From NCBI RefSeq assembly GCF_021134715.1, contig NC_060017.1:6572001-6636000 (forward strand): DNA of 64,000 nt, written 5' to 3'. The notes under the pieces are model-generated. The model saw nothing but the letters and a program-made list of their open reading frames with translations, searched no databases and had not been told where the DNA came from. This DNA comes from Daphnia pulex. Taxonomy: Eukaryota > Arthropoda > Branchiopoda > Diplostraca > Daphniidae. The position numbers and the translations under genes are program-made. Positions 1-64,000 of the stretch are shown in pieces. How positions within the stretch are numbered: the stretch's first letter is position 1; the number at the start of each line of letters is the position of its first letter.

Positions 1-11
1 ACTACACTCAC

Positions 12-443
12 TCTGGTTTTTTCAGGGTCTCCAATAGTTTTCTTTTAGAGACTTTGTTGACATTACAGATCGTAACGGCCGGAAAGTAAATATTATTTAG
101 CGGATAAAGTTGAGTTTCGACGGACGTAAGAACGGGAGACTCCTCCCATTTGTGCCACATTTGCACACAAAAGTAACTCGAAAAACAAACACCACACAGA
201 AACACTAGCAACCATATCAATCTACACGCATAGGAAATAAAGACGTCAAATTAAACGAACGATTCTTTTTACATAAAAAAAAAATTAAAAAAATGCGTAA
301 TACCTTTCTAACAAAATACTTCCATCTTCAAAAATGTATTTGAGTCCATGAATCGAAGTATTTTCGCAAAACTGTTTTACAATCAATTTGTTATTATTTT
401 GACATGATTTTTTCTGATCCGTTTTCTTATTCTCACGAGACAT
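12..443 (-). CDS. DEG/ENaC (pickpocket-like) sodium channel subunit, 5' part only
   Basis: Two exons are visible on the minus strand: exon 1 at 443-304 starts with ATG, and exon 2 runs from 221 to 12, where a strong GTGAGT donor follows (11-6). The gene continues off the left edge. Exon 1 encodes a short cytoplasmic N-terminus with FCENTSIHGLKYIF, the His-Gly gating motif region of the amiloride-sensitive channel family. Exon 2 encodes the first transmembrane segment (LIWLLVFLCGVCFSSYFCV), then the post-TM1 stretch WHKWEESPVLTSVE and FPAVTICNVN, a family signature. The exon 1/exon 2 junction splits an Arg codon (AG|A), so the phase is consistent. The family forms trimeric cation channels in the plasma membrane; ligand and subtype cannot be told from this part. 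No frameshift is seen here, unlike the copy at 1270-1586. Confidence 0.85.
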
Positions 444-1269
444 GATATAACGATGAACTAACAGAATCCCCTACCCGGCGACACTAAAAAAAAATTCGGT
501 TCGTTTCTTTCCCCCAATACGTGGGCACTCTTCCCGAAATGATCTTATTAATATTCAAGTCCTTGTTCCAAGTTGACTTCACCATAAAGAAAAACGAGTT
601 CACGAATATCCAAATCGGTCAAAAACCCTTTCTTTTGTCGCGACACGAATTTCCCCTGTTGAAGTCTGGAAGCAAAACAGAATGTGTGAGGCTATAGTGC
701 GTTGCCCAGAGTAGTAGAGAATCTGTTCGCGTCAACCTTCTGTTTTGTCGGACGTCTTTTGTCTCTTTTCAGACCATACGCGTCAGAACACCTGCGTCCT
801 AAACCCACGTATGTTTTCAGCTGTTGGCTTGATACCTCATTTCCAGCTTCAAAATATGCGCGTTTGAATTCATATCATGAGAAAAATATCGTGCCATGAA
901 ACTAAATGATTAATTCTCCATCTTCACCCGAAAAAGAAAAAAAAACCTTCTATTGACTAAAAGACACGTTAAAACTTGATCTCGGTATAAACACACTTTA
1001 CTATTTACTAGAATACCTACAAATCTTAAAAAACAGTGAAAGTTCTCAGTTGTCCAAACGCGGGGATTGCGTTTTAACGTGACTAGGAGAATTTCTCATT
1101 TTGTTTCTTTATAATAATTTTATAGTAAAAGTAAAAACCTTATATTAAGACCTAGATGACGTTTTGTAAATGAGACAGCACATATTGTTTATTGGGAATA
1201 TGAAGTACAGACTTTGCAAGTAGCTAGGAATCGCCCCTCTAAATGGGGTCATTCAAAACTCCAAATTAA
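444..1269. other. Spacer between the channel gene and its broken copy
   Basis: AT-rich DNA with short open stretches only. No recognisable gene, RNA or repeat was found. It presumably holds the promoter of the channel gene that begins at 443. Confidence 0.4.
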
Positions 1270-1586
1270 ATGTTATTTATAGGATAAAGTTGAGATTCGA
1301 CGGACGTTAGAACGGGAGACTTCCCATTTTTCCCACATTTGCACACAAAAGTATCCCGAGAAAATAATGCCGCATAGAAATACAACCAACCATACTATTC
1401 TATTTTTGAATAACAATTACTACAGTTTAAATTATACAAGCGAAATGATCAAGCAATCGAATACCTTTCAATCAGTAGACTTCCTTCTTCGAATAAATAT
1501 TTTAATCCATGAATCGAGGCGTTATCACAAAACTCTTTTAAAATCTTGTTATATTTTGGTTTTGCTGGAATAGTTTGGCGGGACAT
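1270..1586 (-). pseudogene. Partial, frameshifted duplicate of the DEG/ENaC channel gene
   Basis: This is a second copy of the first two exons of the neighbouring channel gene, same strand. Exon 1 (1586-1465) is open and encodes an N-terminus with FCDNASIHGLKYLFEEGS, followed by a GT donor (1464). The remnant of exon 2 (from 1399) still encodes the first membrane segment (WLVVFLCGIIFSGYFCVQMWEKWE). After that it lacks two bases relative to the copy at 12-221 (at about 1321), which shifts the frame. Similarity ends at about 1270, just before the FPAVTICNVN signature, and no further exons are seen. It is therefore a 5'-truncated tandem duplication that cannot encode a channel. An alternative is a gene whose frame is rescued by different splicing; I see no site for that. 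Confidence 0.75.
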
Positions 1587-3734
1587 GATAAAATGATGGT
1601 CCGGCAGGATTCGAGAACCGATCACTCTGACATTTCCCTTGCATCAGCTGCCCCTCCTTGGCTTTAAACTTTCTGCCTTATTATTATTCTACACGCCTAT
1701 ATAGACTCTTGACTTTCATAAGGGTATAACGAGGATTACGAAATATCGAAAAAAAGGTAATTAGGCAATAACCCAGAGTTTTCCTCATTACAAAATTTCA
1801 CGGAAATAAGGATGAAAGCTAATATCTGATGAGGAAAAATAGAGTTTGTAATGATTTTGTCTCAACCGGACATTTTTTACTCTTATTTTAAAGTTTCTTC
1901 TTTCTGACGCTAGTTGGAAGTTCCGTTTTTCTTTCCGGAAAATTTACATAAAACTAGCAAGTGTGTTTTCTTCTCTGTACTGATCTCGAGATTACAATCT
2001 AGGATTAAGCAAATAAAAGCGCGCTGTTCAAGTTATATCTATAGAACTGAATTGCCTTTAGCTGCTACATGGCAGATACAGAACCGGAGCTCGGTCGCTC
2101 GGATTTAAAAAATTCGTCTGCTAAGTTAACGTTTAATCGACTTCACCGCTTGCAAGCGAGCAAGCGTGACATTTGTTGTCGTTTGACTGATCATTTAGTT
2201 TGTATTGTGCCATTATATTCATTTCAATTAGTGCAACAGTTTATTGATCGAAAGGTCCACGAAAAGCGTGAATCTTTAAGATAAACGGGTGTGGTGCCAA
2301 GTATGTGTGATGGTAATGCATGCCAAAGGTTTATGCTATCAGTCACTCTTATACCTTAATTGCCAACATTGACTGTGCGGTTGTGTCATGCCAGTGAGTT
2401 TCCTGAAAAATAACCAAGGATAACAAAACCAGGGAAATCCTAGGGAACAGCTTACCATACTTACATATCTTTTAAAAGAAAATGTTTCAATTTGGGGTAT
2501 TGGTTTCATTAATGTTGTTCATTTGAGTCAAGCATACTTTTTCAATGGTAAACTTTCAAATGAAAACATTCAGTATCAAGCTTTTTGCTTTTGTGTGTTG
2601 GAAATCTACAAATTTTGGAATTTGGACTTTCATAAACTCTTAATTGTCACCCCCGTAGATATTTTGACATAGCATTTAGAGAATTCATCATGTTGAGTGC
2701 AGTAGTTTTTATTTTTTTATTTGTTTTTTATTTAGATTTTGTGTACCATATCACTGAAAGAGTATCAGCATCGTGGTTGTCCTTCCAGGAGGAAAATGAC
2801 ATCAAATTATATTTTTTAAGTTATGTTTACATAGCATTTTAAAAATTCATCATGTAGGGTGCAATAGTTTTGATTATTTTTTTTTGTTTATTTAGATTTT
2901 GCTTTGGATTTTGCATTTAGACTGAATGAGACGAGCCATCTGTTTGTCCTTTCAAGGAAAAAGAAAAGGCCAACATCACCAACACAGTCAACAAAATTCT
3001 TTGTTTGTTATTCCGTTGGCTGCTACCTCTTCAATCCCCACCCCTATATCCTGGAATGGGCCTGCTCTTATTTTGAGGTATTGGTTGCTGTTGTTACAAT
3101 CTTACATGAGACTTTTTAAAATCTGAAGTCACCTCCATTCTCGTTTCAGGTTAATCCTGCGCCGTTATTCAATGGACTGAATCCATTGTACCTTACGAGA
3201 GATCAGCGATGACTGACTGACGTGCTGTCATTCAGCAATACTGCTCACTCGCACGCCATCCTCTTTCGTCGCTCCGAGGAATGAGGGAGTTGAGCCTGCT
3301 TCAACTCGGACACGGCCAGCATCATTCGACTACAACCGACTTGTACTACCCCTGCTCTCAAAACAGCACGGAATTTTCATCTTCACATTGATTGGCTGTT
3401 TGCGATGCGTGATGACGTTTCCTTGAGGACGACGAGGTGGTGATTTTGGGGACAAGAATATTAAGTGAGTACTAGGTTTTTTTGTCTTTTTTTGTTATTG
3501 TTATTTGTTTTTTTTTAATTTAGTGTCGATGAGATAGAGCAGGGACGTTTTTGTTCTAAGCATTTCTTCTTTTTTACGTTAGATGGCTATAGCATGGCCT
3601 TAGATCGTTTTTCAGCTGTCAGCAGGCTGTCAGAAGAAAAAGCTTTATTTACTTTTATTTTGCACATTCCTATGTATATATTTATCGGAGTTAATGTAAG
3701 AAAATGTGAGGTGATTTTTTACCGCTAGCATTCT
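1587..3734. other. Intergenic DNA with diverged internal repeats
   Basis: No convincing gene. About 1905-2035 resembles 4035-4160 (shared ACTAGCAAGTG and a segment ending in CTGTTCAAGTT). Segments at about 2665-2755 and 2830-2905 are similar to each other (both contain ATTCATCATGT and end in TTTAGATTTTG). About 2930-3225 resembles 4375-4610. Short open frames here lack any family signature. Confidence 0.4.
2665..2905 (+). repeat. Diverged direct repeat pair
   Basis: Two similar stretches, about 2665-2755 and 2830-2905. Each begins with ACATAGCATTT, passes through ATTCATCATGT and a T-rich tract, and ends TTTAGATTTTG. They lie roughly 155-165 bp apart, start to start. A small local duplication is the simplest reading. 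Confidence 0.5.
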
Positions 3735-4106
3735 AGAAACAAAGCTCACTTGTTAGATTTGTTGTAAAGTGCTTTTTGTCTACTTCCGATTTCTGAACCA
3801 GTTAATAGTTCAGGGAGTATTTTTTTGACACCTAAAATAACCAATTATTCGTGATCCTCGTGAAATTTGGGGTCGATTACATGTGTCAGTAAAAAATATC
3901 GGAAAATCGTCCAATAGTTCAGGAAAATTTGCGATTTTGGTCAAATTTATTGAAACACATGAAACCGACCCTAAATTTGATGGGGGTCACGAATATCTGG
4001 TTCGATTTGAAGACAGCTCAACAGTTGAGGAGCTATCGCTTACTTCAGATCTACTTCCGGAAATTTTGCAATGAACTAGCAAGTGAGCTTTGTGCTCTGT
4101 ACATTT
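3735..4106. repeat. Imperfect foldback (inverted repeat) element
   Basis: The left half (about 3735-3905) reads CAAAGCTCACTTG, then CTACTTCCG, then ATTCGTGATCC and GGTCGATTACATGTGT. The right half (about 3912-4106) carries the same order as reverse complement, ending CAAGTGAGCTTTG. The centre lies near 3908. The arms are clearly diverged. This is the structure of a MITE or other foldback element; a partial relative of its right end occurs near 1905-2000. Confidence 0.6.
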
Positions 4107-4374
4107 CTGAAGGTGTCTTTTAGGTTTAAGCTAATTAAAGTGCACTGTTCAAGTTTTGTGAGTATTTTAAAGTATTGATCTGCCCTTAAAGTCTATCTAA
4201 TGTTCAAGAGACGATTTCGAGTGTATACTCATAGCTGTTTAATTATTCTTTTGGATTATAGACGTCAAGCACATTGATGACACAAATTTTAAACAAGATT
4301 ACTTATTTTTATTTTTTTATTTACAGGTTCTAAACTACAAGTTTCTAAATTTGCATGACAGACTTTATGAGAAG

Positions 4375-4615
4375 TCATGTCCTTTGACGAAAACGGACAA
4401 TGAACATAGTCAACAAGGTCCCTTGTTTGGTAACCCGTTGGCTGCTACCCTTTTAACTTCCTTAAACGGGCCTTCTTGATTTAAGGTATTGCTTTCTGTC
4501 GCAATCTTATTTAAAGTTACTGTCATCCAAATAAATTGTTCATTGTTTACAGGGTAACTCCTTCGCTGCTTTATATCATGGACTTCATCCATTGGTGAAA
4601 ACTGACGAGAGAATG
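4375..4615 (+). repeat. Second, diverged copy of the 2930-3225 segment
   Basis: Both copies share, in the same order, GTTGGCTGCTACC, a GGGCCT..TCTT segment, AAGGTATT/GAGGTATT, CAATCTTA, then after a T-rich AG site the string TCCTTCGC/TCCTGCGC and a segment with ATGGACT..ATCCATTG and ACGAGAGA. Distance between copies is about 1.4 kb. No protein family is recognised in either copy; it may be a duplicated non-coding exon or an old mobile element. Confidence 0.5.
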
Positions 4616-4941
4616 CTGTGATTCAAGACTGATTATTGTGTAGTTAGATAAATTAAAAGTGCATATCTGGGCTCCCTTCTTTTCTGTGGCCCCGTTTCCC
4701 TAACTAACCACTAACCAACGCCCGCCGGTGGTCACTCACCCGCTGTGAAACCAGGAGGAGGGGAGGGCTCTGGTCGAACGGGGACTTGGAAGGCGCATGA
4801 TCCGACGAAAACTTTTAGAGGGTCATGAGTCTAACCCGGAAGCCTAGTAGTGACTAATCGCTCCCCAGTAAAACTTGCCTCGCACTCTTCTCTCCTCTTC
4901 CATTTCCAGGTAATCTCCCTGGATCTACGCCGACACTGCAT
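4616..4941. other. Short intergenic stretch
   Basis: Includes a GC-richer segment around 4720-4900 without a recognisable gene, followed by the left end of the foldback element at 4942. Confidence 0.35.
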
Positions 4942-5459
4942 GTGCGAGTTTTAGCAAGCAATCCGTCACCCAATTTGACAAAAAGTGATAGTTTATTTTC
5001 ACGGAAATTTCGTTAGACGGTTACAAAATTTCTAATTCAACAATCTCATGTAGAAATTTGCATCTAGTCTACTGGTGCAAATTGCGATTCTTTAAGCTTG
5101 ATTAATTTAGGTGATGTGTTAAAAGCAATTGTGGGTAGCTAAACAATTTAACTAATCCACTTTTTCTGAATATTTTGGTTTTAGATCACTTTGTTGTTTT
5201 TAGACTTTGTTGTGATCTATCTTCAAAATATTCTGAAAAAGCGAATTAGTTCAATTTATTGGCTACTCACAATTTTTTAACACATCTCCTAAATAAACAA
5301 GCTTAAAGAATCACAATTTGCACCAGTAGACTAGATGCAAATTTCTACATGAGATTGTTGAATTAGAAATTTTGTAACCGTCTGACGCAATTTCCGTGAA
5401 AACAAACTATTACTTTTTGTCAAATTGGGTGGCGGATTACTTGCTAAAAAGCCTCGCAC
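4942..5459. repeat. Long, nearly perfect inverted repeat (foldback/MITE-like)
   Basis: The left arm 4942-5189 begins GTGCGAGTTTTAGCAAG and the right arm 5211-5459 ends CTTGCTAAAAAGCCTCGCAC. Arms of about 248 bp pair over their whole length with few mismatches, for example GTCACCCAATTTGACAAAAA against TTTTTGTCAAATTGGGTGGC and the GATCAC/GTGATC inner ends. The loop is only about 20 bp. No coding capacity and no convincing target-site duplication is visible. If transcribed it would give a long hairpin RNA. Confidence 0.85.
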
Positions 5460-6390
5460 AAAAAAAATTGTCTTGAACCGGACGCTCTGTTTAATGAATT
5501 GTTTATTTTGTAAGTGTTCCAGAATAAAAAGAATTTTATATTTTACTTAGATGGTTTTTTATTCAACAATATAGTTTACATAGTACAGTTATTTTACATT
5601 TGTGGGGAAATGGGAGTTTAAGGAATGGATGTTGGTGGATGTTATGGAGTTTTAGAAAGAGATGTGGTTATATAGGTAGGTATATGGATATGATTAACAA
5701 AGGATTTCATTTCTACCTTACAAAATATCATTTCTTTTAGTTAATGAAAATCAAATGTCCCCCCCCCCAACATTTTCCTCCTCGTTGATTTCCCAATCGC
5801 GAAGGTATGTTTATTATTTGTTCAACGTAAAAATTCCCCGTATTACTATTTTTTTTTTCATTCTCAACATATAAACGGTTAACTGAATACTTGAATAGAC
5901 ACAAATAACAATTAAAACTGGATGTAACTTTTGTGCACAACACCAGCAGTCCGGCACCAAGGAACAGCAACAGTTTAACTCGATGCAAAAAATCCGTCAC
6001 CAGCAGGCTGCAACAACATGCCACATTTGACAGGAACATCACTGCTACATAAACATAAACCTATGACCAAAATGAAATTAATGTTTACATCAATGGAAAT
6101 TTTGTATAAAATAAAAACAAATATGTCACTTCAAGTAGAGTTAACCCAAATATTCTATGGCAACATCATCTGCTGATAACTATAGTTGAAAAAAAAATTA
6201 CATGAAACTAGATTACTCATTTAAGATTTCAATACAAATTCATTTGAAATTTGTAGAGTACTCTGCAGCAAAACAAAAACATTCTTCTACGGTATCTGCC
6301 TATCTAGATAACAAATTCCCCTTAAATAATACATAACTCAATACATATGATCAAAGGAAAGAGCTGTTGACTTGATGAAATCCCCAAATG
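5460..6390. other. Intergenic stretch with one weak minus-strand open frame
   Basis: A 101-codon frame on the minus strand at 6042-5737 starts with a hydrophobic stretch (two Leu/Cys-rich segments, residues about 2-16 and 22-37) and ends in a Gly-rich tail made by a C-run. I recognise no family and see no supporting splice sites, so I do not call it a gene. The rest is AT-rich without recognisable content. Confidence 0.3.
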
Positions 6391-6985
6391 TTAAAATTAA
6401 CCAATGTAAGCGATTATAGTAGTCCAAGCATGATACTCCCCAAGTTAGAACTTAAAATGTTTATCAAATTACCATTTCAAGAAGGCTTCTTGCAGTTCTA
6501 CTAGATGTCCAACATTTCGGCAACCACAATGCACAATGATCCAGCGTCAACTTAGATATGGCTGATCCCAGAAGACTTGAAGCATGGAACTCTCCCACAC
6601 TCCAGGACAACATTGGCACCAAAGACTGCATTTAACAGCTCAATTTAATCACACCTTTCACTGGATGGCTGCAACAAATCCATGTCCAAATTAACCAATT
6701 TAAGCAATTATAGTAGTCCAAGCATGATACTTCCCAAGTTAGAACTTATAATTTTTATCAAATTACCGTTTCAAGAAGGCTTCTTGCAGTTCTACTAGAT
6801 GTTCAACATTTCGGCAACCACAATGCAGCATGGTCCAGCATCAACTCAGATATATGGCTGATCCCATAAGACTTGAAGCATGGAACTCTCCCACACTCCA
6901 GGACAACATCGGCACCACAGACTGCATGCAAACAGCTCAGTTTAATCACACCTTTCACTGAATACTGCAACCAATCCATGTGCAC
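6391..6985 (-). repeat. Tandem 294-bp duplication, two copies
   Basis: Unit 1 is about 6391-6684 and unit 2 about 6685-6985. They share CAATTATAGTAGTCCAAGC, the AAGAAGGCTTCTTGCAG stretch, TTCGGCAACCACAATGCA, ACTTGAAGCATGGAACTCTC and TTAATCACACCTTTCACTG. Read on the minus strand, each unit has an AG acceptor-like site before the CCATCCAGTG/AATACTGCAAC region and a GTAATTTGAT donor-like site after TTCTTGAAACG. The unit may therefore be a duplicated exon plus intron of an unknown minus-strand transcript. Any protein reading is short and not recognised. Confidence 0.65.
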
Positions 6986-7599
6986 ATTAGACTGCAACAA
7001 AGAAGCGCAGACTTCATCTGGCTATTGAAAAACAAAATCGAGTTACTATCAAGGAACAGAATTTCATGTGACATAACAAAACAACAGAAGTATGAAGTTA
7101 ACTATACTACAATCTCTCAGAATTACCTTGATAAATCTTAAGGAATTTGTAGTTGTCAAGTTTTCCAACTTGAAAATAACAAATTTAATCCACATTTCCA
7201 TAATGGTCTTAACTCATAATTGCAACAGAGAAGCAAAGGGGTCTACTCTCTAGTCATTAACTAAATCTGTAGCGATCAACTATAATTACTTTAATTGTTC
7301 TGAAAGTGTTCCGCATGCGACGAAACGAGCAAGAGACATTTTGGAAAAATGGATAGCAGTTTCAACTTTCAACACACGAAGCATGTCAGGAAAAAAACAT
7401 GGAAAAAACGCAACAGAAGTAACTGTACCTTTCCGCTCAGTGTCTTTAGAAGAAATGGCAAAATTTTCGTCACTAACCGACCCATTCGCGCCATCTAGCG
7501 GACATAGTTTTATCCACCTAGTGACAGCCATAGCCATCAGGCAAAGGTATGGCTACCGTAGAACTCCAACGACAGTAGAACTCCAAAGACATAAGAACT
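6986..7599. other. Intergenic stretch without recognised genes
   Basis: Overlapping short open frames on both strands around 7286-7619 have no family signature. Nothing else is supported. Confidence 0.3.
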
Positions 7600-7766
7600 C
7601 CTTTTTTAAATATTATTAAAAATACCCGACAATAGAACTCTAGTGCATATTTTAAAATCGTTGGAGTTCTATTGACGGACATTTAAAATATTTAAAATTC
7701 AATCGAGTTCTAGTGTTCTACTGTCGGGCACTGGAGTTCTATCGTCGGGTTAATATTTTAAAAAGG
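7600..7766. repeat. Small inverted repeat with TAGAACTC motif cluster
   Basis: Outer arms (about 7600-7645 and 7729-7766) pair: CCCGACAATAGAACTCTAG (from 7625) against CTGGAGTTCTATCGTCGGG (ending 7749), extended outward by T-rich/A-rich flanks. Additional copies of TAGAACTCC lie just outside and inside (7559, 7576, 7592 and, inverted, 7674, 7704). The arrangement resembles a short non-autonomous element. Confidence 0.55.
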
Positions 7767-8333
7767 CAACAGCTCACGAACGACTGAACGGAACGGCTGG
7801 ATTGATTTCAGACAGCTCAACGTCATCTGCCCGACTATAAAGATAAATTGTTATAAGAAATAAAAATCAAATACATTTCAATGTAACCAGACAGTGCAAA
7901 ATAACTTGAAGTCAGATGGACGCACGCAGGCTAGGCTGCCGTGGATACTCGGACTCTATCCAACCGTGAAGCGCCTTTGTCAATATCTCTCTGACGTAAG
8001 CGCTGTAACAGTGGTAATCAGACATGGCCAGCAGCACCTTCTGTTTTTCAAATTAAAAATCAAATCTATTTATCATTTAAAAAAAGAAAGAAGGGTCATG
8101 GTAGTAAGTAGCGAAGCGTAGCGGCTAAGATTACAACTGATTGACAAGTACAAGTAGTACGTACATTCATATCAGGCCTGGTATAATATAAGGCCTGGTC
8201 CCGGCTTGTTTACGAATTTGACAAAATTTTGACAATGTTTTTTGCTATTTAGCTGAATGTAATTCAGAAGTAAGGATTAATATTATAATACCTGCTTTGT
8301 TTTGTAAAATTTGTACGAATAACGGACAGTATA
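7767..8333. promoter_or_regulatory. Upstream region of the C18orf21-like gene
   Basis: No gene recognised. It presumably contains the promoter of the plus-strand gene whose ATG is at 8334; no TATA box is evident close to it. Confidence 0.3.
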
Positions 8334-9069
8334 ATGGCTGAGACAACTGAGAAAAATTCAACTTCAGTTTTCTTGTGGAAGGCGGCTATCAGTACTGTTG
8401 ACGTTCATCCAGCCATAACAGCCAACCTTTTGTAAGTTTTAGTTTGAAAATTATCAAATCAAAATTAAAGTTTTGACTCTTTACAGGCTAAGATGCAAAA
8501 AAGCTGTGAACCTCACAAATGTTGGTGTAAAATTTAGAAAGGTCAGTAAATCCAACATATGTCAGAGTTGTGGTAATCCATGGAGTATGGGGAAGTACAA
8601 ATTGGAATTAAAGAAAACTTTCAAAACAGGAAAAATTCAGAAAGTCTTAATGAAGTCAAAAAATTCTAAGAAAATAAGCCCTTTTAACAAACACATTCTT
8701 GAGCGTTACTCTGAAAATAAGTCCAACCTACTTATTAAATGTGGTAGCTGTTTCAAACAGACCGCCTTCCCAACACCTCTCCCTCCAAAGGAAGTCAAGT
8801 CAGTCAAACGAATTCCTCTTCCATCGGACAATCAGGAAACAAAGAAATGTAAAAAGAAAAAATCTGCTGCTGTTAGCAATCAAAACAACCCCAGTAAACA
8901 ACAGGAAAAGCTGCAAAAAAGCAAATCCCCTAATAAACCAACCAAGGTGACAAAACCAGGGAAAAAACAGCAATTTTCTCGAAATCAACTGAAGAACATA
9001 TCCAAAACTATTAGTAACAATGCCTCTGTGAAAGGTTCTTTACAATCTTTTCTCAGTTCAGTGAAGTGA
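8334..9069 (+). CDS. C18orf21/UPF0711-family protein, putative RNase MRP-associated zinc-ribbon protein
   Basis: Two exons: 8334-8431 (ATG, then a GTAAGT donor) and 8487-9069 (acceptor TTTACAG, stop TGA). The junction splits a Leu codon (TT|G), giving 226 residues, close to the human family member's length. The N-terminal helix contains FLWKAA. Two Cys pairs, CQSC at about residue 50 and CGSC at about residue 110, form a likely zinc ribbon. A Lys/Ser/Pro-rich middle follows, and the C-terminus QFSRNQLKN...FLSSVK matches the conserved end of human C18orf21. That family has been linked to RNase MRP, being a counterpart of yeast Snm1; the role here is inferred from family membership. An AATAAA lies at 9073-9078, right after the stop. 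The gene converges on prolidase, with 197 bp between stop codons. Confidence 0.8.
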
Positions 9070-9072
9070 AAT

Positions 9073-9078
9073 AATAAA
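9073..9078 (+). terminator. Polyadenylation signal AATAAA of the C18orf21-like gene
   Basis: AATAAA begins 4 bases after the TGA stop at 9067-9069, followed by a T-rich tract, which would give a very short 3' UTR. Confidence 0.5.
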
Positions 9079-9266
9079 ATCAATTTCCAATCTTTCCCTT
9101 TTTTTTATTATTTTTCCCCTTTAACATATTACATGCTACCCAACTAACCAAAGATAGTAAAAAAATAAGGGGTAATGATAAGTTTCTGCAATGATAAACA
9201 TAAAATTGAATCGCCGATATTATAAGCTGTATAAGGGTATAAGTATACTTAATACGTTGTGATCAC

Positions 9267-12200
9267 TTAACATTTTACGGACATGGTAGCTTCAATTTCC
9301 TCAATACTGAAAAACAATACAAAAAGGTTAAGTTGTACTTTAAAAAAATACAAGTATCACTTGCGATTATTACCTTCTAGGGACTTCAGTCATTACTTCG
9401 ACTCCCGTCTCTGTGACGACAATATCGTCTTCAATACGAACTCCACCGAATCCCCTGTGTTCTGCTACGGCTTCTTTAATCAAGAATTTAGAAAGTTCGG
9501 GATCTTCCAGAGCTTGATCCAACAATCGGTCTATGAAATAACATCCTGGTTCAACAGTCAATACCATTCCTGGTTGGAGAACACGAGCTGTTCTTAAACT
9601 TTTCAGGCCAGCTTTCTCTGGACGAGCAGGATGGCCCTCAAGATATCCACCAACATCGTGAACATCAAGGCCCATAAAATGACCTAGACCATGGGGCTGA
9701 AACGTAGCCGCCAAGTTTGCCTTTCAGAAAAAAACATTCGAAAAACAAAAACAAACAAAAATTATCTTCACATTTTCTTTTCTTTGTGAGTTATGCACTA
9801 CCTTCATCATGTCGTCAACATCTCCTTGGAGTAAACCGTGCTCTTTCAAATGCTTCAGCATCACCCTATTCGCCAGCAAATGCATATCAATCCAACTGAC
9901 GCCTAAGACGTTCAAAAGAAATTAACATCTTCCGTAAACTAAAAATACAAACAGACCACTTACCTGGTTTAATGTGAGCAATAACGGCCCGACTAGCTTC
10001 CAATACGGCATTGTAGATTCCCTTTTGGCGGTCGGTAAACTTGCCATTGGCCGGGAAGGAACAAGTAATATCGGAAGCGAAACAATAATACTCCGCCCCC
10101 ATATCAAATAGACTTAACAAAATGCAAAAATGTATGTATACTCCACTCCGTATTTTGTTTGAATGGAAATCAATGTAGACCTACCACATGTCGCCTTCAC
10201 GAATCAACTTATCATTGGGCGCTCCAGCGTGACCGTAATGAAGTACACTTCCGTTCTCTCCAGATCCGCATATGCAGGTATAAGAAACATGACGGCATCC
10301 ACCACTATAGAAGTTAAATTTCATGTGGTTAGTAATTCAATGCTGAAATAACAATAATAATAATAATAAAAAAAACATTTACTGGAAATAAGAGTGGTGA
10401 AGAAAGACTGATTCACACTGATATTCTTTCATGCCTGCAATAAAAAATAAAAATAAATCAAGTTAAAGCAATTGTCTTGAAATGTTTTTCATGCGTTTAA
10501 AGCTAACCTGGCCGAACAGCCTTCATCACAGCAATGTGGGCGGCAGAAGAAACCTTATTGGCGTAGCGAAGAACGTCCAACTCCATCGAAGTTTTGATTA
10601 CGCGACTATTAAACAAAAATTAATCGAGAAAAAAGAGATATTTGTTTACACGGAGCGCAAATGTATTTCCGAAATTATCACACGGACATTAAATAACTGT
10701 TTAGCCTGCGGTTAAAAGCGAGTACAGTCATTCAAAAAGGAAAATAGACGACTATCAATATACGACTGGAGCAACTGTGTTTCTTTCTTGTTCGTCAACG
10801 AGATAACTTCATGCCAATCAAGATGAAGTGGTTGAAATCCCATTAATAACAGATGACGATGTCTCATAGCTTCGATGCCCACAAATGTTTTCTTTGAAGG
10901 CGAATGAATTGCATAGTGTTCTGGTGGATGAATAAGGATCGCCAAGCAATTTCGTTTTCCGGAGACACGGCTGTTCCCGTAACGGCATTGAGTCATTTCA
11001 TTTGCTGGCGAAACAAGAATATCAATCATGTACGCATGGTTAAGTGGGAGGTCTCTTAACAAGGTGGAAGGCAAGACTTTGAATTGATCTCCGCAAATTT
11101 CTTGAATTGGGGTGACTAATTGATTGATCATCCGAATGATACGACCGTCACGCGGCAGCGTTTTAGGGTGGTAGTCCTTGGGTTGAAAGTAGGATGAACC
11201 GTACTGGCCGCATTCGAAACTCATGGCAGCATCTAGTAATCTCAACTTGGAGCGACAATTCTCGATGATATCTTCCGTTTGACTGTGCACCCGATTGATG
11301 AAGTTTGAAGAGTAAACTTGGGGTATGAAGTTCATTGGATAACGTTGAAGATAGACACACGACAAAAGGACGTCCAAGAGAGATTCCGGTCGAAATTCAA
11401 CAATTCTTTTCTCAATCACTTCCTCTGCAGCTGACCAGAATGCAAAATCGTTGTCGGGATGAAAATCCAGCAAACCGAAAGCGGTCAAAACAGCTTCAAC
11501 TGTGCGAACACTCAATTTTTCATGACCCATACGGGAAAACCCGTCTGCCACTACATTGAAAACTACTGTGGGGCAATATTGAAAATGGCGAAAATAATCC
11601 GATGCTGCGATTATCAGGTCTTCATCAAGTCTGTTGGATGTTGATTGTCTGGATTTGAAGAATCTTTCGACTGCTTGAACGAAATATTTATCGGAATGAT
11701 CCAGTCGGCGGTACAGGTTCAACAACTTGGCTATTCCGTCTTCAGATATGGTATGTAAATTCAATTTCATCCAGTTCGAAACGAGTGTGCAAATTCGTCT
11801 GTGAGGAAGATTTAGGTCAGCAACAATCGACAAAATTTGTAGAACTCCTCGTTCGTCTAATTGATTAATCCCGGACACCAGTATTCGCTCGACATAGTGG
11901 AAAATGGCACGTTGGCTCTCCTTTACACGCGTTAAAATTTGAAACACACGCAATATGTCGGATTCAGTCATCTGTCGGCCTATTAGTCCAACCCAACATT
12001 TGTCGGCCCACTCTGGTTGTGACATAGCCGAGAAAAGTTCGATTATTTTACATACTTGAACGACGCTGCACAGGTTATCAAGTACTCGATTAAGGCAATT
12101 TTCAGCCAAAAGTATTCTCAGTGAGGAAACTCTGAAAGGGAATGAGGGCAAAAGAATTAATTGTAGACTTCCAATTAAATTATCTGTTGTTCCAGTCTTG

Positions 12201-14020
12201 CAAATTGTGGTTCCCAGCTGAAGTAGAACAGAATCCAGAGTGAAAGATTTGTCTAGCTCTGCACCACTATTACGGTACTCCATGTTCCTTCCCAATTCTG
12301 CCATTCTGGCTAAGGCTTGATGGGCAACTGGAGCAGTCACTTCTTCGATGTTGAATTCATCCAATTTAGAAATTACTGCTTCAAGATTTAAACATTTTCT
12401 GAAGATTGAATCAGATGGTGCTTCACCCGTTGAGCAGTCATTGTCTACCACTAAATGGTTCTTCATTCTCATTTGTAAAAATTGACTGTTGGCTCTTCTT
12501 ACTGCAATAGGGAGTTCTTCAATATTTAAACCGTCTTGAAGTAAGATCACCGAGTGACCAAATTGCGAGCTGGGCGTTTGGCCATCGTTGCTACACCACC
12601 TTTTTGTTTTTCCTGCCCTACTCACTCGTGACACAAGCCTGATCGTTGATGAGAACCAACGAGAGTAACTTTGAAGAACTAAAGCCATAGCTTTCACTTT
12701 CACTGAGACAATTTCTTCAAATACGAAAATGTATCCCAGCTTACATAACGACTTTAATATTTCGTAAAATACATCACAGGAATGCCAGATACTCGACACG
12801 GTTTACCAAAAATCACGTCGTCCACTCGTCTGCTAGACCAACATTAGGTTCGGCAACTTTGCGTAAACGGTTACCAAAGAGGCAGGCAGAGCGGACAGTT
12901 CAGAGTTTATACGATTCAAATATCTATTATGAATGATTAAAGATCACTTACCATTCGACGATGACAGGGTGAAGCAACTCGTTATCAATTTTGAATCTAG
13001 CAATGCAAACAAAATTATCTCTTTGTTTTTCAATTCAGTTTGAATATATTATTGTTTACTTGCTCATTCCTTCAAACACGGCTTCGCGGGTACAAAGATT
13101 ACTGTCCGTGTTCATGCCTTTCTAAAGTTCATTAAAAATATTTACTTTGTATGTTGAACTTCAGTTGGCACTTTTTATAACTTACTACTGTGAGAACTAT
13201 TTCTGCTTTGGCATTTTCCAATATCACTGCCATCTAAATGAAAAATATTGAAAATAAAAACCTGATTTCTTTAGTTATGAAAAATATGTGACAACTTGCC
13301 TCATCAACATAATGAACATGGTCAACTCCATACTTTTGCTTGTAATGATCACAATTAAAAATCTTGCCCATCCAGACAGCATAAGCCTCTGGATATTTTG
13401 GAATGAAGAGATGAGATGTTCCAGACTCTACTTCAATGGCACCAAAAAAATCAGGCTCTATGACACCAAAGGCCCAATGAAAGAAAGACTCCTAACAAAA
13501 GGTGGCATTCGAAAGTAGTAGTTAGTTCATGTTATATGTATAAAAATTAAAGTATTGATATTAGACAGTAGTTATATACCTGACGGAAGACATATTCAAC
13601 ATCAGTGCAATAGCGAGGAATTCCTTGACCACCCTGCAATACTACAACACTGTTCTTTTGTAGTTTAGGCAGTTGTCTCAAACTTTTGCAAAGGCGATCT
13701 CTATTCACAGCAAAAAGATCCATAGGGACTTGCAAAGTACCCTCTCCTTGTGAGAAGTAGCGACTCATTTTCGACAGACTTGATTGATTTCTTTCAAAGT
13801 TTCTGAAATAACGTTGCTGGTGATCTACAAGTGATTTGGTGGGGAATCTGTCAACGACAGCCGATCGTTTGAGTTGTCCCCTTGAGAAAAGCAGTCGCAC
13901 TTGGGTATCGTGACGAGTTAAATAAACTTTCGACCGAGATACAAGAAAGTTGAATACCTTGTTTGGGATACCAAGACTACCAGTAATACAACAGATACCA
14001 GTTGAAACGCCCCTAATCAT
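9267..14020 (-). CDS. PEPD: Xaa-Pro dipeptidase (prolidase)
   Basis: Cleaves dipeptides with C-terminal proline; a metal-dependent M24 peptidase. Twelve coding exons, all in phase: 14020 (or 13768)-13580, 13491-13300, 13233-13186, 13121-13060, 12996-12952, 10605-10508, 10434-10383, 10304-10185, 10112-9964, 9902-9802, 9720-9374, 9306-9267 (TAA). From the Met at 13768 the product is 480 residues, near the human length of 493, and starts [19 protein letters not shown] as in other prolidases. The metal ligands are present: both Asp in [17 protein letters not shown], His in PHGLGHF, Glu in TVEPG and Glu in GGVRIEDD. The frame stays open 84 codons further up to a Met at 14020, giving a basic leader. 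Intron 2 uses a GC donor (13299-13298). Intron 5 (12951-10606) holds another gene. Confidence 0.93.
10712..12688 (-). CDS. FAST-kinase-domain/RAP-domain mitochondrial RNA-binding protein, nested in prolidase intron 5
   Basis: Single-exon gene of 658 codons from the ATG at 12688 to TAA at 10714-10712. The start is chosen because it opens a typical mitochondrial leader ([21 protein letters not shown], rich in Arg/Ser, no acidic residues); the frame is open 37 codons further up to 12799. The body is a helical repeat protein. Residues about 360-470 fit FAST_1 ([15 protein letters not shown]); [16 protein letters not shown] fits the following FAST_2 region; the C-terminus ([20 protein letters not shown]) fits the RAP domain. 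FASTKD proteins bind and stabilise or process mitochondrial RNAs; which paralogue this is cannot be decided by eye. It lies wholly within a 2.35-kb intron of prolidase, same strand, and has no introns, which suggests a retroposed or inserted gene. Confidence 0.85.
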   Translation of the reverse strand: MALVLQSYSRWFSSTIRLVSRVSRAGKTKRWCSNDGQTPSSQFGHSVILLQDGLNIEELPIAVRRANSQFLQMRMKNHLVVDNDCSTGEAPSDSIFRKCLNLEAVISKLDEFNIEEVTAPVAHQALARMAELGRNMEYRNSGAELDKSFTLDSVLLQLGTTICKTGTTDNLIGSLQLILLPSFPFRVSSLRILLAENCLNRVLDNLCSVVQVCKIIELFSAMSQPEWADKCWVGLIGRQMTESDILRVFQILTRVKESQRAIFHYVERILVSGINQLDERGVLQILSIVADLNLPHRRICTLVSNWMKLNLHTISEDGIAKLLNLYRRLDHSDKYFVQAVERFFKSRQSTSNRLDEDLIIAASDYFRHFQYCPTVVFNVVADGFSRMGHEKLSVRTVEAVLTAFGLLDFHPDNDFAFWSAAEEVIEKRIVEFRPESLLDVLLSCVYLQRYPMNFIPQVYSSNFINRVHSQTEDIIENCRSKLRLLDAAMSFECGQYGSSYFQPKDYHPKTLPRDGRIIRMINQLVTPIQEICGDQFKVLPSTLLRDLPLNHAYMIDILVSPANEMTQCRYGNSRVSGKRNCLAILIHPPEHYAIHSPSKKTFVGIEAMRHRHLLLMGFQPLHLDWHEVISLTNKKETQLLQSYIDSRLFSFLNDCTRF

Positions 14021-15530
14021 GTCTAGGAGCGAATATCTGAGTAAGATTCCCAGCAGAGACTTTAAACTTGTGTGTTTTTTTTTCTTCTGTTGATTTGTTG
14101 TTCCAAAAGCTTTTGAATCGTGCCAACAGGTGGAGCTAGATTCAAACCTGATTCAAAATGCTAAAAAAAGGCCGCAATCATGCCGTGTTCAATGTTCACG
14201 GTCTCGTATGGAAAGAAGTAAAGGTTAGGAATAACAAACACGATGAAAAGATTTCGAAACTACGAGATTTAATTATTATCTCCAGATGTGCCGTGTTATT
14301 TTGAAGGTTTGAACAGGCAGCGGTTCGATGTCGGTGAATATTCGTCATTGCGGTCTTTCAAAGACCCATAAACCCCAGTGTTCAAACTTGGTCAACACAG
14401 TTGTTTTAGCCTCAGCCCTGTGACCTATAAACTTGAGCAGGAGACCATTTTTCCAAAGGGATTGTCGGTCACGTCGGCGTCGTCCCTTATTGAACTACTA
14501 CTACATGGTCATATAATAAGTACAACAACAGCACAGGGGAGAGTTTAGAGAGGATGTCGCCAATCGTCTGTATAATACGGGTGGTCTTCTTTCTTGTTGG
14601 GGACCTACGAGTTCACCGCAACTCGATATGGTTTTTTCCATATTTCCCCCCATAATGTTATTCTATTTAGATTGTTTTTATTTCAAATAACAAGACCACC
14701 ACTGCCCCCCTCCCAGTGGCCGCCGTGTCTGATGCCGTGTGTGCGGTACGAGGTCTTAAATGGCGACCACACTTGGTACAGTGGTGTATACACCTTTTGA
14801 AATGAAAATATAAGAACCCAAAAGCTTGTATGGCCGTCGCTAGAGAAGCTACGCGGGGTGTCGAATTCTTATCACAATACCCAAAGGTCGCCGTAGTTAC
14901 CGTGTGTACCAGAGAGAGAGAGAGAAAAAAGGCCCAAAAGGTCTCCGATGACTGCAGGCGTTGGAGAGAAACGGATGGCCCATCCCAGCAACGTCTGCCA
15001 TTACAAGATAAATAAATCCGTTAGGCACCGTGTTCTGTTCTTTTAAAAAAGACGCGAGCTGCTGCTGGTTCCGAGAGAGACCCACATCGGCGATGTCGCA
15101 CATGGATTCCTCCTCCTTCCCCAGCGCCTTTTTGTCAATGTTTTCTCTGTCAGCACAGTGACAGTCCAGCTATACTGCACGACGTTAAGCAGCGAAAGAA
15201 TTTCATGTTATCTCAACTGAAGCTTTATTACCTCAAGTTAAATTGTATCAACAAAAATGTGGGATACCTTTTTGGGGATTTTTATTGATTCACTGGGCGT
15301 CATATACGGACATGAACTAAATTGAAATTAAAACAATTACATAGATATGGCAATTAAAAACAGTATTTTCAAATCATTCTGTGGTATGCTATATAAGATG
15401 AATAAGCGCAACTAATCTTTTATACCGGAAACGTAATACACGCGGGGTAGTTAAAAATAGTTGAATTGGTCGCGATGTAAAAGTCACAGTAGTTTCTCCT
15501 TCCTGTGTTCCTTATTTTTCTGTTTCACAG
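14021..15530. other. Upstream region of prolidase, no gene recognised
   Basis: Contains an (AG)8 microsatellite at 14911-14926 and short open frames without family signatures. The prolidase promoter must lie in its first part; no core motif stands out. Confidence 0.35.
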
Positions 15531-15845
15531 GCGAGCAGAGCATTTGATTATTGATCTAAGAGTGGCAGCAACGTCCAGGACCAGCCGTTTCATCTGCGTC
15601 CGCCAGAAGAGAGAATCCAGCGGCAGAAGCAGCAGAGGGGCTCCCCAGTCAAAATTCTTCGCTCTGTGTAACATTTTCCGCATTTTCTGGTTGCATAAAT
15701 GGGGAGGACCTAATAGCGTCATAAAAGTTAGACTTCGTCTTTTAGAACACCACCAAGAAATCTATTGGATTTATTTGTTTACACATACGAAGCGTACATT
15801 CCAGATGAGCTGGTCAGTAACAGTATATAGACTTAAGAAAATCTT
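15531..15845 (+). other. Open segment flanked by strong splice sites, possible exon of unknown gene
   Basis: A pyrimidine-rich tract ending TTTCACAG precedes 15531 and GTAAGTAAAA follows 15845. The 315-nt segment between is open in one plus-strand frame throughout (about 104 codons, Arg/Ser-rich start RRAEHLIIDLRVAATSR). No family is recognised, and no partner exon is evident. It could be a 5' UTR exon of FoxF or chance. Confidence 0.2.
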
Positions 15846-22142
<6,297 letters not shown>

Positions 22143-25100
22143 CCTCTTACATACAAGACGAAAGTTGTCTTGTTCGCAACGATTCTACTCAACTCTTTGT
22201 ACATAAATTAATTCATCAAAGTCATCTCTACTCGTCACAATTCTTCGTACAATGCAATAAGCGCAAACGTTCTTTTCAAGCATCCTCAGCATAAACAGGT
22301 AAAATGAGCTTCAAATTTTTCATTAATAAGAATTAAGTAGAACGTTTGGTTAAGTTTGTAAAGCCTCTGCGACAATTAAGTTGGATGTGACGGCGGAGAG
22401 CGGAAGAGATTGCGATTGTAAACTAAAGTTTCACTCAACTTCCTGTCGGCTTTTCCTTTTACGAACATTTTTATTAGAAAGACCTCCGTTAGAGTGTCAC
22501 CCTATATTCATTGGAGTGAACACAAGGGCGGCAGACGAGCAAAGGAAAACCATTTTTATCTTTAAATTTGGACTAATTACTAGCCAGTTTAACAAAGTGT
22601 GAAACTCAATTGGTTTAATCATTCAAAAATGGTAGAAAACAAATGGCTGTCGTTGTTTTCCCAGTGAGCGGGGATGAACCGACGATGACGGACTGGGATA
22701 AGCTGTTGCTTACGTCGTGCACATTTAGACCAATAATAATATGCGCATGTAACATTGCGTGGGAACTTGCATGTTGGCCAATACGCGTAAGCTGGGGCGA
22801 GATATATAGGCCTATATACATGACAACTGCTAAAGAGATGGAAATGTTACACAGGGTGGTGACTATACACATCTCTAGAGAGCATAAGCCATTATACTAT
22901 ATGGTAAACGCGGTTTCAGTTACAGTGCTGTGGAGGCTATGCGTGTTGATGGGCTTTCAGTCTGCTCTGCGACTATAATATATAGGCCAATAGCTATAAG
23001 CTATCTGTTATATCCTTGCGACCCCGTGGCGACCTAGACGACCCGTTCCGTTCAACGGCAAGTGGAGCAAGTGACGTGAGAATAGGTCAGCCAACGTGCA
23101 ATACTCGGGTGATGACTGGCATATTTTTCCAGCTCCTTTACTTATTATTATTTTTCTTTCTTCTCCATTTTCGCTCTGTTTTCCTTGCCTCGCCACGTAC
23201 ATGTGTGACGTCGTCGTCCCAGTTGCTACTGTGTGTGAGCCTTGGCGAGAGTTGCGGTTCAGGTTGACAAGAGCAGTGCTCGTGACCCTGTCGACCGCAA
23301 ATGTTTCAACACGTCGTCGTCTCTTACAGCATTATCCCCTCGTCGTCCCCTGCCATTAAAAGTGCTGATACCAGTGTAGACGGGGGCCCCTGTACCGTCT
23401 CCTCTCTGCAACTGCAGCCGCACTTGACCCCAACGGCCTCCGCGAGGCCCACCATTCCCATATTCCCTGCCACCGATACACTGATGTGATGCCCCTATAC
23501 GATGACGTGGGTGGGGAGGGATATCAATACCACAGAGCTCTAGTTTCCCTTAAGCAATTGTCACATTTCTAACGATCTATTCAAATGTATGCTAGAAAAT
23601 TGATTTCATTTTCTCCCGTTTTTGTTTTGCATTTTCAGGTGCAGATCCGACAACGACAATTCATCTTTGAAGGCCTTTGGTTCGCAACCGCTTCTATTGT
23701 AACCAACCTCCGTGTGTAAAAACAAACAATAACGAAAAAAGAACTCTCTACCAGTAAATCTACTTAATTATTAGGGTCCCTTCCGTGCATGTCGACATGA
23801 AAATTGTTTTTAAAATTTATGCTGCTGCTGCTCTGCGACGAGTGCGTGTCTGACGTTGTTTCCCGAACGACAATCACGTATAATAGGCCTTCTGATGAAA
23901 AACGATGGGTATGGCGCTAGTCCGTATATATTTCAGATGACTCAACCAGTAATCATTTGCCGTTTGAATGAGTATACCTAATTATTGTATATTCATGTTG
24001 TAACAAAATATATAACTCGATTTGTCCAAGATAAAAATTATGGAAACTCTTGATTTGTGTGTAATAATAATCAAATGCAATAACAAAATGAGGAGAGTCT
24101 CAATCCGTACACTGTTGCCCCTCCCCCCGTCTCGGAAATCTTATCTTTGATATATAGACCTGTACATATATCTCTCTACACACGCCTTGATATTCATTTC
24201 CTTTTTTCCCTGATGTAGTACTTCCTCTTCTTCTTCCTCGACACTTGAACACTTCTGATATAGTCCGCCATCACATATAGTCGATATGGTCTCTGCTCTT
24301 CTTCGTAATAAATCATGTTGCTGTAAAATACAACAGTCAAAAGCCTTTTTTCTTTCAAGCCGCTTCTATTCCACCGAAAAATACAAACGAGTCATATATG
24401 GCTACCGATTCGTGCATCGCTGTTCGTGTTACATCACACGAGGGGTATCTCGACTATCGACTGTTTAGGATCATCTCGTACCGCACCTCTTGTCTTATGA
24501 TTTAGTGTCGTTCAATTTTTTAACGAAAGTATCGAAAATTCATTTAATTCCTTGGTTTAATTATTACGTATAATATTCACTTTCTACCAAGTGCCAAATA
24601 AATGCAAATTCAGATTGAACTTAGCGAAGCCTAAAACTGTATTGAATGCATTTTATGTGGCATATGGTTCTGAAAGGCGTAAAAAAAAAAAGAAGATGAG
24701 AGTTCAAACATTTTCCGTTTCTGCCTGCCACAAGTATAATAGTCCTGTGTGTAGTGTAGGCTTCCCTGGAAGTCTTGACACTGTCCAGGCCATCCTTGTC
24801 TTCCTCAACGCTCGACGCTCTCGACGGGAATTCACCCGTTTTGACGACTTTTCTATAGCAGCCAGAAATTTCATTTGAGAGGGAAATACGGATAGAACAT
24901 GTGGCAGCATCACGAAAGAAAGTCATAACCATTTTTCCTTTTCTTTTTTAAAAGAATTCAAACGAACAAAAAAAGAATTTTCATTCAAAAATCGACCTTG
25001 GTAAGAACAGCCTTCAAATGACAAAATACGACCAATTTACCAACGACAAAATTTTCGTTATTTGATTATTTGATTGGCGGGTTTAACGGAAAAAAAAAAC

Positions 25101-28100
25101 AAGTGGATAAAAAATATTATTTGTCGCCCCCCGTTAATAGCCGTAATAAGTTTTAACTATGGTGGGGAGTGTCTTGTGAAAATCGAGCACCATGAATAAG
25201 TACAGACGATGATGAGCGGCTGCACAGCGCAAGTAATAGTAGTAGCCTAGCACGTCAATGTCAAATGGGCGCGACTTGGAGTCGACGGCGGCTGCGGCCG
25301 GCTATTATTATACTGCCCAGCAGTGCGCAGCAGCATCCAATCCATTCAGAGCCAACAATGTAACAGCAACATGCAGAAAAAAAGGGGCGAGATTTTTTAA
25401 GTGCCAAATGGTCATAAACGATCGGCATTCTAATAAAGAATTCGCTCAACTTTGTGGCCGCTTACCACCGATCATCTGAAACGATCGGAATTGTACAAAA
25501 ATAATTTGGGTCGGTTGAATTGCGGCGCCAGTTAAATTCGTTTACATTGGCGATAATTGATACGATGAATCAGATTCCCTACACATAACAATCAACTTTA
25601 AATTTTTGGATGGATTGTATAAACAGGAGACGGGCGGCCTAATAGCGTTGTTGATATCTACATCTTTATCCAGGAGCCCTATTTATGAAAGCCAATGATG
25701 AAAGATGGTGGTGGTGGGTACAATGTGTGGGCCACCACCCATCAAGAACTCTATATACTAGTTGCCCATCATCGGCAGCCTCAGCAGATGGACACCGCAT
25801 GGTCCTGGATGGATGGGGATTCTGAGCTTTCGCCTCAGCATCTCCGCCTTGCCGCCGCCCAGTCGTAATTGTGGATATCCTGATGCGCCCATCCCTTCTT
25901 CTTCTCACTTTTGTGCCTTTCTGAACTTCAACTGGTTCGCATGCTGCTGTTTTTAGAGCCCCTCAATATAATTATGACAACCATCGTCGCCCTCCTTCCC
26001 CCCCTTCTGTAAAGAAAAACCCTCCTCTAGCGCATTTCCCATCCGACGTCCTAATATAATAGGCTGACTCCATTCTGCTGCTGCACAATTTTCCTTATAG
26101 TTTTTTATTTCTTTTTTTTTCCCTTCTCCTGTTTTGTTTTTCTTACGAAAAACGAAACGGGCGCCGCGAATGAGCAACGTGTCTTCTAATATAGACTGGC
26201 TGGTTTGGCCAGGGATGGATGGATGGATGGGGTTCAAATTTGTCTTCTTCCGCGAGGAGCAGAAAGGAAAACACGGCCATTTGGGATGATTTGAAGCCAC
26301 GACGGTTGAAGAATATTGTAAGACCAACATAGAGAGAGAGCCCAGCAAACAAGTGAAACTGCCGGAATGGAACAAGGGATCTATACAACGACCGGCCCTG
26401 AGAAACTCCCGACATATGCGGTATGGCAAAAGCAATAAGCATATAAACAATCGTCATAAAAAGCTTGGCGAGATGCAAACACAAGAGAGAGAAAGATATA
26501 GATAGAAGCTTTTAGGGTTGCGGCAGTTCTATTGAAACAGAAAACGGAGCCATTCACATACTATGTTATGGATGCCATTGCGGATGGGCTATAAAAATGG
26601 TACAGATGATGGCGCATTGCAAAAACACGGGGGGAGAATGCTGTTTGGTACCCTGATTATTTATTGGGAAAATAATGAGAATTATTGAAGGATTTAGCCA
26701 GGGATCAACGGGTCGGATGTTGCCGGCTGGGGCATGTAAGGAATACATTTCAACTGGTACAAAATGTCTAAAAAGTACTGATCGGATAGAGACTATCGAG
26801 TTATTTACATTGATATTTGATTCATGAGACGAGTGGAATTTATTGGCTGGTATGCTCGTCCGTTTTAATGAACGATCCCGCACGACGACCCAAGCCATAG
26901 TATACATAGCTTATACAACTTAGGCTACCGTATGTAAACAAGGCAGCCAAGGGATAGTAAACACGTAGTAAACATGAAGCCCATCAGACACGCGAGAAAT
27001 GGCCCAGGCACGCGCGTGTCCATCATTGTTTTAGTCGTCATTATGTCATCGTTGTCATCCATTACGCTCCTTTTCGTCCTAAATAATCGTGTCATGTCAG
27101 CAAGTGAAATAAAATCATTTTTTGACGTTACAATTTCAATTCTTGGCCGATTCCGCTCAGGAGAAAAAACGAAATGTATAAGGAAAACTAAAATGATTTT
27201 AATTTTGTTGTGATTTTCTTCTGATAAAAATCGGGACACACGATAGCAATATCAAAAATCTATTTGAACATTGGAGACTGGATTATTATATCTGTAGTGC
27301 GCGAGTGCAAAGTTTAAGAATGTAGGTTTTACGAATTGCTGATGTCATATGCCGAATTTGAACTGTGCGGCTAACAGAATTCTCCACTGCTTTTAGTCTA
27401 CGGAGCTCTCTAGCGGCCAAGGGATCTACTTCTATAAGGAAGAAAATTAAAAGCGGTTCACTGAGCGAAAGAAATGACCGAAAGGAACGCAAATTCTTTC
27501 ACTTTTTTGGCTGTACAAATTTCTTTCAATTCCGATAGAATTTTATTTGACAGCTAAAAAGATGAAGGTGAAAATGAATCAGGATTTGGGTAAAAAATAA
27601 GGCTATAATTTGAGCGTGAATCCTGCGGGATTAAAATAATCCTCACAAAAAGAGAACAGTGTACCATTACTAGATGGCAGCACGGCAGCTTCCGTTCGTG
27701 AAATTGCCGTGAAAAATCATATTAAAGAAATGATTTAGTGAAACTTAAAATTAGAACAATGTACGAAATGATTCCAACTCCCGGATAACGAAAAACTGGC
27801 AGTGATTGTTTTTCCATGCCTTGCGAAAACGCCTTCATAAAACTTACAGTTTTACAAGTATTTTCCAGTTTGTTTGTTTTTCAAACAAAAAAAGTGCCTA
27901 AAGACCCTCTTCAAAATATGGTCCCTCTTTGAAAAATGTCTGTTTACGTAAGTGTATTCGGTCTGTATAGGCCGTGCAGTTAAAAAATATTATGAAACGA
28001 GACAAAATATCCATTTCAGTCCTTCCAAAACGACTCGTCTATTTCCTCTTGTTTGTACACATAAAGTGTATAATAGATCGAGTCCCATTTTAGAATGAAA

Positions 28101-30760
28101 CGAAAATTTACACTCGTAATCACCTAATAGATCCAGTAACCTTTTTAAAAAAACAATCTAATTTGACCTGTGTCAGTTTTAAATGCTGGACCTCCAAGCA
28201 GCCCCCCAAAAAAGAAAAGGGCTAGAAAGACGAATAGGATCTCGCCAAAGAGATAAATGAGCTGCAAAATCATTTGTAAATGATGCGTGCGCTCCTGTCA
28301 AGACGTGGAGGAATTTCCGGTTGGTCCTCCACCCTACACAAAATCTTGTATATAGGCCTATATAGACTCATCATGCAGGAGCAGATAGAGAGAGGAGTAA
28401 GTCATCGAGGGTCGCCCACACGGCGAGGGAGAGAGAAAAAGTGAGAAATGGAGACGAGTTGAAGAAGAGACGAGGAGGCCATCAAAGAGACGAGGGAGGA
28501 CAAAAGTTGACGAGTGTCGTCGCGAGAGGTGCCACGGAAGCGCAAACGCCCAGTCTTTTCCCCCCAACTTTTTTCTATCTGCTTGTGTATGTGTGTGAAA
28601 GAGTATAAGAAGGTTTCCTAGTACACTCTACGTGTGTGCTGTTTGTACTTGGAAATGGCAGAGTAATCCGACACCACCCACGGCAGAAGGAGACGGACCC
28701 ACACGTATACGCCGAACGGGCGTTCGCCTCCTACCGGCGCTACATATTTCCCCGTCACTCTCGAACGACGACACCTTCTTTTCCATTTCATCTTGCAGCT
28801 TCTTTTTCATTGACAGGGCATCCCGCGAGTGGCTTATTATAGTTCATTCATGTTTCTTCTTAAAATACAAATTCTATTACACGGCGCATCCGTTTCGACC
28901 TGGATGTTGATGACTGTTTTGGCCCCCAGACGTTTCCAATATTACGCAATTTATAGACCAGGAGGTGCCTGTGCGACGGCAGGTCCCTCTTGGTCATACA
29001 AAATTTAAAGTTAAAATGATTGTCTACCCACAGACAAAAAGTTATGAGGAACAAACTTGAGCTTGATCTACAGCTAGACAAATGAGATATTTATCTAATT
29101 TTCAATTTCACACTTCTTTCATCCATTGGTTGAATGGAATGAATAACCCTTACTGAGTAAACAAAAATGGCAAGAGAAAACAGAATCAGTCAACGGAATA
29201 GTGAAACAATCGTACTCCGTACTCGACTGTCACGATTCATAATCAACGCCCCAAATAGTCCAAAAGGAAGTCGGAGATAAATTGTGTCCTACCTTTAAGC
29301 CTGGGAGATACGGCCAGGCATCCAATCACAACGGACAACTGCTCCATCACCAGAATAGTTGAATCCAGGCGTGAAAGGAAAAAGGGTGTCCTCGTGAATA
29401 CACCCACACACACATGGGCGTACACGAGGACAGAGGGATTTAAAGAAAGGGGAACTTCTCCAATTTAACTGGATGCTGTTTATCTAAATAAAAAATAAAA
29501 AATTGATTACGAAAAAATTTTACAGAAACAACAAAAAAAGTTGAAAATGTGACAGTGAGTAAACTCTCATTGTTATTAAAAAGGAGAAGGTTTCCACCTA
29601 ATGGCATTCATGCAAGTCAGCAATCATTAACTATCTAGAAGTTTGCAGGAATAAAAGTAACACAAATCATTATATCTTAGCGATGATACTGAGATTGTAG
29701 GTGGTGACAGGCCAATAAAGCAAAACTGTCCAGCACAATCAAAACTTGCAAAACATGTTGTTACAATGGCTGGCTCAGCTCAAATCTGCAAAAAGGTTAC
29801 AGTGCAAACCAACTGACATGCATCGACAGGGGCTTCTTACATGATAACTGCTAGTCAGTCCTGAACTAACATTTCACAAAGATGAAATTGGACAGCTTTT
29901 ACTCTTCCATTTAAGCTCCTGTAATAATTCCATTTGTATTCTTAGTTTTATTTACTGGCCAAACAGCATGAAGTTGAGAGCATGGAGACTTGAAGAGCCC
30001 CGACACCGAGAATTCACACGAGGCACAATCGAGTTCACACCGAGACAACCGTGAAAGAGTTCACACGACGACCACATTTTTGTAATTCATTTGCTGCCCT
30101 ATTTTTCGTGCAGCCACGTGTACGTTTCCCAAAGTGATCGTTTGTGTTCTTTATTGGAATCTTGCACTTCGTTTCGAAACTTGAAAATCAATAAAGCAGA
30201 CGACACTTTTCTTCTATTGTTAGCCAAAATAAATCGATTACGCAGTTACGCTAGATGTTTGTGCAAGTGCAACACTAGATATCTCGACAATCGGCATCCT
30301 CAACTGACAATTAAGAACTAAGTCAACTAACCTACTTTCCTTATCGAGTTATCGCCAACGCCAACATTGAAATCTGTAAAGTCAGACGCCAACACGCCAT
30401 CATTTGTTATTTACCTGACAAAAAGGCGGGAAAGAAATAGATTTAAATAATTAGGGTTGGACTTAAAAGAAAAATGAACCACAAAATTTTTTTTGGAAAA
30501 CCAACAGATGATGAAAAATAGGAATTACGAAATCTGAGGAGGAGAGGAAACGTCTCAAGTTAGAATTTTAGAAAGAGGGGGTTGCTCCATTTTTTTTTTT
30601 CCTAGTCATTTATAGTCTGTTGTAATGGCATCCCTGTCCAGATAAGACATTTATCCCCGTCTTGTAGGTTACGAAACCAAAATCAAATAAATTAAATTCC
30701 CGAATCAATATCGATAAATCAGTCGGGAAAATAATCAACATTTTCCAAATCTTTTGGCCA
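22143..30760. other. Gene-free interval between FoxF and FoxC, first part
   Basis: I find no protein family signature, tRNA or rRNA. Contents: AT-rich DNA with interspersed GC-richer patches, a (GGAT)n run at 26212-26231, and full copies of the palindrome TATAGGCCTATA at 22805-22816 and 28351-28362. Given the flanking developmental genes, enhancers are likely here, but none can be delimited from one sequence. Confidence 0.4.
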
Positions 30761-30976
30761 TATAAATGGTGCGATGCATCGACAACTGGCGGAAACTCGT
30801 CCGTTAACTTTGTGAAAGTAAAAATGGGTCACTTCTCGCTTCTCGGCAATTTTGATCCATGTAGGATGCGTGCTGATTTTGCCAAGTTTGTCGATTATGT
30901 TCCGATGACCGACCCGAGAATTGTTTGCCTATACTGTAGAAGTTATAGGAAAACCATTGAACAACTCAGCCAATAG
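30761..30976 (+). other. Possible small gene: TATA box plus 50-codon frame
   Basis: TATAAAT at 30761-30767 sits about 57 bases before an ATG at 30824 (context AAAAATGGG), which opens a 50-codon frame to TAG at 30974-30976. The predicted peptide begins MGHFSLLGNFDPCRMRADF and contains five Cys-free stretches and a CLYC pair near its end. No family is recognised and chance is a real possibility. Confidence 0.15.
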
Positions 30977-33900
30977 CTTTGGCATGTCGCGAATTTCTTT
31001 GAAAAGCGAAGAACCACTTTTCGATCTGATTCCTCCGATGTTTCTTGTTTCCCCACATCAATATTTCTCTTATTATGAAACATTTACGAGAAAAATAAAA
31101 GTTACGCAATGAAACTGCCAATCTTGTTTTTTTCTTTTTTTTTTGGTTCCTTCTGTTGACTCGACATGAACCAGGCCGCATCAATGTAGTTTATAGTAGA
31201 CTCGAGTTTTCAAGGTCACGCGTGTCATGTTGCCCTTCGTTCCCCCCGTGTAAATATCGGATGATGACTTCTTCTCATACTGGGAGGGAGAATCCTTACA
31301 AGTCAAACAACGCAAGCATTTATTCTATATATTACAAATGAGCATTTATCTGTACCACAATTGCCATTGAGTTACAATATTACACATAAGTTTTAGGCCG
31401 TTCTGGACTATTCTTGCCTGTTGAGATGGTAGATGAAACACTTTTCGGTTCTGATGTGTACACTGATTTATATTATGGATGCAGCATCCATGTATTTAAC
31501 ATATTCCAGGCGCCCGTTCATGCTTTCCTAATATGGAAATGAAGATAAAACGATGCTCGTATTAATGTAATAGGAGCACATGGAGTAAAAGTTTTATGGC
31601 ATCACTCCAAGGGAAACATGTTTGGGCGACTGACTAACGTATATCAGAATTTTAAGTGTTTAAGAAGGTTAGAATATCCCGTATTAGGATGACTAAAGTG
31701 CGATCCTCATAACAAGTTAATTCCCTCGCCTGAATAATAAAATAAAGAATAATAAAACTTATATCAATGCAGCGTCTTGTAATTGATATTGTTCACTTTC
31801 AAAAATAAAATTATCGAAGTGTATCCTGTTATCAGCTAGTGAAATGACTGATTACTATAAATAATAATTAGCCTCTTTTTACACGTATTGCTGCGATGGG
31901 TTTCTGCTATCGTGAGTGAATGATAGGTGGTAAGTGAATGCCAATGGTAATGCCTAGCAAAGGCTCTGTACGTACGAAATATCGTGATAAAAAATTCCCA
32001 CGCTAAAACACGACACTGACGCACAATAACAAATAAAAAATAATTTTAAAAAATTGACAAAAAATATAGCTCACGCTGGCAAGATTTGGTTCGCACTTCG
32101 CAGGTTGAATTTTTTTTCCTTATACCCATTTTGAATTCATTCTGTCAGTGCTTTTATATTCTTTGCCATTCTCTGTAGACTTATGACGTCTTGTTTGACA
32201 ATTTGTCCAGATTCCTCTGTTGGTTTAGTTGAGTTACCGAGTTTTTCTCTCCCCGACAACAATATCCTTGGAGATTCTTCTATATACATATCGGCACAAA
32301 TATTTTTGCTAATTATGACGGCACATGTAACATTTTTTAGATAATATTACTTGCAATACGGTAATATCATTCAATGACAAACACACCAATTTTACTTGAT
32401 TTCATTTTTATTTAATAAAGAGTTAAGGGTCACGTCGACTATCCTTTACTTATCCGGCAATTATTAGATTATGTGAAGGCTGGTTCGTTATAAACTTCCT
32501 TTCAACAATATGGGCCTATACATTTGTGACTGAATTCTTATTGACACCCACATCTGTGCTCACCACTGGGGTGTTGGGGACTTTGGAATAAGAAAAGTGT
32601 CACTACCAATAACACTTGATAGCTATAGGCCTCACCAAATACCTTCTTCATCTTTTCACACACCCCATTCATTCAAAGACAGGCTGGTAGACCTGCTCTA
32701 TAGTATTCCCCAAGTTCCTCTATACGTACTACAGCCCTCACACCTTTTTTTCTCAGCCAGTCCTCGTCATCCTAGCATTGCCTATAATAAGAATAAGCTA
32801 TACAAGCTCGTCGTCTCTATCCAGCGAACCTAGAAGAGAATGGAGGACATCAGCATGTACATACACCTTTTGATCTCCGTCCCAAAATCTGGCCATAGCC
32901 CCGATGGCAATCCGCCTCGTTCACGGTCTCTTACGGACACTGGGGCACACACACACACAATCGGCACGGCACAATGAGTCGACAGTCGGATGAGCTGTCC
33001 AGGAATGTGCGGCTGTGTGTGGATTGGGAATGGCATTGGCAGCATTCCGGGGGCCCCCATTTCTTTCTTCGCTTCTATTAGGACATGTCATAACTCTCAT
33101 AACCTTTTCTCTTCTCTTCTTCTTTTTCTTGAATGGGAAGAAGAAGAAGAATAACAACAAAAAATCAAATAGGAATGCAATGACAAAAAAAAAATTACAG
33201 AATAAAAAATAAAGGGGAGAATAAGGAAATTTTATTGAAGGAAAATATAAGAAGTTCTTCCCCTCTGTTTCCGGCCCCTGAATGGTGACACTGTATAGCG
33301 CATTATTACTATAGTCGCTTTTATAATATCGACGATCCAAGATTTTGGGAAGATCTGAAAGGGACAAGGAAATATAATAATAACAAGCAGCACATAATAT
33401 GGGCTATTTGCATGGCTGGGCTGGGGGTTAGTGTCATATGGGCTTCTATAGGCCGGATGAGCATGCTCAAGTGTTATTGACTCAGGCTTTTACCTGTGAA
33501 GAGTTCGGATATGTCGAGAGGACGTTCAAAAATGTCAACTATTCCCGTTCCTCGGCAAGATAAATACGTCACATTCCACTACACTGTACGGATTAGATGC
33601 TATAATAATATTACCAACAGTTTATCTCATTTAAATGATCTTATCCGATGTGATGATGTGATATGCGCAGCCAACCCAGTCATATCCGAGTTAAATAATA
33701 ATTTATCCGCTCGATTAAAGTTGATCTGTTACATCTTTTCCGTGTGTATCATCATCATACATAATGGCGAGAATTCCATTAGAGCTGGGCACGTGCCGGC
33801 CATTTTCGTATACAGAAGAAAAGGATGTATAAACTGACGCTGATGTGCACAATAGGTTGCTAATTCACAGGTGCTGGCCGTGGGGGGAAACCTGCGGAGG

Positions 33901-36501
33901 TTGATGACGACGCACATCATTCTTCAATCCCTTTGCGTGCTCGTTTTCCATATGATGACGGAGACGCTTGCACGCTGCTGTCCTTATGGGCATTGTGACC
34001 CTATATAGTCATGCATGATATTGCTGGATGTATATAGCCGACACACTCGAGTTCCGTATATCCATCTACTATACTGCAGTAAATGTTATAACGAGCTGGG
34101 TGGCTGCTGCTGGTTTCTGATTGTGTCACGACATGGTTATAATACACCCGACACAAAATCTTCTTCTTCTTCTTCTTCCCTTTTTCGCCTTTCATTTGTT
34201 CTCCTTGCCATCGGGCCCATTCATTTCGGACCCGAAAGGCAATAGGGCGACCTTTTGATTCTCTCCCGAGGACACACGTCCATATCTACATTATATCGCA
34301 TAATGCACGACATGTCGATACATTTCTTTGAATCGTCTGCTGTGCTGTGTACTCGTTTTATTACCATCAGGAATGTGCTGCGTGTATAAATCTCCTCTCT
34401 TGAACTGTACGACGACGAGGAGAAATGTTGCTCGGCTGCCCAATGCGCACGCGTGTGTCACCGGCCCTCGGAGAATGCGCACACGCAACATTTTTTGCTG
34501 CTGGTCATCATCATCATCCCGGTGTCAAGGATTAACTCGAGTTTCCTGATAATAGAATGCAATTAAATGATTGCTTCACGCGGACCTGTCAGACAAGCCC
34601 ATTCACATTCACACAAAAGTGAAAATGTGGAGTCAAATTGGAATATAATCTCTAAGGCACGATATTCATCCCAAACAAAACTATTCACTTTTGCTTTCAT
34701 TTTTTGGGTATTATTTTTCTTGTCGAATTTGTCGTCCAGAAAAATGACAGATCTGCACACAATCCTTTTGATGGTTGGATTGTATTTCGTTTTTGAAACC
34801 CTGTCAAATTTGACCCCTCGTTTGCGATGCTAATACAACAATTGAAGCGATTTACAAACATGCGATTTTTTGGGGATATCTCATCCGTTCGTATCAATAA
34901 CACGCCCATCTAACCTTCTTCCCTGTTGCTTTTGCCTTTTTGCTCAGATATTTAGCCTATCGAGTGCGTCAAATGTACACTCCACGGGGGTACACACAGT
35001 GCATGTATAGATGTCACATTTTTGCGGACTACATACAGCTCAAATTTCTGTCAGCCAGTGTCAGAGCGATGAGTCTCTTCTAATCTTCTCACCCTTTTTT
35101 ATTCTTGGACAGCCCCTTAAATACAATTTGTATCTTGTTACTCCCATATCTCCGCATATTACCTTCTGTGTCTATACCAGTCTTTATTAATTTGAGCTCT
35201 TATATAATTCTTTTCGTGATTCAAGCGGACGTCACGAATATCTGTACTCTTTTAATCGACCTATTAATTAATGATAAAATGACAATTGACATACTCAAAA
35301 ATGACCAAGAATAAAAATTTTCCCAGAATTGCGCGAAACGAATTTCGGAATTCCTTCGCCGTTTCTTTAATAAGAAATTTGTCACGGGACAAGTAGGGCT
35401 GGACACACTTATGGCCACACCACATTCACGTCTCTCAATAAGGAATTCCAAATAAAAGACGAATAAAGCCTTTCTAAAAAAAATAACTATTATTATTACA
35501 AGTCTAAAGCAACGTCTTGGCTCGATATACGTATGGGGTTTTTACAATAAAAGAATGGCAATTGGATTAAAAAGAACTAGCTCTCTCTATCTGGATTAAA
35601 CAGTCTGTCCATCAAAAACCACCCCCTACCCCGCGCACACTTTAACCTTCCAAAAATAACAATTGCCCCCCGTTTATTGTTGTTCGTCGATCTCTTTTGC
35701 TCCTGGCTTAATCGGTTCCCTCCATTCTTATTCTCAACCGAGACCCTCCTTCATATGCTCTCTTTGATCACTTCTATAATACATTCCCCCCTCCTTTTTC
35801 CCCCACAATGATACATATAAAGACCCTGAACGAAAGGGTCCATCCTATTGCTCTTTTTTAACTATAAAATCCAGAAGATTCTAAAAATGTGATTGGAAGA
35901 TCAACAGCCGAAGAAAAAAGGCGCATGAATGTGACAGGAGGATAATAAAAAAAATAAAAAGAGTGTGGCGAAAAAGGGGGGAAGAATAAACTAATACAAG
36001 AGTATGTCGAATCCATTATCAAGTTTGATGCTTGTTTGTGAACACTGTAAAAATCACAGAATGACGACTACATTTCAACGTCCTTTGACAGCTGATATAT
36101 TTCTTTCAGAGATAAAGTTCAAACCCGTTTTTCTGCTGGTTTTCCCTTTTTATTATTATTTGCGGCTATTGTGTATCGACTCGCTCACAAAGTGGACGCA
36201 CAATCGAACCACTTATATACAAGCGAAAGAATTTCAAGGGGAATATTTTGACGGGCGCGCAAATAGTCCGCATTTTTCAAATTCAAACCCCCAAAATTTT
36301 TATTTTATTTTTCTAGCGAATTCGGCTGAAATCAGCCAGCAAATAAATTCAGCGAATCTTTTTTAATTAAAAAAGGAAACGATGAAAAGTTCCATCTAAT
36401 AAAAGTCAAAACGAGCTTTTATATAGGAAATTGAAAGCCAGCAGGCCATCACTAATGGGCTCCCAGCCGAGCCGAACGTCTTTCCAACTATTACTCCACA
36501 A

Positions 36502-36523
36502 GATGATGATGATGATGATGATG
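36502..36523 (+). repeat. (GAT)n microsatellite
   Basis: Seven uninterrupted GAT units read directly from the sequence. Confidence 0.9.
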
Positions 36524-36882
36524 AAACATCTGCTAAAATCATCGATGCCAAACTTTTTTGAGAGAAGAAAAAGAAAAAAAAGTGTGAGGGTTGCAGTCCC
36601 GAATTGGTTGGCGCTGTCTCACTCGTCTAGTTGCTGCTGGCGATCACAGCACTGCTGGGCGGCGGCCATACATCAGCTGCCAGCCCGGATAGAATCCAGT
36701 CGATGGGCAATGAGGAAGTCGCAGACGAGATTTCTGGGAAATGGGAGACAGACCCGAACGATGTTGGTGGCGGTGGCGTTGACATCTCGTACGCTATACG
36801 GAACGCGGAACGAGCGCACATCAGCCCGAGCTAGGAAAAGGAAGAAGAAATCAAGAAACGAACCCTGACATTAGCCGGCAGC

Positions 36883-36903
36883 CAGCAGCAGCAGCAGCAG
36901 CAG
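36883..36903 (+). repeat. (CAG)7 microsatellite
   Basis: Seven uninterrupted CAG units in non-coding DNA. Confidence 0.9.
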
Positions 36904-39900
36904 TCAAAAGACATAAGATGAAATAGGAAAAAAGAAAAAAAGGGAATGATGGGATATGCGGTTAGGAGAGAGGGGACGAAGAATGAACTGTGGGGGGGAA
37001 AAGGAAGGAAGGAAAAAGTTGGAAATGTCCAAGCTAGGAAGAAAACTCTGAGTGACTGACTCAGCTGGCACGAGCACTTCATCATTCCATTGCACCAGAG
37101 TGCCACAGCACATCACAGTGAACGGTAGTATAGTCTCTGTGGGGACTTCTTCTTTTTTCAAATCTCTCAAGTCTTTTATATATTCCGACCGGCAGCAGCA
37201 GCATCGCTCACAAAGATGTATGGATAGCCCATCCACTTTTTTTTCTTCTTCTTTTTGCCATTCCTGACCATCAGCAAAATGTTCTATAAGGGAAAAACAG
37301 CAACGAGGCATTTCCGGCTGCTGCCAAACATCAGGGACCCCAGCAAAAAGCTTCAGACATATCGGCGACCCTCTACTTCAGAACATCCGCTGGTCTTCCG
37401 ACAATATTCCCCATCGACTGTATAGCCAATAATATTACTTCTAGGACATATCTTCTTATCTATAGCCCATACATAAAAATTGTATTCTCGCCATTTCCGC
37501 AACGTCATTTCGAGTACAGCGCAACGAATGATACAATTCCATTGACCCCAATCTAGAAATATTTTAAATTGATGAACCTCAAAAAGATGGACGAGATTTT
37601 CTTACTGGATGACGACTGATGGATAATATTAACAAGTCATTCACTCCTGTTTTTTTTTCGGCCGTCATCTTTCTTCGAGAAATAAAAATGCGCTACGATT
37701 GACGGAATCTGTCGGTGTATTCAAAAGAAATGCGTGTGTCTATAACTATCAATAGAGAGAGAAAACGGGAAATCGAATTGAGAGAATTCCCGGGGCCTCT
37801 GTCGTCGCTCACCTCGTCTTTATTTATGTTATCCCGAAGAAGAAAAAAGAATTTAAACCAGGACTTAGTGTTAGGCCTCAAGTTTTAACTCGGGAAAAAG
37901 AAAAAGTGAGTCAATCTCTTAAATGTATAATATAGGCCTAGCTCGGGGCTTGAGTAATATATATAAGCAAACCAGTCGATGCTTCAACTTTTTTTTTCTG
38001 GAATAGCATTTCCCTTCCTGTCTTTTGAACGAACACTCGACGTATATAGACGGACGGACGGTCGGCCCTGCTCTCCTATATAATGGACGACAGCCGAAGA
38101 CGACATTGAAACGACGGTATGCGTTTGATGGTTCTGCCGGCTGTGCCCACACTGCTCTGCTTTTCTCTTCTCTTCTTTTTTCTTCTTCTTCTTCTCGCCA
38201 TGGCAGAAAAACGTATAGACTCTCTCCTGTAGTAGCTAAAACATATAGTATGGTGCTGCTGTGTGCTCTCTGACTTTGCTCGCCGTGTGTGGTCTTCCGT
38301 TAATTTTGTCTTTTTTTTTTAAGTTTTTCATCTCTTTCCCTATTTTAAAAGATTTAATTTGAGCGCTCTAAACTTGTATGTTGCGTGAAATAATCTCTCA
38401 TTCAATCAATTTAATGCTGTAACCTTTTTGAATGAACCGTAATATTAGCGTTTTTAATAAATGGATTCAGATAAAAGTGTGAAAGAAAAATTCGATTCAT
38501 TCAAGTCGTCCTCGTTTTTTCAATTCCATCGGCTGTTTTGACCGCCCTGCGCCGGTCGCATGACAATGCACATGCTGATGGGTGTGAGGTTCTATATAGC
38601 GCGTGAAATGCTCGAGGCTTTCACGAAACACATCAACACTTATGGGGGATGATACTGGACAAACTACATAATGCCCAGCCGCTTTTTTTAAAAAACACAA
38701 AGGATCACAAGATCCGATTGCGGCAGCAGGTGTGGGGTCTCCCGAATATATGTAGAAGGTCTATCAAATGATATAACCGTCACAACAAAAGGTAAAACAC
38801 AAAAGAACCGGTATGGTACTACACTACAAGTTGCCATACATGAAATACTCTGACATTTTCCCCTTAATTTTTCTCTTATGTTAACCGCACTATAGTCGCA
38901 TAGCTCTATGTGTGGTCGAAACCGTCTTGTAATTTTCAACCCCGGAATTAAATATTTAACGCGGACACGTTAAGATCATCAGCGCAGTCGGGAGAAATAA
39001 AATGCTGCGCATTACTTCGCTCTTTTGTCTCCTTTTCACGCCGTTGTAGGTGATGTGAATGCGTGATGACTTTCCCATACGGAGTGTCTCATTGTTATAT
39101 ACGCAATAGCCTAGCTGTGAGAACGCGCATAAAGAAAATGCAAATAATGCATTCGCAATTTCAATATATATGTCCTTCAATACATCTCCATCATTCATCG
39201 CTTGATTGTCTTTATAATCGTCCGTTAACAGTTTGAAATTTCAGCTCTTCAAATTGATGTGATGCCATTTTATATAGACTCGATGACAACACTGGAATCG
39301 CTTTTGATTCTCCGAATCGTCAAAGAGGTGTTAAATAGCTAGTTGTATGTTATTCTCTCTTCTTCTTCCGTCATCGTCGAAGCACTTCAAACAACAAATA
39401 AAGGTATACATATAGAACTTGGTTCTTTTCAAAGAAGAAGAGTTATGTTGGACTAGAGCCGAAAAGTCGTGTCGCGCAGACTTTGGATTCCCACTGGTGG
39501 CTGTTGGGTTTCCAAGCCAAACAACAATAACAGCAACAACAACAGCACGTACACACACACACATGTGTGTGTGTGATGCTGGGCGCGCCAGTTATTCCGT
39601 GTATACCACCGACTGAGGCTTGCTAGCTGTCGTCAAACAAGTTCTACAATAATAATAAGACTCAAAAGTCGCCTGTGGAGTTTTGCGGGCACGCGCGCTC
39701 GTCTAGTTGACTGTGCTGCTGCAGTAGGACGGGGCCCTTGTGTTATTATTATTGGTGTATATGTTGTAACATGGCGGAGAGAGAGAGAGAGCTTGACAAC
39801 ACACAAGCGGTACAACTCAAATATAACGACCTCCTCACTCGGCCAAATCAGCACGTTTCAAAACATCAGAGAATGGAAAACGGAATACAGACAATCGGCG

Positions 39901-42900
39901 CAATAATATCAAGACACTTTCTGCCTTATCTGGCACTCGACATTGTGTTTTGCACTCTGTGACATGTCGGGCGGTGCATAATAATAAACAATAAGTCAAC
40001 TTGTGTAACACAAGAGATGTAACTCGGATATGTCGTCAAAGGCGACGATGAATGAAACGGACGAAAATAAAAGATGAGCTGTACGGTAGTCGTCGTTGTC
40101 CTGTGACGCATCGAGAAAAAGACATTACCGTAGAATAGTAAATATCTATACTAGCTGGCGTGTTCAAAAAGAAGAATGCACTTTGGTTGAGCTGCTTCCA
40201 CCCGCGACATAGTGTTATTACGTAATGGGAAACTGGGAACGAGGCCCGCGACTCTACTGCTCCGCTGGAATTCGACGTTGATGAACTGGATAACATATAA
40301 AAGAAACCTCAACTGAAACTTGAAGAAAATGTGAGAGAGTGATTAGTGAAATGCAGTCAGCCAGCCATGAACGATTGCCAAAGAAAACACAAAAGTCGTC
40401 AGACCCAGCAAACATCCAGCCTATCGCAAGGTTTTCTCTGTTACATTTGTTTCCTTTAAGCTTTGGGTCTTTTGTAGTTAATTTTATAAGAAAATACAGG
40501 CCTACATATAATAAGCAACTGAATTTGCATATTCCGAAAATAACGTTTTTACGGATATGCGCCGTTATCTAGGTCGGATGGATATGGGTCACGTTATAGG
40601 CTAGCCAGCCTATATGAACTGTGTACATATTACGGAATAATTTATCGTAGAGTCGAGTCTCTCGAAAGGACGACGGGTATAAGGAACAGGAGCGATCCGC
40701 CGAGCTGCTGTGGACCGCTGACGGATTGTGTCAACGCCCAACTCGACGTCTGCTCCTTCCATCCTATTGGGTGCATTCCTCGCCCACGTTACTCTCTCAC
40801 TCACTCTGATCTATAAAAGTAAGAAAAAGAAGAAAAAGCTTCTTCCTCCTTATATTTCTTTCTCTTTCATCGCGGTACATCTAAAGTTTAAAACACATAC
40901 TCGGCTTTTGCTGGGCCCCGTTGACGTAATTCCAACGGGACAAAAAGGATTTTTTCAAGGTTAGGTTATGACGAACAAGGTTTGCCGGACTAACCCACCT
41001 CTCTATTCCAGTCCAGGAGTTTCTTATTATTATTATAAATCACCTGGGTTTTTTAATTCTCATTTTTTAAGTTGCCATATTAAATCTCCATCAGCCTATT
41101 TATGAATGAAAAGATCCGGCTGTTAATTTATACCGGGACTTGTGTAGAGTTATAATATTATCTAATAAGGAAACATGGCAGAGATTTACCAGCCGTTCGC
41201 CTATACCAGGAAAAAGTTTGGAAGAAATGAATGGCGTTTTGTTTTTAAAAACAAAAAGGGCAAAGTGTGTGCACAAGATCGTCAACAAATGACGCGCCAC
41301 ATTCGAACGGTCGGGTCCATCTATATATACAGGCGCCACTTCTCTGCTGGATATTTGATGGATGACGATCCGCACGGAGAGTAGATGGCAGCAACAGATG
41401 TGAACTGCGTCTCGTCATTGTGACGTGCCTGTTGGCCGCTGACGTCCATTTTGATTCACTGTGACGTGACGACACGACCCCCGTCTAAATAGCTCACGCC
41501 GAAAAAAAAAAGTTAACGATGCGCATCTGCATTTACACTCTTGCGTGGATAATGAAAACAAATGGCGTTGTCAATTTATTTTGAATTGCGTAACGGTCGC
41601 CTCCTCCTCTTATTATACACAGCAGCCATAACTTTTTTTTCCCCCAGGCGATTGACGTCACAACAAAAGAGGAGCCGATATTTACATTTCCCGAGCTGAT
41701 GTTACGCAATATTAGCTATGCTGCGCAGGTGTGTGACTGCAGGTTACAGTTGGCGCGTTATTGTTATTGCAGCATCCACTCGTACTAGCAATAATTGACT
41801 CTCTCTTCTCTTATTTTTCCTTGTTTAGAATCAAAACAAAGAATCGAAAGTGCCGAGTGAGAAAGAGCTCGACCGACGGGGTGGGGAAAAGGACACTGAA
41901 TAACAAGAAGAGGGCAAAGTGTTAAATGATCTATACTATATCCGCTCTTAAACCAATTCACCTAATACATTTTGATTTCAAATTATTATTAATTCCATAA
42001 TGGATGGCGCCACATATAGTGCCGAATTGCGTAATTATATACATCTAAATGTGAAATGGCCATGACATTATACCTATATGGACACGTATACAATCGGCTG
42101 TGGTAGCTATAGCTATATCTGCCCCTGTGCCATGCCCAGCAGAGTGTCGACTCTGATGGTGTTGCTGTTGTTGTGTGTGGGACATTGATGGATTGTTTAA
42201 TAATAGGCTGCTACAAATAGAGCAGCTAGTTCGAAGGAGTGAGCTGTATACGCGATACACTGGCGCGTATACGAGAGGAGGCGGAGTGTGTGTGTGTACA
42301 TTTGGGACGGGCAGGAGAAAACAAAAGGGAAAAAGAGACGAAACATCTCAAAAAGAAAAAAAAAAGTTGAGACGAGAGTTCATCATCTTATGGAGGGAGT
42401 GCAACTAGCAGCAGCACAGGTCTGTATGCCGGAGAAGGGGAAGACATTAGCATTGATGCCACTCATTAAAACTATTTATAGACGAAAAGCTTTTTTTTTT
42501 TGTTTGTTTCTTTTTTTCGATGACACGCAATGGCAGCACGCTCGTTTGTCATGCTGCAAAGGCTCACGACCTGACGTGGACGAGAGACATCAAGAAAGTG
42601 AAGTGACTTGTCTCGGGACAAAAAAGAAACAAAAAATAACTCCCAAAAAACGCCAAATGACTAGGAAATGAGCGTGTGGTGGTGGTGTTTCTTATGAGCA
42701 AGTCGGCTCATTTGCCTATACGGCCAAAGAGAGAGAATATTGGGGGGAAAAAAAGGAAAAAAAGAATCCTCCTCCCATCATTCCTGATTAGTTGAACTGC
42801 AAAGTCATCAAGTCCCGCGAGCGCGTAATCTCTTCACGCGGCTTTTTCTTCCTCTCCGTGGATGAGTTTGTCTTTTGTTTTAGATGTTTGTATTGTGCCG

Positions 42901-43541
42901 CTGTTATTATTACGTCAGGCTTGGAATTTTTTTTAGCTAAGAATGACATTTCTTTCGTCTGGTTAGGTTAACTCGATATTCCGTTTGCTTCAATTTATAG
43001 GCCTGTGTGCTTAAAGGCTTATACAGCCATCGCTCAATATATAACCGAGTGTTAAACCTTATCCGGCACAGCCCCACATAAAACTGATATCCGTTTTTTC
43101 TTGTCGCACCCTCGTCGTTTTTTCCCCTTTAGCTGAAATTCCCAGCAGATGATTTAGAAAAGGGTACATAGACACATCCCTTTCACTCCGCATTTCCGCT
43201 GGCCTCTCCTCTGAGATTTCTCTGTCATGAAATTGACGTTGTCGGGCCTCTAATAAATGCCAATGTCACAATCTTGCGGCGATTATACAATTTCAAAATA
43301 TTTGCCATGCCATTTGATTATCTACTACGGATCAATTTGTTTCATTCCGCTCTTTTATAGATATACTTATATCAATGCAAAGTTCCAAAGTAATGGCAAA
43401 TATTTGCCGTCCGCCAGGAAGAATGGAAGGCTGGCGACGACGTCGTTGTGAAAATATGAACCAAGCAAAAGAAAAAATAATAAAGTTAAAATATAAAGAA
43501 GAGACTTTTTTCTTTTTTAGAGTATTAGGGCTCGTTTTTTC

Positions 43542-43563
43542 ATCTTCTTCTTCTTCTTCTTCT
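43542..43563 (+). repeat. (TTC)n microsatellite
   Basis: About seven TTC units; a GAAGAAGA tract about 40 bases downstream (43599-43606) is complementary to it. Confidence 0.85.
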
Positions 43564-46500
43564 CCTTTTTCTCTTGGACAAATGGGAGTAAAAAAAAAGA
43601 AGAAGATCGGATGACACATCCAGTGCAACAGAAGGGGCTGGCTGGCTGCTGTGTGTGAGAGGTCGAACATCTTTCGGGTCCTGACTGCAGCAGCAGCAGC
43701 TAATGAAGTGGCAAATGACTTTGAACAAAGAATTCCCAGTTCAGTCCCTCTCTCTCTCCATTTCTCTTCTGTATACAGCCTAGAGATTTGTCTCTCTCGT
43801 CCAGGCTTCTGTGCATGATCCATCAAATAATTTGTCTTCCTTCCGTTTCTGCTCTTCCGAGTCCATCAAAGAATTTGGACCATTGGAATCGGATAGAAAG
43901 AAAGAAAGATTTTCTTTTTCTTTTATTTTACTATAGTCGTGAGAGTTGGAATTTTGTACTTGACATCGCGGTCTAGAGCGTACTATATAGTCTACAATGT
44001 CTACATTATACTGATGATGATGATGAACGCCTATAGCTCGGTTCGCTGTGAGAAACGGGTGCCTTGCATATGTTGACGTTTGCCACTTGAAGCCCCGCGC
44101 ACACGAAGAAGAAGAAGCCGATGGGTAATTCTGAGAAGGTGATGACAGTTGAAGATGGCATGGAATACCATACAGTCTAGGAAAAAACCAGCCCCCCCTT
44201 ATATAGCACGCAGATATTTGGACCACGGAGGGAAGGACGACATCAAATACAGCAGTGTATATAGCGCGCTAACAAATCAAAATGCCAGCTCGCCAAAACT
44301 ATACTATGTAATTTTAGTGTGCAACTAGATGGTTTCTCTCTGTATATACAGACCACATCAGTCAGAAGCTAATATATATATATATATTTAAGTGGTGGGA
44401 AGATGAAACGAGCAAATGAAATTCTAGATAGGCGATTGAATATATAGAAAAGAAAAATCTCCCACGCCCTCACAAGAAGGCGATCTGCTCAGTCATTCAT
44501 TACACACAGAGTATATAAGACGCTGACCTATACTACACACAGGGCACAGCCCTCACACGTATAGCCTATATAATATATACACAAGGCTATTAATATCAAG
44601 AGTCCGGAGCAAAAGTTGGCTGGTGTTTGTTTCATGTCTTGCTGCTGGGAAAGAAAGAAAAAAAAATCTGGCCGACATTTATGGATCGTTTCATCTCAAT
44701 CAATTTGTGACAGCCACGACGTCATGCAGAGTATTTAAGGGAGCAAATGTAACTTGCAGTTGGTCACCCAACTATTGGCTGTACAAAAGTATCTATAGTA
44801 GCCTGATGTATTAGGGACCTGTAGAAGTTATATACCCAATGGAGGGGGTTTCTCATTTCATCGCATAGGCCTAAGATTTCCTTATTGCTCTTATTCTATT
44901 CTTTCGACTGCTGACTTGATGTGCTGTGTTGGTTAAAATGTCTTATCGTATTTATATGTAGGTTCTTGTGTTACAAACGCTTCTCGGAAATGTTCGAACG
45001 CGTTATAGCGGCCACAATAACACGGTTTTCGTGTTGTGAAACTACAAACCAGTAATTTTAGGCCTATGCCCCAATATGAAAAGTCTTCCAATTTCTGTTG
45101 ATGTTTGCGTAATTATTTTTAATATTTTATCAGAGTGATGGCGAGACCGTCATTTTCCCACAATTTCCTTCGAGTCCCTTGTTTCATTTTTGTTAGCTGT
45201 TTTGGTTGACTTATTCACAAGCGCGTCTTATATACTTTTTCTTTTCGCCGCCCCGACGCGCGACAAATGGTCGACCGTTTTACTGCTGATGCTTAACGAT
45301 CTTCTTCTTCCCTTTTTTTTCTTTTTGTTGTATATATCAAGAAAGAAACTCTGCTGCTTGGGGCCAGCAAAGAAGAAAAAAGCCCCAACACAGCAGACAC
45401 CCCTTTTTGAACTGCTGGACGGGCGACGAACCCGCACACCATATGGAGGCCGTCTCTATCCTACTGAACTGCCATCACATCACCAGCAGCAAAAGAGAGC
45501 TGTACATCCCTTTCTCAGCCGCATTTTGTTTTCTGTTTTCTCGATACTATTAATAAACTCTGATGATGATGACTTTGTTTTTTTGAAACTCTTTCACAGA
45601 GTATAGAGATCCACTTCTATGCAGCACCCGGCGGCCGGACTCGTCAATGTCAGGACAGTTTTCTATACAGGCAGCAGCTTCATTTCACGAGATATAGGAC
45701 ATCTTATTTACTATATAATACGCAGTGTAGTAGTAGTATAGTAGAGACTCTGTGTGGTTTCAGCAAGGCACTCTCAGACGATGACAACCCTTATTCTCAC
45801 GAGATGTTAAAAAATATAAGCGCCGCTTGTGTAAACGAACGCGATTTCTTATGACTGTCGACTGTGGGTGTTGTTTTTTTTTCCAAATCAACACTTGACA
45901 TATCGGGAGTGATTTTTATACGGGACTGAGTCTTATGTAGTGTTGCATAATAGCGTTTAAAAAACAAAGAAAAGTCTTATTTACCTTATTACTACATTTG
46001 TCCAGAATTATCCGAGTGATAAAGCAGTGAATAATGAAACTTCCGTGTTATAACATACACGGAACTGAATGAACGAATTCTCTGTTGAGGTGATTTAACA
46101 GGGATACATATAAATAAAGACAGGAAATGTAGGTCTAGGCCAGCCAATGTTTATGTGTTTACGGCACGGAGGAGTTTATAGCGCGGGAATTCCAAACATT
46201 CTAAAACGTCCCATCTCATACTATGTAGGGCTGTGTGTATATTGAGGCCTAGGCTGGCAAACAGGCCCCAGTTAATCATTGAACAGTAGCTCATATTCTG
46301 CAGAAACTTCTTGTAGACCGAATGCTCCGTACATATTTGCACAAATTGATTACTAGATAAAAAATGGTATAACTGTATTTGTAACCGACAGTTAATTGAA
46401 TTTTGTAGTAGCCAGCGCTATTGGCTCTTGTACTCTGTTGCGTGTTTTTCCAAGTGCGGTTGGCTAGTTACATGTAGTGTATACACATATAGGCCTGTGA

Positions 46501-49500
46501 TGTAATGCAAGTCAATATTCTTGATGATGGCCACCAAATCTAAAGGACGTTATCAAGTGTTGTCTGGGCTCTACACGTTATTGGCTTATAAGTCTCTCGG
46601 TTGCACTACATACATAGGCCTGTGTATACAAAAGACAAGTCTAGCAGGAGCTTTATAGAGACTGTATAAGTAAAATGTCAATATATCTAGCAAAGGCCGT
46701 ATACCGTTGGTCAAGACTAGCTTGAATCCTGTACATACATATGGATCGCCGTTGTGTTTATCTCTGCATATAAATATAGCCTATGTATCCGTATAGGCCT
46801 AGACATTCATTTTTGCTTTTCAGAACCCAGTAGTTCAGGCGACTATTGAATTTCGAATGTTTAAGTGTAGCTGATTAGGCCCCTATACCGAAGGCAAAAA
46901 CAAACCGTGAAAACATTACACAACGAAATTAACCTGTCACTAATAAATACCCTTAAATAACCGCGCTCTGTACAAATAAATCATTGCATCAGCAAAGTGA
47001 CGACTGCTGGTTTTGTTATACTGCTTGGCGCTTTGTGAAGCCTGTAATAATATTGCCGGCCCATAATATAGACGCGGTTAAAGCTGTATAACCCTTCTGC
47101 TTCTGCGGTACCTACGCAGTATACAGTTCGCATGAAATGTGTGCGGGAAACAAGCGGCTCTTCTTCTAGTGGTCATAATAATGACGAGTTACGAGTTTTA
47201 CTGAGCTGCTCTTAAAGTTAGCGTTTAAGACAACACCGCGTAAAAAGGATAGATCTGCGGTTCTTGACATTTATAGCCTGTCGTCTCTGTCGTGATTGTC
47301 AAGTAAATGTCGCCAATATGTTGATTTCAAAATGGAAATTGAATGCGCAAAACTTCCATGTCTTGCGCAACAAAAGAATGACGGATGCGAATTACATTTA
47401 GATTTAGTCAAATGAATATTTTCGAAATAGGTTAGATGTACCACATAAATATTCGCTATACAGTTTCACAAATTGCTAAAACTATTCAATGATATACACA
47501 GTCAAAGTGACATATTATACAGCCTGGGCGGTTTGTTGTTTCAAAACACCGGCCAGCAAAAAGGCCCAGGCCTCTCTGCACATACCCCCAACTTGTGTAT
47601 ATACACGGGGCCTATACATATAGCAACTCTGATTATAGGCCGACACAGTAGACTGTGGCCCCCCTCTCTTCTTAAATTGCATCTACTGCTAATAGCTGTT
47701 TCGAAACGGTCAACATGGCACAGGGCTGTTAACTTGTAAAACGATCGAATATCTCTGAGCGCCCAACACTCTTGCTTCGACCGATCCTAATACCCCAACA
47801 CTGTGTACTGGTAATAGAATAATTTGTATTGAATCAAGTCGACCATCGCGGGGTATATGTTTGTCTGCTTGTGGCTAGTCAAACAGCAGATAGTTCTATA
47901 TCCCCAAAGGAGAGAGAATAGAGAAGCTGATGGAGAATGTTTAGACATTGAGGACATTGAAACACGCATCATGCAGCTCTCTATATAGACGACGACTCAC
48001 AGCTATATACCAACGGAGATTTGTTTGTATAAACGGCTGGCAATGGCGACACCATCTGGGAGAGAAAGAGAGACGGACAGGCCTTTCCCCTAGTATACAA
48101 CATATTAGGCCTATATAATGTGCGCAGGATCTTTGTTGGACGTTTTCTGCACATAGATAGGTTATTCGGTTTGGTTGGTCGATCCACTTGGTTTCAACTC
48201 GTCACGGTACCTCCCCGTTTTCTCCCACCATCATCCTGTCATCAACTCTGATGGATAATTACATTTTAGCCTGCGACGGCTAAAAAATGCTGTATGGTTT
48301 TTTAAAAATACGCGCGCCTTTTAATAAGTTTCCATTTCTAGGCCAACGCGGCAAAATCATCCCTGGCCAAGAGTATCGAATAAACTAGGAAAAATTCAAG
48401 GTGAGCGGAATTCACGACTCCGCCGAGAGCTGCAATTTGGCATCCGCGCCTATAAAAGTTCTGCACCGCCGACAGCCAACAACATTTGGCGCGTCGCTGG
48501 GCCGAGAGAAGAGAGCGGGAATGGTGTCGATCGGGAAAGCAAAAGAGTCTAATAGAATCTCAAAAAGAGTAAGACGAAACAGAATGCTATAGAGGAGAGA
48601 CCTCCCTGATAGCCCAAAAGAGAAGAAGAAGGGAAAATAGAATCGCCAAGAGAGAGAAAAGTGAGAATACGCCGACCAGCCTCATAGCAGCAGCAGCAAG
48701 CGCCGCACCAGGAATATAGAGACGAGAGTGGAAAGATCGTCGACATGTAAACAACCGATTTAGAACTGGGCTTCCCAAACTCATCGTGATGCGGGGGGAA
48801 ATGGCTAGAGAAGAAGCTGAGGGAACGATATCCTACTGTGAGATGCGCTGTATACTGTATAGTACAGCCAGGGCCGCGCTAAAGGAGAGGCTGGGCGCTA
48901 TAGCCACAGCCAAAGGGTGTCCCAAGCTGTTGAACGATGATTCTATTTTCTTCACTTTTATTTTATTTTCCTTTTTGAGGGGAGAGACTGGATGAAATGA
49001 GAAGCCGAAAGGCCATAGCAACCAGCAACTCAACTCAACACTTTAATAGCAGGCCTATATATCTAAAAGATGAATCACGCAGTTCCACATTTGGATATTC
49101 CGGTGCAAAATAAAACATGTATTGATATTCTCAATCAGTTGACAGACGAATAAATGTGGGAAATGATCCGGATTGCAGAAATATAACAAATAATTATCTC
49201 ATGTTAATTTTGAATAGTAACACTTACAGGTATAATATTCACGTCATAATATCAGGACAAACGTACCGGTTATACAACATCTTGATGCTGACGAATGCAT
49301 GACGGCCGGAAACGAAAGGTTATTTCCTTTTTAGATTTGTGTCGTTACGTCACACATGGTACGGCCAACCAAAATGAAACGGGAAAAAATGCGAGTGGGT
49401 TATTATGTCATTTCAAACAATAATTCTCCATCGATCGATATAATCAAATAGAAACGACAACGAATTTCACGAATGAGTTGATGAAAGGATGGCATCATGT

Positions 49501-50415
49501 GAGTATATAGTTCGGATTTCAAATTTCTCCGAATGCGCTGTCGAGATGAGACAAAGTGTGGGGTATTTCGACGAACCGTGAAATCGAAAAGGCGACTATA
49601 TAGCCTATCTGCTACACGACGCTCTGCATAACTAGAAGCTGATAAAATCAAATGAATCTTTATAGAACAAACGACGGTGTGCGTCATCCCGAGCAAATTA
49701 ATTCAACGCACAAATTTTCGTTTTCGCGATGAATGAAACTGATGGATCGCAACTGGAGTATGTCGGTCAGACCGTGAATATTTATAAGAATTGATTTTAA
49801 CATCTATGATTTAATATAGAGATTCTGATAATGACAGCTATGTAATGGGTATATTGAGACGACGTGGCGGCTAATACATCATATCATCCTAATAGATATT
49901 CGGCTAAATATACAGAAAAAAAAGTTATGTCGATGTTTCAGTCGAGAATGAATGAGACGAGAAATGAGAAAAAAGGGGCCCAGCAAAAATGTTCAAAACT
50001 GTCGAATTAAAAAAAGAAAAACAAAAGTAAAACACAGAAATAAAATGGGGCGAAAAAACACAACCACAACCATGTAAAAATCAGGCTAGACATTGACCAT
50101 CCATCATTGAACTGTTCACCATCAAAGCGCGGGGCAGGGGAAAATAGCATCAGTCAACATCATAGTTAATTACGTATATCAATAAGAGTAAATAGTTTCA
50201 CATTTAGCGTATTATAAGTCTGACACGTACACATTGATAATAAGGATATTAGAATTGTCTTATTCAAAGAAGATTGTGGGGTGCGCAATAATATCCAGTC
50301 GGTCAAGAATCAATTGAATGAATTCAAATGACGTAATTTTATGTCGCGCGCGCGGGATATAATATTTGAGTTGAATCAAATGACTGCGAATTTGGGTGGG
50401 GTGGTGGATATGAGG

Positions 50416-53133
50416 TCAATATTTGTGGCAATCGGGCGAGTGGTGATAGAGACTAAAAGGATGGTGATTTCCAGCTCTAAACATGGCCGAAGTCATCAAA
50501 CTGAGGCTGGAGATGGACGACGATGCGGCGGCGGCTGCGGCTGCGGCGGCCACGGCAGCCGACGACGAGAGCGGCGACGCTGTCGACGCCGTCGTCGACA
50601 AGACGGTGGCTGCTGCTGCTGCTGAAGAAGCGGAAGGAATTAAAGGAGATGACGGATGAATGGAAGAAGAGGACGACGGGTGGCTGCTGCTGCCGCTACT
50701 TCGGCTGCTGCTGCTGCTGTTGTTGCTAGACGAGCTCTGACGTTGCTGCAGGCAGTGAGCGACGGAGAGCAGATGGCCGCCGGCCGAGGGTCGCGTCGTG
50801 CTGCTAGAAGAAGAAGCTGAAGCTGAAGCGCTGGAAACGACGGGATTCCTGTTATCGCCAGGGTAAACTACCGTCGAATCTCTGCCACCACCACTCTGGA
50901 TCGAATACGGACTGCTGGATTCAGCCGGAAGGCTGGGAGAAGCGTCCGGCAGCGTCGGTGAAGTTGTCATGTGTTGCTGCTGGGCTCCTGCGGCTGTCGC
51001 CGGAAGAGGAGGCGGAGGCGGCGGAGCTGTGGGCGTTGGCGAGTACCAACTGCCCGGATTGCTGCCCAGCGAACGTGACGAAGAGGCCGGCGATGGCGAA
51101 TAATCGGCCAGGCATGACGGTGGCGATCCAGCCGATATCTGCTGTTGTTGGTGATTCATTGTGCCGGTGGCACTGGCTGACGATTCCGCCGGAATTTCTT
51201 CCTGCGGATGCGCTGACGGATTGTGTTGGTGCTGATTGGCGGATGCGTACGGCGACGACGATGACGACGACATGGACGACGACGACGACATGGAAGATGA
51301 CGACGACGAATGGCCGTAATGAGTGACGTGTTGTTGCTGTTGTTGTTGTTGTTGTTGCTGGCCGTAAAGAGCCGCAGCCGCTGCAGCCGCCGGATACGGC
51401 AGACCCAGACTGGCCGCAACGGCCGCCGCCGGATGGTGATGCGAGTGGTGGTGATGCAAGTGATTGACGTAATGCTGGTGATTCTGTTGTTGTTGCTGTT
51501 GTTGCTGGTCCTGGTGTTGTTGCTGCTGTTGCTGTTGTTGCAACTGCATGAGACTTTCAACGGTGAAGGTGTTGTTGGCCGACGGATTCATTTCGGGTCC
51601 CATGGAAGTGCATCCGTGACTGGATTGGTCGTAAAACATCTTAACACCGACTCCAGCAGATGATGCGGATGCGTGGTGTTTGATTCCGTAATCGACGGGC
51701 GTCGCTTCCATCATGACGTTGCCGTATTTGCTGCTGGTGTGGTGGTGGTGGTGGTGATCCATCGCCATGGCAACCATTCCATCCCCCGCCCCTCCGTCTT
51801 CCATTTCTTCCGACTCGTCGTCCGGTTCGCATTTCAATTTCCGGCCGACCAGTTCCGGCGACATGCTGGAAATAACGGCACCACCAACGCCGCTGGCGGC
51901 TACTTGCTGCTGGGCAGCGGCAGCCTGCTGGGCCGCCTGAGCCGCCGCGTACAGCTGAGAGTGGATCATGCTGGAAATGGGATTGTACGAATAGGCCGTC
52001 GAGGCCGGATGGTGGTGATGCAATCGCAAATCGGCGGCCACGTCCATCAGCAGAGGCTTCGACTCCATACTCTCCATCATTTGCTGGTGTTGTTGTTGTT
52101 GGTGTTGTTGTTGCTGCTGGTGTTGCCCGTACTGCTGGTGCTGGTGATCCAGTTGCTGCTGCTGGTGCATCTGATGTTGTTGCTGCTGTTGTTGTTGCAA
52201 CTGTTGTTGCTTCTTGCTGGCCGAAGAGGATGAAGAAGATGACGACGACAAAGCGATGGCCGTCTCGCCCGGCCCGTCTTTCTCTCTCAGGACGTCCTTC
52301 TTCTTGAAACGGCGTCGCCTCCTCAAATAGGAGCCGTTGTCGAACATGTTGTACGAATCAGGATCCAGGGTCCAGTAGGATCCCTTGCCGGGCTTCTTGT
52401 CGTCCCTGGGCACCTTGACGAAACATTCGTTGAGCGACAAATTGTGGCGGATGGAATTCTGCCAGCCTTGCTTGTTCTCCCGGTAGTATGGGAAACGATC
52501 CATGATGAACTGGTAGATCCCGTTCAGCGTGATCTTCTTCTCGGGAGCAGCGCTCTGGATGGCCATGGCGATCAGGGCGATGTAAGAATACGGCGGTTTC
52601 ACCATGTCCTTGACGCCGACGACGCCCGAGTGGTGGGACATGACCGAAGACGATCCTCCTCCGCCCGATCCTGGCGCATTTCCAATGTAAGCCGAAGCCG
52701 CCGAGCCGGCGGCTGCGTAAGGATTGTAACGGCTCATGGCCGCCGCGTAATCGTAACCGGCGTTTCCGTTGATACCTGTGACGTAACCGGCCGAATTGGC
52801 ACCGCCACCCGTCGAGCCGGCCGAAGTGGACAAGGCCGGCGATTGGCACGACGACGATGTCGTCTGGTTATTGTGAGATGAAGATCCTCCGCTATTGGCA
52901 GCGCTTCCGCCGTTACCGCTGGATTGGACGCCAACGGCGACGACGGCGGCTGCGGCGGCTGCGGCTGCTGCGGCCGCCGCCGCGTGATGGTGCCGATAAT
53001 AGGCGTGGTGGTGGTGATGGCTCTGATGGTGATCAAAGAACGGGTGATGATGTTGCATGTTGGACGAGGACGAATTGGACGCCGATGAAGATCCCGTGCC
53101 GGCGCCCACTGACGACGCAGACGACAACATCAT
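50416..53133 (-). CDS. FoxC: Forkhead transcription factor FoxC (crocodile-type)
   Basis: Intronless, 905 residues, ATG at 53133 and TGA at 50418-50416. The forkhead domain is at residues about 178-280 (genome 52602-52294): [117 protein letters not shown] with [10 protein letters not shown] is diagnostic of FoxC. The N-terminus has His and 13-Ala runs; the long C-terminal part has many Gln, His, Ser and Ala runs. The last residues DCHKY resemble the DCSKF end of vertebrate FoxC. FoxC proteins act in the nucleus in head and mesoderm patterning. It is longer than typical relatives because of the homopeptides. The first of two adjacent Met codons is used as start. FoxF lies tail-to-tail 28 kb away. 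Confidence 0.94.
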
Positions 53134-53479
53134 GTCGATGTTATAATTTCACGATTTTTCATGCACCAAACAATTGGAGGCCTAAAAGTTCACTGATCAT
53201 CCGTTTTTTGAATCAAATGGCGGGTAAAAATAAAAACTTATCCAAATCGGTCGACACGACACTTGATTAAACACAACTGGGAATTTTCAGTGTAACACAA
53301 CGACGGAGTCCGAAAAAGTGTTCAAACTTGTAATACGCGGAAGGAGATAGACGAAATTAAAATGAGAAGGAGACTCTTGTCTCTCCTGCCGGTTGCAGCT
53401 CTAAGATCAACAAGACTGCCACTGGTAGGCTACGAACGGGCCAGCACAACATTCGGGCGGCCGTGTGGCCGCGGCTGTC

Positions 53480-53580
53480 AGTCCCCAAAGCTCCGCCTCC
53501 TCTTGGGTGGATGCCTGACTGGCGATTGGTCGTCCTCTCTAGCGACAAAGGCCAATAGGAGTTGCGACTCCGCCCCTGTT
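53480..53580 (-). promoter_or_regulatory. CCAAT/GC-box cluster upstream of FoxC
   Basis: About 350-450 bp upstream of the FoxC ATG: CTCCGCCTCC at 53491-53500, GATTGG (reverse CCAAT) at 53524-53529, CCAAT at 53552-53556 and CCGCCCC at 53570-53576. Such clusters mark core promoters; transcription start is not determined. Confidence 0.4.
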
Positions 53581-56500
53581 TCATTTCGCCACTCCGGCCA
53601 TGTCCCCCTTCCCCTAGCTGGAGAATGGTGGCAAAAGAGAAAGAGCGACGAATTCATCATCACGACCTTATCTAGAGTGCCTCTTCAGCACAGCCGAGCA
53701 GCAGCTCCCTCCCATACAAGAGTCTTACATAGAAACCACCCTGGCAGCCTCATCCGAGTGGAAAAGGAAGTTGTCTATATGGCGCCCAAAAGGCCAATCC
53801 TTATAAGAGATATAATATTCACTCCCACTCTCATCCGCACTATAGATGTGCAGCAGCAGCAGCAGGGTCTCTCTCTATAGTATAGATTCAATGTGCTGGA
53901 AGAATAGAAGAAGCGATGGGATTTTCTCGAGTCTCTCCTCTTTTCATCCAACACACGTTTCTCCTCCCCTCTGCTCTGCTCTTGAGGCTGCAGCACTCAA
54001 AGAAGCGGGTCAGGAAGTCCCTCTCATCCCCAATCCTATTCCGCATCCAACAACAACACACCACAGCCCTCCTCCCCCAGCAATATCTACTTATCAAAAG
54101 TATAGACTACCTTGGAAAATAAAAAAGAAAGAATATATATACTTATAAGCAGGGCCTCTTATAAATATATTGCCGGGGCCCCCATCACACATCGGAAAGC
54201 CGCCGCCGCCTTCACGACCGCTGCGCCGCTTGTTGTTATTTCAGCCGAGCGAAGAAGAAGAAGAGACTAGGAGAGAAAAAAGGGCTGCTGCTGGAGAGAG
54301 AAGATGTATATAGAGGTTGACAATAAGGACATAACTATCTGCTCTCTATTGCTGGGGATGCGCATCGCCAGCCTTTCTCTGTTGATTTTGTCGGTGGTGG
54401 TGGTGGTGCGTTGAATATTATTCTTATTCTTCTTCTTTTTGGGCTGGCTGCTGCTGCTGGATGAGAGATGGGAAAAAACTCAACTGTTTCGGGCCAACCA
54501 TTTTTCATTTTTATTAGAGAGTTTCTCGAGATTCATCACGTCGCATGGAAACACTTGACCATTCCGCTTTCTGGATGGGACAGCACAATAAGGCCATGAT
54601 TTAGCCACGGGAAAAATCAACATCCGCCGTATAAAGGAGTTCCACGGAGAGTTACTACATACATCTCTCTATATGAAAGATATACGTACATTATATAGCC
54701 GCGCGACACAATATGCTGCGATCCATCTATATACAAGCGGCCGACTATATATAGATGTCGAAATGCATAGAGAGAGACGTGATGCATAAATATACGCGTG
54801 TGGGGGAGAGCATCAGCTCCACCGCTGTTGCCGAGACGGATTATCGGCACAGTAGAGTTCTCTCAGTGTGTGGGTAGACGAGAGAGTCTCTATCACTGCC
54901 TAACCATTCTCTATAAGCTATCCAAACACAATATAATACACAGAGCCAGAGTGCTATATAGCCTGCTAGCTGCTGCTGCTAGGATAGCCTTTTTTTTTTA
55001 ATATATACAAGAACAGGATCGGTTTTGCTGCTTCTCCCCTCCATTGATTTGAGCTGTGCAACCGCTCACACAGTCGACTCGTCGAACGGGATGATGCCCC
55101 AACAAATCCGACACACCGCACAGCACAGCAGCAGCACAGCAGCCGAGAGAGCAGATATATTTATACTCCGTGCAGCTGCGTGCGATTTCGTCTTGGATTG
55201 GATTTATTAGATGCGCCCGCGTTGTAGTATTATTTAGATGTTGTCACGTTTCTTTGAATTCAATCAGTTATTTTCAGGAACAATTTTCTTACAGAGATTG
55301 AGACATTGTTATTATTGGTTGGATATATTTTATAAGGAAATCGAGCAATCGTCCACTTTGGGGTTATTGATTGGAATCGAGTCACTATTCCGCATAAAAA
55401 GGTTCAGATTGTTATTGCAATGACGAGACGGAAAAAAATCCATAAGGCGAAACATTATTTGATCGTCCTCATTCTCTGTCCTATGCATATTAGACTCTGA
55501 TAGTCTATAACCAACAACAAAAAGAATTATGCCAACACGGAATAGTATGGGGCTCTATACATTCGAGCTGGGCTGCCAGAGATAGCGGAATTTGTCAATC
55601 ACCTGTCAACGCTAGCGCTGACGTCGCCAGCGGGTTAGATATTATGCAGATTATTAAGAAGAAGGGTGTGATTATCTAAACCCCATGAAAGGCGCAGTTA
55701 ATGCCGTCGTGGCTGCATGCATATATTAACACAATATGGGCGAGACATCAGCACACCACCAGCAGCAGCCAAAAAGAACTCAGAGGACGACGGTAGAGCA
55801 GCTCAGCGCTGGCGGGGGTTCTAAATACTCAATGTGCACTGCAATATATAATGCATGACGGCGGTATAATATTGGATGAAGGCGTTGGCAAGAGATCAAC
55901 AGATGCCTCGACAGTGTACATATAAATTAGCCTCGAGTTGATGAGCTCTTAAGCGTCTACGGCGACCTAATAAATCTCTGTACGCGTTCTTTCATGTGCG
56001 GCTCCTCATCTTCATATGCAGATTATTTTATTTTTATAAGAGCTGGGCATCAGAATAAGATCGACGGATGAGGCTGTGGTAAAAATCTTAAATAAAACGC
56101 TGCTGAGTGAAACTTGTAGCCTTTAATTAGGTAGACATTAAGTGAATTTTCTGGCAGGTTCAGTCTGTTTGGCTTTCATTAAATCGGCGGAATTAAAAGG
56201 GGCTTATTGATTCATGTAGCGCGGATTGTCATTTGGATACATTAGAATATTCACATGAAAATATAGTCTAGATAAAAGCACTGTACACAAATGAACCTAA
56301 TATTCTTTTTGGGCCACCCATACTAATTACTTTTAAAGATGAAAGATAAATGATCAAATAGTGTCGTAGACGTCTATCACCTCCAGGATCTCTACAGGAT
56401 ATCGCACATATAGACCGAACAGAAAACCTAAGCGATAAGAACAAATACACAACCAAATAGTCCTCTTCTTCTTTTAATGTTTCACTGCCTGATGGTTCTC

Positions 56501-57686
56501 TTTTAGTTCTTTTTTTCTCTCTCTCTCCCAAATTCCCTTCTGTCTCTCCCATTTTCTCCCCTATCTCCTGCCTATACACACACACTTTTTGGCTGTACAG
56601 CACTCTCTCTGGTGTTGGATGGACTCGGCCAGCCTAATATACCAAACCAGGTGGATCTTGTCCTGGAGCACGTCGCCTGAACGAATAACTGCTCTCTCCC
56701 CTCGCTGGGTCCCCACTTTGACGTCAGCTTGTACACATATACTCTCTTAACTTCTGGAATCCCAGCAGCAGTCGAGTTGCAGCACAGCAGTTTACAGCAC
56801 TTGACGTGAACCATATATATATAGATGCAAACTAATATTACTCAAGGCTCAATTTGAGATGATTTGACTAAACTTTTTCATCGTTCGGTTAAAACAAAGG
56901 TTTTTTCTGTCGACTCTTTAATAGAATAAAGAATGGGCCGGCCTAATATTTGGATATTGTATATAAGAGGGTAATAAGATTCGCTGTTTACATATACATT
57001 CCACCGATGACAGCTGGCGCGTTGGTACGTACGTATAGCTGAACGCTAAACAACAACAGCCAACCGGATAAATAAACACGGAAAAAAGAAAGAGCTGCTG
57101 TAGAGGAAAACCTGTGTTAAATAATTTTTGGAGACTATTGGATCGTGATTGGAAATAACTGCTACAAAATGAACGTTTAGGTTATGTTGAAGTATAACCC
57201 AGCGCATTGCGCTCTTCATTTTTCGTAGCTCAGTAAAGACAGCATGAGAAATCTTTGACACGAAGCGTCATCGTCTTATGTAATGAGGCAGCTGGTGGAC
57301 TACGTATTGCACTCTAATGCAGTTGCCCTGGGAAAAAAAGGAAAATCTCACGCTTCTCTTGTCTCCTTATTCAATTTAAGATTTTTTTTTAAGTTTGTCG
57401 TCTTTTTTCCTAGTAAGATATTATTACATACTCCCGCGGTCAAACAAAACATGCCCGCCACAATCTAATTCAGATCACAGTAGGTCTATTATTTTTTCGA
57501 TATCTAGGCCAACGTTGATTGTGATAAAAAAGAAAATAGTTAATTGCATCAACGACAGCGATTACGTAGAAAAGCACGATCGAAGATACAACGTTGTATC
57601 AGCATATGTCTCATGGAAATTACCAAAGGAAACGTTGTTATTGGTTTTTTTTTGCAAATGATGTTAGAACGTTTTGGGCCTATGCC
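53581..57686. other. Upstream region of FoxC and spacer to the peroxidase cluster
   Basis: No gene recognised. Contains a (CAG)n tract near 53849-53864, (GGT)n at 54392-54409, and many TATATA-type stretches around 54650-54800. Likely FoxC regulatory DNA in part. Confidence 0.35.
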
Positions 57687-57694
57687 TATATAAA
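57687..57694 (+). promoter_or_regulatory. TATA box of glutathione peroxidase gene 1
   Basis: TATATAAA lies 39 bases before the first ATG (57726). A second TATA-like TATAAAG is at 57709-57715. Start sites about 30 bases below the first would fall just before the first ATG; those below the second would fall after it. Confidence 0.5.
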
Positions 57695-57725
57695 GGTCGC
57701 CCAATGCGTATAAAGCTTTCGGACC

Positions 57726-58738
57726 ATGACGAGAAAAGCTCTATTTCTAACTGGGTGGCGCGTAATAGCCTATAGAACCGCCATGGTAAGTTTTAGTTTA
57801 ATCATCATTGTTTCAGATCAAGTGATTTGCATAGTATTTTTTGTTAGACATCTCCTTCAGAAGGAAGTGGCAATGCCAACTACAAAGAAGCTCAATCCAT
57901 CTATGATTTCACTGCTAAAGATATAGATGGTAATCAAGTGTCACTTGATGACAAATGCAGGTATAATCTGTTAATTTCATTTTTTGATGTACATATGTAT
58001 TTAACAATTAATTTTGATACATTAGGGGTCATGTGTGTGTCATTGTCAATGTTGCGTCAAACTGAGGTACAACCCCTGTCAACTACACACAGCTAGTTGC
58101 GCTGCACGAAAAGTATGGCGAATCCAAGGTATAATCATATGAGATTTTACATAAGATTGTACCGTATATTACTACTTGGCACTTTTCTCTTGGCAGGGTC
58201 TGAAGATCCTTGGTTTCCCATGCAATCAGGTAATTATAAATCTATTGCGCGTATTTTACAGATTATTTGCTAAAATCACACGTTACTTTATTCCTCTTAA
58301 CTTGCAGTTTGCATCCCAGGAACCGGGAACTCATTCTGAAATCAAGGAATTTGCAGCCAGCTACAATGTGAAGTTTGACATGTTTGCCAAGATTGACGTC
58401 AACGGCGATAACGCACATCCGCTGTGGAAATATTTAAAACTGAAGCAAGGAGGCACCCTTTTTGAGTAATAAGAATCAATTTCAGACAAATTTATTATTT
58501 GTTTGCTTATATCATTCACATTTAATTGGTATCAAATTATTCTTATAGTGCTATCAAATGGAATTTCACCAAATTCATTGTGGACAAGAATGGTCAACCT
58601 GTCGCTCGTCACGCTACAACAACCAATCCTTTCGTAATGACAATAATCGCATAAAGATATCATGAAGCATTTCTGGTAATGATGAATTTTTATTTTTAGG
58701 ATATGGAGAAGGATTTGTTGAAATACCTAAACCAGTAG
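57726..58738 (+). CDS. Phospholipid-hydroperoxide-type glutathione peroxidase, selenocysteine form, copy 1
   Basis: Reduces lipid hydroperoxides with thiols. Seven exons: 57726-57785, 57848-57960, 58026-58128, 58197-58229, 58308-58465, 58549-58633, 58700-58738 (TAG); all phases fit and give 196 residues. In exon 3 the frame contains TGA at 58063-58065 in the context [16 protein letters not shown], exactly the catalytic position, so it is read as selenocysteine. The other catalytic residues are present: Gln in FPCNQ, Trp and Asn in KWNFTKF. A SECIS-like hairpin lies downstream at 58880-58945. Exon 1 encodes a 20-residue basic/hydrophobic leader ending in a second Met at the splice site, so long (organellar) and short (cytosolic) forms are possible, as in vertebrate GPX4. 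One extra codon relative to copy 2 occurs before the intron-2 donor (LDDKCR versus LDKYR). Confidence 0.88.
58063..58065 (+). other. Predicted selenocysteine codon (TGA), peroxidase copy 1
   Basis: In-frame TGA between AAC and GGT at the family's catalytic Sec/Cys position; homologous exon frame continues on both sides and across both splice junctions. Confidence 0.88.
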
Positions 58739-58879
58739 GTGTCCTCTGATATCTCCTGATATTATAATGACAGATTTTACTGTTGTCTTCGTTTCTTAAT
58801 GGGAAATCTGGATGTGGCGTTTTTCGACTTTAGAAAAGGCTTGCGTTTATAACTTTAAACGAATTATTTCTGATTGAAC

Positions 58880-58945
58880 GGAATAAAAATGACAGGCTCT
58901 CCGCAAAACCTCATCGGTATGGACGAGTCTTGATGCTCCTATTCC
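58880..58945 (+). promoter_or_regulatory. SECIS element, peroxidase copy 1
   Basis: In the 3' UTR, 142 bases after the stop. Outer helix GGAAT (58880-58884) with ATTCC (58941-58945); quartet ATGA (58889-58892) with TGAT (58931-58934); helix AGGCTC with GAGTCT; apical AAAA at 58905-58908. This is the eukaryotic SECIS layout. Confidence 0.8.
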
Positions 58946-59002
58946 AAAAATATTTAGAAAGAAATTCGAAAGAAATTGTATACTCTTCGCCTATTTCAAT
59001 TT

Positions 59003-59008
59003 AATAAA
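59003..59008 (+). terminator. Polyadenylation signal AATAAA, peroxidase copy 1
   Basis: AATAAA 58 bases beyond the SECIS element, the first after the stop apart from the GGAATAAAA inside the hairpin. Confidence 0.4.
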
Positions 59009-59825
59009 ATTTTACCGACTATTCAGTTAAAAAAAAGTTTTTCACTGTTTTTGGTTTCTTTCTTGCGGTCGTTTGATTCCCATTATACCTCAGAGACGAA
59101 ATTAAGGTGAATGAAAATATTGCTCATGCAAGATTGTGATTCTCTTACCAGACTCGCGCGTCTCTCTTACAAATAACGACACATTTGCCAAAAGTAGGCA
59201 ATTTGGTAGACTATAAATCGCTAAATCTCAAGCACTGTCGGATTTTTAAAATTCATAAAAGGTTATAGGCCTACACGGCTACACCATCTAGCAGTCAAGT
59301 TTGAACTTTTTCAACAAATGTGTAGTGTAGTTTTGCGGTGACTTTTAGTGACCAAAACGATAAGTCGATAACACATATAAATTATAAAAGGCTTCAATTC
59401 CTTAAAAACATGCCTCTCGAGTTTCGTACTCATTGCAATTAAATGAAATAAATAAAATTCTATCGCATCCATGTTAAGATGCTCTTTAGGCTAACCTTAC
59501 AAAAGACCCAAATGGAGAAAAGAAAGTAATTTGCATAACTCGTGTCCGTCTGCCGAAGGCTACATTGTTTCGGCATATCATGGCAATTGGTATGTAGGCG
59601 ACGTTGGGAAATGCTTTATCGATTTTACTATATGTAGTGGAGAAAGCTTGTTAGGACCAGTATGAGTAGTACGGTTGTAGGGTGTAGTTGATAAAAAAAT
59701 CCTCGAGTCATCGTCTGACGTATTTGACTTTCTTATCCAGTTGTTTTATTATACTCGGTACAGGCATTCGTACCATAACCGGGGGAGCTCTACTGCTAGC
59801 TGGTTGCGCAAAATACAGCACCGTC
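59009..59825. other. Spacer between peroxidase copies 1 and 2
   Basis: No gene recognised. The stretch 59768-59825 keeps an open frame similar to the copy 1 leader (IRTITGGALLLAGCAKYSTV) just before the copy 2 ATG, but lacks its own in-frame ATG. A pyrimidine-rich AG site at about 59740 could join an unseen upstream exon. Confidence 0.35.
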
Positions 59826-60772
59826 ATGGTAAGACATTGAATTCAATCTGTAAGTGGTTTAGATGTGATTTTGACACAGACAAATTTATTTTTAGGCATC
59901 TCCTTCAGTAGGAAGTGGCAATGCCAACTACAAAGAAGCTCAATCCATCTATGATTTTACAGCTTTAGATATAGATGGTAACCAAGTGTCACTTGACAAA
60001 TACAGGTAATTTGTTAATATCACATTATTGGGATGTATAAAATTTCATGAAATAATCTTGTTTTCTTAAACAGGGGTAATGTATGTGTCATTGTCAATGT
60101 TGCGTCTAAGTGAGGTAAAACAAAAGTCAACTACACACAGTTAGTTGCGCTGCATGAAAAGTATGGTGATTCCAAGGTAACAATGTCAGATTCTAGTACA
60201 TCACATAGATTTTTTACTATTGCTTTTCAACACTTTTGTCTTGGCAGGGTCTGAAGATTCTTGGTTTCCCTTGCAATCAGGTAATTATAAATTTATTATT
60301 CCTATTTAATAAAAGCTGGGTTAACACATTCTTTTATTTCTTTCACATTGAACAGTTTGGATCCCAAGAACCAGGAACTAATTCTGAAATCAAGGACTTT
60401 GCAGCCAGCTACAATGTGAAGTTTGACATGTTTGCCAAGATCGACGTCAACGGCGATAACGCACATCCGCTGTGGAAATATTTAAAAAAGAAGCAAGGAG
60501 GCACCCTTACAGAGTAAGAATTTGATTTTAAGTAATGTTGGTTTCGTTTTTGTCTTATTTAGCCTTATAATTGTTTTTAGTGGCATTAAGTGGAATTTCA
60601 CCAAGTTCATTGTAGACAAAAATGGCCAGCCTGCCGCTCGTTACGCCCCAACCACAGATCCTTTCGTAATAACTGAAATCACATAAGATATCATTATGAA
60701 GCATTTCCGGTAATGATAAATTTTTAATTTTAGGATATGGAGAAGGATTTGTTGAAATACCTAAACCAGTAG
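59826..60772 (+). CDS. Phospholipid-hydroperoxide-type glutathione peroxidase, selenocysteine form, copy 2
   Basis: Seven coding exons with the same phases as copy 1: 59826-59828 (ATG only, GTAAG donor follows), 59896-60005, 60074-60176, 60248-60280, 60356-60513, 60581-60665, 60734-60772 (TAG); 176 residues. TGA at 60111-60113 sits in [16 protein letters not shown], the catalytic position. Gln (FPCNQ), Trp and Asn (KWNFTKF) of the catalytic tetrad are present. A SECIS-like hairpin follows at 60915-60980. Exon 5 is almost identical to that of copy 1 ([20 protein letters not shown] and onward), so the two arose by recent duplication or have exchanged sequence. The start is the ATG at the exon 1 splice site; a leader-like open stretch precedes it without ATG, so a longer form would need an upstream exon or non-AUG start. 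Peroxidase acting in cytosol is the default reading. Confidence 0.87.
60111..60113 (+). other. Predicted selenocysteine codon (TGA), peroxidase copy 2
   Basis: In-frame TGA between AAG and GGT at the catalytic position, with conserved coding sequence on both sides. Confidence 0.88.
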
Positions 60773-60914
60773 ATGGCTCCTAATATCTCCTGATATGTAA
60801 TGACAGATTTCCCTGCTTCTTTGTTAATTATGGGAAATCTGGATGTGTGAGTGGCTTATTGGATTTTCGTAAAAGGTTTGTTTAGTTTCAAACGAATTAT
60901 ATTTCTGATTGAAC

Positions 60915-60980
60915 GGAATAAAAATGACAGACTCTCCGCAAAACCTCATCGGTATGGAGGAGTCTAGATGCTCCTATTCC
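60915..60980 (+). promoter_or_regulatory. SECIS element, peroxidase copy 2
   Basis: Closely similar to the copy 1 element: GGAAT/ATTCC outer helix, ATGA at 60924-60927 with AGAT (60966-60969) opposite, AGACTC/GAGTCT helix and an AAAA apical tract. A paired change in the helix (GGCTC to GACTC) keeps pairing, which supports function. Confidence 0.8.
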
Positions 60981-61648
60981 AATAACATTTAGAAAGAAAT
61001 TCGAAAGAAGTTGTACACCCTTCGCCTATTTGAAAGAAAATAAAAATATATTGTCTTGTTACTTTAAGAAAAACCGGGTGTCATTGGTAAAAAGAAGAAT
61101 GGTTATGTTGAAATGGCGTAATAATATTTTTTTAAAGAGTTTATTTCACACTACGTCAGTTATTATGTTTTATTTTCATCAAAGCTGTATACATAAAAAT
61201 TGCCCCGACGAGTTTTAGTTTTACAGAAGGTTACAGATCATAAACAATAGAAAATCGAATATATGGCTGTATAAATTTCAGCTTCCCTTATAATAGTTTT
61301 AGAATTAGCGCTACGCACAAAATATATTTTTTTTAAATCCGATTCAGAACATTAGATTTTTCTAAAGAAATGTCTGCCGTGCCGTGCCGTGTCAGTCAGT
61401 GTATTTCCTGATTTGATATCAAGTATCAACATACGTATCTCACAATATATATGGTTGATGTTCAATTGCACAGTAGAAAGCAGATAGCCTAGTGCCTACC
61501 CCAGTTTTGAGATATGCCCTGTAATCCTGCATGCATGGTCTGTGTCTGACTAATGCTCCCAAGAGACAGAACAGAACTGTCTGATCCGTAGTGCGGCTGT
61601 AAGGTCTACGTGATCTGTCTTCAGTTTTCGTTCTCCGTCCTTCATACA
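60981..61648. other. Spacer between peroxidase copies 2 and 3
   Basis: AATAAA near 61039 may end copy 2 transcripts. A GCCGT repeat occurs near 61376-61390. No gene recognised; the promoter of copy 3 must lie here. Confidence 0.35.
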
Positions 61649-62769
61649 ATGGTAATATTTCTCTAAGTAACAGTTTTATAGGAATTTTAAAATGTTTTTT
61701 TTTTTTCAAGGCTGCAGCTGAAGGTATTGGCAACGCCGATTACAAATTAGCAACATCAATTTACGATTTTACAGTGACAGATATAGATGGAAATCAAGTG
61801 TCACTCGAGAAGTATAGGTATTTTCAAACTCTGCTGCTTGTGTATATTCGCAATGAATGTCATATCAATTAATAATGTAATTACTTTATAGAAATCATGT
61901 CTGCATTATCGTAAATGTAGCTTCAAAATGCGGTTACACTCACGGTAATTTTCTAGAATTAACTTATCGTGACTTGACGATGATTCAGCTTAATAATTAT
62001 TTTGTCTGATGCTAATTCAAAGTAAACTACACACAACTGGTGGACTTACAGGAAAGATTCGAGTCTAAAGTAAGTTTATAAATTTTTTTATTGTAAGTGT
62101 CATTTATCATGAAGTATATTTATATTGTATAGTAAAAAAAAACTGTTGTTTTACATACAATATAAAATATATGCAGGACAGGTGTGTGTAATTGACTCAG
62201 TTCTGAGTTCCAACAACACTTTACCTGACATCATTTGCATGCTCAGTTATTAACATATTTTCATGCAGGTGAATTTACCATGTCATCCTAAAAGTGTGTA
62301 TCCTTTCTTTATTTCAGGGTTTAAAAATTTTGGCCTTTCCTTGTAACCAGTTCATGTCACAAGAACCTGGCACTAGTGAAGAAATCAAATGTTTCATATC
62401 TGGGTACAAAGGAGATGGGAAATTTGACGTATTTTCCAAAGTTAACGTCAACGGCGAGGACGCTCATCCTCTTTGGAAATATCTCAAAGAAAAACAGGGC
62501 GGTTTGCTGATCGAGTAAGAAATTAACATCAGTGTAATATGGTCTTTTAATTATTAATTTTAAACTTATCTTTGTAGCGCAATTAAATGGAACTTCACCA
62601 AGGTTTGTTAAAATTTGTAGCGTCAAACGTAAAAGCTTGCGTATAACACGATTTTTCTTCCCGAATTTAGTTTGTAATCAACAAACAAGGACAGCCGGTG
62701 GAACGATGTGCAGCTAACGTCAATCCTTTTGACATGGAGAAATCGATTGTGAAATGCTTGAATGAATAA
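61649..62769 (+). CDS. Glutathione peroxidase, cysteine form, copy 3
   Basis: Seven exons: 61649-61651 (ATG only), 61711-61817, 61892-61944, 62023-62069, 62318-62514, 62578-62602, 62671-62769 (TAA); 176 residues, the same length as copy 2. At the catalytic position a TGC Cys codon (61929-61931) replaces TGA, in [16 protein letters not shown]. Gln (FPCNQF), Trp and Asn (KWNFTKF) are kept. The gene differs in structure: an extra intron splits the exon after GYTH, the intron after CNQ is absent, and the last introns are displaced. No SECIS-like hairpin is visible after the stop. Cys forms are usual in insects and generally prefer thioredoxin as reductant; that preference is inference here. It is more diverged from copies 1 and 2 than they are from each other, so it is the older branch. 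Confidence 0.88.
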
Positions 62770-63174
62770 ATGGTGAAGCACGTTCACGTTTCTGCATTCA
62801 GAAACATCACTTATTCGCATTTCCACTGGGCTATTTTGTAACCAGGCGTGTTCAGATTATTAAAAAAACAGAATTAATTAAAATTCGAATGAGCAGTGAA
62901 ATAGGAGCTTTGTATTGCCGTGATGTGTCTTCAAGTTGGGTGCTAAGAATTCGGATGACTTCAGAGCTTCAGAATAAATCATTGAAATATCGTTAAAAAA
63001 AAGTCGTTTCGTGGGATTTGAACAGTTACACCAGACAGCACATACTGAATATTTAGGATTGAAAACGAAGACTTGAATAGTTTAAATAATTATGTGGGAG
63101 ATTCAATCACTAAGATCGTTGAGGAAACACACCTGTCTAATGCCTATGAATATTTACATTGACTGGAACTGTTA
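62770..63174. other. Convergent 3' region between peroxidase copy 3 and MOB3
   Basis: AATAAA overlaps the copy 3 stop (62765-62770) and recurs near 62973. No other content recognised. Confidence 0.4.
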
Positions 63175-63965
63175 TCATCGATGATTGGAACGAGAAGGAG
63201 AGCTGGTGTAATCGATAGGAGGGTCCTTGCAAATATGGGCAGTCATTTCCTGCAACGGTTCCAATTCTCGATCCCCAATTAAATCAAATTGGCGAATAAA
63301 ATAATAGAAATGCTTGTAGCATGTGTTAACGTGAGCTTCAGCACCGATCGCTACCAAACGGTCAAAATGGTGAATATAGACGTGGACGAATACGCGGAAC
63401 AGACGAGTCAAAATTTTCTTGCACTGGCTGACAAACGTCTTAGGAAATGGGATATCTGGAAAAAATGGACAGAGTTGTAGCTATGTTGGGGAATTACTAA
63501 GAATAGCCAAACTTACCAGTACTAACAGGGAAAAGAGACTCATTGTTTATTTGACCTTCAGCCCACTCCATCAGCAATGAGATATATTGAGGAGCTGGTA
63601 ATTTTGTGGGCTTCTTGTACTTATTGCCATCAGCCCATAGATATTCAAATTTAGGTCCTCCAGACATGGTTGGGCATGATGCCTCTGAACAATAATCAGA
63701 TATAGTTCCATAGATAAGGTTTATGCGATTGAAGAAGTCCACCACTATGTCAAGAAGAGAAAATAGTGTTAATTAACTTATATTGGGTTCAACATTTTAA
63801 TGTGATTTTTTTACCATGAACTGCAATCCAATCATTCAGATCTTCACCAGGAGGTAGTAAGACTGCAGCTCGAAGATTTATTCCAGAACTTAATGAAGCC
63901 TGTGCTTGTGTGTGTAAGGAATAGCGCAATGTTCCAGGTTCAAACTTTTTTTTTGGTTTGAATGT
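63175..63965 (-). CDS. MOB3-type MOB kinase activator, 3' part
   Basis: Three exons on the minus strand: 63965-63815, 63745-63517 and 63455-63175 (TGA). The gene is cut by the right edge, so the first exon or exons are missing. It encodes [52 protein letters not shown], then [14 protein letters not shown] and [16 protein letters not shown]. These are the MOB fold with its zinc ligands (Cys pair in YCSEASC, His pair in FVHVYIH). The [21 protein letters not shown] form and the ELEPLQEMT end point to MOB3 rather than MOB1, MOB2 or MOB4. MOB proteins are adaptors of NDR/LATS or MST kinases; MOB3 proteins bind MST1-type kinases. A Ser/Pro-rich tail ([12 protein letters not shown]) extends past the usual end. 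Phases at both junctions fit (G|TG and G|AT). Confidence 0.9.
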
Positions 63966-64000
63966 CTGAAAAGAGAACCAGAATGTTATGAAACCGGTAA

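Follow-up and report, generated by a model that had tools for sequence, protein, structure and literature searches.

Two neighbouring GPX4-type peroxidase genes of Daphnia pulex, each with an in-frame TGA and its own SECIS-like element, very probably encode selenoproteins

Among arthropods, the centipede is described in the available passages of a comparative survey as having a selenocysteine-containing glutathione peroxidase (Sec-GPx), and holometabolous insects as having Cys-only forms (PMC4244043). In the part of their paper accessible here, Chapple and Guigo did not find selenoprotein loss outside Endopterygota (PMC2500217), and excerpts of later work extend the losses to further groups of insects and to two mites (PMC5330540). 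For crustaceans, the corresponding passages describe GPx3 isoforms with type 2 SECIS elements in the crayfish Cherax and a Sec-GPx in shrimp (PMC8872551); shrimp are further credited with many selenoprotein genes on the strength of unpublished data cited in the excerpt (PMC2375036). Daphnia pulex itself is listed with 16 selenoproteins and two intron-bearing tRNA-Sec genes, the introns measuring 25 and 16 nt (PMC5330540, in part). A first-pass annotation of the locus described here had called Sec peroxidases rare in arthropods, a statement that these excerpts contradict, as the scarcity they describe is that of insects and two mites, with Sec-GPx in centipede, crayfish and shrimp and 16 selenoproteins in D. 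pulex (PMC4244043, PMC5330540, PMC8872551, PMC2375036). Among the matches listed in a literature search with partial journal coverage and with supplements outside its scope, no title concerned the tandem locus.

The locus lies in a 64-kb stretch of the D. pulex assembly, hereafter the window, in which we rebuilt two neighbouring peroxidase genes (Table 1). In both genes all introns begin with GT and end with AG, the phases match and the frame is kept, and each model contains exactly one in-frame TGA. With this codon read as Sec, the gene 1 product comprises 196 residues (177 counted from the second Met) and the gene 2 product 176. The first-pass annotation had proposed a single TGA (58063 and 60111) at the catalytic position of each gene, with correct splicing phases around it, and both points are borne out by the rebuilt models and by the alignment with human GPX4. 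Its description of the locus as a tandem pair holds for the two Sec-GPx genes, but the cluster as a whole is a triplet, with a third copy (gene 3) that has Cys at the catalytic position.

Table 1. Coordinates of the peroxidase cluster in the window, and of the tRNA-Sec genes elsewhere in the assembly
Feature	Position	Strand	Details
TATA-box-like TATATAAAGG	57687..57696	+	39 nt before gene 1 ATG; putative function, from sequence
Gene 1	57726-58738	+	7 exons, ATG 57726 to TAG 58738, rebuilt exon by exon
Gene 1 exons	57726-57785, 57848-57960, 58026-58128, 58197-58229, 58308-58465, 58549-58633, 58700-58738	+	
Gene 1 exon 1, 20 residues	57726..57785	+	basic, without acidic residues; possible mitochondrial leader
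Gene 1 exons 2-7, GPX4-type peroxidase, TAG end	57848..58738	+	PF00255, 143.3 bits
Gene 1 in-frame TGA (putative Sec) in NVASN-U-GTTP	58063..58065	+	catalytic column of human GPX4
Gene 1 SECIS, form-2-like	58880..58945	+	RF00031 30.5 bits, E 0.0045; ATGA 58889-58892, GA 58932-58933; unpaired AAAA, extra small hairpin
Gene 2	59826-60772	+	7 exons, ATG 59826 to TAG 60772, rebuilt exon by exon
Gene 2 exons	59826-59828, 59896-60005, 60074-60176, 60248-60280, 60356-60513, 60581-60665, 60734-60772	+	
Gene 2 ATG	59826..59828	+	counterpart of second ATG of gene 1; leaders compared by eye
Gene 2 exons 2-7, GPX4-type peroxidase, TAG end	59896..60772	+	PF00255, 154.4 bits
Gene 2 in-frame TGA (putative Sec) in NVASK-U-GKTK	60111..60113	+	catalytic column of human GPX4
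Gene 2 SECIS, form-2-like	60915..60980	+	RF00031 29.5 bits, E 0.0086; ATGA 60924-60927, GA 60967-60968
Gene 3, tandem GPX4-type paralogue	61649..62769	+	catalytic Cys (TGC); modelled with 7 exons, the first (a single codon) by analogy
tRNA-Sec gene	C5:6873655-6873765		anticodon-loop intron, 25 nt
tRNA-Sec gene	C7:11706125-11706226		anticodon-loop intron, 16 nt

All three products, with Sec written as Cys for scoring, match PF00255 (GSHPx) above its cut-off of 27 (142.7 bits for gene 3; Table 1 for genes 1 and 2). In the alignment with human GPX4 they keep the Sec/Cys, Gln, Trp and Asn columns, which we take to be the four residues defining the GPx catalytic site. Genes 1 and 2 share with the human enzyme (PDB 2obi) the Sec position, its Gln-Trp-Asn partners and about 63% identity over 161 columns (101/161 and 102/161, respectively). 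They differ from GPX4/PHGPx in that gene 1 carries an inserted residue and, at the second position past Sec, Thr instead of Lys, gene 2 is devoid of the first ATG, and the locus is a tandem array that includes a Cys copy. Comparison with the PDB was made for gene 2, with closeness read from bit scores rather than from a tree; designed GPX4 variants aside, its best matches are GPX4 chains (natural chains about 219-230 bits; 2v1m, named plainly 'glutathione peroxidase', 207), followed by GPx5 (2p5q, 177), GPx7 (127), GPx8 (102), GPx2 (101.5), GPx1 (100) and GPx3 (86 bits). Both Sec genes stay below the cut-offs of the two matching NCBIfam GPx models. By domain and tetrad, genes 1-3 can be classed as GPX4-type, and gene 2 is by bit score nearer to GPX4 than either to GPx1/2/3 or to GPx7/8. 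The Sec-GPx of Cherax and shrimp, with type 2 SECIS elements in the Cherax isoforms, are by contrast GPx1/2/3-like in the passages available (PMC8872551); the GPx3-like genes of the present assembly lie on C10. When the gene 2 protein was searched against the assembly, 11 exons matched at E<=0.001, of which one lay on C7 and the others in the cluster; no further GPX4-type place emerged beyond the cluster and this C7 gene.

The coding sequence continues under constraint on both sides of the TGA. Between genes 1 and 2, dS is 0.284 and dN 0.060, giving an ω of 0.21 (175 codons; Fisher p 3e-7), and across the 125 codons that follow the TGA, in the rest of exon 3 and in exons 4-7, ω is 0.17 (Fisher p 7e-7). 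Purifying selection thus acts before and after the TGA, and so low an ω beyond the codon would not be expected of an ordinary stop.

Starting 141 nt (gene 1) and 142 nt (gene 2) past the stop codon, the 3′ UTRs contain full-length matches to SECIS_1 (RF00031; E values for 5.5 kb against 4227 families), both scoring under the Rfam gathering score of 35 bits. In a search of the 133-Mb assembly, in which scoring covered 133 of the 2653 first-look candidates, these two elements were the only RF00031 matches at E<=10. Each has a computed fold of lower helix, internal loop, upper helix, unpaired AAAA and extra small hairpin, a layout that we take to be form 2. A SECIS-like hairpin in each 3′ UTR had been claimed in the first-pass annotation, with the absence of a computed fold named as one observation that would tell against it; motif and form-2-like fold are present in both genes. 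Fold energies were mildly better than those of shuffled sequences and by themselves lend weak support, with z-scores of -1.24 for gene 1 (27 of 200 shuffles at least as stable) and -1.96 for gene 2 (11 of 200). A purpose-written SECIS scanner recovers both elements, yet the scanner alone is no proof, because it gives six other matches across the window (64 kb, both strands, <= -10 kcal/mol). Between the copies, 63 of the 66 positions of the element are identical, compared with 70-76% of the aligned sites of introns 1-5; beyond the poly(A) region the figure is 64%. If the TGA codons were ordinary stops, yielding truncated proteins or pseudogenes, and the hairpins were due to chance, SECIS scores under the Rfam cut-off and weak fold z-scores would come as no surprise; however, the ω of 0.17 after the TGA and a hairpin core that both copies retain amid diverging introns and flanks leave this reading with hardly any probability. 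We reject a chance TGA or hairpin on the constraint after the TGA, the conservation of the element and the assembly-wide SECIS search (133 of 2653 candidates scored).

The Sec machinery is present in the genome, as judged by a search that covered tRNA-Sec, SepSecS, eEFSec and selD. The two tRNA-Sec genes reach covariance scores of 63.1 and 61.2 bits (cut-off 47). Their insertions follow the anticodon, and apart from these the genes differ at two T-arm positions, which pair with each other. Their intron lengths are those given in the available passages on the D. pulex selenoproteome (PMC5330540). At both loci detected by the covariance model, ARAGORN reports no tRNA; our guess is that the introns are the reason. 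SepSecS and domain 4 of eEFSec are present, and a selD-type gene is found as exon pieces, each under the model cut-off (best 81.9 versus 125). Its upstream exon encodes KGUGCK with an in-frame TGA, presumably as in SPS2; over 1.1 kb past the gene, the scanner gave no SECIS match. A Cys GPx is encoded on the opposite strand about 1 kb away from this SPS2-like gene (C7:5602500-5609800).

The gene models, the GPX4 homology across the TGA, the SECIS matches confined to these two sites in the assembly search, the selection past the TGA and the Sec machinery together uphold the central claim of a tandem pair of Sec-GPx genes, both equipped with a SECIS of their own. We are confident that genes 1 and 2 are genuine duplicated GPX4/PHGPx-type selenoprotein genes (synonymous distance about 0.28), with the TGA most probably read as Sec via tRNA-Sec/eEFSec and SECIS, and with products that should reduce hydroperoxides. 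In the proposed mechanism, the form-2-like SECIS of each 3′ UTR would call in tRNA-Sec and eEFSec, these would decode the TGA as selenocysteine, and the enzymes should act on hydroperoxides through their Sec-Gln-Trp-Asn active site; transcription, Sec insertion, enzyme activity and cellular location are inferred. What characterizes a eukaryotic selenoprotein gene, namely a TGA at a known Sec position with constraint beyond it, a 3′ UTR SECIS and the decoding machinery, is in place for both, with SECIS scores under the Rfam gathering score and selD pieces under the model cut-off. Genes 1 and 2 are typical selenoprotein genes of a kind known in crustaceans, and the locus leaves knowledge of selenoproteins and their spread in arthropods unchanged; they probably belong to the 16 selenoproteins counted in D. 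pulex (PMC5330540, the gene list lying outside the available passages). As the UGA is most likely selenocysteine, an annotation stopping at these codons would miss two antioxidant genes in an animal that serves as a standard in ecotoxicology.

The two copies share their orientation, and a 2048-nt spacing is common to four of eight repeat families, as might result from an assembly artefact in which two alleles were laid in tandem. Such an artefact is scarcely credible in view of the 70-76% identity of introns 1-5 at aligned sites, the 64% past the 3′ ends and the dS of 0.28, a divergence that presumably exceeds that of alleles; on the divergence of the introns we reject an allelic duplicate. 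Intron 6 and exon 7 are 88% and 100% identical between the copies (58634-58738 and 60666-60772) and more alike than introns 1-5, which suggests a gene conversion tract at the 3′ end that may account for part of the 3′ similarity.

Judged against gene 3 and human GPX4, the 20 differences between genes 1 and 2 comprise 8 derived in gene 1, 8 derived in gene 2 and 4 that are ambiguous. The gene 1 enzyme may be altered, because a Cys in place of Tyr38, a Thr in place of Lys54 at the second residue past Sec and the inserted residue are among its derived changes. At 7 of the 8 sites derived in gene 1, these three among them, human GPX4 agrees with gene 2, a pattern expected if gene 2 were the working selenoprotein gene and gene 1 a decaying duplicate. 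Gene 2, however, has as many derived sites, gene 1 shares the human GPX4 residue at 5 of these 8, and with 4 of 20 sites ambiguous the contrast is small. Moreover, gene 1 retains an intact frame, intact splice sites, the tetrad and its SECIS, and the pairwise ω is 0.21. Decay of gene 1 is therefore improbable in our estimate, and we retain the reading of two genuine selenoprotein genes.

Exon 1 of gene 1, a possible mitochondrial leader by its composition, follows an in-frame TAA five codons upstream and ends in a second ATG as its last codon (57783-57785). A leader combined with an internal ATG is presumably also the arrangement in mammalian GPX4. In the corresponding stretch of gene 2 (59764-59828), ATA at 59775-59777 takes the place of the first ATG of gene 1. 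An acceptor-like stretch ending in TACAG at 59763 could mark an upstream exon of gene 2.

Gene 3 is identical to gene 1 at 120/174 and to gene 2 at 116/174 positions. Its intron layout departs from theirs: exon 3 is divided by an intron, exons 4 and 5 form a single exon, an intron follows WNFTK and the last intron of genes 1 and 2 is absent. AATAAA occurs downstream, at 62973. The assembly-wide RF00031 search found no SECIS for gene 3, and the scanner, applied to 62770-64000 for a relic element, gave one unconvincing match more than 1 kb past the stop. A further Cys is present in EEIKCF; it lies near what we take to be the site of the resolving Cys in thioredoxin-dependent GPx, and gene 3 may for this reason use thioredoxin.

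A broader scenario, which we put forward tentatively and hold to be rather unlikely as a whole, is that gene 3 descends from a Sec ancestor through a Sec-to-Cys change and SECIS loss, and that the Sec copies divide the GPX4 compartments between them, gene 1 keeping the leader start (ATG) and gene 2 having lost it (ATA), instead of two starts in one gene. The direction from Sec to Cys is one we infer without a tree. If the scenario is true, the Sec/Sec/Cys tandem triplet amounts to a natural experiment. The triplet, and the ATA of gene 2 at the leader start of gene 1, are mildly notable, and the Cys copy alongside lets Sec and Cys peroxidases be compared within one locus.

Elsewhere in the assembly, two tandem apparent Sec GPx3-like genes, a label that we take from their motif VATYUGFT, lie on the minus strand at C10:13485000-13490500, and a SECIS-like element follows each of them. 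On the same strand, at C10:14913000-14918500, there is a broken GPx3-like copy whose frame contains a TAA downstream of the TGA. RF00031 at E<=5 found no SECIS in loci L014-L017, which include both of these C10 loci. As the scanner sees SECIS-like elements at C10 loci that Rfam leaves empty, absence of an RF00031 match is weak evidence. At the locus of the pair, the scanner gives 2 matches versus at most 1 in any of 5 shuffles, and at that of the broken copy 5 matches versus 0 in 5 shuffles. The SECIS-like element past the broken copy is nearly identical to one at the locus of the pair.
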